A stretch of 47,440 bases of DNA, from assembly GCA_021373175.1 (NCBI GenBank), contig JAJFTE010000065.1, forward strand, positions 1-47,440, in the 5' to 3' direction. The position numbers and the translations under genes were made by a program. Source of the DNA: Actinomycetes bacterium. GTDB taxonomy: Bacteria; Actinomycetota; Coriobacteriia; Anaerosomatales; Anaerosomataceae. Positions 1 through 47,440 of the stretch are shown piece by piece (positions within the stretch are counted from its first letter, which is position 1; every line of letters begins with the position of its first letter). The notes beneath the pieces were generated by a model. The model saw only the letters and a list, made by a program, of their open reading frames with translations. It made no database searches and was not told where the DNA came from.

Positions 1-696
1 AAGGCGATCGGCGTTCCGCTTGCGAAGGTGGCTGCGCGTGTGATGACGGGCGAGATGCTCGCCGATCTTGCGCTGCCTGCCGAGAACCGCGAGTTCTCGC
101 GCTTCTGCGTGAAAGAAGCGGTCATGCCGTTCGGGAGATTCCCGGGCGCCGATTCGGTCCTGGGCCCGGAGATGAAGTCGACCGGCGAGGTCATGGGCCT
201 GGCCACTGATTTCCCGGCCGCATACGCGAAGAGCCAGCTGGCCATCGACTACTCGCTCCCGAGCGAAGGCACGGCGTTCGTGTCGGTGTGTGATCGCGAC
301 AAGCGTGCGATCGTGGGTGTGGCGCGTCACCTCAACCAGCTCAACTTCCAGCTGCTCTCGACATCCGGCACTGCCAAGGCGCTGCGCGCCGCCGGGATCC
401 CCGTCACACAGGTGCTGAAGGTCCATGAGGGCCGTCCCAATATCGTGGACGCCATGACGAACGATGAAGTGCAGCTCGTGATCAACACGCCGTTCGGGCG
501 CGAGACTCGAAGCGACGGGTATCAGATCCGGGCCGCAGCCATCAGGCACGGCATCACGAACATCACGACCATTGAGGCCGCGCAGGCTGCCGTTCAGGCG
601 ATTGAGGCGATCAAAGAGCAGCGGCTTGGCGTGAGCGCGTTGCAGGACTTCGAACAGTGGGTGCCCCCGAGGTCGCGAGACCGGGCGTCGACGTGA
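1..696 (+). CDS. carB: Carbamoyl-phosphate synthase large subunit, C-terminal part
   Basis: This is the 3' end of carB, open from the first base of the window with the N-terminal part outside. The large subunit makes carbamoyl phosphate from ammonia, bicarbonate and two ATP in pyrimidine and arginine synthesis. The fragment of about 231 residues holds the end of the second ATP-grasp half (EAVMPFGRFPGADSVLGPEM, then KSTGEVMG) and the C-terminal MGS-like allosteric domain (STSGTAKALRAAGI, NTPFGRETRSDGYQIRAAA). The last residues after FEQWVPP look like an unconserved tail. Its TGA stop overlaps the GTG start of pyrK, so it is translated as part of the pyr operon. Identification is firm; only completeness is limited by the window edge. 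Confidence 0.96.
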   Translation, partial: KAIGVPLAKVAARVMTGEMLADLALPAENREFSRFCVKEAVMPFGRFPGADSVLGPEMKSTGEVMGLATDFPAAYAKSQLAIDYSLPSEGTAFVSVCDRDKRAIVGVARHLNQLNFQLLSTSGTAKALRAAGIPVTQVLKVHEGRPNIVDAMTNDEVQLVINTPFGRETRSDGYQIRAAAIRHGITNITTIEAAQAAVQAIEAIKEQRLGVSALQDFEQWVPPRSRDRAST

Positions 697-1538
697 GCGG
701 TGCGTGCTCGCATGAAGCGGGGCACCCGCTTCTCGAGAACGTGATCGTGCTGTCGAACGATCGCGTGGCCGAGGGCGTTGGCGTCATCGTCCTTCAGTCG
801 CCACGCGTGGCGGCCGCGGTTCGGCCTGGCCAGTTCGTGCACCTGCGTATCGCCGAAGGCAGCGACTTTATCCTTCGTCGTCCCTTTTCGGTCCATCGCG
901 CCGAGGAGGGCCGTATTCACATCCTTTATCAGGTGCTCGGTCCCGGCACGCGCGTGCTTTCGGAAAAGTGGCAGGGCGATAAGATGGACCTCATCGGTCC
1001 TCTCGGCCATGGGTGGCAGGTTCCAAACGGGGTGGCGCATGCGCTGCTCGTGGCAGGCGGTCTTGGCGCCGCGCCTCTCGGCATGCTTGCCGAGGAGCTC
1101 GCTCGGCGCGGTATAGCGGTCACGGTCGCCCATGGCGCCCCCACTGCGTCGCGCCTGGTGGGCCGAGATGTGTTCGAAGCGACTGCGCGTCGCGTGATGA
1201 CCTCGACCGATGACGGGAGTGCTGGCGAACGCGGCCTCGTGACCACGCTCGTAGAGCGGGCGCTTGACGCCGAGCGGCCTGACGTCGTGTACGCATGCGG
1301 TCCGGAGGCGATGGCGCGTATCGTGGCGGCGCACGCGGCTGGTGCCGATGTTCCCTGTCAGGTGTCGCTCGAACGCCTCATGGCGTGCGGTGTGGGCGCG
1401 TGCCTGTCGTGTGTTGTGGCGACGACCGAGGGCCAACGCCGGGCATGCGTTGAGGGTCCGGTATTCGATGCGGAGCGCGTGATCTGGGACGCGACCGGGA
1501 TTCCGCCGAAGCACGAGGAGTCTGCGTGGCACCTGTGA
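693..1538 (+). CDS. pyrK: Dihydroorotate dehydrogenase B, electron transfer subunit
   Basis: PyrK carries FAD and a [2Fe-2S] cluster and passes electrons from dihydroorotate oxidation in PyrD to NAD+. From the GTG at 693 it is 281 residues. It has the flavin-binding RRPFS motif near residue 62-66, a glycine-rich NAD loop AGGLGAAPL near 121-129, and the cluster-binding cysteines CGVGACLSC with a fourth Cys in RRACVEGP (about C232, C237, C240, C252). The GTG at 693 was chosen because it forms a GTGA overlap with the carB stop; an in-frame GTG at 657 would add 12 unconserved residues. It overlaps pyrD by 13 bases, consistent with coupled synthesis of the two subunits. Confidence 0.95.
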
Positions 1539-2461
1539 ACCGTAGCATGAACGTAGACATGACGGTGAGGCTCGGCTCTCTGGAGCTGCGTAACCCGGTG
1601 ATGACCGCGTCGGGTACCTTCGCGTCCGGCCGCGAGTATGCCGAGTTCGTGGATCTTGAGCGGCTCGGCGCAGTAGTGACGAAAGGCGTGAGCATGACTG
1701 CGTGGGCAGGCAACGCCAGTCCCCGGATCGCGGAGACCCCGAGCGGCATGCTGAACTCGATCGGTTTGCAGAACCCAGGCGTCGAGGCGTTCTGCCAAAC
1801 CGACCTTCCGTGGCTGGCAGCACGAGACGTTCCCATCGTGGTGAACGTGTCCGGTCACAGCATCGCCGAGTACGTGGCGGTGGCCGGGCGACTCGATGCC
1901 GAACCCGATGTCGATGCTCTCGAGGTCAACATCTCGTGCCCGAACGTCGACGAAGGTGGTATGACCTTTGGCACGACATGCGCCGCAGCAGGCGATGTCA
2001 CGCGAGCCGTGCGTGCCGCCACAAGCAAGACCCTCATCGTGAAGTTGAGCCCGAATGTCACCGACATAACAGAGATAGCGCGTGCGGTCGAAGCAGAAGG
2101 AGCCGACGCAGTGAGCCTCATCAACACGCTTCTGGGGATGGCTATCGACACTGACACCTGGCGGCCCAAGCTCGCACGCGGGGCCGGTGGGCTTTCCGGC
2201 CCGGCGATACGGCCGGTCGCCGTCCGCATGGTGTGGCAGGTCGCCTCGGCCGTGGCAGTGCCGGTCGTGGGCATGGGCGGCATCATGAACGCCCGGGATG
2301 CCGCTGAGTTCATGCTGGCGGGAGCGACGGCCGTGGCCGTGGGCACGGCCAACTTCGTCGACCCGACGACGACGGTTCGTGTTCTCGACGGCCTGGAACA
2401 GTACTGTCAGGAGCGCGGGATCGCGCAGGTCTCGGCGCTCACGGGCGCGCTGAAGGCGTGA
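1526..2461 (+). CDS. pyrD: Dihydroorotate dehydrogenase B, catalytic subunit
   Basis: FMN-containing class 1B dihydroorotate dehydrogenase of 311 residues, converting dihydroorotate to orotate with PyrK as electron partner. Visible motifs are the N-terminal [10 protein letters not shown] strand, the NSIGLQNPG segment, NISCPN near residues 135-140 with the active-site Cys region, and the FMN-phosphate loop GMGGI followed by [12 protein letters not shown]. The start is GTG with GAGGAG about seven bases upstream, lying inside the end of pyrK. The adjacent pyrK and the Cys in NISCPN support type 1B (NAD-linked) rather than fumarate- or quinone-linked forms. Confidence 0.96.
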
Positions 2462-2474
2462 GGGGGAGCGGCTT

Positions 2475-2691
2475 GTGACCGAGCAGAACGTGCCTTGGGA
2501 GGACAGGCCATCCGGGGCGCGGGTGCCGGGGCCGCTTCCATTGCGGTTGGCGAGGAGTGGGACGGGCAGGCATACGCTACCGCGACGGTCCGGTGCCGCA
2601 GGAGTGGGTGGAGCTCACACGCAGCGATATCCATGGCGGGAACCGGGAAACCGTGTGGCAAGGCCTGAAGTCTGACGTGAACACCGATTAG
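2475..2691 (+). pseudogene. Possible small pyr-operon ORF broken by two single-base frame changes
   Basis: The pyrD-pyrF gap holds no intact recognisable gene. A GTG at 2475 has a strong ribosome site (GGGGGAGCGG) and begins MTEQNVPW. From about 2498 the next frame reads protein-like (IAVGEEWDGQAY). From about 2555 the third frame reads RYRDGPVPQEWVELTRSDI and ends at a TAG at 2689-2691. Adding one base near 2498 (in a GGG run) and one near 2554 would give a single protein of about 70 residues. This composite is inference and I recognise no family. It may be a decayed gene, a sequencing artefact or chance. The uninterrupted 66-codon reading from 2475 to 2675 looks unnatural after its first residues. 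Confidence 0.35.
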
Positions 2692-2715
2692 ACCCGCTGG
2701 AGCGAAAGGACACGT

Positions 2716-3417
2716 ATGCGAGACAAGATCATCGTGGCGCTCGACCTGCCGGACGAGGCGGCGGCTCTTGCGGTCGCCCGTTCGCTCAAGGGCCAGGCAG
2801 CGTGGGTGAAAGTGGGTATGACGCTCTTTTATGCCGAAGGGCCCCAAATCGTTCGTGAGCTTCGCGCCCTCGGATTTAAGGTGTTCGTCGATCTTAAGCT
2901 CAACGACATTCCGCACCAGGTGCGTGGCGCGTGCCGCACGCTCGTGCGTCAGGGCGCCGATATGATCACCGTGCATGCGACCGGCGGACGTGCGATGCTT
3001 TCCGTCGCCGCCGAGGAGGTCGCCAGTGCCGCCGAGCGGTTCAGGGTGCGCAAGCCGGTGCTTGTGGCGGTGACGGTGCTCACCAGTCTCGATGACGCCG
3101 CGCTCGCCGAGATAGGCTGCCTGACCACGGTCTCCGAGCAGGTCTCGAAGCTCGCGGTGCTGGCGCGAGATTGCCGCTGCGACGGCGTGGTGTGCGCTCC
3201 GGGCGAAGCTGCGGCGATGCGTGCCCTGCTCGGCAATGAGGCGTACGTCGTGACGCCTGGTGTTCGCCCGGCGTGGGCCGAGGCCCAGGACCAGGCGCGC
3301 GTCGCGACGCCGCGGGAGGCTATTGACGCAGGTGCCTCGCACCTGGTCATCGGGCGTCCGATCACCGGTGCGGCGGATCCGGCAGCGGCGCTGCTGCGGA
3401 TCGTGGAAGGGGAGTAG
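2716..3417 (+). CDS. pyrF: Orotidine 5'-phosphate decarboxylase
   Basis: Decarboxylates OMP to UMP, the last step of de novo pyrimidine synthesis. The 233-residue protein is a TIM barrel of normal length for the PyrF family. The catalytic Asp-Lys-Asp set is visible in DLKLNDIPHQ (D59, K61, D64). The C-terminal phosphate-binding strands GVRP and HLVIGRPITGAADPA are present. The ATG start is preceded by GAAAGGAC about six bases upstream. It is separated from pyrE by three bases, so the two final enzymes of the pathway are co-translated. Confidence 0.96.
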   Translation: MRDKIIVALDLPDEAAALAVARSLKGQAAWVKVGMTLFYAEGPQIVRELRALGFKVFVDLKLNDIPHQVRGACRTLVRQGADMITVHATGGRAMLSVAAEEVASAAERFRVRKPVLVAVTVLTSLDDAALAEIGCLTTVSEQVSKLAVLARDCRCDGVVCAPGEAAAMRALLGNEAYVVTPGVRPAWAEAQDQARVATPREAIDAGASHLVIGRPITGAADPAAALLRIVEGE

Positions 3418-3420
3418 ACG

Positions 3421-4005
3421 ATGGCAGCGATGAGCGAACCCGAGGTGCTCGCAGCGCTGACGGAAGCGAGGGCGATACTGTCGGGACATTTTCAGCTGAC
3501 GAGCGGACGGCACTCTGATACGTACGTCCAATGTGCGCGCGTGCTTGAGGATCCCGCTCTGACGATGCGCCTTGCGGCAGCGATGGTGGATAGAATCGGC
3601 GAGCGGCGAATCGATCTCGTCATCTCGCCAGCGGTCGGCGGAATCATCATCGGGTTCGCTGTTGCGCAGATCCTCGGTGTGAGGTTCATCTTCACGGAGC
3701 GACTCGGTGGAGCCATGGTCTTGCGCCGGGGATTCGAGATCGCGGCTGGTGCCCGCGTGCTTGTGGTGGAAGACGTGGTCACGACGGGTGGATCGGTTGC
3801 CGAAGTCATCGGTCTTGTCCGTGCGGCGGGGGCAGAACCCATGGCCGTGGCGTCGCTCATCGACCGCGGGGGCCCCAAGGCGTTCGACGTTGAGCTTGTG
3901 CCTCTACTTGTCCTTGAGGTTGAGTCATGGGAGGCCGAGTCGTGCGGTCTTTGTTTGGCCGGCAAGCCGTTCTACTCGCCGGGGAGCCGTCGACTTTCCG
4001 AGTAA
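3421..4005 (+). CDS. pyrE: Orotate phosphoribosyltransferase
   Basis: Joins orotate and PRPP to give OMP, the substrate of PyrF just upstream. The 194-residue protein has the orotate-binding segment FQLTSGRHSDTYVQC near residues 24-38 and the PRPP-binding motif VLVVEDVVTTGGS at 113-125. It belongs to the shorter PyrE group common in actinobacteria and archaea-like lineages. It is the last gene of the pyr operon; a new promoter lies immediately downstream at 4009. No terminator with a clear T-run was seen between it and that promoter. Confidence 0.95.
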   Translation: MAAMSEPEVLAALTEARAILSGHFQLTSGRHSDTYVQCARVLEDPALTMRLAAAMVDRIGERRIDLVISPAVGGIIIGFAVAQILGVRFIFTERLGGAMVLRRGFEIAAGARVLVVEDVVTTGGSVAEVIGLVRAAGAEPMAVASLIDRGGPKAFDVELVPLLVLEVESWEAESCGLCLAGKPFYSPGSRRLSE

Positions 4006-4008
4006 GGG

Positions 4009-4037
4009 TTGGCATATACGCAGGTCAAGGGTAGTAT
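4009..4037 (+). promoter_or_regulatory. Sigma-70-type promoter for mihF-gmk-rpoZ
   Basis: TTGGCA at 4009-4014 and TAGTAT at 4032-4037 are separated by exactly 17 bases, a close match to the housekeeping consensus. It lies just after the pyrE stop and about 100 bases before the mihF start, giving an untranslated leader of roughly 95 bases. The leader contains the short inverted repeat GTGT-AGGTA-ACAC near 4053-4065. Confidence 0.65.
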
Positions 4038-4139
4038 CAACGTTGCTGTCACGTGTAGGTAACACATGCCATGGGGCACGCACCAGGTAGACCGACACGC
4101 ATATGCACCGCCGCCGGGAGTGGAGAACGAGGAGGAACC

Positions 4140-4448
4140 ATGGCTCTGCCGAACCTGTCTGAGGCCGATCGCACGGCCGCTCTGAAGAAAGCTGCCGAGG
4201 CGCGTCAGAAGCGTGCCGCGCTGCGTCAGGAGATCAAGAGCGGTAAGGTCGATTTCGCTACCGTCATGAAGCGGTCCGAGGATCCGATCGTCGCGCGTAT
4301 GAAGGTCGCGACGCTCCTCGAGAGCCTGCCAGGCTTCGGCAAGGCGAAGGCGGCCAAGATCATGGAAGAGCTGGAGATTTCTGAGAGCCGTCGGGTTCAG
4401 GGGCTTGGCACCCGACAGCTCGAGATGCTCATGCAGCGTCTCGGTTAG
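4140..4448 (+). CDS. mihF: Actinobacterial integration host factor (mIHF)
   Basis: Small basic nucleoid-associated DNA-binding protein of 102 residues. Family knowledge: mIHF is an essential nucleoid protein restricted to Actinobacteria and unrelated to the HU/IHF fold. The sequence shows an N-terminal charged helix (residues 8-35) and the helix-two-turn-helix region around LPGFGKAKAAKIMEEL, ending in RRVQGLGTRQLEML. The ATG is preceded by GAGGAGG about six bases upstream. It is followed by gmk after 13 bases and then rpoZ, an order widely conserved in Actinobacteria and one of the better taxonomic markers in the window. Confidence 0.95.
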   Translation: MALPNLSEADRTAALKKAAEARQKRAALRQEIKSGKVDFATVMKRSEDPIVARMKVATLLESLPGFGKAKAAKIMEELEISESRRVQGLGTRQLEMLMQRLG

Positions 4449-4461
4449 TCGTTACCGGCGG

Positions 4462-5022
4462 ATGCGCACTGGCAATCTGATCATCATCTCCGGGCCTTCG
4501 GGCGCGGGCAAAGGAACGTTGGTCAAGCGCCTTGCGAGCAGAGTCCCCGAGGTGTGGGTCTCGGTCTCTGCGACGACGCGTGCGCCCCGACCGGACGAGA
4601 TCGATGGCCGCGACTACATCTTCCTCTCAGAAGAGGAGTTTGACCGTCGCGTGAATGCAGGCGACTTCCTCGAGTGGGCGACCGTCCATGGCAATCGCTA
4701 TGGGACGCTGCGTGCTACAGTAGAAGAGAAGATCGGCGAGGGTCGCCAGGTGATTCTTGAGATCGATCCGCAGGGTGCCGCGCAGGTGAAGGCGTTCATG
4801 CCGCACGCAGTGCTCATCTTCATCCTCGCTCCCTCGATGAAGGAGCTCGAACGCCGGATTCGGGAGCGCGGAGCTGAGACCGATGAACAGGTCGCCATGC
4901 GGCTTGCGACGGCGGTCCGCGAGTTGGAACTTGTGGGTACATACGATTATGTGGTAGAAAACGACGACGTGCTCCGCACCACGGACGAACTTGCGGAGAT
5001 CGTCTCATCCCTCGGCGGTTAG
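4462..5022 (+). CDS. gmk: Guanylate kinase
   Basis: Phosphorylates GMP to GDP with ATP. The 186-residue protein starts at ATG 4462 and has the P-loop GPSGAGKGT at residues 11-19, the GMP-binding stretch SVSATTRAPRPDEIDGRDY, the segment FLEWATVHGNRYGT and the lid arginines in LERRIRERG. Length and motif order are normal for the family. The ribosome site is weak (CGGCGG directly upstream), so translation is probably coupled to mihF, whose stop is 13 bases away. rpoZ follows after nine bases. Confidence 0.96.
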   Translation: MRTGNLIIISGPSGAGKGTLVKRLASRVPEVWVSVSATTRAPRPDEIDGRDYIFLSEEEFDRRVNAGDFLEWATVHGNRYGTLRATVEEKIGEGRQVILEIDPQGAAQVKAFMPHAVLIFILAPSMKELERRIRERGAETDEQVAMRLATAVRELELVGTYDYVVENDDVLRTTDELAEIVSSLGG

Positions 5023-5031
5023 GAATTCCTG

Positions 5032-5280
5032 ATGGTCATCAAGCCCGATATCGACCTGCTGCTTGCTAAGGTCGACTCCAAGTACACGCTATGCATCGTC
5101 GCCGCTCGTCGCGCGCGACAGATCAACGACATGGTGCATGGTGTCCGCGACCAGGCGTTGCTCACCATGGCCGCGTCGCAGATCGCGCAGATCACGAGCA
5201 CGAAGCCTCTGACGTTGGCGCTCGATGAGATCGCAAGCGGAGACATCGGTTACGAGCGCACGGCCGAATCGTACAAGTAG
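5032..5280 (+). CDS. rpoZ: DNA-directed RNA polymerase omega subunit
   Basis: Small subunit (82 residues) that helps assemble RNA polymerase by holding the beta-prime subunit. Features typical of the family are the N-terminal KPDIDLLLAKVDSKYTLCIV, the helix AARRARQINDM and the C-terminal EIASGDI segment. It is the last gene of the mihF-gmk-rpoZ operon and is followed 24 bases later by a strong hairpin terminator. Confidence 0.93.
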   Translation: MVIKPDIDLLLAKVDSKYTLCIVAARRARQINDMVHGVRDQALLTMAASQIAQITSTKPLTLALDEIASGDIGYERTAESYK

Positions 5281-5303
5281 CGCGGCCGACCGGCAGCATA
5301 TGA

Positions 5304-5344
5304 TGTGCCCCGCGGCCGGAAACGGCGCGGGGCACATTCCTTTT
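5304..5344 (+). terminator. Rho-independent terminator after rpoZ
   Basis: A GC-rich hairpin with a 10-base perfect outer stem (TGTGCCCCGC pairing with GCGGGGCACA), an inner GCCG/CGGC stem with one bulged base and a GAAA loop spans 5304-5336. It is followed by TTCCTTTT. It sits between the rpoZ stop and the thiI start and closes the mihF operon. Confidence 0.85.
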
Positions 5345-5357
5345 CGGGGGTGAGCGT

Positions 5358-6569
5358 GTGTTCGAGCGGGCGGTCCTGGTGCATTACCACGAGATTGGGC
5401 TCAAAGGCCGGAACCGCGGACGCTTCGAGCGGCAGCTGCAGGACAACCTCGCGACCGCGGTGGGCACGCTCGCCTCGGCCGGAGTCCAGCGCGTGGCCAG
5501 CCGTCTTGTGATACCGGTGCCAGCCTCCCTTGCCGATGCGACGCTCGCTCGCGTCGCGGCCGTGCCTGGGGTCTCTTCGGCCTCGATCGCTTTCGTGACC
5601 TCGCGCGATCCACGCGAGATGGAACAAGCGGCCGTGCTGGCGGTGCGTGAGGCGGCGCCTGGCGCGCGCACGTTTGCGATAGCAGCCAGGCGCTCGGCCA
5701 CCGATCACGCGGAGCGCAGCCTTGATATGAACCGCCGGATCGGCGCCGCTGTGCAAGCCGAGACCGGCCTTCGCGTGAACCTCGACGCGCCTGACGTGCT
5801 GTGTCGGGTGGAGGTGGTTCAGGGCGAGGTCTACACCTTCGCACAGCGCGCCGAGGGACCCGGCGGGCTGCCCGTGGGCACCTCGGGCAAGGTGGTCTCG
5901 CTCCTCTCGGCAGGAATCGACTCGCCAGTCGCCACATGGCGTATGATCCGCAGGGGTGCCGTCGCCGTGGGCGTGCATTTCTCCGGCAGGCCGCAGACCG
6001 ATGACCTCTCGGAGCGCATCGCGGGCGAGATCGCCACAGTCCTTGAACGGACCGGTGGGTTTGCGCGTCTCTATGTTGTGCCGTTTGGCGATCTGCAGCG
6101 TGAGATGTCGCTTGCGGCTCCACCTGATCTGCGTATCTTGCTCTACCGGAGATTGATGGTGAGAGTCTCCGAGGCGATTGCCGAGCAGGAGCGGGCCGGG
6201 GCGCTCGTGACTGGAGAGAGTCTCGGCCAGGTGGCCTCACAGACGCTTGAAAACATCGCCGTCGTGGACGCTGCCGCGACGCTGCCTGTGCTTCGTCCCC
6301 TCGTGGGCAACGATAAGCAGGAGATCATCACCGAAGCGCGCAGGATCGGCACGTACGAACTGTCGATCCAGCCGCATGCCGACTGCTGCACTTTGTTCAT
6401 GCCGCGGACGCCAGAGACGCATGCTACGCTCACGCAGGTACAGCGTGGCGAGGAGGGCCTTGACGTCTCACGCATGGTGGATGACGCGCTCGCGTCGCTG
6501 TCCTGGACAGACTATGCGTGTGTTGCGTATCACGCTCCGAAACGCTGGCCCAGTAACTTCACGCGCTAA
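5358..6569 (+). CDS. thiI: tRNA 4-thiouridine synthase ThiI (no rhodanese domain)
   Basis: Uses ATP and a persulfide sulfur carrier to make 4-thiouridine at position 8 of tRNA; in some bacteria it also serves thiazole synthesis. The 403-residue protein has an N-terminal ferredoxin-like region, a THUMP domain at about 60-165 and a PP-loop ATPase with SAGIDSP at 184-190. There is no C-terminal rhodanese domain, as in many Gram-positive-type ThiI proteins. A CysCys pair at 343-344 (HADCCTLFMP) lies where the Escherichia coli enzyme has its reactive Cys344. The start is GTG, with a GGGGGTGAG ribosome site. No cysteine desulfurase gene is adjacent here. Confidence 0.93.
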   Translation: MFERAVLVHYHEIGLKGRNRGRFERQLQDNLATAVGTLASAGVQRVASRLVIPVPASLADATLARVAAVPGVSSASIAFVTSRDPREMEQAAVLAVREAAPGARTFAIAARRSATDHAERSLDMNRRIGAAVQAETGLRVNLDAPDVLCRVEVVQGEVYTFAQRAEGPGGLPVGTSGKVVSLLSAGIDSPVATWRMIRRGAVAVGVHFSGRPQTDDLSERIAGEIATVLERTGGFARLYVVPFGDLQREMSLAAPPDLRILLYRRLMVRVSEAIAEQERAGALVTGESLGQVASQTLENIAVVDAAATLPVLRPLVGNDKQEIITEARRIGTYELSIQPHADCCTLFMPRTPETHATLTQVQRGEEGLDVSRMVDDALASLSWTDYACVAYHAPKRWPSNFTR

Positions 6570-6609
6570 GTGCGCGGGCGTGCTTCCGGAACCCGAGGGG
6601 ATGCAGGCG

Positions 6610-7695
6610 ATGAAGCGGAGGGTATTGGTCCTGGAGCCATACTACGGCGGCTCGCACAAAGCCGTTCTGGATGCGCTCCTTCCGGTGCCGGGGTGGGGGT
6701 TCGACCTGCTGACGCTGCCAGCCCGCAAATGGAAATGGCGCATGCGGGGAGCCGCGATCACGATGGCCGATGAGGTGCGGCGGCTGTATGCGGCCGGCGC
6801 ACGATGGGATCTGGTGTTTGCGAGCACGTTCCTCAATCTGGCTGAGTTCAAAGGCCTCGCCGGCAGCGTCGTTGCCGACGTGCCCGCGGCCGTCTACTTC
6901 CACGAGAACCAGCTGGTGTATCCCGTGCGCCATGAAGCCGAATGGGACGTGCAGTTCCCGCTGACGAACATAACGAGCGCGCTTGCAGCGGATGCCTGCC
7001 TGTTCAACACGCAGTGGAATCTGGATTCCTTCAGGGAAGAGATCCCAGCGTTCTTGCTGCGGTTTCCCGACCACCATCCCGTTAGAGTCGCCGAGCGCAT
7101 CGCGGCGAAGTCCCAGGTCCTGGCACCGCCGTTCGACCCCGCGCCGTTCTCGGCGCGCGCTGTCCGCGGACCGCGCGCGCGCATCGTCTGGCCGCATCGG
7201 TGGGAGCACGACAAGGACCCTGAAGCCTTCTTCTCGGCCATGCGTACGCTTGCGGCCGAGGGGCTGGACTTCGAGGTCGTCGTTGCCGGGGCCGCGTTCC
7301 GCGAGACGAAAGCGCTCGTCGAAGCAGCTGCCGGTGCTCTTGGCGAGCGGCTCGTGCACCTGGGCGAGCCCGAGGGGAGGGGAGCGTACGCCGCGCTCTT
7401 AGGCAGCTGTGACATCGCCGTGTCGACGGCCGTGAACGAGTTCTTCGGCCTCGCGATGCTGGAGGCGTGCTACGCAGGCTGCATGCCGGTCGTGCCTGAC
7501 CGTCTGGCGTACCCTGAGCTCTATCCGGAGAAGTACCGATACTCCAGCGCCGAGGGTCTCGTGGCCAGGGTGCGCTCGCACATCCTCGATCGCCCCCGGC
7601 CCGGTGCGGCCCGCGAGCTCGCCGAGCCGTACACAGCCGAACGGCTTCGTGAAGCGTATCGCGCCACGTTCGACCGCATCGCGAATGCGCACTAA
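6610..7695 (+). CDS. tRNA-queuosine alpha-mannosyltransferase-like glycosyltransferase (DUF3524)
   Basis: A 361-residue protein of the family that includes animal GTDC1/QTMAN, which mannosylates queuosine in tRNA-Asp. Family landmarks are EPYYGGSHKAV at the N terminus, LPARKWKWRMRG, the YFHENQLVYPV segment, and a GT4-type C-terminal half with WPHRWEHDKDPEAFF and NEFFGLAMLEA. The ATG at 6610 is preferred over 6601 because GAGGGG lies nine bases upstream of it. It follows thiI by 40 bases, which fits a tRNA-modification pair. Activity on queuosine-tRNA is inferred from the family only; no queuosine synthesis gene is in this window. Confidence 0.8.
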   Translation: MKRRVLVLEPYYGGSHKAVLDALLPVPGWGFDLLTLPARKWKWRMRGAAITMADEVRRLYAAGARWDLVFASTFLNLAEFKGLAGSVVADVPAAVYFHENQLVYPVRHEAEWDVQFPLTNITSALAADACLFNTQWNLDSFREEIPAFLLRFPDHHPVRVAERIAAKSQVLAPPFDPAPFSARAVRGPRARIVWPHRWEHDKDPEAFFSAMRTLAAEGLDFEVVVAGAAFRETKALVEAAAGALGERLVHLGEPEGRGAYAALLGSCDIAVSTAVNEFFGLAMLEACYAGCMPVVPDRLAYPELYPEKYRYSSAEGLVARVRSHILDRPRPGAARELAEPYTAERLREAYRATFDRIANAH

Positions 7696-7721
7696 ACAGG
7701 GCGCGGGATTCTCCAGGTACC

Positions 7722-7750
7722 TTACACGGCAGTGTAGAGTGTGATACAAG
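7722..7750 (+). promoter_or_regulatory. Putative promoter with overlapping palindromic operator for the ABC exporter operon
   Basis: TTACAC at 7722-7727 and TACAAG at 7745-7750 are 17 bases apart. A perfect inverted repeat, TACAC-GGCA-GTGTA, covers 7723-7736, overlapping the -35 element. The arrangement suits a dimeric repressor. Operons with a DUF1648 protein and an ABC exporter are often governed by GntR/YtrA-type regulators, but no such regulator gene is in the window. Confidence 0.45.
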
Positions 7751-7846
7751 GTAGCCGGTGAGGCCATCTGGTACCGGAGGGAAGGCCGTCGGCATGGCGT
7801 GACCTGTCCTCGGCCATCGATTCACTGCTGCAAGGAGTTGATTCGC

Positions 7847-8539
7847 GTGGCTGATCCGCTCGATGTCAAGGCGTGTCTCGCCGAGGTCCGCTCGGCGCTG
7901 ATCGGGCTCCCGACCGCAGAGCGGGACGAGGCGGTCGCAGATCTCGGGGCGCTCGGCGTGGATTCGCTCTCCCCGCAACCTCAGGGCCGCGTGCTCGGCA
8001 AGCCGTACGAGTTTCGCTCGCCGCCTGCGGGCCGGGTGATGGAGCGCATCTGGAACCCGGTCGATCCGCGGATCATGATGCCCCGAACATGGGGTATCGG
8101 GTGGACGATCAACTTCGGCGCGATCGCCGTGAGACTCGGCCTCGTGCGGCCGGACGATCTCGAAGAGCAGCCGTTCGAGAACCTCAGCAACGCGGCTGTC
8201 TCGGCAGCCGTCGCGTACCGTTCTTCTTCGGGCTTGTGGCCGCGGGTCTTGGCCTCGCGTTCTTCTCGCGGCTGCCTGCGCGGGTCCCAGTGCATTTCAC
8301 TGGCGCCGGTCTTGTGGGGGCCCAAGACGCTGGCGATCGGTCTGCCGGTTCTCGTACTGGTGTGGCGGATGGTGCCGGGCTTATCTCGCGGCACGATCGC
8401 GGGCCGGTGGCTTGCGCTGCTGATCCCGACGACGCTCGCCGTTCCCGCCGCGATGTTCTACGGCCTTGCACGTGCCAGTCTGAAGAAGGAATGGAGGGCC
8501 GCGCCTGCGGCTATCAAGCGCAAGGAGATGCCGAGATGA
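7847..8539 (+). CDS. DUF1648-like membrane protein with paired compensating frameshifts
   Basis: First gene of an ABC exporter operon. The start is GTG 7847 with AAGGAG nine bases upstream. The open frame spans 230 residues, but its middle is mis-framed. Around 8213-8313 the natural protein is in another frame, reading VPFFFGLVAAGLGLAFF then SRLPARVPVHFTGAGLVG, which resembles the DUF1648 signature (RLP..VPVHF...G). Downstream the original frame resumes as GPKTLAIGLPVLVLVWR with membrane helices. One missing base near 8213 and one extra G in the GGGGG run near 8311 would explain this. It may therefore be an intact gene with two sequencing errors, or a real -1/+1 pair. Its stop overlaps the next start (ATGA). 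Confidence 0.7.
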   Translation: MADPLDVKACLAEVRSALIGLPTAERDEAVADLGALGVDSLSPQPQGRVLGKPYEFRSPPAGRVMERIWNPVDPRIMMPRTWGIGWTINFGAIAVRLGLVRPDDLEEQPFENLSNAAVSAAVAYRSSSGLWPRVLASRSSRGCLRGSQCISLAPVLWGPKTLAIGLPVLVLVWRMVPGLSRGTIAGRWLALLIPTTLAVPAAMFYGLARASLKKEWRAAPAAIKRKEMPR

Positions 8540-8862
8540 ACACCGCCACACAGCTCAGCGATCTTCCGGCGTGGGCGGTTGTGGTTCTTGGCCTGCTGGC
8601 GCTCACGGAGCTTGCGCTCGACATCTACGCGCTCGTGAGACTGGCGCGTACGCCCGACGAGCGGCTCGTCTTCGGCAAGAAGTGGCCGTGGGTCCTGCTC
8701 ATCCTGCTCGTCAACCTCATCGGTGCGATCCTGTTCCTTGTGGTCGGGCGCAAGCCGGAAGTTGTCGCTGACCCGCTGCGCGAGACGCCGGATTCGCCGG
8801 TCGGGAGCGGGAGTGTGAAGCATGCCGCGGACGTGCTGTACGGTCCGAGGGATGGCGAATGA
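8536..8862 (+). CDS. PLDc_N-domain small membrane protein
   Basis: A 108-residue protein with two membrane helices (about residues 12-34 and 48-68) around a conserved polar loop, RLARTPDERLVFGKKWPWVLL. This is the phospholipase-D N-terminal (PLDc_N) module, often found alone as a small membrane subunit beside ABC exporters. The C-terminal tail (about 75-108) is hydrophilic. The ATG overlaps the previous stop and has AAGGAG nine bases upstream. It overlaps the ATPase gene at its 3' end, so it is probably a partner of that exporter; the exact role is unknown. Confidence 0.75.
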   Translation: MNTATQLSDLPAWAVVVLGLLALTELALDIYALVRLARTPDERLVFGKKWPWVLLILLVNLIGAILFLVVGRKPEVVADPLRETPDSPVGSGSVKHAADVLYGPRDGE

Positions 8863-9790
8863 CGTGAGCGCCCATCCGATCGAGCTTACGGGGCTGACGA
8901 AGGTATACGGGTCGAGCAAGGCGCTCGACGGCATCGATCTCGTTGTGTCCGAGGGCTCGGTCTACGGCTTCCTCGGACCTAACGGCGCGGGCAAGACGAC
9001 CACACTGCGCATCCTGAGCGGCCTGGCGCGGCCGACCACCGGAAGAGCGCGCGTCTTGGGCGTGGATGTGGGGGCGGCCGGCAACGATATCCGCGCCCGC
9101 ATCGGCTTTTTGCCCGACGTCCCCGGCTTCTATGAGTGGATGACCGCCGAGGAGTTCCTTCGCTTCGCCGGCAGGCTCTTCGGCCTGCCGGCCGCGGTCC
9201 TTGACGAACGCGTGGAAGCGCTCCTCGACCTGGCGGGACTTACCGGCGTCACCACGAAGGTGGGCGCGTACTCGCGAGGCATGAAGCAACGTCTCGGTGT
9301 CGCCCAGGCGCTCATCAACGCGCCGGCGCTTCTCATGCTCGACGAGCCCACATCGGCGCTCGATCCGATCGGCCGCAAGGAAGTGCTCGACATGATCGCC
9401 TCGCTTGCTGGTCGCACGACGGTCTTCTTCTCCACGCACATCCTGTCGGACGTGGAGCGTGTGTGCGACACGGTCGCGATCCTCGACCGCGGACGCGTCG
9501 TCGTACAGGCGCCCGTCGAGGAGCTCAAGAACCGCTACGGTGCGCGAAAGGTCATCCTCGAAGTGACCTGCGGTACCGAAGCGCTGTCGCGGCGGTTCTC
9601 GGCGGAGTCGTGGGTGACGGCTGTTGCATGCGAGAGCCGTACTCTCACGCTGACGGTGAGCGATATAGAAGCGGCACGGCTCGCGATCCCTGCCGCCGTG
9701 GTGGCCGAGAAGGCCGGGCTCGTCCGGCTCGAAGGTGGCGAAGTCTCCCTTGAGGAGGTCTTCGTCGGGCTGGTCGGGGGTGCGCAGTGA
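8852..9790 (+). CDS. ABC exporter ATP-binding protein
   Basis: Cytoplasmic ATPase of 312 residues for a drug- or lipid-type ABC exporter. Walker A is GPNGAGKTTT, the Q-loop region is GFLPDVPGFYEWM, the signature is a variant YSRGMKQRLG, Walker B is LLMLDEPTSALD and the switch His is in STHILSD. The C-terminal 80 residues form the extra domain typical of the CcmA/NatA-like exporter group. The signature serine-glycine is preserved but the usual LSGG is SRG. It overlaps the upstream gene by 11 bases and the permease start at its stop. Confidence 0.93.
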   Translation: MANDVSAHPIELTGLTKVYGSSKALDGIDLVVSEGSVYGFLGPNGAGKTTTLRILSGLARPTTGRARVLGVDVGAAGNDIRARIGFLPDVPGFYEWMTAEEFLRFAGRLFGLPAAVLDERVEALLDLAGLTGVTTKVGAYSRGMKQRLGVAQALINAPALLMLDEPTSALDPIGRKEVLDMIASLAGRTTVFFSTHILSDVERVCDTVAILDRGRVVVQAPVEELKNRYGARKVILEVTCGTEALSRRFSAESWVTAVACESRTLTLTVSDIEAARLAIPAAVVAEKAGLVRLEGGEVSLEEVFVGLVGGAQ

Positions 9791-10560
9791 TGCGCGGCTT
9801 CGGTGTGTTTCTCGGCAAAGAGGCTCGTGAGATACTTCGCACCTGGCGCATCTGGGCGCTTCCCGGTCTTGTTGTGTTTCTTGCGCTTACGGGGCCGGTG
9901 ATCGCGAAGCTCACACCCGAGCTCTTGAAGTCGATGTCCGGTACCGCGGGCATGGGCGGGGTGGTGGTCACGCTGCCCAAGCCGACGTGGCAAGACGCCT
10001 ACCTCCAGTGGAGCAAGAACCTCACGCAGATGATCACGTGGGTGCTCGTCGTGATGGCGGGCGGTATGGTCTCGGGCGAACGGAAGAGCGGAACAGCGGT
10101 TCTCGTGCTCACGAAGCCGATAAGCCGCTCGGCCTTCCTGCTGGCGAAGTTCATCTCGAACGCAGGGCTCGTGGCGCTGGCGGCGGTTCTGGGTGCGTTC
10201 AGCACGTGGGCGGTCACCCTCGGCGTCTTCGGCGAAGCGCCGGTTCGCATTATGGTCGAGGCCACTGCAGTGTGGCTAACCTTCGCGATCGTGCTGGTGG
10301 CCGTGCTGACGTTGTTTTCAGCGGTGGTCGATTCGCGGCTTGGCGCGACGTTTTTGGGGTTCGGGGTGTTGGTGGCCTTCACGATCGCGTCGCTGTGGGG
10401 GCCTGCCGCCGATCTCAGTCCGGCCGGTCTCGTGAACGCGCCGAACGCGGTGATCTCGGGCACCGGCGGCCGCCTGCTCTGGCCGCTCGTTACGAGCGCC
10501 GTTGCGACGTTGCTCTTCGTGGCTGGCGGCATGTGCGCGTTCAGCCGCAAGGAGCTTTAG
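9790..10560 (+). CDS. ABC exporter permease (ABC-2 type)
   Basis: Integral membrane subunit of about 256 residues paired with the upstream ATPase. It has an N-terminal amphipathic segment (FGVFLGKEAREILRTWRIW), a first helix at about 18-38, a large outside loop up to residue 85, then five clustered helices after GERKSGTAVLVLTKPISR. That last motif, with ERKSGT and KPISR, is typical of ABC-2 permeases. The ATG at 9790 overlaps the ATPase stop; a GTG at 9787 is an alternative. The gene is the last of the operon and converges on the rubrerythrin-like gene. The substrate is unknown. Confidence 0.88.
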   Translation: MRGFGVFLGKEAREILRTWRIWALPGLVVFLALTGPVIAKLTPELLKSMSGTAGMGGVVVTLPKPTWQDAYLQWSKNLTQMITWVLVVMAGGMVSGERKSGTAVLVLTKPISRSAFLLAKFISNAGLVALAAVLGAFSTWAVTLGVFGEAPVRIMVEATAVWLTFAIVLVAVLTLFSAVVDSRLGATFLGFGVLVAFTIASLWGPAADLSPAGLVNAPNAVISGTGGRLLWPLVTSAVATLLFVAGGMCAFSRKEL

Positions 10561-10593
10561 CGAAAGCCGTCGCTTGGCCCGCCGTCTACCGCG

Positions 10594-11130
10594 TCACACG
10601 TAGGTCAAGGCCAGGTCGTCGAGGGTGATGTGGTCGGCCTCCACCGCGCTGACCGCGTTGAAGACTTCGATGACCCGCAGGCTCGTAGCCCGGGCCGCGA
10701 AGTTCGCATACAGCGTCGTGGCGCGGTTCTCCCGGGCAAGCGATTCGGCGATGTCGCTTGTCCACGAGCCCGTGGTCTCCCCGGGTTCCAGCAGGTCCGC
10801 CGGCTTCGGAACCCCAGCAAGCTTGCAGAACAGCGAGCAGTGCTCGGCCTCCACATTGGCAAGCCGCTTGTATGCCGAGCGGAGCGTGTCGTTGTCTTTG
10901 CGCTCGGCCATGCCGAGGTAGAAGCGGGTGTTCGAGCGCTCAAGCTCGATTGACATCTCAAGATCGCCACGCTCTACCTCGGTGAGCTCCACATTGTTGA
11001 CGCTCGCATCGTACTGCTCCGGAGGAGTCAGGAAGGCCACGTGCGCGCCACAGAACGGGCAGTTTGCGGGCGCCTCATAGCCGAGATACGTCTCACCGCA
11101 GATGCGGCAACGGAACATCTTGAGCTTCAT
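10594..11130 (-). CDS. Rubrerythrin-like protein with N-terminal rubredoxin domain
   Basis: A 178-residue protein likely to act in peroxide or oxygen detoxification in an anaerobe. The N terminus has a rubredoxin-type iron site (CRICG at 8-12 and CPFCG at 24-28), followed by a ferritin-like four-helix region with ELERSNTRFYLGMAE, NVEAEHC, ARENRATTLY and VEADHITLDDL. These supply the Glu/His ligands of a diiron centre. This order, rubredoxin first, is that of reverse-type rubrerythrins. The ATG at 11130 has AAGGAG six bases upstream. The gene is convergent with the ABC operon. Confidence 0.88.
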   Translation of the reverse strand: MKLKMFRCRICGETYLGYEAPANCPFCGAHVAFLTPPEQYDASVNNVELTEVERGDLEMSIELERSNTRFYLGMAERKDNDTLRSAYKRLANVEAEHCSLFCKLAGVPKPADLLEPGETTGSWTSDIAESLARENRATTLYANFAARATSLRVIEVFNAVSAVEADHITLDDLALTYV

Positions 11131-11203
11131 GATGTCTCCTTCGGTGGCCATGAATGTCGGCCGTGTTAGTCGATAGCGTGCAATACGAAGCCCCCACTAT
11201 ATA

Positions 11204-11521
11204 CTACCCGTGTCCGGTCGACTGCCGCGTCGTCTCCACCGCATGAGCGAACGAGAGGGGTCGAACGCATGGGAGGAACGCGCTTGTCTGACCAGCCACT
11301 CGAAGCTGCCGGTTGCCGTGGCCGCCGACCACGACCGCGAACATCGCCATGACGGCGAACGTGCCGCCAAGCGCCGGGAGACGCTTGCCGCCGTTGGTGC
11401 TCATGACAAGCGTCTCTTTGACCGGACACGCGTTCGCGCATTCGTTGCAGTTGATGCACGTTGCGGCATGACAGCGTCTAGCGGGATCACGCTCGAAAGC
11501 GCAAGGCGCTTTGAGCGGCAA
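11204..11521 (-). pseudogene. Remnant of a membrane-bound 4Fe-4S (NapH/polyferredoxin-like) protein
   Basis: Most of this 105-codon stretch is unlike a real protein, but residues 16-67 (about 11321-11476) read as the end of a membrane 4Fe-4S protein. There is a CxxCxxCxxxCP cluster (TCINCNECANACPVKETL) followed by a membrane helix, GGTFAVMAMFAVVVGG. The helices and second cluster expected of a NapH-type protein are absent upstream, where the transglutaminase gene ends 30 bases away. The downstream residues are low-quality sequence. I read it as a decayed fragment rather than a functional small ferredoxin; the family assignment is by motif only. Confidence 0.55.
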
Positions 11522-11551
11522 GCCGCTTCTCTCCAGAGCGTGAAGGAGCCT

Positions 11552-12661
11552 CTACCGGTTGGCTCGGATGAACTGGATCACACCAACGCGGTCGTCGAGG
11601 TGCTCCACGATGTGGTTATGCAGCCGGCCGGCTTCGTCGTATTGCTTCGCGAGGGCATTTCGTTGTGCGACCGCCTCGTTGTAGTCGCTTGCGGCAGCGT
11701 TGTAAGCGGGGACAAGCTCGTTGTATCCCGCCGCGTCGCTGGCGGCCGCCAGCGCGTCCAGCCGTGCCGAGAGATTCCGCGTCTTGATTTCGAGTGACGC
11801 GAGCCCGGCGTCGGCCGCCTTCACGCGCGGGGCGAGGTCAGCCGCGGCGCGCGCGGCGGCGTCGGCGGCCGCCAGGATCTCGGTGACCTGTGCGGCGGCA
11901 CCGTACGCCGCAGACCCATCGCCAAGTCTGAAGACCTGCGGCGTGCTTGCGAGCCGCTCGCCGTTGCCAAGCGATTCGGGCGGCATGCCCACGAATCCCT
12001 GCGTCGTGGTCTCGATGTAGGCGTATCCTGTGCCGCTGTAGCCCGGGCCGTCCGCCCTGATGCCGAGAGCGACATGCTGCTCCGGGCCGAAGAGTAAGAT
12101 CGCCACATCGTAGCCCTCCCGGGCGAGCATCGCGCCGAGAAGGAGCGCCTTGTCGTCGCAGTCTCCGGCACGCTCGGCAGCTGTTTCGACCGGGAACTTC
12201 GGCGACAGGTTCACGGCGTCGGTCTTGTATGCGAGCGACTGCACGTACGCCGTCATGAGCTCGACGTACCGGTCGGAATCGAGACCGTCGGCATCGCGTA
12301 TCGCACGGAACTGTCCGATCAGTGCCGAGAAGAACGCCTCTTGGTGTTTCTCGAAGACGAACGCGGGATAATACTCCTCGATCCAGTCGTTCTCGCGTGC
12401 CTTCCCGAAGCGGATGACGCTCTTCTCGGCGTGCTTGGCTCCGGCATAGACCTCACCGTCGACGAGCACGCTGACCGTGCGAGACGCGCCTTCGAAGCGA
12501 AAGGTCTGGTTGACGGTGAGGTCGGCGGTACCGGCGGCTGGTTCGATCGAGGGGTAAACGACTCCGGTGGGCAGCTTGAGGGTGCCGTCGGCGTTGCAGC
12601 CAGCGAGCAGGCCGAGCACGATGGCAGGTGCCAGTAACAGAGCTAACACACGGGCGCGCAC
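11552..12661 (-). CDS. Transglutaminase-like domain lipoprotein
   Basis: Predicted lipoprotein of 369 residues. The signal peptide ends in the lipobox LLAGC (Cys22). The middle has a transglutaminase/cysteine-protease-like core with Cys168 in AERAGDCDDKALLLG, His196 in GPEQHVALGI and an acidic residue in YAYIETT. The last 110 residues are rich in Ala, Asp and Asn and probably form a coiled coil (about 260-350). GTG 12661 was chosen because GAGGAGG lies six bases upstream and the signal peptide then begins at residue 1. Role unknown; such proteins may cleave or crosslink envelope proteins. It is divergent from the gene at 12866. Confidence 0.82.
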   Translation of the reverse strand: MRARVLALLLAPAIVLGLLAGCNADGTLKLPTGVVYPSIEPAAGTADLTVNQTFRFEGASRTVSVLVDGEVYAGAKHAEKSVIRFGKARENDWIEEYYPAFVFEKHQEAFFSALIGQFRAIRDADGLDSDRYVELMTAYVQSLAYKTDAVNLSPKFPVETAAERAGDCDDKALLLGAMLAREGYDVAILLFGPEQHVALGIRADGPGYSGTGYAYIETTTQGFVGMPPESLGNGERLASTPQVFRLGDGSAAYGAAAQVTEILAAADAAARAAADLAPRVKAADAGLASLEIKTRNLSARLDALAAASDAAGYNELVPAYNAAASDYNEAVAQRNALAKQYDEAGRLHNHIVEHLDDRVGVIQFIRANR

Positions 12662-12865
12662 GGAACCTCCTCGGCGGTCTGAGGGTGCCCGGCTTTCAGC
12701 AAGCATGGTGCCGAGGATACCGCGAAGTGAGGTTTGACGCTCTCGGAGCGTCGTGATACAAGCAGCATTCGTGCCGCCGCGGTTCGCGCCGTTCATGCGA
12801 ATTTCGGCACTCTAGACCCGCATTTCAGGTACGCTCGCACTGTCGGAACACCAAGGAGGCCGTGG

Positions 12866-14110
12866 ATGGAAGCTCGTTTCGGGTTTGTGCCGGTCGCGTC
12901 GGTGCTCGTGGACGGCGCCGAGCAGCTCGATCACATCGTTGGCTCATACGTGGAAGCCCTTCGTGCCGTCGGTGGTGAGATGATCGCTGCCGAGGACGTC
13001 GCGCAAGACATGCCGGTGTTCTTCCTGATCGTGAGCGGCGGGACCGAGGGAATCGTGCTCGAACTGTGCGAACGGCGTCAGAAGGCGGTTCCGCGCGAGC
13101 CCGTGTTTCTCATAGCGCATCCCGGCAACAACTCGCTTCCAGCGGCACTCGAAGTGCTGGCGCGCCTACAGCAAGACGGACTGTCAGGTCGCATCCTTTA
13201 CCTTCGCAGCCCCGAGGACGCAACAGCGCTTGCTACCGTATCGAATGCGTCGAGAGACCTCGGTGTGCGTCGCACATTGCATGCGGCCAGAGTCGGACTT
13301 GTCGGCGCACCGTCGGATTGGCTTGTCGCGAGCATGCCCGCGAGCAAGACGGTGTATGAGGTCTGGGGTCCCGAGGTGATCCCGGTGAATCTTGGCGATC
13401 TCGTGGGCAGGATCGCGGCCGTGCCCGAAGAAGCGGCAGCGGCTGCCGCAGACGCGCTCGTGGCCGGAGCGACCAGCTGCGTGGAGCCTACGCGCGAGGA
13501 CCTTCTCGACGTGGCCCGCGTGAGTCTCGCGCTGAAGCGTCTTGTGGTCGACCGCAGGCTTAATGCGCTCACGGTGCGCTGTTTCGACCTGGTGCTCAGC
13601 ATGAAGACGACCGGCTGCTTCGCGCTTGCCGAGCTCACCGATGCGGGTGTGATCGCCGGATGCGAGGGCGACATCGTGACGACCATCGGACTCATGTGGG
13701 CGCGACTGATGACGGGAGAGACGCCGTGGATGGCGAACCCAGCTCAGCTCGATGAAGCTGCTAAGACGCTGTGGCTCGCGCACTGCACGATACCGCGCAG
13801 TATGGTGAACAGCTACCGCTTGCGCTCGCACTTCGAGTCGGGCCTTGGGGTGGGAATCCAGGGTGTGCTGCCCGCGAGCCCGGTCACGCTCGTGCGCATC
13901 GGGGGAGCGCACATGGAGCGCGTGTGGATCGCCGAGGGTGCGATCGTGCGCTCGGGCGACGCCGAGAACCTGTGCCGCACGCAGGCGCTCATCGAACTCT
14001 CAGACGGACACGTCTCGGAGCTTCTGGAAGCACCGCTCGGCAACCATGTCGTGCTCGTGCCCGGACACCATGCCGCCCGTTTGCGATCGTGGTGGGAGAC
14101 GATGATCTAG
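12866..14110 (+). CDS. L-fucose/L-arabinose isomerase-like protein of unknown function
   Basis: A 414-residue protein that resembles the fucose/arabinose isomerase fold, strongest in the C-terminal half: LTVRCFDLVLS, CFALAELTDAGVIAGCEGDI, the GLMWARLMTGETPWMANP segment, and LAHCTIPRSM. Metal-binding Glu/Asp/His residues of the type used by these isomerases are present, including the E of AGCEGD and H of LAHC. The N-terminal half has FFLIVSGGTEGIV. The substrate is not predictable; members near carbohydrate genes are rare here. AAGGAGG lies six bases before the ATG. The next gene begins about 100 bases later on the same strand. Confidence 0.65.
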   Translation: MEARFGFVPVASVLVDGAEQLDHIVGSYVEALRAVGGEMIAAEDVAQDMPVFFLIVSGGTEGIVLELCERRQKAVPREPVFLIAHPGNNSLPAALEVLARLQQDGLSGRILYLRSPEDATALATVSNASRDLGVRRTLHAARVGLVGAPSDWLVASMPASKTVYEVWGPEVIPVNLGDLVGRIAAVPEEAAAAAADALVAGATSCVEPTREDLLDVARVSLALKRLVVDRRLNALTVRCFDLVLSMKTTGCFALAELTDAGVIAGCEGDIVTTIGLMWARLMTGETPWMANPAQLDEAAKTLWLAHCTIPRSMVNSYRLRSHFESGLGVGIQGVLPASPVTLVRIGGAHMERVWIAEGAIVRSGDAENLCRTQALIELSDGHVSELLEAPLGNHVVLVPGHHAARLRSWWETMI

Positions 14111-14206
14111 CGTCGCTGCCAGGCACGAGGAGGCACGAGCGGGAGTCATCGATGGGGTATGTACAGCATGAGCGATGGTTCGATCATTCAGAAGGAGTGG
14201 GCGAGT

Positions 14207-14530
14207 ATGGCAGACGAGCGCAGCAAGGTAACGGACGACACGGACGAGGTCGGGTTGGTGGAGAAGGCGTTTCTCGTTGGGCTCGGGGCCGCAACCATGG
14301 CCAAGGAGAAGGCGCAGGAGCTCGCCGAGGACCTGGTGGCCCGGGGGAAGATGAGTCGCGACCAGTCGGAGGGTTTTGTGAACCGGTTGCTCGACCGGAC
14401 CAGCCAGGCCGCCGGGACGATGGGATTCGCTTCGAAGAAGGACCTCGATGCGATGCACGAAGAGCTCACAGAGATGAAGGCGCTCATTGCGTCGCTTCGC
14501 CCGATGAATGAGACACCCAAAGAGCCGTGA
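14207..14530 (+). CDS. Phasin-like small helical protein
   Basis: A 107-residue, mostly alpha-helical protein resembling PhaF/phasin-type proteins (polyhydroxyalkanoate granule-associated). It has a short central hydrophobic patch (KAFLVGLGAATMAKEKAQEL) then charged coiled-coil helices (ARGKMSRDQSEGFVNRLLD, KKDLDAMHEELTEMKALI). ATG 14207 is preferred, with AAGGAG 11 bases upstream; ATG at 14159 or 14168 would extend it. The stop overlaps the GTG of ubiB, so the two are translationally coupled. Whether the cell makes polyhydroxyalkanoate is unknown; no phaC is in the window, so a granule role is not supported. Confidence 0.65.
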   Translation: MADERSKVTDDTDEVGLVEKAFLVGLGAATMAKEKAQELAEDLVARGKMSRDQSEGFVNRLLDRTSQAAGTMGFASKKDLDAMHEELTEMKALIASLRPMNETPKEP

Positions 14531-16194
14531 GGCCACCTCGGCGTCCCGCGGTCTTGCCAGCCAAGCATCTCGACAGGTATCGGCAGATAGCTTCGGTTCT
14601 GGCTGACGAAGGGCTGCGTGCCATCATCGACGCGGCGGGACTCGCGGCGTTCGTTCCGGGGTCCCGCCGTAGCCCGCGCCCGGATGGTGTCCGTCTCGCT
14701 CCCGAAGTTCGACTGCGGCAGGCTATAGAACGTCTCGGCGTGACGTTCATCAAGGTGGGTCAGGTGATATCGACCCGCACCGACATCGTCCCGCCGACGT
14801 TCGCGCTGGAGCTGCGCAAGCTGCAAGACGACGTGGCGCCGGAGCCCTTCGCCGCCGTGCGGAGCACCGTTGAACACGAGCTCGAACAGTCGTTGGAGGA
14901 AGCGTTCGCGTCGTTCGACCGCGAGCCGATCGCGGCAGCCTCGATCGGGCAGGTGCATGGTGCCACGCTTCATGACGGGACGTCCGTGGCCGTGAAGGTA
15001 CAACGTCCCGGCGTGCGCGAGCAAGTAGAAGTCGACCTGGACATCGCGCTCACGCAGGTCAGGTGGGCGACGGCGCACGTTGAAGCGGTCGCCGAACTGA
15101 ACCTTGTAGCGGTCGCCGACGAGTTCGCCGAGGCTGTGAAGGCGGAACTCGACTACACCGGCGAAGGCCGTAATGCCGAGCGCTTCTGGAGGACCTTCCG
15201 AGACGACCAGACGGTCGCATTCCCGAAGGTGTACTGGTCGCACACGACCTCTCGCGTGCTCACGATGGAGCGGTTCGAGGGTGTGCGCATGAACCGGCTG
15301 GACGCGCTTGATGCTTCAGGATGCGACCGGTCGCTCCTCGCTAAGCGCGGCATCGAATGCTATCTGCGGCAAATCTTTGAAGTGGGTGTGTTCCACGCCG
15401 ACCCTCACCCCGGGAACTTCATCGCGCTACCCGGCGACCGCGTGGCCTTCACCGACTTCGGCCGCGTCGGGACGCTGTCCGCCGAGTCCCGGGAGCGCTT
15501 CACAGATTTGTTGTTGGCTGCAGTGAACCGCGATTCGGCGCTGGCGGTGGACACCTTCCTCGCCGTATCGCACGGCAAGGATATCGATGAGGCGGCGCTC
15601 GAGCGCGATATCACGCGGCTGATCGACAAGTACTACGGTCGAGCGTTGGCACGCGTGGACCCGACCGAGCTCTTTGCTGAGGTCTCGGGTTTGATCAGAG
15701 ACCATCATCTGGGAGTGGCGAGCGACTTCGCGCTCGCGATCGCCACGCTCGGCATGTTGGAAGGCGTCGGGACCGCCCTTGATCCTGACTTTGACTTCGT
15801 ATCGGTTGCCAAGCCCGTCGCGGCACGCATCATCAGGGAACGCTCGCGTCCCGAGGTGCTGCTCGAGCGTTTCGCGCGAGGAGTGGCGCGGAGCGGGCGC
15901 GTCATCGAGGCCCTGCCGGTCACCGCCGAGCGGTTCCTGCGTCGGCTCACGCGCGAGGACTTCCGTATCCCGGTGGCCCCGACCGGCTACGATGCGCTCA
16001 GTGACCACGCACGCGGGTCCGTGAATCGGCTTGCATTCGCACTGGTCACCTCGGCGCTCATCGTCGCATGCGCGCTGCTCGTCGGCGAGCCGGACGCGCC
16101 GCAGTGGCTCAGGACCTCAGCGCAGGCCGGTCTCATCGCCGGGTTCGCGGCCTGCGGCTGGTTCTTCGTCTCGGTCATCCGGCAGAAGCGCTAG
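14527..16194 (+). CDS. UbiB/ABC1 (AarF) atypical kinase-like protein
   Basis: A 555-residue member of the UbiB family of membrane-associated ATP-binding proteins, linked in other bacteria to quinone or isoprenoid lipid metabolism. The family KxGQ motif is KVGQ at 76-79, the Ala-rich loop AAASIGQVHGA at 136-146, the ATP-site Lys157 (VAVKVQRPG), the catalytic-loop HADPHPGN at 290-297 and the metal-binding DFG at 310-312. Two C-terminal membrane helices end the protein (ALVTSALIVACALLVG and an Ala/Gly-rich helix). The start is GTG, overlapping the phasin-like stop. Its TAG stop overlaps the converging korB stop. Confidence 0.92.
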   Translation: MRPPRRPAVLPAKHLDRYRQIASVLADEGLRAIIDAAGLAAFVPGSRRSPRPDGVRLAPEVRLRQAIERLGVTFIKVGQVISTRTDIVPPTFALELRKLQDDVAPEPFAAVRSTVEHELEQSLEEAFASFDREPIAAASIGQVHGATLHDGTSVAVKVQRPGVREQVEVDLDIALTQVRWATAHVEAVAELNLVAVADEFAEAVKAELDYTGEGRNAERFWRTFRDDQTVAFPKVYWSHTTSRVLTMERFEGVRMNRLDALDASGCDRSLLAKRGIECYLRQIFEVGVFHADPHPGNFIALPGDRVAFTDFGRVGTLSAESRERFTDLLLAAVNRDSALAVDTFLAVSHGKDIDEAALERDITRLIDKYYGRALARVDPTELFAEVSGLIRDHHLGVASDFALAIATLGMLEGVGTALDPDFDFVSVAKPVAARIIRERSRPEVLLERFARGVARSGRVIEALPVTAERFLRRLTREDFRIPVAPTGYDALSDHARGSVNRLAFALVTSALIVACALLVGEPDAPQWLRTSAQAGLIAGFAACGWFFVSVIRQKR

Positions 16195-17081
16195 CCTCCG
16201 AACGCCGCGATCGTGGCCGAGATGTCCCGAGGTGCCTCGGCATGCTGCCACATCGGTCGGTCGAGCTGCGGTAGGCCGTCCTGGTAGGTGAACGAATCCG
16301 GCTCCTCGAAGAAGATGCCCACAGGGATCTTGCACTCGTCGGGCGCGCAGGTGAGTTCGTGGAACGTGGACATCGACAGATCGAACGCCTTGGTGCGGTC
16401 GGTCGGGTCGTAATCCGGCAGCTCCTCTATGCGGTAGACGCGGTCGCGGAACCACGTGAAGGTGTTGACCTTGTTCCAGGTCACGCATGGCTGATAGACG
16501 TCCACCACCGAGAAACCCTCATGCTGGATGGCGCGTTTATAGATCTCCTTCAGGTGTGGGATGTCGCCGGCAAACGCGCGCGCGACAAACGTGGCGCCCT
16601 GCGCTACAGCGACGCCGACCGGGTTCACCGGCTCCTCGACGACGCCGCCAGGGGTGCTCGGCGTCTTCATGAACTGGTCCGAGGTCGGGGAGGCCTGGCC
16701 AGTGGTCAGGCCGTAGATCTGGTTGTTGTGGAAGATGGCGGTCATGTCGATATTACGCCGCACCGAGTGGATGAAGTGGTTGCCGCCGATGCCGTAGCCG
16801 TCGCCGTCGCCCATCTGTACGATGATCTTCAGGTCGGGGCGCGTGAGCGCAAGCCCGGTTGCCACCGGAAGCGCGCGGCCGTGCAGGCCATGGAAGCCCT
16901 GTACGTTTTAGAAGTCGGCGCCATTGCCATGACAGCCGATGCCCCACACCATCATGAGTTCCTCGGCAGGGATGGCCAGTTCCTCGAGTGCCTCCTTGAG
17001 CGCGCGGAACATGCCGAAGTTGCCGCATCCGGGGCACCACGTGGGCTTCATGCCGCTCTCAAGCTCTGCTGCGGTGGGCAT
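16191..17081 (-). pseudogene. korB: 2-oxoacid:ferredoxin oxidoreductase beta subunit with an in-frame TAA stop
   Basis: Thiamine-diphosphate- and Fe-S-binding subunit that, with KorA, converts a 2-oxoacid and CoA to acyl-CoA and reduced ferredoxin. Over 296 codons it aligns in one frame with the family: cluster cysteines in WCPGCG (C16, C19) and GIGC (C50), then FHGLHGRALPVATG, and the diphosphate motif GDGDGYGIGGNHFIHSVRRN. Codon 58 is TAA (16910-16908) between GADF and NVQGFHG; one base change from a Tyr codon would explain it. Everything else is intact. It may be an inactive allele, a sequence error or readthrough. ATG 17081 is two bases after the korA stop; a restart at GTG 16865 lacks a clear ribosome site. 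Confidence 0.85.
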
Positions 17082-17083
17082 CT

Positions 17084-18850
17084 TTAGAGCACCTCCTTCA
17101 CGGCGCGAACGATCTGCTCCGGCGAGAACGGCCGCCCGTCGTAACGGTGCAGCCGGTGTTCGATCGGCAGCAGGCATTCCTGGCGCACGAGACCTTCAAG
17201 CTGTCCGGTGAAGTTGCCTTCCACGAGCAGCACCTTGGGTACAGCGCCCAGAAACGCCGCGACCTTCTCAGCGGGGAAGGGGAAGACGGTCACGACCTGC
17301 ATGAGCGCGGCACGCACACCCTCGCTCTCAAGCATGCGAGCGGCTTCGCGGGCAGGGCCCTTCGTGGTGCCGAAGAACAGCAACCCAATGTCGGCCTCTT
17401 CCGGCGGCGCGCCGAAGTACGCGGGCGGGGGAGCAAGGGACGCCGCCACCTCCATCTTGCGCATGCGCTTTTCGTTCTGCGCGACGCGCATCGCCGCAGG
17501 CTCGCCAGCCGCGCCGAAGCCGTACTCGTCGTGCTCGTAGGAATTGCCGAGCTGATTGGCCCCTTTGACGCCCGGCAGCGCACGGGCCGACACGCCGTTC
17601 TCGGTCACCTTGTAGCGCAGGTAGCGACCGTCCTCGTCGAGCGCTTCCGGGTGCCCGGCGATGTCGCCCTCCGCTACGAGCTTGCCGCGATCGATCGTGA
17701 CCTTTGAAAGGTCGTACGCGGGCGTCGACTGCCGGTTGTCGGAGAGATAGGTGTCGCCGAGGATGACGACCGGCGTCTGCAACTGGTCGGCGAAGTTGAA
17801 CGCCTTCCACGTGAGCTCGAAGGCGTCTTCGCGATCGCCTGGCGCAAGGATCATGCGGGGAAACTCGCCCTGGGCGGCGTGGATGACGTAGCGCAGGTCG
17901 CTCTGCTCGGTCCAAGTGGGAAGCCCGGTCGCGGGGCCTGGGCGTGTGAGCACGCCGACGACGACCGCGCTTTCGCTAACACCGGCCATACCGAACGCCT
18001 CGACCATGAGCGCGAAGCCGCCTCCGGCCGTCGCGCACATGGCGCGCGTGCCGCCGAAGGCCGCGCCGACCACCATGTTCATGGCCGCGATCTCGTCTTC
18101 CGTGTGCTTGACGACGACGCCGTACTCGCGGTCGTGCGCTGCCATGAAGTGCAGCAGTGACGAAGCGGGCGTCATCGGATAGGCGGCGTAGAAGCCGATC
18201 CCGGCAGCAAGCGCGCCCATCCCAAGCGCCTCGTTGCCGTCCACGAGCATGCGCTTCGGCGCGCCCTCGACGGGCGCGAGCTGCACGAAGAAGCCGGAGT
18301 CTTCGGCACGCGCGGCGTCGTAGCCCGCCTGGGCTGCGGCGACGTTGCTTTCGGCAACCGCGGGCGCTTTCTTCGCGAACTGGGTGTGGAGCGAGTCGGT
18401 CAGGTACGTGAGCGGGAACCCGACGATGCCGAGAAGCGCGCCGAGCGCTACGGTGTTGCGCATGATCTTGCCACCGGCGTCGCGTGCGATGCCGGTGAGC
18501 GGCACGGGCACGCCGCGCAGCCGAGAGGGGATGTCACCGGCGGCGAAGTCGGCGGGGTCGAAGATGACCGCCCCGCCATCGACGAGCTCGTGGTGGTGGA
18601 GGTCGAGCGTCTCCCGGTTAAGGCAGATGAGCGCGTCGACCGGCTCCACATGCGAGTACACCGGTTGTGTGCTCACGCGGAGCAGGTAGGTGTTATGGCC
18701 GCCGCGGATGAGCGAGGGGTACTCGGTGAGATCGAACGTCTCAAGCCCGGCGTCGACGAAGGAGCGGGCGAGCATCTGGCCTGCGGCCTTGATGCCGAAG
18801 CCGGCCTCGCCGCCGATACGGACGCGGAGTTCGGTGGGTGCCTCGGGCAT
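17084..18850 (-). CDS. korA: 2-oxoacid:ferredoxin oxidoreductase, fused gamma-alpha subunit
   Basis: Alpha subunit (588 residues) with the gamma domain fused at its N terminus (VRIGGEAGFGIKAAGQML, residues about 8-190), a common layout in anaerobes. The pyrimidine-binding alpha domain follows (GNEALGMGALAAGIGFYAAYPMTPASS), with HTEDEIAAMNMVVGAAFGG and SGG-like ATAGGGFALM loops, then domain II (FFGTTKGPAREA, LLVEGNFTGQLEGLV). GAGGAGG lies six bases upstream of ATG 18850. The specific oxoacid (2-oxoglutarate or a branched-chain or aryl acid) cannot be fixed from sequence. It is the first gene of a two-gene operon with korB. Confidence 0.92.
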   Translation of the reverse strand: MPEAPTELRVRIGGEAGFGIKAAGQMLARSFVDAGLETFDLTEYPSLIRGGHNTYLLRVSTQPVYSHVEPVDALICLNRETLDLHHHELVDGGAVIFDPADFAAGDIPSRLRGVPVPLTGIARDAGGKIMRNTVALGALLGIVGFPLTYLTDSLHTQFAKKAPAVAESNVAAAQAGYDAARAEDSGFFVQLAPVEGAPKRMLVDGNEALGMGALAAGIGFYAAYPMTPASSLLHFMAAHDREYGVVVKHTEDEIAAMNMVVGAAFGGTRAMCATAGGGFALMVEAFGMAGVSESAVVVGVLTRPGPATGLPTWTEQSDLRYVIHAAQGEFPRMILAPGDREDAFELTWKAFNFADQLQTPVVILGDTYLSDNRQSTPAYDLSKVTIDRGKLVAEGDIAGHPEALDEDGRYLRYKVTENGVSARALPGVKGANQLGNSYEHDEYGFGAAGEPAAMRVAQNEKRMRKMEVAASLAPPPAYFGAPPEEADIGLLFFGTTKGPAREAARMLESEGVRAALMQVVTVFPFPAEKVAAFLGAVPKVLLVEGNFTGQLEGLVRQECLLPIEHRLHRYDGRPFSPEQIVRAVKEVL

Positions 18851-18961
18851 GCGTGCCTCCTCAGAACGTGTGCGAGCGTACGTGGAGGTTATTCCCAACC
18901 GACGGCGGCGTCGGCGCGGCATGGCCGTCGCGGTGTATCCTTATCGCCTGAGGAGGAACAC

Positions 18962-20176
18962 ATGAGCCCGAAGCGTGAGCAGCAGACGATCGTCGTCGGC
19001 GTGACCGGCGGCATCGGGGCGTACAAGGCGTGCGAGCTTGTCCGCGATGTGATGCGTCGCGGCTTCCGCGTGAAGGTCGTGATGACCGAGTCCGCCACGC
19101 GCTTCGTCACGCCGCTCACGTTCCGCACGCTCACCGGCGAGCCCGTCGCGGTTTCGCTGTGGGCCGACGAGCCCGACGCCAAGGTGCACCACATCTCCCT
19201 TGCCGAGGCGGCCGACGTCGTCGTCATCGCGCCGTGCACCGCGAACGTCATCGCCAAACTCGCGCACGGACGCGCTGACGACATGCTCACCACTACCGTT
19301 CTTGCCACCGAGGCGCCCGTGATCGTGGCGCCCGCGATGAACACGCACATGTGGCGCAAGGAGGTCACGCAGGCGAACGTCTCGGCGCTGCGTGCCCGCG
19401 GGTACGCGTTCGTCGAGCCCGGGCACGGCGCGCTCGCGTGCGGGGACGTGGGCGAGGGGAGGCTCGCGGAGCCGGCGCTCATCGCCGATGCAGCGCAGGC
19501 CGAGGCCTGCCGTGCGCGCGATCTTGCGGGCGTGCACGTGCTCGTGACCGCGGGTCCCACGCACGAGCCGATCGACCCCGTGCGCTTCATCGGCAACCGC
19601 TCCTCCGGCAAGACCGGCTTCGCCATCGCCGAGGAGGCCGCCCGCCGCGGCGCCCGCGTCTCGCTCGTGACCGGGCCCGTCTCGCTGCCCGATCCCTTCG
19701 GCGTGGAGGTCGTCCGCGTCACGACCGCGCTCCAGATGCGGGCGGCCGTGCTCGCACGCTTCGACAGCAGCGACGTCGTGATCGCCTCGGCAGCCGTCGC
19801 CGACTTCCGGCCCGCCACCTTCGCAAGCGGCAAGATCAAGACGGCCGACGCTCCCGACGCGGTCGTGCTTGCGCGCAACCCGGATATCCTTGCGGAGCTT
19901 GGCGAAGCCAACGGCGGCCGCGCCGTCCTCGTGGGGTTCGCCGCCGAGACAAGCGACGTCGTCACCTACGCTCGTGAGAAGCTCGCCGGCAAGCGCCTCG
20001 ACCTTGTGGTCGCCAACGACGTGTCCGGTGAACTCGGGTTCGAGACCGACGAGAACCGCGTGATGTTCGTCTCGGCAGACGCCGCCGAGGAGCTCCCGGT
20101 GCTTGACAAGCGTGTCATCGCGCGCGAGCTGCTGGATCGCATTGCCGCGCTGGTCGACGCTCGCAAGAGCCTCTAG
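18962..20176 (+). CDS. coaBC: Bifunctional phosphopantothenoylcysteine decarboxylase/synthetase
   Basis: Makes 4'-phosphopantetheine in two coenzyme A steps. The 404-residue protein has a flavin-dependent decarboxylase half (GVTGGIGAYKACELVRDVMR, active His in VHHISLAEAADV, PAMNTHMW) and a synthetase half beginning VLVTAGPTHEPIDPVRFIGN with the nucleotide loop NRSSGKTGFA. GAGGAGG lies upstream of ATG 18962; the open frame runs further upstream but has no conserved residues. It is divergent from korA, with about 110 bases between starts. Confidence 0.95.
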   Translation: MSPKREQQTIVVGVTGGIGAYKACELVRDVMRRGFRVKVVMTESATRFVTPLTFRTLTGEPVAVSLWADEPDAKVHHISLAEAADVVVIAPCTANVIAKLAHGRADDMLTTTVLATEAPVIVAPAMNTHMWRKEVTQANVSALRARGYAFVEPGHGALACGDVGEGRLAEPALIADAAQAEACRARDLAGVHVLVTAGPTHEPIDPVRFIGNRSSGKTGFAIAEEAARRGARVSLVTGPVSLPDPFGVEVVRVTTALQMRAAVLARFDSSDVVIASAAVADFRPATFASGKIKTADAPDAVVLARNPDILAELGEANGGRAVLVGFAAETSDVVTYAREKLAGKRLDLVVANDVSGELGFETDENRVMFVSADAAEELPVLDKRVIARELLDRIAALVDARKSL

Positions 20177-20317
20177 CGGCGCTCGTACCCACACACCATC
20201 CGCACAGCCTCACACCGGGTTTGGCACCCCGTTTGCGTAGCCGGTGCCTTGTGCCCACTCTCCGGGACGTCATCCGGAGGTGTTCAGGGCAGTCCTGTAC
20301 CCGGCCTACGGAGGCTT
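20177..20317 (+). other. Structured leader upstream of the M23 peptidase
   Basis: This 141-base gap contains several inverted repeats: GGCACC at 20223-20228 pairing with GGTGCC at 20242-20247, and CTCCGG paired with CCGGAG across an eight-base loop (about 20259-20278). It suggests a folded 5' leader. Cell-wall hydrolase genes in Actinobacteria often carry c-di-AMP riboswitches, but I could not match that consensus. I see no gene. Confidence 0.3.
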
Positions 20318-21256
20318 ATGAGCACGATCACGCGGCGCTTTGCGCCGACCATCGCTGCGGCGCTCACGCTCGCCGCACTCACGTTGCCTGTAAACGTCCC
20401 GGCTGCCACAGCGCAGCCGGCGCTCACCATCTTCAGCGTGTCAGACGCGACGACGCGTCTCTCCTCGGCAGAAGCATCCCTCACCACCGCTGGCGCTCGT
20501 GTTGCCAACCTCCAGGCGGACATCGCGGAGCTGTCGCTTGCGATCTCGCATGCCGAGGCGCTCCAGCCGCAAACCCCGGTCGACGGTCTTGTCCAGGTGC
20601 TCAAGGCATACGCCGCGCCGTTCTCGGACTCGCTCATGGCGGACACCGAGAAGACGCTCGATGCGGGCCTGCAGCTCGATTCGCTGCGCGATCGTCGCAC
20701 CGAGGCCACAGCCACCCTCGACGTCGCCGCAGCCGAAGCGCACGCGCGCTCTGAGGCCGTGAACGCTGCTATCGCCGACCTCCAGACGGCGAAGCAGATT
20801 GAAGCCGAGCGTGTGGGCGCCGAGAAAGCCGCGAAGGCGGCCCAACGAGCTGCGCTTGCCGCCAAGGTCGGGATCCTGCCGGTGGCCGGCCCCAACAGCT
20901 ACATCGACAGCTGGGGCTTCGCCAGGAGTGGTGGTCGTCAGCACAAGGGCACCGACATCATGGCCAAGCGCGGGACGCCGGTCGTGGCTGTCAAAGACGG
21001 CGTGGTGCGCGTGAGCACCAACTCGCTCGGTGGTCTGTGCGTGTACCTCACGGCCGACGACGGCACCGAGTACTACTACGCGCACCTCGACACCGTCGTT
21101 CGCAGCAGCGGCCGGGTGGACGCAGGGCAGAAGATCGCGACCGTCGGCAACTCCGGCAATGCTGCAGGCGGACCGACCCACGTGCACTTCGAGGTCCATC
21201 CTGGCGGAGGCTCGCCGGTCGACCCGTACCCGATCTTGCAGAAGATGGTTGTCTAG
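20318..21256 (+). CDS. Secreted M23 (LytM-type) peptidase
   Basis: Predicted extracellular peptidoglycan endopeptidase or its inactive regulatory relative, 312 residues. It has a signal peptide (residues 1-32, cleavage after ATAQ or nearby), a coiled-coil region at about 40-185 rich in Ala and Glu, and a C-terminal M23 domain. Zinc-site residues are all visible: H209 and D213 in HKGTDI, and H288/H290 in HVHFEVH, so activity is plausible. GGAGG lies close upstream of ATG 20318. It follows coaBC and is followed by tRNA-Pro. Confidence 0.9.
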   Translation: MSTITRRFAPTIAAALTLAALTLPVNVPAATAQPALTIFSVSDATTRLSSAEASLTTAGARVANLQADIAELSLAISHAEALQPQTPVDGLVQVLKAYAAPFSDSLMADTEKTLDAGLQLDSLRDRRTEATATLDVAAAEAHARSEAVNAAIADLQTAKQIEAERVGAEKAAKAAQRAALAAKVGILPVAGPNSYIDSWGFARSGGRQHKGTDIMAKRGTPVVAVKDGVVRVSTNSLGGLCVYLTADDGTEYYYAHLDTVVRSSGRVDAGQKIATVGNSGNAAGGPTHVHFEVHPGGGSPVDPYPILQKMVV

Positions 21257-21323
21257 CGCGACTTGAACCAGCCCCCGGGTAGCCTTAGTATGGTGACTCG
21301 CTGCTCCTCAGGGTGGCGGTGTA

Positions 21324-21400
<77 letters not shown>

Positions 21401-21410
21401 GGTAATGAGA

Positions 21411-21443
21411 ACGGGGTCCCGAAAGGGCCCCCGTTTCGTTTCT
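21411..21443 (+). terminator. Rho-independent terminator after tRNA-Pro
   Basis: The hairpin ACGGGGTCCC-GAAA-GGGCCCCCGT at 21411-21434 (one T/C mismatch) is followed by TTCGTTT. It ends the tRNA transcript. Confidence 0.8.
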
Positions 21444-21569
21444 TGGCTTGTGACATCCACGCGTCCCTCGCCAGCACTATTGCACGTCGTCTGCGCGTCG
21501 AGGTGCAGTCTCCCGTTTCGCACGTGCTTGGGACATGCTCGGCCATCAGATGGCGGGAGGATCTGCCGT

Positions 21570-21859
21570 CCGAGATCCTGGCCTCCGCGTTCTCATCGCG
21601 CGCGCTTCTCTCAGCGCCCGTCCTCGGAAAGCTCTCAGACCGGCTCGGCCGGAAGCCTGTGCTGTTCGTGAGCCTGCTTGGCTCGCCAATCGGTGGGCCG
21701 CTCGGCGCGTGGCTCGGCCCGTCCGCGCCGATGTACTTCGCAGCAGCCATCACGGCAGTCACTGCGTTGCTCAGTCTCGTCGTTGTGCCCGAGAGCCTGA
21801 GCGTCGAGAACCTTCGCGCGGTTCGCGCTCTACGGACGTCGAGCTGCGTTCGGGCTTGA
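21570..21859 (+). pseudogene. Remnant of an MFS transporter with an internal deletion
   Basis: The reading frame gives SAPVLGKLSDRLGRKPVL, the motif-A loop between helices 2 and 3 of an MFS (TetA-like) transporter, then FVSLLGS. It joins directly to PIGGPLGAWLG (helix 5 region) and YFAAAITAVTALLSLVVVPE (helix 6). Roughly 80 residues between helices 3 and 5 are therefore missing, the N terminus before about 21570 is unconserved, and the C-terminal half is absent. Its end overlaps that of the intact DHA2 gene. I read it as decay of a tetracycline-type efflux gene; the substrate cannot be stated. A TTG start at 21443 lacks support. Confidence 0.6.
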
Positions 21860-23296
21860 GAGCGAGGGTCCCAAGCGGCCCACCGTCATCGCGACCACCG
21901 CGCCGATCGCCGCGACGCCCGACGCCACGAAGAAGCCGATGGAGAGCGCTTTGAACGTGACCTCGTTCGCGCCAGGCGACACGCCGTGCAGCACGGTCGT
22001 GAACACCGCGCCCGCAAGCGCGACGCCAAGCACCATACCGACGTTGCGGGCCTCGGCGAGGATCCCTGAGGCGATGCCTCGGTGATGCGGCGGTGCGGTG
22101 CCCATGAGCGCACTCGTGTTGGGCGAGACGAACACGCCAACGCCAAGACCCAGCACCGCCAGCACGAGTCCCACGAGCGGCAGCGGCGCCGTCGGGCCGA
22201 GCATCCCCAGCGCGAAGAGACTGCCGGCAAGGATCACCATCCCCGCGATGACGGGCGCCCGCGTGCCGATGCGATCGGAGAGCGCGCCGGAGATGGGCGC
22301 CGTGATCGCCATGACGAGCGGCATCGCCATGAGCAGCAGCCCCGCCTGCGGTAGGGAGAGTCCGCGCCCCTGCTCCAGGTAGGACGGCATCAGGAAGGTG
22401 ACTGTGTACACACCGATGTAGTTCATGAGCGCGGTGACCGTCGAGACCGTGAATGTCCGGTTCCCGAAGAGCGAGAGGTCCATGAGCGGACTCTCTGTGT
22501 GACGCTCGATGGCGATGAAGGCAGCGAGCATGGCGACGGCGATCACAAGCAGCGCCAGAATCGGCGCCGACGTCCAGCCCCATTTGGAGCCGCTGTTAAG
22601 CGCGAGCACGAGGGCCACGAGACCGACCAGGAACGTCGCCGCCCCAGGCAAGTCGAATCGCTCACCCTTGCCGGCGCCTGCGTCCTTGGGGATGAAGCGC
22701 CACGACAGGAAGATGGCGATGAGCCCTACCGGGACATTGATGTAGAAGATGGCCGGCCAGCCGAACTTGTCGGCGAGAAAGGCACCGAGCGGCGGACCAA
22801 CGGTCAAGCCGAGGTAGGTGAATGTGCCCTGCAGTCCGAGCACCTGACCGCGCCGCTGGGGCGGGAAGTTCGTTGTCAGGATTGCCGGCGCGGCCGCGAA
22901 CAGCATGGCCGCGCCGAGCGCCTGGAAGCCGCGAAACGCGACGAGCACGTACTGGTTGGGCGAGAGCCCGCACAGTGCCGAGCCCGCCACGAACAGAGCG
23001 AACCCGCTTACATAGGTTGCCTTGTATCCGCGCAGATCGCCGATCCGGCCGAAGATCAAAAGCGTGCCGCTTACCACGAGCAGATAGATGATGACGACCC
23101 ATTGAATGGCCGCGACGCTCGCGTGCATCTGCTCGGCCATCATCGGCCACACGACGTTCACCACGCTGCCGTCGAGCGCTGACATGAACGTGCCTACGGC
23201 GATTGTGACGAAGATCCACCAGGTGCCCGGGGCTATCGTCACGGATGAGGCGTCGGAGCCGGTGGCGGCGGATGGTGGGGGCGGCATCGTTTCCAT
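21830..23296 (-). CDS. DHA2-family MFS multidrug-type exporter (14 helices)
   Basis: A 488-residue proton-coupled efflux protein with about 14 predicted membrane helices. It shows the DHA2 N-terminal motif SALDGSVVNVVWP, motif A-like GRIGDLRGYKA, and motif C around GLTVGPPLGAFLADKFG followed by PAIFYINVPVGLIAI. ATG 23296 begins METMPPPP and has AGAAGG about ten bases upstream; the longer reading from 23503 adds 69 residues without membrane or signal character and is rejected. A 7-base inverted repeat lies 70 bases upstream, suggesting control by a TetR- or MarR-type repressor not present here. Confidence 0.9.
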   Translation of the reverse strand: METMPPPPSAATGSDASSVTIAPGTWWIFVTIAVGTFMSALDGSVVNVVWPMMAEQMHASVAAIQWVVIIYLLVVSGTLLIFGRIGDLRGYKATYVSGFALFVAGSALCGLSPNQYVLVAFRGFQALGAAMLFAAAPAILTTNFPPQRRGQVLGLQGTFTYLGLTVGPPLGAFLADKFGWPAIFYINVPVGLIAIFLSWRFIPKDAGAGKGERFDLPGAATFLVGLVALVLALNSGSKWGWTSAPILALLVIAVAMLAAFIAIERHTESPLMDLSLFGNRTFTVSTVTALMNYIGVYTVTFLMPSYLEQGRGLSLPQAGLLLMAMPLVMAITAPISGALSDRIGTRAPVIAGMVILAGSLFALGMLGPTAPLPLVGLVLAVLGLGVGVFVSPNTSALMGTAPPHHRGIASGILAEARNVGMVLGVALAGAVFTTVLHGVSPGANEVTFKALSIGFFVASGVAAIGAVVAMTVGRLGPSLSSPNAARRP

Positions 23297-23365
23297 TGAT
23301 GTGAGGCCTTCTCGACGGGGGTTGGCGGTGTCGTACCGCCGGCACGCTACGGCTCGACACACTGC

Positions 23366-23385
23366 ATAGAGTATGCCGACTCTAT
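23366..23385. promoter_or_regulatory. Perfect inverted repeat, probable operator
   Basis: ATAGAGT at 23366-23372 and ACTCTAT at 23379-23385 form a perfect 7-base inverted repeat around ATGCCG. It lies about 70 bases upstream of the DHA2 exporter start, where -10-like sequences occur on the minus strand (CATACT, TATAGA). The size and symmetry fit a dimeric repressor site. Confidence 0.6.
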
Positions 23386-23574
23386 AGCTATGGTGACACC
23401 AAGGCCTCACAGAGTCGACGAACGCCGTCTGGGCCGGTGTTATCGATCGAGTCGCCCCTCTGGCGCTGTGTGTGTGTTGGTCCGAAAGCGGCATCCGAAG
23501 CACGGGTGGACGTTCGACGAGCTCCTCGCTGGTATAGTCAGCACGTGCCGCCCCAAAAGACCCAAGGAGCCCAA

Positions 23575-24564
23575 ATGTCTCACCTGCTCGAACCGCTGAC
23601 TATCCGTACTCTCACGCTCCGCAACCGCCTCGTGTTGGCGCCGATGGCGACATCGAAGGCGCGTCCGGACGGCAGCATAAGCGACGAGCTGCTCGCGTAC
23701 TACGACGAGAAGTCGCGCGGCGGAGCCCTCGGCCTTGCAATAACCGAGCACTGCTTCGTGAGCGAGCAGGGGCGCAATCGCATCGGGCAGCCGTCGGTGG
23801 CAGACGACGCGATGGTTGACGGGCTTTCGGCTCTCGCCGAGGTCTTCCACGGCAACGGCGTCCCGGCAGTCGTGCAAATCAGCCATGCGGGCGCCGCCGC
23901 CGTCGAGCCCGAAAAGCGGCTCGTCGGTCCCTCCGGCGTCGCCACCCCGACAGGGAGCGGTCGGGTGGCTCGTGCCCTCATGCCTGAAGAAGTCGCGGAC
24001 ATTCCCCGCCAGTTCGCGGCGGCTGCCAGACGCGTGAAGGAAGCAGGCTTCGACGGAGTGGAGATCCACGCCGCCCATGGCTACCTGCTGAACCAGTTCC
24101 TCTCGCCGCTTACCAATCACCGCACCGATCGGTACGGTGGCGCGCTCAAGAATCGCATCCGGCTTCACATCCAGGTGATCCACGCGGTGCGAGACGAGGT
24201 TGGGTCGGATTTCTTGCTGCTGCTTCGGCTCGGTGCTCACGACTATCTCGAGGGTGGGACCGTCATCGGGGAGGGCGTCGAAGCCGCTCTCGCCTTCGAG
24301 GAAGCGGGCGTCGACGTGCTGGATATCAGTGGCGGGCTCACGGGATACGGTCGTCCCGGCACCGTCGAGCCGGGTTACTTCTCGGAACTGTCAGCTCCCA
24401 TCAAGGCGGTAGTCTCGGTGCCCGTTATCCTCACGGGGGGCGTCACCGAGCCGGATCAGGCCGAGCGCCTTCTTGCGCAGGGGGCAGCGGACCTGATCGG
24501 CGTGGGCCGAGCGATGCTGCGGGATTCAGCATGGGCAGTCAAGGCGGTTCGAACGTCGCAGTAG
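23575..24564 (+). CDS. Old Yellow Enzyme-family NADH:flavin oxidoreductase
   Basis: FMN-dependent ene-reductase-type protein, 329 residues, TIM barrel. Visible are NRLVLAPMATSKA near the N terminus, QISHAGAAA, the conserved HAAHGYLLNQFLSP followed by NHRTDRYGG, and the FMN-phosphate loop GGV plus GVGRAML near the end. It lacks the second (4Fe-4S and FAD) half of 2,4-dienoyl-CoA reductase. AAGGAGC lies upstream of ATG 23575. A TATAGT sequence at 23533 could be its -10 element, but no good -35 was found. The natural substrate is unknown. Confidence 0.9.
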   Translation: MSHLLEPLTIRTLTLRNRLVLAPMATSKARPDGSISDELLAYYDEKSRGGALGLAITEHCFVSEQGRNRIGQPSVADDAMVDGLSALAEVFHGNGVPAVVQISHAGAAAVEPEKRLVGPSGVATPTGSGRVARALMPEEVADIPRQFAAAARRVKEAGFDGVEIHAAHGYLLNQFLSPLTNHRTDRYGGALKNRIRLHIQVIHAVRDEVGSDFLLLLRLGAHDYLEGGTVIGEGVEAALAFEEAGVDVLDISGGLTGYGRPGTVEPGYFSELSAPIKAVVSVPVILTGGVTEPDQAERLLAQGAADLIGVGRAMLRDSAWAVKAVRTSQ

Positions 24565-24602
24565 CCCGAAGCGGACAGGGTCCACATCCGAGCCGCCGAC
24601 GA

Positions 24603-26048
24603 CTACAGGATGCTGGACGCGAGTCGGCTCGCGGAGTTCCTGAAGCGCCGGAACGTGCTCCACGATTCGATGTCCTCAAGTGTCACTTCCACGCACTTGC
24701 CGAGGTCGGCCTGAAACACTTCTTCCTGGCGGTGCGCATAGCCTTCGTCGTAGATCCACACCATGAGTTCTTTGTTGAGTCTGAGGCTCCGGATGTCGAG
24801 ATTCATCGTCCCCACAGCGCAGATCTGCCCGTCGACGACGATCGTCTTGGCGTGCATGAATCCGGCCATGTAGAGGTAGATGTGGCCTCCGGCCTTGATC
24901 ACCGGTTCCCAGTACGATTGCGCGGCGTTGTAGGTGAGCTTCCTGTCCGGCCAGCCGGTCATCATGAATCTCAGGTCAATCCCCGACAACGCAGCATTCA
25001 TGAACACGTCCAGCATCGTCGGGTCGGGCACCCAGTAGGGCGACTGGATGAAGACTCGCTTCTCGGCACCCGAGATGGCGATCTCGTGGGCACGGCTCGA
25101 CGATGACCAGAACTCCTCGGCGCCCTGTGCGACGATATGGGTCATGACCGGGCTCTCGACGACCGGAATGTCGACGGGCGGAAAGTACGTCTGGTCGAAG
25201 AGGCTCTCCTTGAAGACCTCGTACCAGCGTTCGGCGAAGAGCTTCTGAAGTTCGGCCACGGCCGGACCGGTCAATCGCATGCCGGTGTCGCGCCAGCTTG
25301 GGTACCTGCTCCCGCCGTCGATGTACTCCTGGCCTATGTTGAAGCCGCCGCTATGGCCCGTCACGCCGTCAATCACCGTGATCTTGCGGTGGTTCCGGTA
25401 GTTGGGTCTGCCAAGCTGAGTCACGTCCGAGCCGACGTGCGCGCCAACCGCCTTGAGGGCGCTGAGCTGGTCCTTCTTGTACTTCATGCAGCCGAGGAAG
25501 TCATTGAGGATGCGTACTTCGACGCCCGCCCTGACGCGTTCCGCGAGCGCATCGCAGATCTTGGCTGTCAGCTCGTCTTGCTCCCATTCGTAGTACTGCA
25601 TGTGAATGAAGCGCTGTGCCTTCGAGATGTCGTCGATCAGAAGAGGGAAGTACGCCTCGCCGCTCGAGCAGACCGCGAACTCATTGGCCGGGAGGGGGTC
25701 ATTCCCGCGTTCCGTGGAGATCGCACGAATCAGGCGCTCCGTTGGCGTGCCGGCATGCTTCGCACGGGTTGCTTTCGCATACTCACGGTATCGGGCGTAG
25801 ATGGGCTCCATGAACGGCTCTTGGAGTGCACGAAAATCTCTGACCCATTGCCGCTTTGCGTGAATCCCTTTCCAGTTCCGGCCCCCGAACAGATAGATGA
25901 GCAGACCCACGCCGGGCAGGAGCCCGAGGATGAGGATCCACGATAGCGACACAGAAGGCTCGCGGTCCTGGGCGACGATCGCCACGACAACCGCGATCCA
26001 GTACAGCGCAAGCACGATCATGCCAAGCCAGTAGACCGTGATCGACAT
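24603..26048 (-). CDS. cls: Cardiolipin synthase (phospholipase D family)
   Basis: Membrane enzyme of 481 residues that joins two phosphatidylglycerols. There are two N-terminal membrane helices (about 3-22 and 33-52, with GLLPGVGLLIYLFGG), then two PLD domains. Both HKD motifs are intact: HRKITVID in NYRNHRK, and HAKTIVVD in AGFMHAKT. ATG 26048 was chosen for AAGGAG about eight bases upstream. It is 46 bases downstream of the ABC-F gene on the same strand, so probably co-transcribed. Confidence 0.94.
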   Translation of the reverse strand: MSITVYWLGMIVLALYWIAVVVAIVAQDREPSVSLSWILILGLLPGVGLLIYLFGGRNWKGIHAKRQWVRDFRALQEPFMEPIYARYREYAKATRAKHAGTPTERLIRAISTERGNDPLPANEFAVCSSGEAYFPLLIDDISKAQRFIHMQYYEWEQDELTAKICDALAERVRAGVEVRILNDFLGCMKYKKDQLSALKAVGAHVGSDVTQLGRPNYRNHRKITVIDGVTGHSGGFNIGQEYIDGGSRYPSWRDTGMRLTGPAVAELQKLFAERWYEVFKESLFDQTYFPPVDIPVVESPVMTHIVAQGAEEFWSSSSRAHEIAISGAEKRVFIQSPYWVPDPTMLDVFMNAALSGIDLRFMMTGWPDRKLTYNAAQSYWEPVIKAGGHIYLYMAGFMHAKTIVVDGQICAVGTMNLDIRSLRLNKELMVWIYDEGYAHRQEEVFQADLGKCVEVTLEDIESWSTFRRFRNSASRLASSIL

Positions 26049-26094
26049 AGAACGGGTCTCCTTCAGCATCGTCGCTTCGCACGTGTATTCCCGG

Positions 26095-27909
26095 TCAGCA
26101 GAGCTTCTCGGACAGCTCCACCCATTCGTCCTCGAGGTCAGCGATCTGTCGCTCGGCGCTCTGGAGCCGTGCCTGGACATCCCCGAGAGCGACATAGTCG
26201 GAAGGGTCCGCTGCCTTCATCTCGGCGCGGATCGTGTCAGCCTTCTTGCCGAGGGTGACCAGCTTACGCTCGGTAGCTGCGAGCTCCTTCTTCAGGCTAC
26301 GTTCTTCGGCGCTCGACAAGGCGGGTGTGTTCTCGCGGCTCAGCTGGCTGGCGCTGCTTTCCTTGCGTCTTAACTCCTCGGATTCGGCTTCCGCGACCTC
26401 GTCGCTGCGTTCGTCCAAAAGCCGCAGGTACTCATCGACGCCGCCTGGGACATGGCGGATCTTCCCGTCGATAAGGGCGAACTGATCGTCGGTGACGCGT
26501 TCCATCAGGTAACGGTCATGGGTGATGAGAAGAAGCGTGCCGGGCCAGCTGTCCAAGAGACTCTCTACGACCGCGAGCATGTCGATATCCAGGTCGTTGT
26601 CCGGCTCGTCCAGTATCAGCACGTTCGGCTTGTCCAAGAGGATGAGCATCAGCTGGAGACGGCGCTTCTGGCCGCCAGACAGGTCGGATACGACCGCGGA
26701 GAGCTGAGCTGCCTCGAATCCGAGACGCTCCAGGAGCTGGGTCGGGGTCAGTTCTTTGCCGTCGAATTCGTAGCGTGTCTTGTAGCGCGAGAGAACCTCG
26801 CGGAGGCGGCGGCTTCCCAGCTCGTTCAACTCACTCAGATGTTGCGACAGGACAGCGAACTTGACGCTCTTGCCGATCTTCACATGGCCCGAGGTCGGTT
26901 CGAGCGCTCCCTGGATGATACTCAGGAGCGTGGTCTTGCCCGATCCGTTCTCACCCAGGATGCCGAACCTGTCTCCCGGGCCAATGAGCCAGGTGACGTT
27001 GTCGATGACCGTCTTATCGCCGAATCGCTTGCTCACGCCAACAAGGTCGACAACCTGTTTGCCCAAACGCGAGACCGCTGTCCGCTTCAGCTCGAGGGCG
27101 TTGCGTACGGGCGGTTCGTCAGCGATGAGCGCGCGCGCCTCCTCGATGTGGAACTTCGGCTTGGTGGATCGGGCGCGAGCGCCCCGTGAGAGCCATGCAA
27201 GTTCCTTGCGCATGAGGTTCCTGTGCTTCTGCTCGGCCGTCTGGGCAGCCTCCGCACGTTCGACGCGTCGGAGCACATAGGCCGAATAGCCGCCTCCGAA
27301 CTGGTCGACCTGCCCGTCGTGCACCTCCCACATCCCCAGGCAGACTTCATCGAGGAACCAGCGGTCATGTGTGACGACGAGGAGCGCGCCTGACTTCGTC
27401 GGCCAACGGTTCTTGAGGTGGTCGGCCAGCCACGCGATGGCGTGAACATCGAGATGGTTGGTGGGCTCGTCGAGCAGGAGCACATCGCAGTCCGCAATGA
27501 GCACGCGGGCAAGGTCCACACGACGCCGCTGCCCGCCGGAGAGTTCACCGATTCGGCTATCCCAGGCGATGTCCGCGATAAGCCCGCGGATGATCTTGCG
27601 GATTCGGCCATTTGCCGCCCACACGTATTCGGGCGAGTCAGCGACCAACGCAAAGCCGACGGTTGCTTCCGGATCGAGGGAGTCGGTCTGCTCAAGCATT
27701 CGGATGGTGGCCCGGCCGCGCCGCATGATGCGGCCGTCATCGGGCTGGACTGAACCCGCAAGCAGCGAGAGGAGCGATGACTTGCCACCGCCGTTGCCGC
27801 CGATGATGCCGATGCGGTCGCCCTCGTTGATTCCGAGCGTGACGGAGTCGAAGACCTTCTTCGTCGGATACTCCAGATGGACGTTCTCACATCCAAGCAG
27901 ATAGGCCAC
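26095..27909 (-). CDS. ABC-F family ATPase (Uup type)
   Basis: Cytoplasmic double-ATPase of 604 residues, related to ribosome-associated ABC-F proteins; no membrane helices. The first domain has Walker A GGNGGGKSS, signature LSGGQRRRVDLA and Walker B LLLDEPTNHLD. The second has GENGSGKTT, LSGGQKRRLQL and LILDEPDNDLD. The linker is basic and charged, and the last 110 residues are coiled coil (SLKKELAATERKLVTLGKK), as in Uup. GTG 27909 (MAYLLGCENVHLEY) has GAGGTT six bases upstream; the ATG at 27957 adds 16 unconserved residues. It precedes cls in a two-gene operon. Confidence 0.9.
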   Translation of the reverse strand: MAYLLGCENVHLEYPTKKVFDSVTLGINEGDRIGIIGGNGGGKSSLLSLLAGSVQPDDGRIMRRGRATIRMLEQTDSLDPEATVGFALVADSPEYVWAANGRIRKIIRGLIADIAWDSRIGELSGGQRRRVDLARVLIADCDVLLLDEPTNHLDVHAIAWLADHLKNRWPTKSGALLVVTHDRWFLDEVCLGMWEVHDGQVDQFGGGYSAYVLRRVERAEAAQTAEQKHRNLMRKELAWLSRGARARSTKPKFHIEEARALIADEPPVRNALELKRTAVSRLGKQVVDLVGVSKRFGDKTVIDNVTWLIGPGDRFGILGENGSGKTTLLSIIQGALEPTSGHVKIGKSVKFAVLSQHLSELNELGSRRLREVLSRYKTRYEFDGKELTPTQLLERLGFEAAQLSAVVSDLSGGQKRRLQLMLILLDKPNVLILDEPDNDLDIDMLAVVESLLDSWPGTLLLITHDRYLMERVTDDQFALIDGKIRHVPGGVDEYLRLLDERSDEVAEAESEELRRKESSASQLSRENTPALSSAEERSLKKELAATERKLVTLGKKADTIRAEMKAADPSDYVALGDVQARLQSAERQIADLEDEWVELSEKLC

Positions 27910-27991
27910 TCGGCGAACCTCGATCCTCGCAGAGCCAGTGAGCACGAACGACATCATCGCATTGCGTCAGCACACAGGATACCTGCCTCGT

Positions 27992-28020
27992 CACCTCGGT
28001 GGCTGCAACCAGCCGAGGTG
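27992..28020. other. Stem-loop between ROK kinase and ABC-F genes
   Basis: CACCTCGG and CCGAGGTG form a perfect 8-base stem around a 13-base loop containing TGG/CCA. It lies 22 bases after the ROK stop (minus strand). It could be a terminator or attenuator, but no T-run follows on either strand. Confidence 0.4.
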
Positions 28021-28041
28021 CTCGGCGGACGTGTCGTTGCC

Positions 28042-29028
28042 TCACAAAGCGCGTTCGCCGAACGGCACCTCTCGGCTGTCGTGCTCGTCCAACGCCAGCG
28101 CCGCCGCCCCGAGCACGCCCGCGTCGTTGCCGAGCAACGCCTGCACTACCGTGACATCGCGCCGGCCTGCGAGCGCCTTGGCCCCCACCACGTCGGCGGC
28201 GCGAGCGACGAGCATGTCAGCTGAACCGGCAATCCCGCCACCGATCACGACGAGCCGCGGGTTGAGCAGGTTGACGATGCCGACCAGCGCCTCGCCGAGG
28301 ATTTCCCCGGCCTCGAGCAGTATGCCGCACGCGACACTGTCGCCTGCGAGGGCGGCCTGGACGACATGCTCCGCGGTCACGGCGTCCGGATCACCGCCGG
28401 CTCGGGTGCGGAGAGCCCCGCCGCGGCTGATGCGAGCAGCGTCTCTGCCCCGCGCCGCGATTGCCGGGCGGCCGAGGTACGACTCGAGATGTCCCAGGCC
28501 GCCACAGGAGCATTGAGGGCCGCCAAGGCGCACGACCATGTGTCCGATCTCACCGGCGAATCCTCGAGAGCCGCGGTACAGCGCGCCGTTGAGCAGCAGC
28601 GCGCCGCCGACGCCGGTGCCAAGGGTGATCATCACGAAGTCACGGACGCCCGTTGCCGCGCCGTACCGTGATTCACCGATCGCCGCGCAGTTGCTGTCGT
28701 TGTCGAGGGTCACGTCCAAGTGCACGCGAGACGCGACAACCGACCGAACGTCGATGGCCGCGAGGGGCAGGTTCGCACAGAACTCGATCGACTGGTTGCG
28801 GAAGTCGATCAAGGCTGGCAGGCCGATGCCGACGCCGGCGATCCGGGACGGGTCCGTGCCAGACGTCGCTTCTGCGATCAGGTCGATGACAGCGTCCACG
28901 ATCGCGAAGGGGCCACTTGTGGGAGTGAGGGTCTGCGTCTGCCTGACGGCCCGTCCTGAGCGCTCGACGAGACCGGCTGCGAGATGCGTCCCTCCGACAT
29001 CCACGCCAACGGCGTACGTGGTTTGCAC
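28042..29028 (-). CDS. ROK-family sugar kinase
   Basis: Predicted sugar kinase of 328 residues. It has the ATP-phosphate loop VGVDVGGTHLAAG, the catalytic Asp in LDNDSNCAA (D111), the GTGVGGALLLNG loop and the metal site His163 in EIGHM. The zinc motif is CSCGGLGHLE: the usual CxCGxxGCxE has His in place of the third Cys. GTG 29028 has GGAGG five bases upstream. It is divergent from the epimerase gene and near a xylose-type importer, so a sugar kinase for the imported substrate is plausible. Confidence 0.88.
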   Translation of the reverse strand: MQTTYAVGVDVGGTHLAAGLVERSGRAVRQTQTLTPTSGPFAIVDAVIDLIAEATSGTDPSRIAGVGIGLPALIDFRNQSIEFCANLPLAAIDVRSVVASRVHLDVTLDNDSNCAAIGESRYGAATGVRDFVMITLGTGVGGALLLNGALYRGSRGFAGEIGHMVVRLGGPQCSCGGLGHLESYLGRPAIAARGRDAARISRGGALRTRAGGDPDAVTAEHVVQAALAGDSVACGILLEAGEILGEALVGIVNLLNPRLVVIGGGIAGSADMLVARAADVVGAKALAGRRDVTVVQALLGNDAGVLGAAALALDEHDSREVPFGERAL

Positions 29029-29132
29029 AGTGCCTCCAGGACGAGAGAGCCCACGACCCATAGCGACCGCCCGATCGTCTCGATGATAACAGGAAGACGT
29101 TCTCATGACGCCACGCGCTGGGCCTGCGGCGT

Positions 29133-29142
29133 ATTGTATACA
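29133..29142. promoter_or_regulatory. Possible bidirectional -10 region
   Basis: Between the divergent ROK and epimerase genes, TATACA (29137-29142, plus strand) and TACAAT (29138-29133, minus strand) overlap a GTATAC palindrome. They are 40 and 105 bases from the respective starts. I found no good -35 elements, so support is weak. Confidence 0.3.
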
Positions 29143-29181
29143 GCAGCCTGCTCGGCAACCAGACGGGAGACCCGGACTGTT

Positions 29182-30174
29182 ATGCGCGTGCTCTTCATAG
29201 GCGGCACCGGCCTGATAAGCACGGCGGTCAGCCGGTTGGCGGTTGCCGAGGGGTTCGAGCTCTATCTGCTCAATCGCGGATTGCAGAGCGCGCACCTGCC
29301 GGGAGGCCATAGTCTCACTGCGGACATCCATCGGCCGAACGATGTTCTCGCCGCCTTGCGAGGACTGACGTTCGATGTCGTCGTCGACTGGATCGCGTAT
29401 TCGTCAGACGACATCGATCGTGATGTGGCTCTGTTCCGGAATCGGACCACGCAGTACGTGTTCATCAGCTCGGCTTCCGCATATCAGAAGCCGCCGGAGC
29501 ACTATCTGATTACCGAGTCGACGCCATTGCACAACCCATACTGGGAGTACTCCCGCAACAAGATCGCCTGCGAAGAGCGCCTAATGCGTGCTTATCGCGA
29601 GGAGGGCTTCCCCGCGACGATCGTGCGTCCCTCCATGACGTACGATCAGAATCTTCCAATCGCCATCGGGGGGTGGGGCTGCTACACGCTCGCTGATCGG
29701 CTGAGACAGGGTCGGCCGATCATCGTGCACGGCGACGGTTCATCGCTGTGGGTTGTGACACACGCTGAGGACTTCGGCCGAGGGCTTCTCGGCCTGCTGG
29801 GGAATGAGCGAGCGTTGGGGCAGGCCTTCCACATCACATCTGACGAGGTGCTGACGTGGAATCAGATATACAACACCATCGCCGAAGCCCTGGGAGTCGA
29901 AGCGAACATCGTACACATCCCGTCCGACTTCATCGCCCAAGTGGCGCCGCAGCTGGGCGAGAGTCTTTTGGGGGACAAGACCTGGAGCGCGGTATTCGAC
30001 AACACGAAGATCAAGACGTTCGTGCCCGACTTTCAGGCTGTCATTCCCTACCGCGAGGGGATTGGCCGGACGTTGGCATGGTTTGGCGCTGATGCGGGAC
30101 GCCGACGCATCGATGAAGCTGTGAACGTAGAGATGGATCGCATCCTCAAGCGCTACGCTGGAGCGTCCACGTAG
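29182..30174 (+). CDS. NAD-dependent sugar epimerase/dehydratase-family protein
   Basis: Short-chain dehydrogenase-type nucleotide-sugar enzyme of 330 residues. The N-terminal nucleotide loop is RVLFIGGTGLIS (third Gly replaced by Ser) and the catalytic Tyr-Lys pair is in YSRNK (WEYSRNKIACEERL). The C-terminal part has GVEANIVHIPS and a substrate loop typical of CSP41-like epimerases. It is divergent from the ROK kinase and convergent with the sugar importer, so it may process the imported sugar or its nucleotide form. The substrate is not predictable. Confidence 0.85.
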   Translation: MRVLFIGGTGLISTAVSRLAVAEGFELYLLNRGLQSAHLPGGHSLTADIHRPNDVLAALRGLTFDVVVDWIAYSSDDIDRDVALFRNRTTQYVFISSASAYQKPPEHYLITESTPLHNPYWEYSRNKIACEERLMRAYREEGFPATIVRPSMTYDQNLPIAIGGWGCYTLADRLRQGRPIIVHGDGSSLWVVTHAEDFGRGLLGLLGNERALGQAFHITSDEVLTWNQIYNTIAEALGVEANIVHIPSDFIAQVAPQLGESLLGDKTWSAVFDNTKIKTFVPDFQAVIPYREGIGRTLAWFGADAGRRRIDEAVNVEMDRILKRYAGAST

Positions 30175-30224
30175 GCGGGCGAGATACGCACGCATCTGCT
30201 CCCGGAGCAACGCAAGGGCTGCAG

Positions 30225-31433
30225 CTAGGCAGGCTGCGCGCCGCGCCGCATCCGCGTCACCGACTCGATCGTGACAGCGACGATCAGGACCGCTCCGGTG
30301 ACGATGAACTTCACCGATGACGAGAGCGCGAGCAGGTTCATGCCGTTCGCGATCGAACCGATCACGACAGCGCCGAGAATCGCCGTCCAAGCGGAGCCGC
30401 GGCCGCCAAAGAGGCTCGTGCCTGCCACAACGGGGCCAGCGATAGCCATCAAGACGAGGTCACTGGCGCCAGAGGACTGGTTGACCGCATACAGACGCGA
30501 GGCGGCGAGCACACCGCCGGCGGCCGCGAGCGTGGAGCACAGGACGAAGGCGACGATGCGCACGTGATCGATTTTGATGCCGGCGCGTCGCGCGGCCTCG
30601 GCGTTGCCGCCGATCGCGAACAGGTGACGACCGAATCGGGTGCGCTCAGTGAGATACGCTGTCGCGAGCGCCAGGGCGAAGACGATCACCACGACGAGCG
30701 GCAGTCCCCGATCCTGGTTGACCACGGCGACCATTGCGACGATCGCCACGCCGCTAGCTGCGGTGCGAAGAATGAGAGAGCGCATAGGGCCTACCTTCAG
30801 ACCCGCCGCTTGCCGGCGTGCACGTTCGAGGAGAGAGAGGCCAAGCGTGATCGCGATGCCGAGTACGGCAGCGATCCAACCGATCAGAGGCGGAAAGAAC
30901 GTGTTTGTCAGACCCGTTATGAACGGGTCGCTAAGATTCACGGTGCCCGTGTCACCGAGCACGAGGAGCTGCAAACCTACTAAGGTGAGCGAGCCGGCGA
31001 GGGTGATGATGAAGGCGGGGATTCGGAAACGGGTGATCATGAAACCGTTGAACAGGCCTATGAGCGCGCCGAGTGCCAGCGCGATGAGCACCGCGAGCAC
31101 GGAAGGGACATGATGGCTGACGACCAGCACCGCCATGACAGACGCGCAGAAGCCGCTCGCTGCCCCCACCGACAGATCGATCCAGCCGAGTAAGAGTATA
31201 AAGACGACGCCGATAGAGATAGTCGCCACCGCCGCCTGCTGCAACATGAGGTTGGTAAGGTTGCCGGGACTCAGGAAGCGGGGGTTCTGGAACTGGAAGA
31301 AGGTCCATATGACGGCGACCATGATGAAGACGAGCAGCGTGCCCGCTTCTCCCTGGGCGAGCTTTCGGCCGAGTTCGCGAAGCGCCGCTCCGACACTGCT
31401 TGAGGAGCCGAGAGTCTCTCGCTCGTCGCTCAT
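30225..31433 (-). CDS. Sugar ABC transporter permease (XylH-like)
   Basis: A 402-residue membrane protein with about ten helices, of the BPD_transp_2 (XylH/RbsC) class. Motifs include FLSPGNLTNLMLQQAAVA, the GWIDLSVGA segment, and GNAEAARRAGIKIDHVRI, the cytoplasmic EAA-like loop that contacts the ATPase. The gene overlaps the ATPase gene upstream by four bases and is the last of the xylFGH-like operon. Confidence 0.92.
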   Translation of the reverse strand: MSDERETLGSSSSVGAALRELGRKLAQGEAGTLLVFIMVAVIWTFFQFQNPRFLSPGNLTNLMLQQAAVATISIGVVFILLLGWIDLSVGAASGFCASVMAVLVVSHHVPSVLAVLIALALGALIGLFNGFMITRFRIPAFIITLAGSLTLVGLQLLVLGDTGTVNLSDPFITGLTNTFFPPLIGWIAAVLGIAITLGLSLLERARRQAAGLKVGPMRSLILRTAASGVAIVAMVAVVNQDRGLPLVVVIVFALALATAYLTERTRFGRHLFAIGGNAEAARRAGIKIDHVRIVAFVLCSTLAAAGGVLAASRLYAVNQSSGASDLVLMAIAGPVVAGTSLFGGRGSAWTAILGAVVIGSIANGMNLLALSSSVKFIVTGAVLIVAVTIESVTRMRRGAQPA

Positions 31434-32233
31434 GCGGTCTCCTTTGGGATGTCGGCGCCCACACCGAACTCAGCTCCCGTGATGGCGGCGACCACGTCCT
31501 CGCGCGTCACGCCGCGCACGTCGAATGTGGCGACCCTGCGCCCAAGCCGAAGGACGATGATCCTGTCAGCAACGGCGAAGACGTTCTCGAGGTTATGGGT
31601 GATGACCACGACGCCAAGGCCGCGATCAGCGAGCGTACGGATGAGATGGAGCACCTGCTCCGTCTGCGAGACGCCGAGTGCCGCGGTTGGCTCGTCGAGC
31701 AACACCACGCTCGGCTCGCCGAGCAGGGAGCGGGCGATTGCCACTGACTGTCGCTGGCCACCTGAGAGGGAGCCGACAGGCTCCCGGACGTCCTGGATCG
31801 TCGTCACCGCTAGTGACTCGAGCAGCTTGAGCGCGCTTTGCTCCATCGTCGTCTCGTCGATGATGTAGGCGGTTCTGGCTACACCTTTCGCGAACACCTC
31901 TCGACCGAGGTAGAGGTTCGCGACGACGTCGAGGTTGTCGCAGAGGGCCAGGTCTTGGTACACGGTCGCGATCCCGAGCGTCGTCGCGTCCTGAGGGCTT
32001 GAGATTTTGACGGGCTTGCCGTTGAAGTGGAAGGTGCCCTCGTCGGCCAGCTGAACGCCGGCAACGGCCTTGATGAGCGTCGACTTGCCGGCGCCGTTAT
32101 CGCCGACGAGTGCCACCACCTCTCCGGCGTCGACTTCGAAGTCGACGCCGGAGAGGGCCTGGTTGGCGCCGAACGCCTTGCTCACGCCCTTCAAACAGAG
32201 GAGTGGTGAGGCTGCGCTCATGCTTCGAACCAT
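31430..32233 (-). CDS. Sugar ABC transporter ATPase (single-domain XylG-like)
   Basis: ATP-binding subunit of about 267 residues with a single ABC domain, unlike the two-domain XylG of Proteobacteria. Walker A is GDNGAGKST, the Q-loop VYQDLALCDNLDV, the signature SLSGGQRQSVAIA and Walker B VVLLDEPTAAL. Starts at 32233 or 32221 are both possible; the first begins four bases after the upstream stop. It pairs with the permease gene (overlap) and the binding-protein gene. Such single-domain forms are common for xylose-type importers of Actinobacteria. Confidence 0.92.
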   Translation of the reverse strand: MVRSMSAASPLLCLKGVSKAFGANQALSGVDFEVDAGEVVALVGDNGAGKSTLIKAVAGVQLADEGTFHFNGKPVKISSPQDATTLGIATVYQDLALCDNLDVVANLYLGREVFAKGVARTAYIIDETTMEQSALKLLESLAVTTIQDVREPVGSLSGGQRQSVAIARSLLGEPSVVLLDEPTAALGVSQTEQVLHLIRTLADRGLGVVVITHNLENVFAVADRIIVLRLGRRVATFDVRGVTREDVVAAITGAEFGVGADIPKETA

Positions 32234-32237
32234 GCTG

Positions 32238-33353
32238 TCACTGCAGTCCGACGGCTTTACCCGCCGCCACAAGCTCCGGCGTGCTCAGGATCTGCTCGAC
32301 CGTCCAGAAGCCGTCGGCCACGACGGTAGTCTTTATGGTGTCCTTGGTGACGGCGACCGGCTTCAGCAGCACCGAGTCGACGTCCTTGTTGCCGTTGTTA
32401 ACCTTAGAAAGGGTCATGCTCGACGGAACGCCCTCGCCCTTGGCGAGCGCGACCGCAAGCTCAGCGGTGGCGTCGGCTTCGGCCTTGATCGCCTTGTAGA
32501 TCGTCATGTACTGCTCGCCCAGCAGAACGCGCTGGATACCTGCCAGCTCCGCGTCCTGCCCGGTCGAGGGCCTGGTCTTTGGATCGATGCCAGCACCCTT
32601 CATGGCGGCGATGGCGCCGCCGCAGGTGCCATCATTTGCGCAGTACACGCCTACGAAACCGTCCTTGCCGAGTTTGGTGATGGCCTGATCCATTTCGGTC
32701 TGAGCCTTGTCGGGGCTCCAATCAGGCGTGTCGTATTCAGCGCCGATCTTCACCTTGCCGTCAAGGACGCTGTGAGCACCCGCCTTGAAGAGCGTGGCGT
32801 TATTGTCGGTGGGGGAGCCGTTGATCATCACGATCGTCTTGCCAGCGTTCCCGTCCGCGGTCAGCTTGTCGAGCAGGGCCTGGCCCTGAAGCTTGCCGAC
32901 CTGCTCGTTGTCGAATGAGACGTAGTAGTCGACATCAGCGTTGAGGATCAGACGGTCGTAGCTGATCACCGGGACGTTCTTAGCTTTGGCTTTTGCCACG
33001 ATCGAAGCCGCTGAGGCAGAGTCGACCGGGTCGAGCACCAGTACCGTTGCGCCGTTCGTCAGCGCCGCATCAGCCTGTGCCTGCTGCTCGGTGGCGTCTT
33101 GGTTGGCATTGCTGTACAGGATCTCGATGTTGGGGTCAAGGGCCTTGACCTTCGCCTCGAACAGTGGTCTGTCCTGAGTCTCGTAGCGGGCTGTCTTTGT
33201 CTCGGGGAGCAGAAGAGCGATCTTGATCTTCGTCGCGGTGGTCCCTCCGCCACCTGTGGTGGTCCCTCCGCTCGAACAACCCGTGAGCGTCGCAGGGATG
33301 GCCACGATGAGCATCATCGCAACAACCCAAACCAGCAGTTTCTTTCCGCGCAT
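32238..33353 (-). CDS. Sugar-binding lipoprotein, xylose-type (XylF-like)
   Basis: Periplasmic-type binding protein of 371 residues tethered by a lipid. The signal ends at the lipobox LTGC (Cys26), followed by a Ser/Gly/Thr linker. The mature part follows XylF closely: ISYDRLILNADVDYYVSFDN, INGSPTDNNATLFKAG, and STGQDAELAGIQRVLLGEQY. The xylose-type sequence is stronger than for ribose or galactose binders, but the actual ligand is inferred. It is the first gene of the operon. Confidence 0.92.
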   Translation of the reverse strand: MRGKKLLVWVVAMMLIVAIPATLTGCSSGGTTTGGGGTTATKIKIALLLPETKTARYETQDRPLFEAKVKALDPNIEILYSNANQDATEQQAQADAALTNGATVLVLDPVDSASAASIVAKAKAKNVPVISYDRLILNADVDYYVSFDNEQVGKLQGQALLDKLTADGNAGKTIVMINGSPTDNNATLFKAGAHSVLDGKVKIGAEYDTPDWSPDKAQTEMDQAITKLGKDGFVGVYCANDGTCGGAIAAMKGAGIDPKTRPSTGQDAELAGIQRVLLGEQYMTIYKAIKAEADATAELAVALAKGEGVPSSMTLSKVNNGNKDVDSVLLKPVAVTKDTIKTTVVADGFWTVEQILSTPELVAAGKAVGLQ

Positions 33354-33682
33354 GACTGCCTCCTATCAGTGGCTAGTCGCGACCTGCGCGTTCTGCAGGT
33401 CGCCCTCCCGGCTCGTCCGAGTCCCGTGCACACAACATCGATTCGAGCCTGATCTGACTCGGATTCGAAACGTATGTACCCTCAAGGTCACGAGTTCCAT
33501 CAGCGTTTCCAGTTGTGCCCAGTTCTTTGGCTGGGAAGCACGTCGAGTCGCCCGCGCTGTGGCGACCCGCGATCTTCGGCAGTCAATCATGGTTGTGTCT
33601 GGTACCGTTCGTGTCAGTGCGGTGACGTACCGTGTTTGGGCACACTGTTCGCATGGTACTGTGCTACAGGTCAATCGATTGG
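33354..33682. other. Divergent intergenic region between xylF-like and mltG genes
   Basis: No gene is evident in these 329 bases. GATTCGA occurs twice, 18 bases apart, near 33441-33466. GGTACC and GTACC flank a 20-base spacer near 33600-33630. Either could be regulatory, but neither has a recognisable protein partner. I found no strong paired -35/-10. Confidence 0.35.
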
Positions 33683-34804
33683 ATGCGTATGAGGCGAACA
33701 GAGCGAAGCCGGGAGATGCGCGCCCGCACGGCACAGCCCGTTCCTCGCGAGCGTCACAAGCGGGGTCGTGGTGCTGGGCGCGTCATTGGTGCCGTTGCGC
33801 TGCTGCTTCTGGTAGTCGCGCTGATCGTGGTCGGTATCGGCTGGAGCATGCTCACGCGGCCAGCCGTTGATGTTGCGCACGGTAGACCGATCGAGGTCGT
33901 GGTCGCACCGGGTTCCTCGACAGCGTCGGTAGCCGAGACCCTCGCTCAGGCCGGCATTGTCAATAATGCTCTCATGTTCAGAGTCCGGTCTCGGCTCTCA
34001 GGGTCCGACGGGAAGCTTAAGGCCGGAACGTACACCCTAGCCGCCGGGATGCCGTACGACCGAGCGCTCGAGAAGCTGATCGCTGGTCCCGACATCGTGT
34101 ACTACGACGTTCCAATTCCCGAGGGGTTCACTGTCCGGCAGATCGCTGAGCGCTTCGCCGCGCGTGCGAAGGTGCCTGAAGACGAGATGCTCACGCTCGT
34201 CACGAGCGGGGCGGGGGAGTTCTCGGCCGATCATCCATATCTCAAAGACGCCTACGGATCTTCGCTCGAGGGTTACCTGTTCCCGGCCACGTACCGGGTG
34301 AAGGAGGGTGCTTCGGCACGCGATGTCGTTGAGATGCTCCTCGATCAGTTCGACAAGCAGATAGCGACCGTCGACCTGTCGTACGCGAAGTCGAAGAACC
34401 TGACGCTCACCGATGTGGTCGTCATCGCATCGGTGCTCGAGCGAGAGACGAAGATCCCGAAGGAGTTCCCGCTTGTCTCCTCGGTCATCTACAACCGGCT
34501 GGCGAAACCGATGCGGCTGCAGTTGTGTGCGACGGTCCTGTACAAGATGCCGGCCGGGACCACGAAGCTCAGCGACGCCGACCTCAAGAAGGACAGCCCG
34601 TACAACACGTATCTGCATGACGGGCTTCCTGCCGGGCCGATCAGCAATCCCGGGCTTGCGGCGCTCAAAGCGGCTGCGGCTCCGGCCAAGACGAGGTACT
34701 ACTACTACGTCTTGACGGGTAAAGACGGCTCTCAGACATTCACTTCCACCTACGACGAGTTCCTCAAGGCCAAAGAGGTCTATCACCAGGTCTATGGCGA
34801 CTGA
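33683..34804 (+). CDS. mltG: Endolytic murein transglycosylase MltG
   Basis: Membrane-anchored lytic transglycosylase (YceG family), thought to release nascent glycan strands. With the start at 33683 it is 373 residues; a start at 33689 or 33716 is possible and none has a strong ribosome site. It has a basic cytoplasmic tail, one membrane helix (about 34-55) and a LysM-like region, then the catalytic domain with SLEGYLFPATY (194-204), catalytic Glu253 in ASVLERET and the MRLQLCATVLYK and GLPAGPISNPG motifs. It precedes corA by about 60 bases. Confidence 0.92.
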   Translation: MRMRRTERSREMRARTAQPVPRERHKRGRGAGRVIGAVALLLLVVALIVVGIGWSMLTRPAVDVAHGRPIEVVVAPGSSTASVAETLAQAGIVNNALMFRVRSRLSGSDGKLKAGTYTLAAGMPYDRALEKLIAGPDIVYYDVPIPEGFTVRQIAERFAARAKVPEDEMLTLVTSGAGEFSADHPYLKDAYGSSLEGYLFPATYRVKEGASARDVVEMLLDQFDKQIATVDLSYAKSKNLTLTDVVVIASVLERETKIPKEFPLVSSVIYNRLAKPMRLQLCATVLYKMPAGTTKLSDADLKKDSPYNTYLHDGLPAGPISNPGLAALKAAAAPAKTRYYYYVLTGKDGSQTFTSTYDEFLKAKEVYHQVYGD

Positions 34805-34867
34805 CCTGGCTTGCCGCTTTGCTATGCTTGCGGCAGAGCAGGTCGACATTCTCGGCAGGGGGAGACG

Positions 34868-35821
34868 ATGGCGACGAGCATGATCGTCCGGTGGATCGAC
34901 GCCGGTGTCCTGCGTTCGGACGAGCTGGGTGCGCTACCTGCGGAGCTTGCAGGTCCGGTATGGGTGGATGTTCTTGGGGCCGACGAAGAAGCCCTCGCGG
35001 CTATCGCCGCACGCTTGAAGCTGCCGCCGCTCGCCATCGAGGACTGCCTGCATTTTCCGCAGCGGCCGAAGATCGACGTCTATCCCGATGTGACGTTTCT
35101 GATCTGGCTCTTGCCTCAGCTGGTCACCGGTGGCGGGGTCATCTCCTCGGAGTTGGACATCTTTCTTGGCCACGAACATCTCGTGACCATCCACGCCGAG
35201 CCGGTCCAGGCGATCGACCGGGTCGGCGCGCATGCTCAGCAGTATCTCGATCGCGGGGCCGAGTGGACGTTGCACGCGATCATCGATGCGGCGGTCGACC
35301 AGGTCTTTCCTTTGGTCGAGACGCTGTCCGATCAACTTGAGGAACTTGAGGACCTGATGCTTTCGGACGCGCGACCCGCGTACCTTCAGCGTCTCTACGC
35401 CGCCAGACGGTCGCTCGTCCAGCTCCACAAGGTCGTTGGTCCCGAGAGGGACGTGATTCGCGGACTCGCCCGGCTCGAAGCGTTCGTGGAACCAGCGGCC
35501 TACATGTATTTCCAGGACGTCGGGGACCATCTGGCCAGGGTGGCCGACGAAGTCGACACGTACCGGGACGTCGCGTCGGGCACGATGGACATCTATCTGT
35601 CGTCGGTGAGCAACCGCATGAATGCGATCATGAAGCAGCTGACGATAATCGCGACCATCTTCATGCCGCTGACGCTCATCTCGGGCATATACGGGATGAA
35701 CGTCACCAAAGGAATGTGGCCCCCGGTAGGGGCCGGCTGGGCGTTCGCGGCGATCATCGGCCTTATGGGCAGTATCTCGCTGTTGATGCTGTGGTTCTTC
35801 AAGAGGAGAGACTGGTGGTAG
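34868..35821 (+). CDS. corA: CorA-type divalent metal transporter
   Basis: A 317-residue CorA-family channel for Mg2+ (or Co2+/Ni2+). It has a large acidic N-terminal cytoplasmic domain (to about residue 255), the first membrane helix (QLTIIATIFMPLTLISGIYG), the signature Gly-Met-Asn at 276-278 and a second helix ending KRRDWW. AGGGGGAG lies upstream of ATG 34868. Its stop overlaps the next gene by seven bases, suggesting coupled translation with the phospholipid synthase. Confidence 0.93.
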   Translation: MATSMIVRWIDAGVLRSDELGALPAELAGPVWVDVLGADEEALAAIAARLKLPPLAIEDCLHFPQRPKIDVYPDVTFLIWLLPQLVTGGGVISSELDIFLGHEHLVTIHAEPVQAIDRVGAHAQQYLDRGAEWTLHAIIDAAVDQVFPLVETLSDQLEELEDLMLSDARPAYLQRLYAARRSLVQLHKVVGPERDVIRGLARLEAFVEPAAYMYFQDVGDHLARVADEVDTYRDVASGTMDIYLSSVSNRMNAIMKQLTIIATIFMPLTLISGIYGMNVTKGMWPPVGAGWAFAAIIGLMGSISLLMLWFFKRRDWW

Positions 35822-36408
35822 AAGAAGGCGCTGAAGAGGTTCACTCCGGGATGTACTCGGTGGCGAACCTCGTCACGGTTCTACGGCTCCTGCTCGTGCC
35901 GTTTTTCTTCGCGCTGCTCATCCGCGACTCAGAACGTGCCAGACATTCCGCGTTCGCGCTCTACGTGCTCGCCGCGTCCACCGACTGGATCGACGGGCAG
36001 ATCGCCAGGCGCACGCATACCGTGACGCGTGTGGGCAAGGTCATAGACCCGCTGGTCGACAGGCTGTTGCTGGCCTCCGGTGTGATCGGCCTTTACATCA
36101 TCGGTGAGCTACCGGTGTGGATTCCTGCTGTGCTTGTCCTACGGGACGTGTATTTGCTCTACGGTTCGTACGTGCTCGAACGGCATCGTATCGTCTTGCC
36201 AGTGACGTACGTCGGCAAGGTCACCACGGCCGTGCTCCTGACAGGGTTCTCGTCGCTCATAGCGGGGTGGCCGGTCATCTCTGGAACCGTCGCCGGGTTG
36301 TGGCTGGTCTACGCCGGCGCGGTGCTCTCGCTCGTCACGGCCGTGAAGTACACGTTCAGCGCCAGGAGTGCACTCAACGAAGCGAACGCTCGACTCCGTT
36401 CGGTCTAG
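35815..36408 (+). CDS. CDP-alcohol phosphatidyltransferase (PgsA-like)
   Basis: Membrane enzyme that transfers a phosphatidyl group from CDP-diacylglycerol to an alcohol, probably glycerol 3-phosphate. The 197-residue protein has about six helices and the complete family motif D(x2)DG(x2)AR(x8)G(x3)D(x3)D: DWIDGQIAR then G...D...D in VGKVIDPLVD. GTG 35815 has AAGAGGAG six bases upstream and overlaps the corA stop; ATG 35851 is an alternative. No usual phosphatidylserine or inositol signature is visible, so the exact alcohol is inferred. Confidence 0.88.
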   Translation: MVEEGAEEVHSGMYSVANLVTVLRLLLVPFFFALLIRDSERARHSAFALYVLAASTDWIDGQIARRTHTVTRVGKVIDPLVDRLLLASGVIGLYIIGELPVWIPAVLVLRDVYLLYGSYVLERHRIVLPVTYVGKVTTAVLLTGFSSLIAGWPVISGTVAGLWLVYAGAVLSLVTAVKYTFSARSALNEANARLRSV

Positions 36409-36439
36409 GCGTTCGCGCCGCTAGGGAAGGGTAGCACCC

Positions 36440-38944
36440 GTGAAGGCAGTCATCATGGCAGGCGGCGAGGGCACGCGTCTGCGTCCGCTCACAAGCACGC
36501 GTCCGAAGCCGATGGTGCCAATTGTCAACCAGCCGGTGATGGAGCACATCCTCGGACTCGTGAAGCATCACGGGATCACGGAGGTCGTGGCGACGCTCGC
36601 GTTCATGCCGCAGGTAATCGAGGACTACTTCGGCGATGGCGAGGAGTGGGGAACGAACATCACCTACGCGGTAGAGGAGTCTCCACTCGGCACAGCGGGA
36701 TCCGTGAAGAATGCCGAGGAAGCGCTGCGCAGCGAACCGTTCGTGGTGATATCGGGCGACGCGCTCACCGACATCGATCTGACCAGCGTGATCGCGTTTC
36801 ATAACTCGCACAACGGCCCTGTTACCATCGCGCTTAAGCGTGTCCCGGACCCCCTCGACTTCGGTGTCGTGATCACAGATGAGACAGGCAAGGTACAGCG
36901 GTTCCTCGAGAAGCCGACATGGGGCCAGGTGTTCTCGGACACCATCAACACCGGCATCTATGTGCTCGATCCGGTCGTGTTCGACTTCATTCCCGAGGGT
37001 AAAGCCTACGACTTTTCCTCAGAGCTGTTTCCCGCGTTGATGGCCGCCGGACACGACCTGTACGGTTTCGAGGTCGACGGGTACTGGTGCGACGTCGGCA
37101 GTCTGGAGTCCTACGTGGCGGTTCACCGGGATATCCTCGACGGGAAAGCGATGCTGTACGTGCCCGGAGCACGGGCGCGCAACGATGTCTGGATCGGCAA
37201 GGGAGCAGATATCGATCCGGGCGCGGTCATCGGCACGAAGGTTGTGATCGGCGAGAACACGCGCGTTCGGGCAGGTGCGCGCGTGGACGACTATACCGTT
37301 ATCGGCGACAACTGCCTGGTGGGGTACGACACGGTGATCGAGCACTCGATCGTGTGGTCGGACTCGTTCATCGGCGCCGGCTCGGAAGTGCGGGGCGCGG
37401 TCGTCTGTCGCGGCGTCGATATCCGGGCCCGCGCGCGGCTCGAGCCTGGCGCTGCCATCGGCGACTCGACGGTCGTCGGCCACGGCGCGATCGTCGGTAA
37501 CGACGTCCAGGTCTACCCGTACAAGCGCATCGAGGCCGGTGCGGTGGTCACGTCCTCGCTCATCTGGGAGAGCAAGGGCATTCGCTCGCTGTTCGGCACG
37601 GACGGCGTTGCCGGTCTCGTGAACATCGACGTCACGCCCGAACTGGCGTTGCGCCTTGCTCAAGCATTCGGAAGCATACTGCCGAGCAAAGCGCACGTCG
37701 TTGTGAGTCGCGACTCAAGCCGCGGTGCCAGGATGATCAAGCGAGCGATCATTGCCGGGCTGAACTCGACGGGCAATCATGTACGCGACTTGCGGGTCGC
37801 CTCCCCCGGGATCACACGTTTCACGACGCGCGACACGCGCTGTGAGGGCGGCGTTCACGTGTGCGTCTCGGCGAAAGACCCACAGACCCTCGAGATCCAC
37901 TTCTACGACAAGGCCGGCATCGATCTGGCGCCGTGGATCGAGAAGAAGGTCGAACGGCTGTATTTCCGGCAGGAATTCAGGCGGGCGTTCTTCGACGAGA
38001 TCGGCGAGATACTGTATCCTCCCCGCGCGCTTGAGTACTACATCGCGGGGCTGATGGAGGCCCTCGATGGGGGAGCCCTCATGTCGAACAGACAGACGAT
38101 CGTCGTGGACATGGGCATGAGCCCCGCGTCTTTTGTCTTACCGCAGGTCGCGGGAGGCTGGGATGTGGAGCTGATCGCGCTTCGGCCCTTTGTCGACTCG
38201 GAGCGCGCCATGTCAACGTCGCCCGCGCGCGACGAGGTGCTCGGCCAGCTTGCACGGTCCATGGACCTTTTCCAGGCGGATCTTGGGCTATCGATGGACG
38301 TGACCGCCGAGCGGATAACGCTCGTGAGCGCATCCGGCGGCGTGCTCGACGCAGACACCGCTTTGCATGCCATGGCATATCTTTGGAGCCACACCGATGC
38401 GAGCGACCGCTCCCTTGCGGTGCCGTACACCGCATCTCGCGTTATCGAGCAGATCGCCGGGGCTACGGGTCACGGCGTATTGAGGGTCGGGACATCAAGA
38501 CGCTCATTGTCCGCCGCTGCGTTGCGCCCCGAAGTAGGTTTCGCCGGTTCGCAGACGGGCGGATTCGTCTTCCCGGCGTTTCTCGCGTCATACGACGCCA
38601 TCATGAGTCTGGGGATGACCCTTCGCATGCTCGATCGGATCGGCACGTCGCTTGACGAAGTCGTCGCTGCCCTGCCGCCGTTTTACCTTCGCCGTCGGCA
38701 GGTCTTCTGCCCGTTCGCGCGCAAGGGGGCTGTGATGCGGCAGATGGCCGAGCTGGGCCAGCATCACGAAGTGGAGATGACCGAGGGGGTTCGCATCGTC
38801 GAGGACGACGGTTGGGCACTCGTGCTTCCTCACGCGACCGATGCCATCGTCGAGGTCTTCACCGAAGGCGACTCCGCCGATGCGGCGGATACGATCGCGG
38901 ACAGGTACGTGGCGCTCGTCGAGGCCGCTATCGGCGGGGAGTAG
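36440..38944 (+). CDS. Sugar-1-phosphate nucleotidyltransferase / phosphomutase-like fusion
   Basis: An 834-residue protein in three parts. Residues 1-235 are a nucleotidyltransferase ([25 protein letters not shown], the G-D of [11 protein letters not shown]). Residues about 245-360 are left-handed helix repeats ([11 protein letters not shown] and similar). Residues about 380-834 resemble phosphoglucomutase/phosphomannomutase. The mutase half is degenerate: TASHNP is VSAKDP (476-481) and the metal loop DGDADR is DVTAER (620-625), so it is probably inactive and structural. Related fusions are annotated as mannose-1-phosphate guanylyltransferase in Actinobacteria, but the sugar is not provable here. 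The start is GTG 36440, with GGGAAGGG about ten bases upstream. Confidence 0.88.
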
Positions 38945-38967
38945 CGCGTTCGACGAGCTTCCTTCGT

Positions 38968-38994
38968 GGTAACGCCGGTAACGCCGGTAACGCC
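38968..38994. repeat. Three tandem 9-base repeats
   Basis: GGTAACGCC occurs three times in perfect tandem (38968-38976, 38977-38985, 38986-38994) in the gap before the VanW-like gene. It may be a short polymorphic tract or a protein-binding array. Confidence 0.8.
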
Positions 38995-39030
38995 CGCGTG
39001 TCACACCTGCCGTCCGAGCGCCGCGTCCTG

Positions 39031-39036
39031 TATACT
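39031..39036 (+). promoter_or_regulatory. -10-like element for the VanW/G5 gene
   Basis: TATACT at 39031-39036 is a good -10 element about 38 bases before the start at 39074. No convincing -35 element is 16-18 bases upstream. Confidence 0.4.
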
Positions 39037-39073
39037 TTCACGACGTTTGGCTACCAGCGCGCAGAGGATGAGC

Positions 39074-40975
39074 ATGCCCGAGAATACCGAGCCCGCCGCA
39101 CCAGCCGAGGACGACGCGACCGCCCGCAGGGTCGCGGCGCACGTCCGCGGCCGCTCGCATCGCGCGGAGCAGCGAGGCCTGGCGGGATGGCTCGCGGGCA
39201 TGTCCGTCCGTGCTCGCTGGGTTGTGATCGCGGCAGGCGCGCTTGTTGCTGTCACGTTGCTCGCTGTTGGCGTGGACATCGCGTCTTCCGCCGGTCGCGT
39301 CCATCCGGGCGTGCGGGTCGCCGGCGTCGCCGTCGGCGGCATGACGCGCATCGAGGCGGCGAGAAGGATCGACTCGGGCATCAAACCGTTGCTCGAGCGA
39401 CCCGTGAAGGTGAGCCTTGACGCCGAATCGTGGGATCTCACGGCAGCCCAGATCGGCGCATCTGTCGATGCGACACGGCTGGCGGCTGCGGCCTACGGGA
39501 TCGGTCGCGGCACCGACGTGGTGTCGACGATCTCAGAACGATTCTCGGCATGGTTTGGTCGGCAGGACGTCGCCTTGGCGGTGACGCCTGATGAAGTTCT
39601 GTTGAGCGGCGTGCTCGGGGACATCGACAAGGCCGTGGGGGTCGCGCCCGTAGACGCATCGGTAGAGGTTTCAAGCACGGCGGTCCGGTTGGTGCCGGCC
39701 ACACAAGGCAAGGGGATCGACAGGACGGTAGCCCGAGGCAACATTCTGACGGCTTTCGCGTCGAACGATCGCTCTGTCAGCCTCGCGCTCGTGCCGAGGC
39801 CAGCCTCTATCACTGAAGACGGCGCCCGGGCTGCGTACGACACAGCACGCAAGATGGTGAGCGCGCCGCTCACGCTCACCTACGACAAAAAGCGATGGGA
39901 GGTGCCGGCTGCGACCGTCGGCGGGTGGCTGGCGTTCCGCTCGGCGGGTGCCACCGAAACTGCCGGAGCCGTCGCGGGCACTCTTGAGTGCTATCTGGAC
40001 AGCGCCGAGGTCTCGGCGAGCGTCGTGCCGCTTGTGAAAGAAGTCGGCAAAGTCGCACAGGACGCCTCGTTCAAGGTCTCATCAGGCACCGTGAGTATTG
40101 TGCCGGCCCAAGATGGCCTCGGCGTCGACGCCGAGGACCTTGCGACACGCTTGATGCAGGCGCTCACCGGAAGCGGGGAGCGTGTCGTCGAGCTGCCCAT
40201 GAAGCGCGTAGCGCCTGCGATCACCACTGACGCCGCAAAGGGCATGGGCATCACGACACGCTTGTCGACGTACACAACGTCGTATGCCTCGAGCAACACG
40301 CCGCGGGTGAACAACATCCACCTGCTTGCCGATGCCCTCAACGGAACGCTCGTCGCACCGGGTGCCGTGTTCTCGTTCAACGGCACCATCGGCCCGAGAA
40401 CCGCGGCGAAGGGCTACCAGGAAGCCAACGCCATCGTCAACGGCAAGCTCGTCCCCCAGCTCGGCGGCGGGGTCTGCCAGATCGGGACGACGATCTTTAA
40501 CACGGTGTTCTTCTCGGGACTTCCCGTGGTCGAGCGTCACAACCATTCGCTGTATATCAGCCACTATCCGAAGGGGCGCGACGCGACAGTATCGTGGGGC
40601 GGGCCGGACTTCCAGTTCCGAAACGATACGGGCAACTGGGTGCTCATCGCCACTTCGTATTCGAACTCGACCGTCACCGTCTCGCTGTACGGGACCACGA
40701 CCGGCTACAAGGTCGCGTACTCGACCGGCGCGTTCACGAACACGGTTGCCTTCCCGGTCCGTGAGATCAAAGACGCCACACTGCCGAAGGGAACCAAGGT
40801 GGTGGAGGAAAAGGGCGTGAGCGGCCGGAGCATAGTCGTCACTCGTACGGTGACCAAGAACGGCGTCGTCGTCCACAAGGACAGCTTCAAGTCGGTGTAC
40901 AAGCCAGCCGAAGAGGTCGTTCGGGTCGGGACCAAGGTGAGCGCGCCGTCGACGCCGCCGACTTCGACGCCGTAA
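39074..40975 (+). CDS. VanW-family, peptidoglycan-associated G5 protein
   Basis: A 633-residue cell-envelope protein with an N-terminal membrane helix (about 48-70), two peptidoglycan-binding-like repeats (PF12229 type), a VanW domain and a G5 domain. The VanW part has FSFNGTIGPRTAAKGYQEA, LGGGVCQIGTT and GLPVVERHNHSLYISHYPKG; the G5 part has SGRSIVVTRTVTKNG and SFKSVYKP. ATG 39074 has AGAGG six bases upstream; ATG 39068 is too close. Despite the name, VanW proteins are widespread and this gives no evidence of vancomycin resistance. The PGM-like fusion ends about 130 bases upstream. Confidence 0.88.
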   Translation: MPENTEPAAPAEDDATARRVAAHVRGRSHRAEQRGLAGWLAGMSVRARWVVIAAGALVAVTLLAVGVDIASSAGRVHPGVRVAGVAVGGMTRIEAARRIDSGIKPLLERPVKVSLDAESWDLTAAQIGASVDATRLAAAAYGIGRGTDVVSTISERFSAWFGRQDVALAVTPDEVLLSGVLGDIDKAVGVAPVDASVEVSSTAVRLVPATQGKGIDRTVARGNILTAFASNDRSVSLALVPRPASITEDGARAAYDTARKMVSAPLTLTYDKKRWEVPAATVGGWLAFRSAGATETAGAVAGTLECYLDSAEVSASVVPLVKEVGKVAQDASFKVSSGTVSIVPAQDGLGVDAEDLATRLMQALTGSGERVVELPMKRVAPAITTDAAKGMGITTRLSTYTTSYASSNTPRVNNIHLLADALNGTLVAPGAVFSFNGTIGPRTAAKGYQEANAIVNGKLVPQLGGGVCQIGTTIFNTVFFSGLPVVERHNHSLYISHYPKGRDATVSWGGPDFQFRNDTGNWVLIATSYSNSTVTVSLYGTTTGYKVAYSTGAFTNTVAFPVREIKDATLPKGTKVVEEKGVSGRSIVVTRTVTKNGVVVHKDSFKSVYKPAEEVVRVGTKVSAPSTPPTSTP

Positions 40976-41008
40976 GCGTCAACCGCGGGATGACGTTAGG
41001 GCAAGCAC

Positions 41009-41355
41009 GTGTTCCAGCCCGAGTTCGAGGCGATGCCTCGCACACGTGTCATGGTTTCCACAACCCACCGGGCAGGTGACGGTCGTCGGGTACACGAGAG
41101 GCGACGGTGCTTTTGGCCGAAACCGCGCTCCAGATGGGCATCGATCCATGTGAGCTGAACGAGGGTCGCTTCAGTGCGCGTGCGGGCGGACATTTCGACG
41201 GATGCAGCGCGGGCTTCGGCGCATCGATCACCGAAGTGATCGCCGTCATCGCCATCGACATCCTTCGGGTAGAAGACCCCGCGGGCGCCAAGGAAGCCCT
41301 CGAAGCTGCCGGTATCGCCGTGGCGGCGTCCGACGCGCTGTACGCCGCCGGTTAG
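41009..41355 (+). pseudogene. Remnants of a phenylacetate-CoA ligase and an ACT-domain gene
   Basis: Three protein-like pieces lie in two frames. Near 41009, VFQPEFEAMPR resembles the start of phenylacetate-CoA ligase (PaaK). At about 41109-41171, LLAETALQMGIDPCELN resembles a segment of the same ligase (usually ...AEEMGIDPREL...). The end (about 41238-41355) reads IDILRVEDPAGAKEALEAAG, the C-terminal strand-helix of an ACT domain. In anaerobes a paaK gene and an ACT gene are neighbours, so this looks like a collapsed pair. The open frame from 41109 (82 codons) is probably not a functional protein. The matches are by eye. Confidence 0.55.
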
Positions 41356-42188
41356 AGCGCGTCGGACGCATCCGGGGCGACGCAGACATCCTCGACGCGC
41401 GACTCTGGATCGGGGTCGAGCGAGCGGGCGAGGTCGCAGATCGCCGTTGAGTCGTCCGGACATCCCAATGCGGTCGATGTGACCGACTCGTCTTTCGCAC
41501 CGATGAGATCACGCACCGAACGCCTGATGCGGTCGGTGGCGACCTCGGCGCCGGGCTTAGCGGTCTGCGGAAGCATGATCAAGAAGCGGCCATCGCCGAG
41601 GTACCCGACGTCATCTACGAGGCGAACGTCGTTGCGGATGTGCGTCGCGACGCTGCGCAACAACATGCGCTGCCGCGAAGGCCGCAGGTCGGCGATGAGG
41701 CCAGGCGACAGGCTGACGATGGCAAGCGAGAACGGTGTCTGGTAGCGCTGGAATTGTCCAAGGCCGCTCTTCAAGGTCTGCGCGCAATACACCCGGTTGT
41801 AGACGTGCGTGTATTCGTCGAGCATGGTGTTGCGGTCGACGCGGGCGAGTAGATACTTGATCCTGCCGAAGAACTCGCCGCCGATGATGCCGACCAGTGC
41901 GTACATAAGCGCGCGTGTCGCGATCATGGCGATCACGTTCCGGGTGGGGCCGAGCAGGCTCAAGAGCGGGATCCGCATGATCACGTACACGAGGATCGCC
42001 GCGAACGCCGCCACAGAGCCGCCCTCACGTCCCCACTGCAGCGCGGCTGCGAGCACCGCTATGATTATGAGCTGGCCGACCACTTCTTGCCACGAGACCA
42101 TTGCCGCACCCGGAGCCATGAGCAGACTGCCCGCGATCACGAGCGTACCCAGGGCGATCATCAGCACTTTGAATCGCGAATACTTCAA
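41352..42188 (-). CDS. Membrane protein with degenerate GGDEF domain
   Basis: A 278-residue protein with four to five N-terminal membrane helices (residues about 8-107) and a C-terminal GGDEF-type domain. The domain start is recognisable (DEYTHVYNRVYC, compare DxLTGLxNRR) but the signature loop is YLGDGRF (196-202) where GGDEF is expected, and the RxxD site is not evident. It probably cannot make c-di-GMP and may bind a partner or nucleotide. The start is TTG with AAGGAGG six bases upstream. It lies 44 bases after a prepilin gene, hinting at a link with pili or secretion. Its stop overlaps the ACT remnant. Confidence 0.75.
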   Translation of the reverse strand: MKYSRFKVLMIALGTLVIAGSLLMAPGAAMVSWQEVVGQLIIIAVLAAALQWGREGGSVAAFAAILVYVIMRIPLLSLLGPTRNVIAMIATRALMYALVGIIGGEFFGRIKYLLARVDRNTMLDEYTHVYNRVYCAQTLKSGLGQFQRYQTPFSLAIVSLSPGLIADLRPSRQRMLLRSVATHIRNDVRLVDDVGYLGDGRFLIMLPQTAKPGAEVATDRIRRSVRDLIGAKDESVTSTALGCPDDSTAICDLARSLDPDPESRVEDVCVAPDASDAL

Positions 42189-42232
42189 CGCAGGGTCCTC
42201 CTTGGACGTTGTCGACGGTGCTGGACCAGCTG

Positions 42233-42592
42233 CTAGGGGAACGGATGGTTGGGACAGATGATCGTGCAGCTCGTTGCCTCAAATGACAGCGGACTCTTGT
42301 CGAGCGGGCATACGCTTATGGCCTCCCATGTGCCCGCGTACGGACGCAGGAAGTCGAGCGTCGTTGTAGCCGGAACGCCTCCCTCGTTGTTCGCGCGGTA
42401 GATGTTGATCGCGTCATACAACGTCCGCTGATTCGTAAGGCACGCGGCCCGGGCGGCCCGTACGGTGAGTGAGCGATATGAGGTGATAGCGACCAGGGCA
42501 AGAATCCCCATGATGAGGACGACGAACATGAGTTCACTAAGCGTGAACCCCTTGTCATTGCTGAGCGTCTTCCTGCCCCACCAGGCTGTCAT
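42233..42592 (-). CDS. Type IV prepilin-like protein
   Basis: A 119-residue pilin-like protein. The prepilin peptidase site is intact: KG before FTLSELMFVVLIMGIL, with Glu at +5 (G15/F16, E20), followed by a single hydrophobic helix. The short globular part carries four Cys (ACLTN, SVCPLD, TSCTIICP) that may form disulfides. GAGGGG lies six bases before the ATG. It may be a minor or competence-type pilin; no assembly ATPase or peptidase gene is in the window. It probably shares a transcript with the GGDEF gene downstream. Confidence 0.85.
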   Translation of the reverse strand: MTAWWGRKTLSNDKGFTLSELMFVVLIMGILALVAITSYRSLTVRAARAACLTNQRTLYDAINIYRANNEGGVPATTTLDFLRPYAGTWEAISVCPLDKSPLSFEATSCTIICPNHPFP

Positions 42593-42629
42593 GCCATCCC
42601 CTCGGCGAAGGCGACTCCGGACACCATGA

Positions 42630-42658
42630 AGTATAGTCGAACGGCGTGAAAGAGTCAG
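42630..42658 (-). promoter_or_regulatory. Promoter for the prepilin operon
   Basis: On the minus strand, CTGACT (42658-42653) and TATACT (42635-42630) are 17 bases apart, about 38 bases before the prepilin start. The spacing and -10 element match sigma-70 consensus well. Confidence 0.6.
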
Positions 42659-42715
42659 TTCAGCCGCACTGAGGAAGCCACCTGTTGGCGTTCGGCATCG
42701 GGTTCAGGAAACCAC

Positions 42716-42721
42716 TACAAT
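42716..42721 (+). promoter_or_regulatory. -10-like element for dac-gcv genes
   Basis: TACAAT at 42716-42721 lies 36 bases before the carboxypeptidase start. A -35 element is not obvious (TTCGGC is 19 bases upstream). Confidence 0.35.
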
Positions 42722-42757
42722 GTGACACGGTCCGGCCCACCGCTCACGGAGAAGCAC

Positions 42758-44011
42758 ATGCCCCATTCCAGCGCGTTCACCCGGCGTTGGCTCGTCGGCA
42801 CCGCGGCGCTGCCGCTGTTGTTGGCGTTCGTGTTCGCCCGTCCGGCATACGCCGAGATCCGCGGCACCGACCTGCTCGGCGATCGGGCAGTCGCTTCGTC
42901 AAGCGCTCTGAAGGTCGTCGCTCCGAACGTCGTCGCACCTTCAGGAGTGCTGGAGACATCCGACGGTCAGGTCCTGTGGGCGCGCGATGCGGACGTTGGG
43001 CGCGCGATGGCAAGCACGACCAAGATCATGACAGCGATCATCGTGCTTGATGATGTGCGGGACCTCTCCGAGATGGTCACGGTTCCAGCCGAGGCTACCA
43101 CGCTTGGCGAGGCGGATGTGGGTCTTCGCGCGGGTCAGCAGCTGAGCGTTCGCCAGCTCCTGGAGGCGATGCTGGTGCACTCGGGCAACGACGCGGCGAT
43201 CACGCTCGCCGTGCACGTAGGAGGATCGGTCGATGGCTTTGTGAAGCTCATGAACGAGAAGGCCGCGAGCCTTGACCTGGGCCAGACGCGATTCACGAAC
43301 CCGCACGGCCTTGACGAGAGCGGCCATCACGCCTCGGCGGATGACCTCGCGACCATGGCGCAGTATGCGATGCGGAACGCGACGTTTCGCGAGATCGTGG
43401 GCATGCGCAGCGTGAGCCTTACCATCGGCGGGACGCGTCGCCGTTTCGATGCGAGCAATCTGCTGCTCGGTTCTTTCGGCGGCGCGACCGGTGTGAAGAC
43501 CGGTTGGACCGATGAGGCGGGGTATTGTCTGGTGGCGTCCGCGCAGCGCGGCGGCACGGAGCTGTTCGCCGTGGTCCTCGGCACGAAGAGCGAGACCGCA
43601 CGATTCGCGGAGGCCCGGCGGCTCCTCAGCTGGGGGTTCGAGCACTACGGCATCCGCGCCGTCACTACCGCCGAGGAGACGGCCGCGCTCGTTGCGGTCA
43701 CCGACTACCTTGACCGCACGGTTCCGGCCGTCGTCGCCGAGACCACGTCCACGGCCATCTTCGACGTTCTCGGCGACGTCACGACCAGCGCGAGTGTGGC
43801 CGAAGAAGTCCAGGCGCCGGTCGACAAGGGCCAGCGACTGGGTACCCTCAGCGTGGAGCAGAGCGGTAGACTCATCGCGCAAGTGCCGATCGTCTCGGCC
43901 GCCGCCGTCGCGGCTCCGGATGGTTGGGAGCGGTTCAGGATCGGCGTGACGCGTCTGTGGCGCACAGCGTTCGGCGGACAGGTACGGGCTGCACCGGTCA
44001 CGATGATGTGA
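42758..44011 (+). CDS. D-alanyl-D-alanine carboxypeptidase (PBP5 type)
   Basis: Secreted serine DD-peptidase of 417 residues that trims peptidoglycan stem peptides. The signal peptide ends near AYA-E (residues 30-33). All three active-site motifs are present: SxxK as S86-K89 (ASTTKIMTA), SxN as S142-N144 (HSGNDAAI) and KTG at 247-249 (TGVKTGWTDEAG). A C-terminal beta domain and a terminal amphipathic stretch (about 385-417) may anchor it. ATG 42758 has CGGAG seven bases upstream; an in-frame GTG at 42722 is rejected. gcvT starts 20 bases after its stop. Confidence 0.93.
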   Translation: MPHSSAFTRRWLVGTAALPLLLAFVFARPAYAEIRGTDLLGDRAVASSSALKVVAPNVVAPSGVLETSDGQVLWARDADVGRAMASTTKIMTAIIVLDDVRDLSEMVTVPAEATTLGEADVGLRAGQQLSVRQLLEAMLVHSGNDAAITLAVHVGGSVDGFVKLMNEKAASLDLGQTRFTNPHGLDESGHHASADDLATMAQYAMRNATFREIVGMRSVSLTIGGTRRRFDASNLLLGSFGGATGVKTGWTDEAGYCLVASAQRGGTELFAVVLGTKSETARFAEARRLLSWGFEHYGIRAVTTAEETAALVAVTDYLDRTVPAVVAETTSTAIFDVLGDVTTSASVAEEVQAPVDKGQRLGTLSVEQSGRLIAQVPIVSAAAVAAPDGWERFRIGVTRLWRTAFGGQVRAAPVTMM

Positions 44012-44031
44012 CCGGAGAGAAGGGAACGACG

Positions 44032-45138
44032 ATGACAGACGAACTCCTCCGAACCCCGTTGTACAACGAGCATCTTGCGATGAACGCGCGGCTCGTGCCG
44101 TTCGCGGGCTGGGAGATGCCAGTGCAGTACGCCGGGGTCATCGAAGAGCACAAGGCCGTGCGCTCCGCGGCCGGGATCTTCGATGTATGCCACATGACCG
44201 AATTCCGCTTCTTCGGCTTCGAGGTTCTTGAGGCCCTGCAGCGGATCGTCACGAACGACCTCGTGAAGATCGCCGAGCTCGGCAGCGCGCTTTACACCGT
44301 CATGTGCGACGAGGACGGTGGCATCATCGACGACCTGATCGTCTACCACACGGGAGATCTGGAGTACCTTATCATCGCAAACGCAGCCAACCATCAGACA
44401 GACTGGGATTGGATCACGGCGCACCTGCCGGCAGACGTCGAAGCGGTCGACGAGTCAGACCGGACCGGGCTCATCGCCGTTCAGGGACCGATGGCGCTCC
44501 ACGTGATCTCAGCGCTTGCGGGCAGCACGTTCGAGCTTCCTGGGCGCTTCCACATAGCTGAGGCCAGGCTGGGCGAGATACCCGTTCTGCTCGCGCGCAC
44601 CGGTTACACCGGAGAGGACGGTGTCGAGATCGTCTGCCACGCCGGCAACGCGGTCGCGATCTGGCGGCTCTTGCTGTCCTTCGCCGAGGTCACCCCATGC
44701 GGCCTGGGGGCGCGCGACACGCTTCGCCTCGAGATGGGATACCTGCTCTACGGCAGCGACATGGACCGCGGTGTCGATCCGATGTCGGCGGGGCTGGGCT
44801 GGGTCGTCCCGAAGGCGAAGGAGGGGTTCATCGGTGCCGAGGCGATCGCTCGTATCCGGCAGAGCGGTCCCGCGCACAAGCTCGTGGGGCTGGAGGTGTC
44901 CGAGGGCGTCCCGCGGCATGGGTATGCCGTATTGCATGACGGAACCGAGGTAGGTAAGGTGGCAAGCGGTACGTACTCACCGACGCTCGGTCACGGTATC
45001 GCGACGGCGTACGTTCCCGTGGAGTTGGCAGCGCAAGGCACGGAGCTCACGATCGCGGTCCGACGCAAGGAAGTCGCCGCCACGGTCGTCCGGCCGCCGT
45101 TCGTCAAGCACACGTCGCTCTCTGCACTTTCGTCGTAG
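44032..45138 (+). CDS. gcvT: Aminomethyltransferase (glycine cleavage T protein)
   Basis: Transfers the methylene group from lipoyl-bound aminomethyl to tetrahydrofolate. The 368-residue protein has N-terminal RLVPFAGWEMPVQY, DVCHMTEF, the folate-site region ANAANHQTDWDW, the GYTGEDGVEI loop and ARDTLRLEMG. ATG 44032 has GAGAAGGGA ten bases upstream. It is the first gene of the gcvT-gcvH-gcvPA-gcvPB operon. Confidence 0.96.
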   Translation: MTDELLRTPLYNEHLAMNARLVPFAGWEMPVQYAGVIEEHKAVRSAAGIFDVCHMTEFRFFGFEVLEALQRIVTNDLVKIAELGSALYTVMCDEDGGIIDDLIVYHTGDLEYLIIANAANHQTDWDWITAHLPADVEAVDESDRTGLIAVQGPMALHVISALAGSTFELPGRFHIAEARLGEIPVLLARTGYTGEDGVEIVCHAGNAVAIWRLLLSFAEVTPCGLGARDTLRLEMGYLLYGSDMDRGVDPMSAGLGWVVPKAKEGFIGAEAIARIRQSGPAHKLVGLEVSEGVPRHGYAVLHDGTEVGKVASGTYSPTLGHGIATAYVPVELAAQGTELTIAVRRKEVAATVVRPPFVKHTSLSALSS

Positions 45139-45165
45139 ACAGACATTCGAGAGGAGTGCTACCGC

Positions 45166-45549
45166 ATGTATCCCAAGGATCTCAAGTACGACAAAGAGCA
45201 CGAGTGGGTACGGCTTGCCGGCGACGTCGCCGTCATCGGCATTAGCGATTTCGCCCAGGACCAGCTCGGCGAGGTCGTGTACGTCGACCTGCCGTCCGCC
45301 GGCGATGAGGTTATCGCGGGCGAGAGCTTCGGCGAGATCGAATCGGTCAAGTCGGTCTCCGAGCTCATCTCGCCGCTCTCTGGCGAGATCGTCGAAGTGA
45401 ACGACGCGCTCGGCGACGCGCCCGAGACCGTCAATGAGGACCCGTACGGCGACGGCTGGATGCTGAAGGTCAAGGTCAACGATCCGGCCGAAGTCGACGA
45501 GCTCATGTCGTCCGACGAATACGAGGCGTTCATCGCCGAGGAAGCCTGA
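45166..45549 (+). CDS. gcvH: Glycine cleavage system H protein
   Basis: Lipoyl carrier of 127 residues. The lipoylated Lys62 is in EIESVKSVSELISP, and flanking segments EHEWVRLAGD and GDGWMLKVK are typical. GAGAGGAG lies upstream of the ATG. The final residues are acidic, as is usual. It sits 27 bases after gcvT. Confidence 0.96.
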   Translation: MYPKDLKYDKEHEWVRLAGDVAVIGISDFAQDQLGEVVYVDLPSAGDEVIAGESFGEIESVKSVSELISPLSGEIVEVNDALGDAPETVNEDPYGDGWMLKVKVNDPAEVDELMSSDEYEAFIAEEA

Positions 45550-45553
45550 AGGC

Positions 45554-46882
45554 ATGCGCTTCATACCGGTGTCCTGCGAACAGCGTGAGCGTATGCTGCG
45601 CGCGGTTGGTGCATGCACTGTCGACGAGCTTTTTGAAGTGATTCCCGAGGAGGTCCGCCTGTCGCGGTCGCTGGTGCTGCCTCCGGGACTAAGCGAGATC
45701 GAGTTGGCCGCCGAGATGCAGGCGATTGCCGCTTCGAACACGGGCGCTCTGGTGTCGTTTCTCGGCGCAGGGTGCTACGACCACTACATCCCGGCCATCG
45801 TTGACGCTGTGGTGAGCAAGCCCGCATTCTTCACAGCGTATACGCCGTACCAGCCCGAGATCAGCCAGGGTACGCTTCAGGCGATCTACGAGTACCAGTC
45901 GATGATCTGCGCGCTCACCGGAATGGATGTCGCGAACGCCTCGATGTACGACGGCGCGACCGCGCTGGTCGAAGCCGCGCTCATGGCGGCGCGAATCACG
46001 AAGCGCCAGCGGATCGTCGTGAGCGCGGCAGTGCATCCCGAGTGGCGTGAAGTTCTCGCGACGTACGCCACGTCGGGGATGATCGACGTCGTCACCTGTC
46101 CTGCAAGCGGAGGCACGACCGACCGCGCGGCGCTTGCCACGCTTGTCACGGATGCGGCGGCGGTGCTGATCGCATCACCGTCGTTTTTGGGTTGCGTGGA
46201 GGACGTCTCCGCGATCGCGGCTTTGGCCCACGATGCGGGCGCTCTCATGGTGGTCGCGGCAAACCCCGTGCTTCTCGGCGTCATGGAGGCTCCAGGCACC
46301 CTCGGCGCCGACATCGTGGTGGGAGAGGGGCAGCCGCTGGGTAATGCGATGGCGTTCGGCGGACCCGGCTTCGGGCTGTTCGCATGCCGCGAGCGGTTCA
46401 TCCGCCAGATGCCGGGACGCATCGCCGGTCGCACGACGGACGTCGATGGCCGACCCGGATTCGTGCTCACGATGCAGACCCGCGAGCAGCACATCCGTCG
46501 CGAGAAGGCCACGTCGAACATCTGCTCCAACCATGCGCTCAACGCGCTCGCGGCGAGCGTGTACCTCGCCTCAGTCGGCTCGGCGGGGCTTGAGGGCATC
46601 GGACGCGTCTGCGTGGCCAAGGCACACTATCTGCAAGGCGCGCTCATCGCGACCGGGCGGTTCTCGGCCGTGACCGATGGCGCGTTCGGCAACGAGTTCG
46701 CGCTGAGCTACAGCGGCGACGTCGGCGAGATGCAGCGCGCCATGCTCGAGCGCGGCTTCCTTGCCGGCCTGGACCTCTCCCGGTTCTCAGACGAGTTCGC
46801 GGGCATCGTGCTGTTCGCCGTGACCGAGAAGCGCACGCGCGCTCAGATGGATCGCTTTGTAGAACAGGTGGTGTCGCTGTGA
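45554..46882 (+). CDS. gcvPA: Glycine decarboxylase subunit 1 (GcvPA)
   Basis: First half of the split P protein, which decarboxylates glycine with pyridoxal phosphate, 442 residues. Motifs include GAGCYDHYIPAIVDAVVS, FFTAYTPYQPEISQGTLQA, NASMYDGATALVEAALMA and TREQHIRREKATSNICSN. The split form is usual in Gram-positive and anaerobic lineages. ATG 45554 lies four bases after gcvH. The stop overlaps the gcvPB start in GTGA. Confidence 0.95.
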   Translation: MRFIPVSCEQRERMLRAVGACTVDELFEVIPEEVRLSRSLVLPPGLSEIELAAEMQAIAASNTGALVSFLGAGCYDHYIPAIVDAVVSKPAFFTAYTPYQPEISQGTLQAIYEYQSMICALTGMDVANASMYDGATALVEAALMAARITKRQRIVVSAAVHPEWREVLATYATSGMIDVVTCPASGGTTDRAALATLVTDAAAVLIASPSFLGCVEDVSAIAALAHDAGALMVVAANPVLLGVMEAPGTLGADIVVGEGQPLGNAMAFGGPGFGLFACRERFIRQMPGRIAGRTTDVDGRPGFVLTMQTREQHIRREKATSNICSNHALNALAASVYLASVGSAGLEGIGRVCVAKAHYLQGALIATGRFSAVTDGAFGNEFALSYSGDVGEMQRAMLERGFLAGLDLSRFSDEFAGIVLFAVTEKRTRAQMDRFVEQVVSL

Positions 46883-47440
46883 GCGAGCACGTAAGGCGCG
46901 AAGCGGTGGCCCGCCCGCTTATCTTCGAGATCGGCTCTCCGGAATCCCGTTGCGTCGAGGCACCGGCGCTGGACGTCCCGGATGTCGACCTTGCGGCGGT
47001 GCTCGGCGGTAGCGCACGCAGCGCCTCGCCACGGCTTCCGCATGTGACCGAGGGGGAGATCGCGCGGCATTACGAGCACCTTGCAAGCGTGAACTTCGGT
47101 GTCGACAGCGGGTTCTACCCGCTCGGCTCATGCACCATGAAGTACAACCCGCGCATCGACGAATGGGCGTGCCGCTTGCCCGGGTTCGCCGGCCTGCACC
47201 CGTACCAGCCAGCTGAGACCGTCCAGGGCGCTCTGGGGCTCATGCACGGCCTGCAAGAGGCGCTCGGCGAGATTTCGGGCCTGCCGGCGGTCTCGCTGCA
47301 GCCGGCCGCCGGTGCGCACGGCGAGCTCACGGCGCTCATGACGATCCGGGCGTATCACACAGCCAAGGGGAATGCCCGCACGCGCGTCATCATCCCGGAT
47401 TCGGCGCACGGCACCAACCCCGCCACCGTCGCCATGTGCG
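46879..47440 (+). CDS. gcvPB: Glycine decarboxylase subunit 2 (GcvPB), N-terminal part
   Basis: The gene starts at GTG 46879 and remains open to the window end (187 codons). NFGVDSGFYPLGSCTMKYNP, LSLQPAAGAHGE-like sequence (SLQPAAGAHGELTALMTI) and PDSAHGTNPATVAM match the family. The Lys that binds pyridoxal phosphate lies beyond the window. It forms the alpha2beta2 P complex with GcvPA. Confidence 0.94.
   Translation, partial: MSEHVRREAVARPLIFEIGSPESRCVEAPALDVPDVDLAAVLGGSARSASPRLPHVTEGEIARHYEHLASVNFGVDSGFYPLGSCTMKYNPRIDEWACRLPGFAGLHPYQPAETVQGALGLMHGLQEALGEISGLPAVSLQPAAGAHGELTALMTIRAYHTAKGNARTRVIIPDSAHGTNPATVAMC

What the first reader, a model, noticed from the sequence alone, without database searches (positions are those of the whole stretch)
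36440..38944. Fusion protein with an apparently dead phosphomutase half
The nucleotidyltransferase is well preserved, but the phosphoserine loop (VSAKDP for TASHNP) and metal loop (DVTAER for DGDADR) are altered in the mutase-like half. Over 400 residues are kept despite loss of the reaction, suggesting an allosteric, structural or binding role.
Basis: partly seen in the sequence, partly recalled or inferred. Interest (0 to 1): 0.5.

Follow-up and report, generated by a model that had tools for sequence, protein, structure and literature searches.

The report
Sugar-nucleotide enzyme with dead mutase half
A bacterial enzyme that makes an activated sugar carries a second, mutase-shaped half whose catalytic residues were lost long ago yet which has been kept in every relative examined, usually beside a membrane-lipid gene, so it probably binds or steers something rather than catalysing the reaction databases credit it with.

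Summary
Confirmed and extended. ORF 36440-38944 (834 aa) is an intact sugar-1-phosphate nucleotidylyltransferase plus beta-helix, fused to a complete four-domain alpha-phosphohexomutase fold that lacks its catalytic equipment. At ten catalytic positions, 33 of 33 intact mutases keep all ten; 95 of 95 fusion relatives keep 0-3, and the window keeps two. The nucleophile column holds Ser477 in the window, but Ser in only 56 of 95 relatives.

The fusions form one clade (100/100). Fusions with intact mutase halves exist but group with stand-alone mutases, so the architecture arose at least twice. The dead half is under purifying selection and has fixed new charged residues. Just upstream, same strand, lies a CDP-alcohol phosphatidyltransferase in 60 of 68 evaluable Actinomycetota loci. 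Fourteen loci encode an intact mutase directly downstream. The window's genome has separate GDP-mannose genes, so the database name (bifunctional GDP-mannose pyrophosphorylase/phosphomannomutase) is probably wrong for the mutase half and doubtful for the other.

Most likely a catalytic nucleotidylyltransferase with a pseudo-mutase docking or regulatory module; ligand, partner and product are unknown.

The parts
36440..38944 (+). fusion gene, 834 aa, GTG start: nucleotidyltransferase + LbH + pseudo-alpha-phosphohexomutase
36440..37141 (+). nucleotidyltransferase domain (residues 1-234), catalytic motifs intact
   Evidence: Pfam PF00483 197 bits; GG-G-R, PKP, D107, D111, EKP, NTG, W216/D218 invariant or nearly so in 84 members
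37172..37519 (+). left-handed beta-helix domain (residues about 245-360)
   Evidence: Pfam LbH_EIF2B and Hexapep; beta turns in the model
37580..38941 (+). pseudo-mutase half (residues 381-834), complete four-domain phosphohexomutase fold
   Evidence: VIA Z 46.2, 443 aligned, rmsd 2.4 to T. kodakarensis PGM 9du5; phmmer E 1e-51
37862..37885 (+). loop 1, CVSAKDPQ (residues 475-482): Ser477 in the nucleophile column, His and Asn lost
38297..38314 (+). loop 2 (metal), DVTAER (620-625): D kept, D to T, D to E; E624 in 93 of 95
38543..38563 (+). loop 3 (sugar), AGSQTGG (702-708): Glu replaced by Ser
38825..38845 (+). loop 4 (phosphate), LPHATDA (796-802): Arg and Gly lost; P797 invariant in the family
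35851..36408 (+). CDP-alcohol phosphatidyltransferase directly upstream, 31 bases before the fusion (ORF opens at 35716; a likely ATG is at 35851)
   Evidence: PF01066 121 bits; no promoter-like site found and no terminator-like site between the genes; same order in 60 of 68 evaluable Actinomycetota loci

Best explanation
The protein is a working sugar-1-phosphate nucleotidylyltransferase whose C-terminal half is a pseudoenzyme: a full phosphohexomutase scaffold that no longer catalyses the 6-phosphate/1-phosphate isomerisation. Shown here (by sequence): the catalytic loops are lost across one clade, the half is kept under selection, it gained new invariant charged residues, and in Actinomycetota the gene usually follows a CDP-alcohol phosphatidyltransferase gene and sometimes precedes a true mutase gene. 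Inferred: the sugar-1-phosphate comes from a separate true mutase (the neighbour gene where there is one; in this genome probably the mutase gene beside manC); the pseudo-mutase acts as a docking or regulatory module that binds that mutase, a sugar phosphate or nucleotide sugar, or the phospholipid enzyme, and so controls or places the nucleotidylyltransferase for an envelope-lipid or glycolipid step.
For: Catalytic positions 0-3 of 10 in 95 of 95 fusions, 10 of 10 in 33 of 33 intact mutases. NT motifs intact in 83-84 of 84. One clade, 100/100. dN/dS of the mutase half 0.05-0.19 against seven relatives, domain I most constrained (dS near saturation). Family-specific fixed residues K434, D450, R460, R515, E624, P746, K762, G763, M766, R767 where intact mutases mostly carry others. 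Fold retained, Z 46.2. CDP-alcohol phosphatidyltransferase upstream, same strand, in 60 of 68 evaluable Actinomycetota loci and downstream in none of 69. Intact four-motif mutase directly downstream, same strand, in 14 of the 62 Actinomycetota loci with at least 1300 bases of downstream sequence (rows, counted by eye). Own genome has intact GlmM, a second intact mutase, ManC and GalU. SCO1388, which the paper describes with the same two domains, contributes little GDP-mannose pyrophosphorylase activity (PMC5982138, passages).
Against: No ligand, partner or activity was measured. The model's domain arrangement is unsure (pTM 0.58) and the nucleotide loop is poorly predicted (residues 9-30 under pLDDT 50). 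CDP-alcohol linkage is absent in 18 of 18 evaluable loci outside Actinomycetota and 8 of 68 inside, so a lipid role cannot be general. Ser477 and D620 are still there in the window, and E624 is acidic, so metal or phosphate binding is not excluded. Linkage counts are of related genomes, not independent events.
Confidence: 0.62

Rival explanations
1. The mutase half is only a structural or oligomerisation scaffold that holds the nucleotidylyltransferase in its active assembly and binds nothing small.
For: Fold kept while the pocket loops vary freely in many members, e.g. the Glu325 column is D, S, A, T or N; domains II-IV are less conserved than the NT domain.
Against: New charged residues are fixed at 95% or more; LbH domains alone usually assemble such enzymes (recalled); Glu in the third metal column in 93 of 95.
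Confidence: 0.2
2. The half has been repurposed to a different phosphoryl chemistry (for instance a phosphatase or a different mutase) using the new residues around E624.
For: Ser in the nucleophile column in the window and 56 of 95, D or E at the first metal position in 80 of 95, Glu at the third in 93 of 95, plus new invariant Lys/Arg.
Against: The nucleophile Ser is not conserved (A, G, V or T in 33 of 95); the phosphate-loop Arg is replaced (L, I, V or S in 92 of 95, 2 gaps, 1 not shown) and the second metal Asp is kept in only 15 of 95.
Confidence: 0.1
3. The protein is bifunctional as databases and PMC5982138 state, making sugar-1-phosphate and the nucleotide sugar in one chain.
For: Complete fold; a version of the same architecture with a full catalytic set exists by sequence (7 full-length genes in 251 genomes).
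Against: 8 of 10 catalytic residues gone in the window, 7-10 of 10 in all 95; the intact fusions are a different lineage; 14 loci carry a separate intact mutase next door.
Confidence: 0.03
4. The half is a decaying remnant on its way to loss.
For: The mutase half diverges faster than the NT half (mean p-distance 0.61 against 0.38).
Against: 53 of the 54 matches have no stop inside (G052 has one TGA; G052, G058 and G065 match only in part), and 27 of 61 genomes have full-length matches without stops; dN/dS well under 1 in every pair tested.
Confidence: 0.05

Closest known systems
SCO1388-type NDP-sugar synthase of Streptomyces coelicolor (KEGG K16881; that number's definition, bifunctional mannose-1-phosphate guanylyltransferase/phosphomannomutase, is recalled)
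   Same: Same two domains as described in PMC5982138 (passages); Nonomuraea and Streptomyces plasmid homologues are about 40-43% identical over the full length; a synteny cluster of Streptomyces lists K08744 with K16881 (PMC13118837, one table passage; K08744 as cardiolipin synthase is recalled). SCO1388's own sequence was not fetched.
   Different: Described in print as apparently bifunctional; the family analysed here lacks the mutase site, and the mutant showed little contribution to pyrophosphorylase activity.
Archaeal-type phosphoglucomutase/phosphomannomutase (9du5, 1wqa)
   Same: Whole fold, 26-27% identity over 443-447 residues, Z 45-46
   Different: All four active-site loops degenerate; fused behind an NT-LbH enzyme
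PGM5 (aciculin), inactive vertebrate phosphoglucomutase
   Same: Catalytically silent member of the mutase superfamily that is still kept
   Different: PGM5 keeps its active-site loops largely and still binds glucose-1-phosphate (PMC7761743, passages); here the loops are lost and the half is fused to another enzyme
GMPPA-GMPPB complex (7d72)
   Same: Catalytic sugar nucleotidyltransferase paired with a silent relative of a pathway enzyme (function recalled; sequence match)
   Different: There the silent partner is a nucleotidyltransferase in a separate chain; here it is a mutase in the same chain
Intact NT-LbH-mutase fusions (L160-L166)
   Same: Same domain order and similar length
   Different: Catalytic mutase residues kept; their mutase halves group with stand-alone mutases, so that fusion arose separately

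Membership tests
alpha-D-phosphohexomutase superfamily (fold) | four-domain fold | tested here: met
   Z 46.2, 443 residues aligned to 9du5 chain of 452
alpha-D-phosphohexomutase (active enzyme) | phosphoserine loop T/S-x-S-H-N-P | tested here: not met
   CVSAKDP; Ser column kept, His and Asn lost
alpha-D-phosphohexomutase (active enzyme) | metal loop D-G-D-x-D-R | tested here: not met
   DVTAER
alpha-D-phosphohexomutase (active enzyme) | sugar loop G-E-x-S/N-G and phosphate loop R-x-S-G-T | tested here: not met
   AGSQTGG and LPHATDA
alpha-D-phosphohexomutase (active enzyme) | measured mutase activity | not testable with these tools
   needs protein
GlmM / archaeal GlmM (TIGR03990) | NCBIfam equivalog cut-off 439 bits | tested here: not met
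   232 bits
sugar-1-phosphate nucleotidylyltransferase | GGxGxRL, PKP, EKP and metal Asp motifs | tested here: met
   83-84 of 84
mannose-1-phosphate guanylyltransferase | NCBIfam NF052502 cut-off 440 bits | tested here: not met
   289 bits, best of 53 families
mannose-1-phosphate guanylyltransferase | GTP and mannose-1-phosphate specificity | not testable with these tools
   the genome has a separate ManC (TIGR01479, 477 bits against cut-off 373), so the need is already met
cardiolipin synthase ClsA (upstream gene) | NF053678 cut-off 240 bits | tested here: not met
   98.9 bits, close to pgsA at 96.3 (cut-off 109); a separate gene at C74 passes pgsA with 151 bits

The most novel reading that the evidence does not exclude
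The pseudo-mutase is a sensor or docking module, built from a dead metabolic enzyme, that couples nucleotide-sugar synthesis to phospholipid (cardiolipin-type) synthesis in Actinomycetota: it would bind the true mutase, a phosphosugar or the neighbouring CDP-alcohol phosphatidyltransferase through a newly fixed charged surface, and the nucleotide sugar would decorate a lipid rather than feed GDP-mannose pools.
Probability: 0.25. Interest if true: 0.7.

Novelty: new variant of a known kind. Interest (0 to 1): 0.5.

Why it matters
About half of a phylum-wide sample (54 of 119 genomes) carry this gene. A bifunctional name, recalled from KEGG and echoed for SCO1388 in PMC5982138, would put a phosphomannomutase into pathway reconstructions where none is encoded. 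The family gives a clean natural contrast: the same architecture evolved separately with a live and with a dead mutase half, so what the dead half does for the nucleotidyltransferase can be tested directly. The conserved lipid-gene neighbour offers a concrete, untested lead to the physiological product.

Tried and rejected
Rejected: single-copy decay (95 relatives degenerate, selection). Rejected: chance or sequencing error (30 loci from other assemblies). Rejected: descent from the intact fusion. I first took the intact fusion L144 as an ancestor, but its mutase half groups with stand-alone mutases; the ancestor of the degenerate half was presumably an active mutase, but not this fused one. 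Considered and dropped: that the organism cannot make mannose-6-phosphate. Type I PMI and bact-PGI_C were not found, but PF01050 lies in a ManC beside a mutase gene, so GDP-mannose synthesis is likely. The cross-count of type I PMI against fusion (6 of 54 fusion genomes have one) says little because type II was not counted.

Led nowhere: clustering of neighbours in loci without the CDP-alcohol gene shows no gene shared by most of them; the promoter and terminator scan gives no signal above shuffles; searches of the open-licence paper library for an inactive or degenerate mutase domain of this kind found none; a full prior-art claim would need subscription journals. PMC4686642 (passages) has no mention of SCO1388. 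The new charged residues could not be placed in space, as no coordinates are returned.

Rows dropped: L031 and L032 (N-terminal pieces), L034, L056, L057, L058 (second copies), L059, L145 and L147 (no fused mutase half seen), L157 (broken into two frames, left broken). L144 and L146 are the same genes as L160 and L166 and were counted under the latter names. Fourteen of the 53 other genomes (G006, G013, G018, G026, G028, G029, G041, G042, G046, G052, G058, G064, G107, G109) were not used for gene-neighbour counts. overlap; one search is the one counted. Its printed '9' for downstream mutases left out five whose stop-to-stop frame begins just before the fusion ends; the rows give 14 of 62, counted by eye.

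Full report
What is there. ORF 36440-38944 (+) encodes 834 residues without a stop: a nucleotidyltransferase domain (Pfam 197 bits), a left-handed beta-helix and a phosphohexomutase-like half. The genome is a 98.9% complete draft of 2.15 Mb. The closest loci come from Actinobacteria and Coriobacteriia MAGs, two titled Anaerosomatales (87 to 58% identity), more distant ones from other Actinomycetota and a Chthonomonadales MAG. A plasmid of Sulfuricurvum kujiense (Campylobacterota) has a 33% identical full-length copy.

The observation. HMMER aligns the mutase half without gaps in the key loops to archaeal PGM/PMM structures. All four loops are changed: CVSAKDP/TASHNPP, DVTAER/DGDADR, AGSQTGG/GGEENGG, LPHATDA/RASGTEP. 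I scored ten catalytic positions (numbering and role as in the P. aeruginosa enzyme, recalled: R20, S108, H109, K118, D242, D244, D246, E325, R421, S423). Thirty-three intact mutases (7 intact fusions, 23 stand-alone ones from the same search, the two of the window's own genome, one archaeal GlmM) keep 10 of 10. Ninety-five degenerate fusions keep 0 (13 of 95), 1 (27), 2 (52) or 3 (3). Two of the 95 (L156, L158), as well as L022 and L030, are cut by contig ends. The window keeps two: S477 and D620. In contrast the nucleotidyltransferase motifs are invariant in 83-84 of 84.

Selection. Against seven relatives the mutase half has dN/dS 0.05-0.19 and the NT-LbH part 0.05-0.18. Synonymous sites are close to saturation, so only the order of magnitude counts. 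Domain I of the dead half is its best conserved part. Thirty columns of the half are at least 95% fixed in the family. Some are scaffold residues shared with live mutases (F385, D425, D557, G616, G633, D719, W792, E809). Others are family-specific: K434, D450, R460, R515, E624, L642, P746, K762, G763, M766, R767. I read this as the mark of a new function, not of mere tolerance (inference).

Structure. AlphaFold2 on the 27-row alignment gives the mutase half mostly at pLDDT 80-95; the chain-wide pTM is 0.58, so the relative placing of the halves is unsure. The half matches T. kodakarensis PGM over 443 residues at Z 46.2, rmsd 2.4. The same lists include PGM5, the inactive vertebrate relative, which still binds glucose-1-phosphate (PMC7761743, passages).

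Origin. In a tree of 55 mutase domains the 36 degenerate ones (a chosen subset of the 84 then in hand) form one group (100/100; 100% of 200 bootstrap trees). The 7 intact fusions fall among stand-alone mutases and need at least two changes. So the loss is shared by one lineage found in several phyla, and the same domain order was built separately with a live mutase. Two rows (L054, L076) have long branches. Distances of the two halves of the degenerate fusion correlate at r = 0.89 over 82 members, as expected if the halves have stayed together.

Neighbourhood. Upstream on the same strand, 31 bases away, lies a CDP-alcohol phosphatidyltransferase. Across 69 Actinomycetota loci, 68 have at least 650 bases upstream. 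Of these, 60 have such a gene within 1.6 kb on the same strand, 47 of them immediately upstream; none of the 69 has one downstream. The eight without it are L110, L113, L114, L119, L120, L122, L124 and a Streptomyces plasmid copy, L055. In the other 19 loci (Sulfuricurvum, the Chthonomonadales MAG and genomes drawn from the latter's phylum) it is 0 of 18 evaluable. In S. coelicolor SCO1389 is a cardiolipin synthase using CDP-DAG (PMC4966929, passages); that SCO1388 and SCO1389 are neighbours follows from their numbers, and a table of PMC13118837 lists K08744 and K16881 in one synteny cluster (one passage). In this window the upstream gene scores about equally for ClsA and PgsA and passes neither cut-off, while another gene of the genome (C74) passes PgsA, so a cardiolipin-type role is plausible but not shown. 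Further downstream, many loci carry DUF881, DUF1290, FHA, MerR or BFN-domain genes.

A live mutase next door. In 14 of 62 Actinomycetota loci with at least 1300 bases downstream, the gene directly after the fusion on the same strand is a 465-516 aa mutase frame with all four motifs (L096, L098, L099, L101, L102, L104, L108, L109, L110, L112, L113, L125, L043, L047); L100 and L044 show the start of one at a contig end. In the window's genome GlmM (C72) and a second mutase beside a bona fide ManC (C51) are intact. So the mutase step can be provided in trans, and the dead half could pair with a live mutase, as silent and active paralogues do elsewhere (GMPPA-GMPPB, recalled).

Substrate. The best NCBIfam hit, mannose-1-phosphate guanylyltransferase, stays under its cut-off (289 of 440 bits). 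The genome already has ManC and GalU and a fourth NTP_transferase gene (C96) that looks like GlmU by eye. The S. coelicolor mutants of SCO1388 combined with sco3039 or sco4238 looked no different from the latter single mutants, and the authors conclude that SCO1388 contributes little to GDP-mannose pyrophosphorylase activity (PMC5982138, passages). A genome-wide screen lists its insertion among those with lower actinorhodin production (PMC6585502, passages). The product of the nucleotidyltransferase remains open.

Conclusion. The finding is real and family-wide. A catalytic nucleotidyltransferase carries a pseudo-mutase that most likely docks or regulates; the mutase label should be dropped. 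What it binds, and whether the lipid neighbour is its partner, is untested.

Noticed in passing
L160-L166 (G147, G264, G213, G232, G269, G199, G133): Separate full-length NT-LbH-mutase fusions with a complete set of catalytic residues, in 7 of 251 genomes searched; G147 and G133 also carry the degenerate fusion.
   Followed up: partly
L111, gene directly downstream of the fusion (8542-9978, +): A stand-alone mutase that is itself degenerate (TGCSNPP, DGDGDK, CDEEGG; the phosphate loop lost): possibly a second, independent pseudo-mutase.
   Followed up: no
L054, Sulfuricurvum kujiense plasmid pSULKU01: The plasmid-borne fusion is flanked by a phospholipase A and a patatin-like phospholipase gene, another lipid setting without the CDP-alcohol gene.
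   Followed up: no
same-class genomes: None of the 8 other genomes of the window's class in the sample has the fusion at E <= 1e-150, although 54 of 119 genomes of the phylum sample do; suggests loss in parts of that class.
   Followed up: no
G000:C51 (L002, L136): ManC (guanylyltransferase/isomerase) and an intact mutase gene lie next to each other in opposite directions, a likely GDP-mannose unit.
   Followed up: partly
window 33632-36408 and 38966-40975: MltG/YceG-like, CorA and CDP-alcohol phosphatidyltransferase genes run in the same direction before the fusion, and a VanW/PG_binding_4/G5 protein after it: an envelope-flavoured setting.
   Followed up: partly
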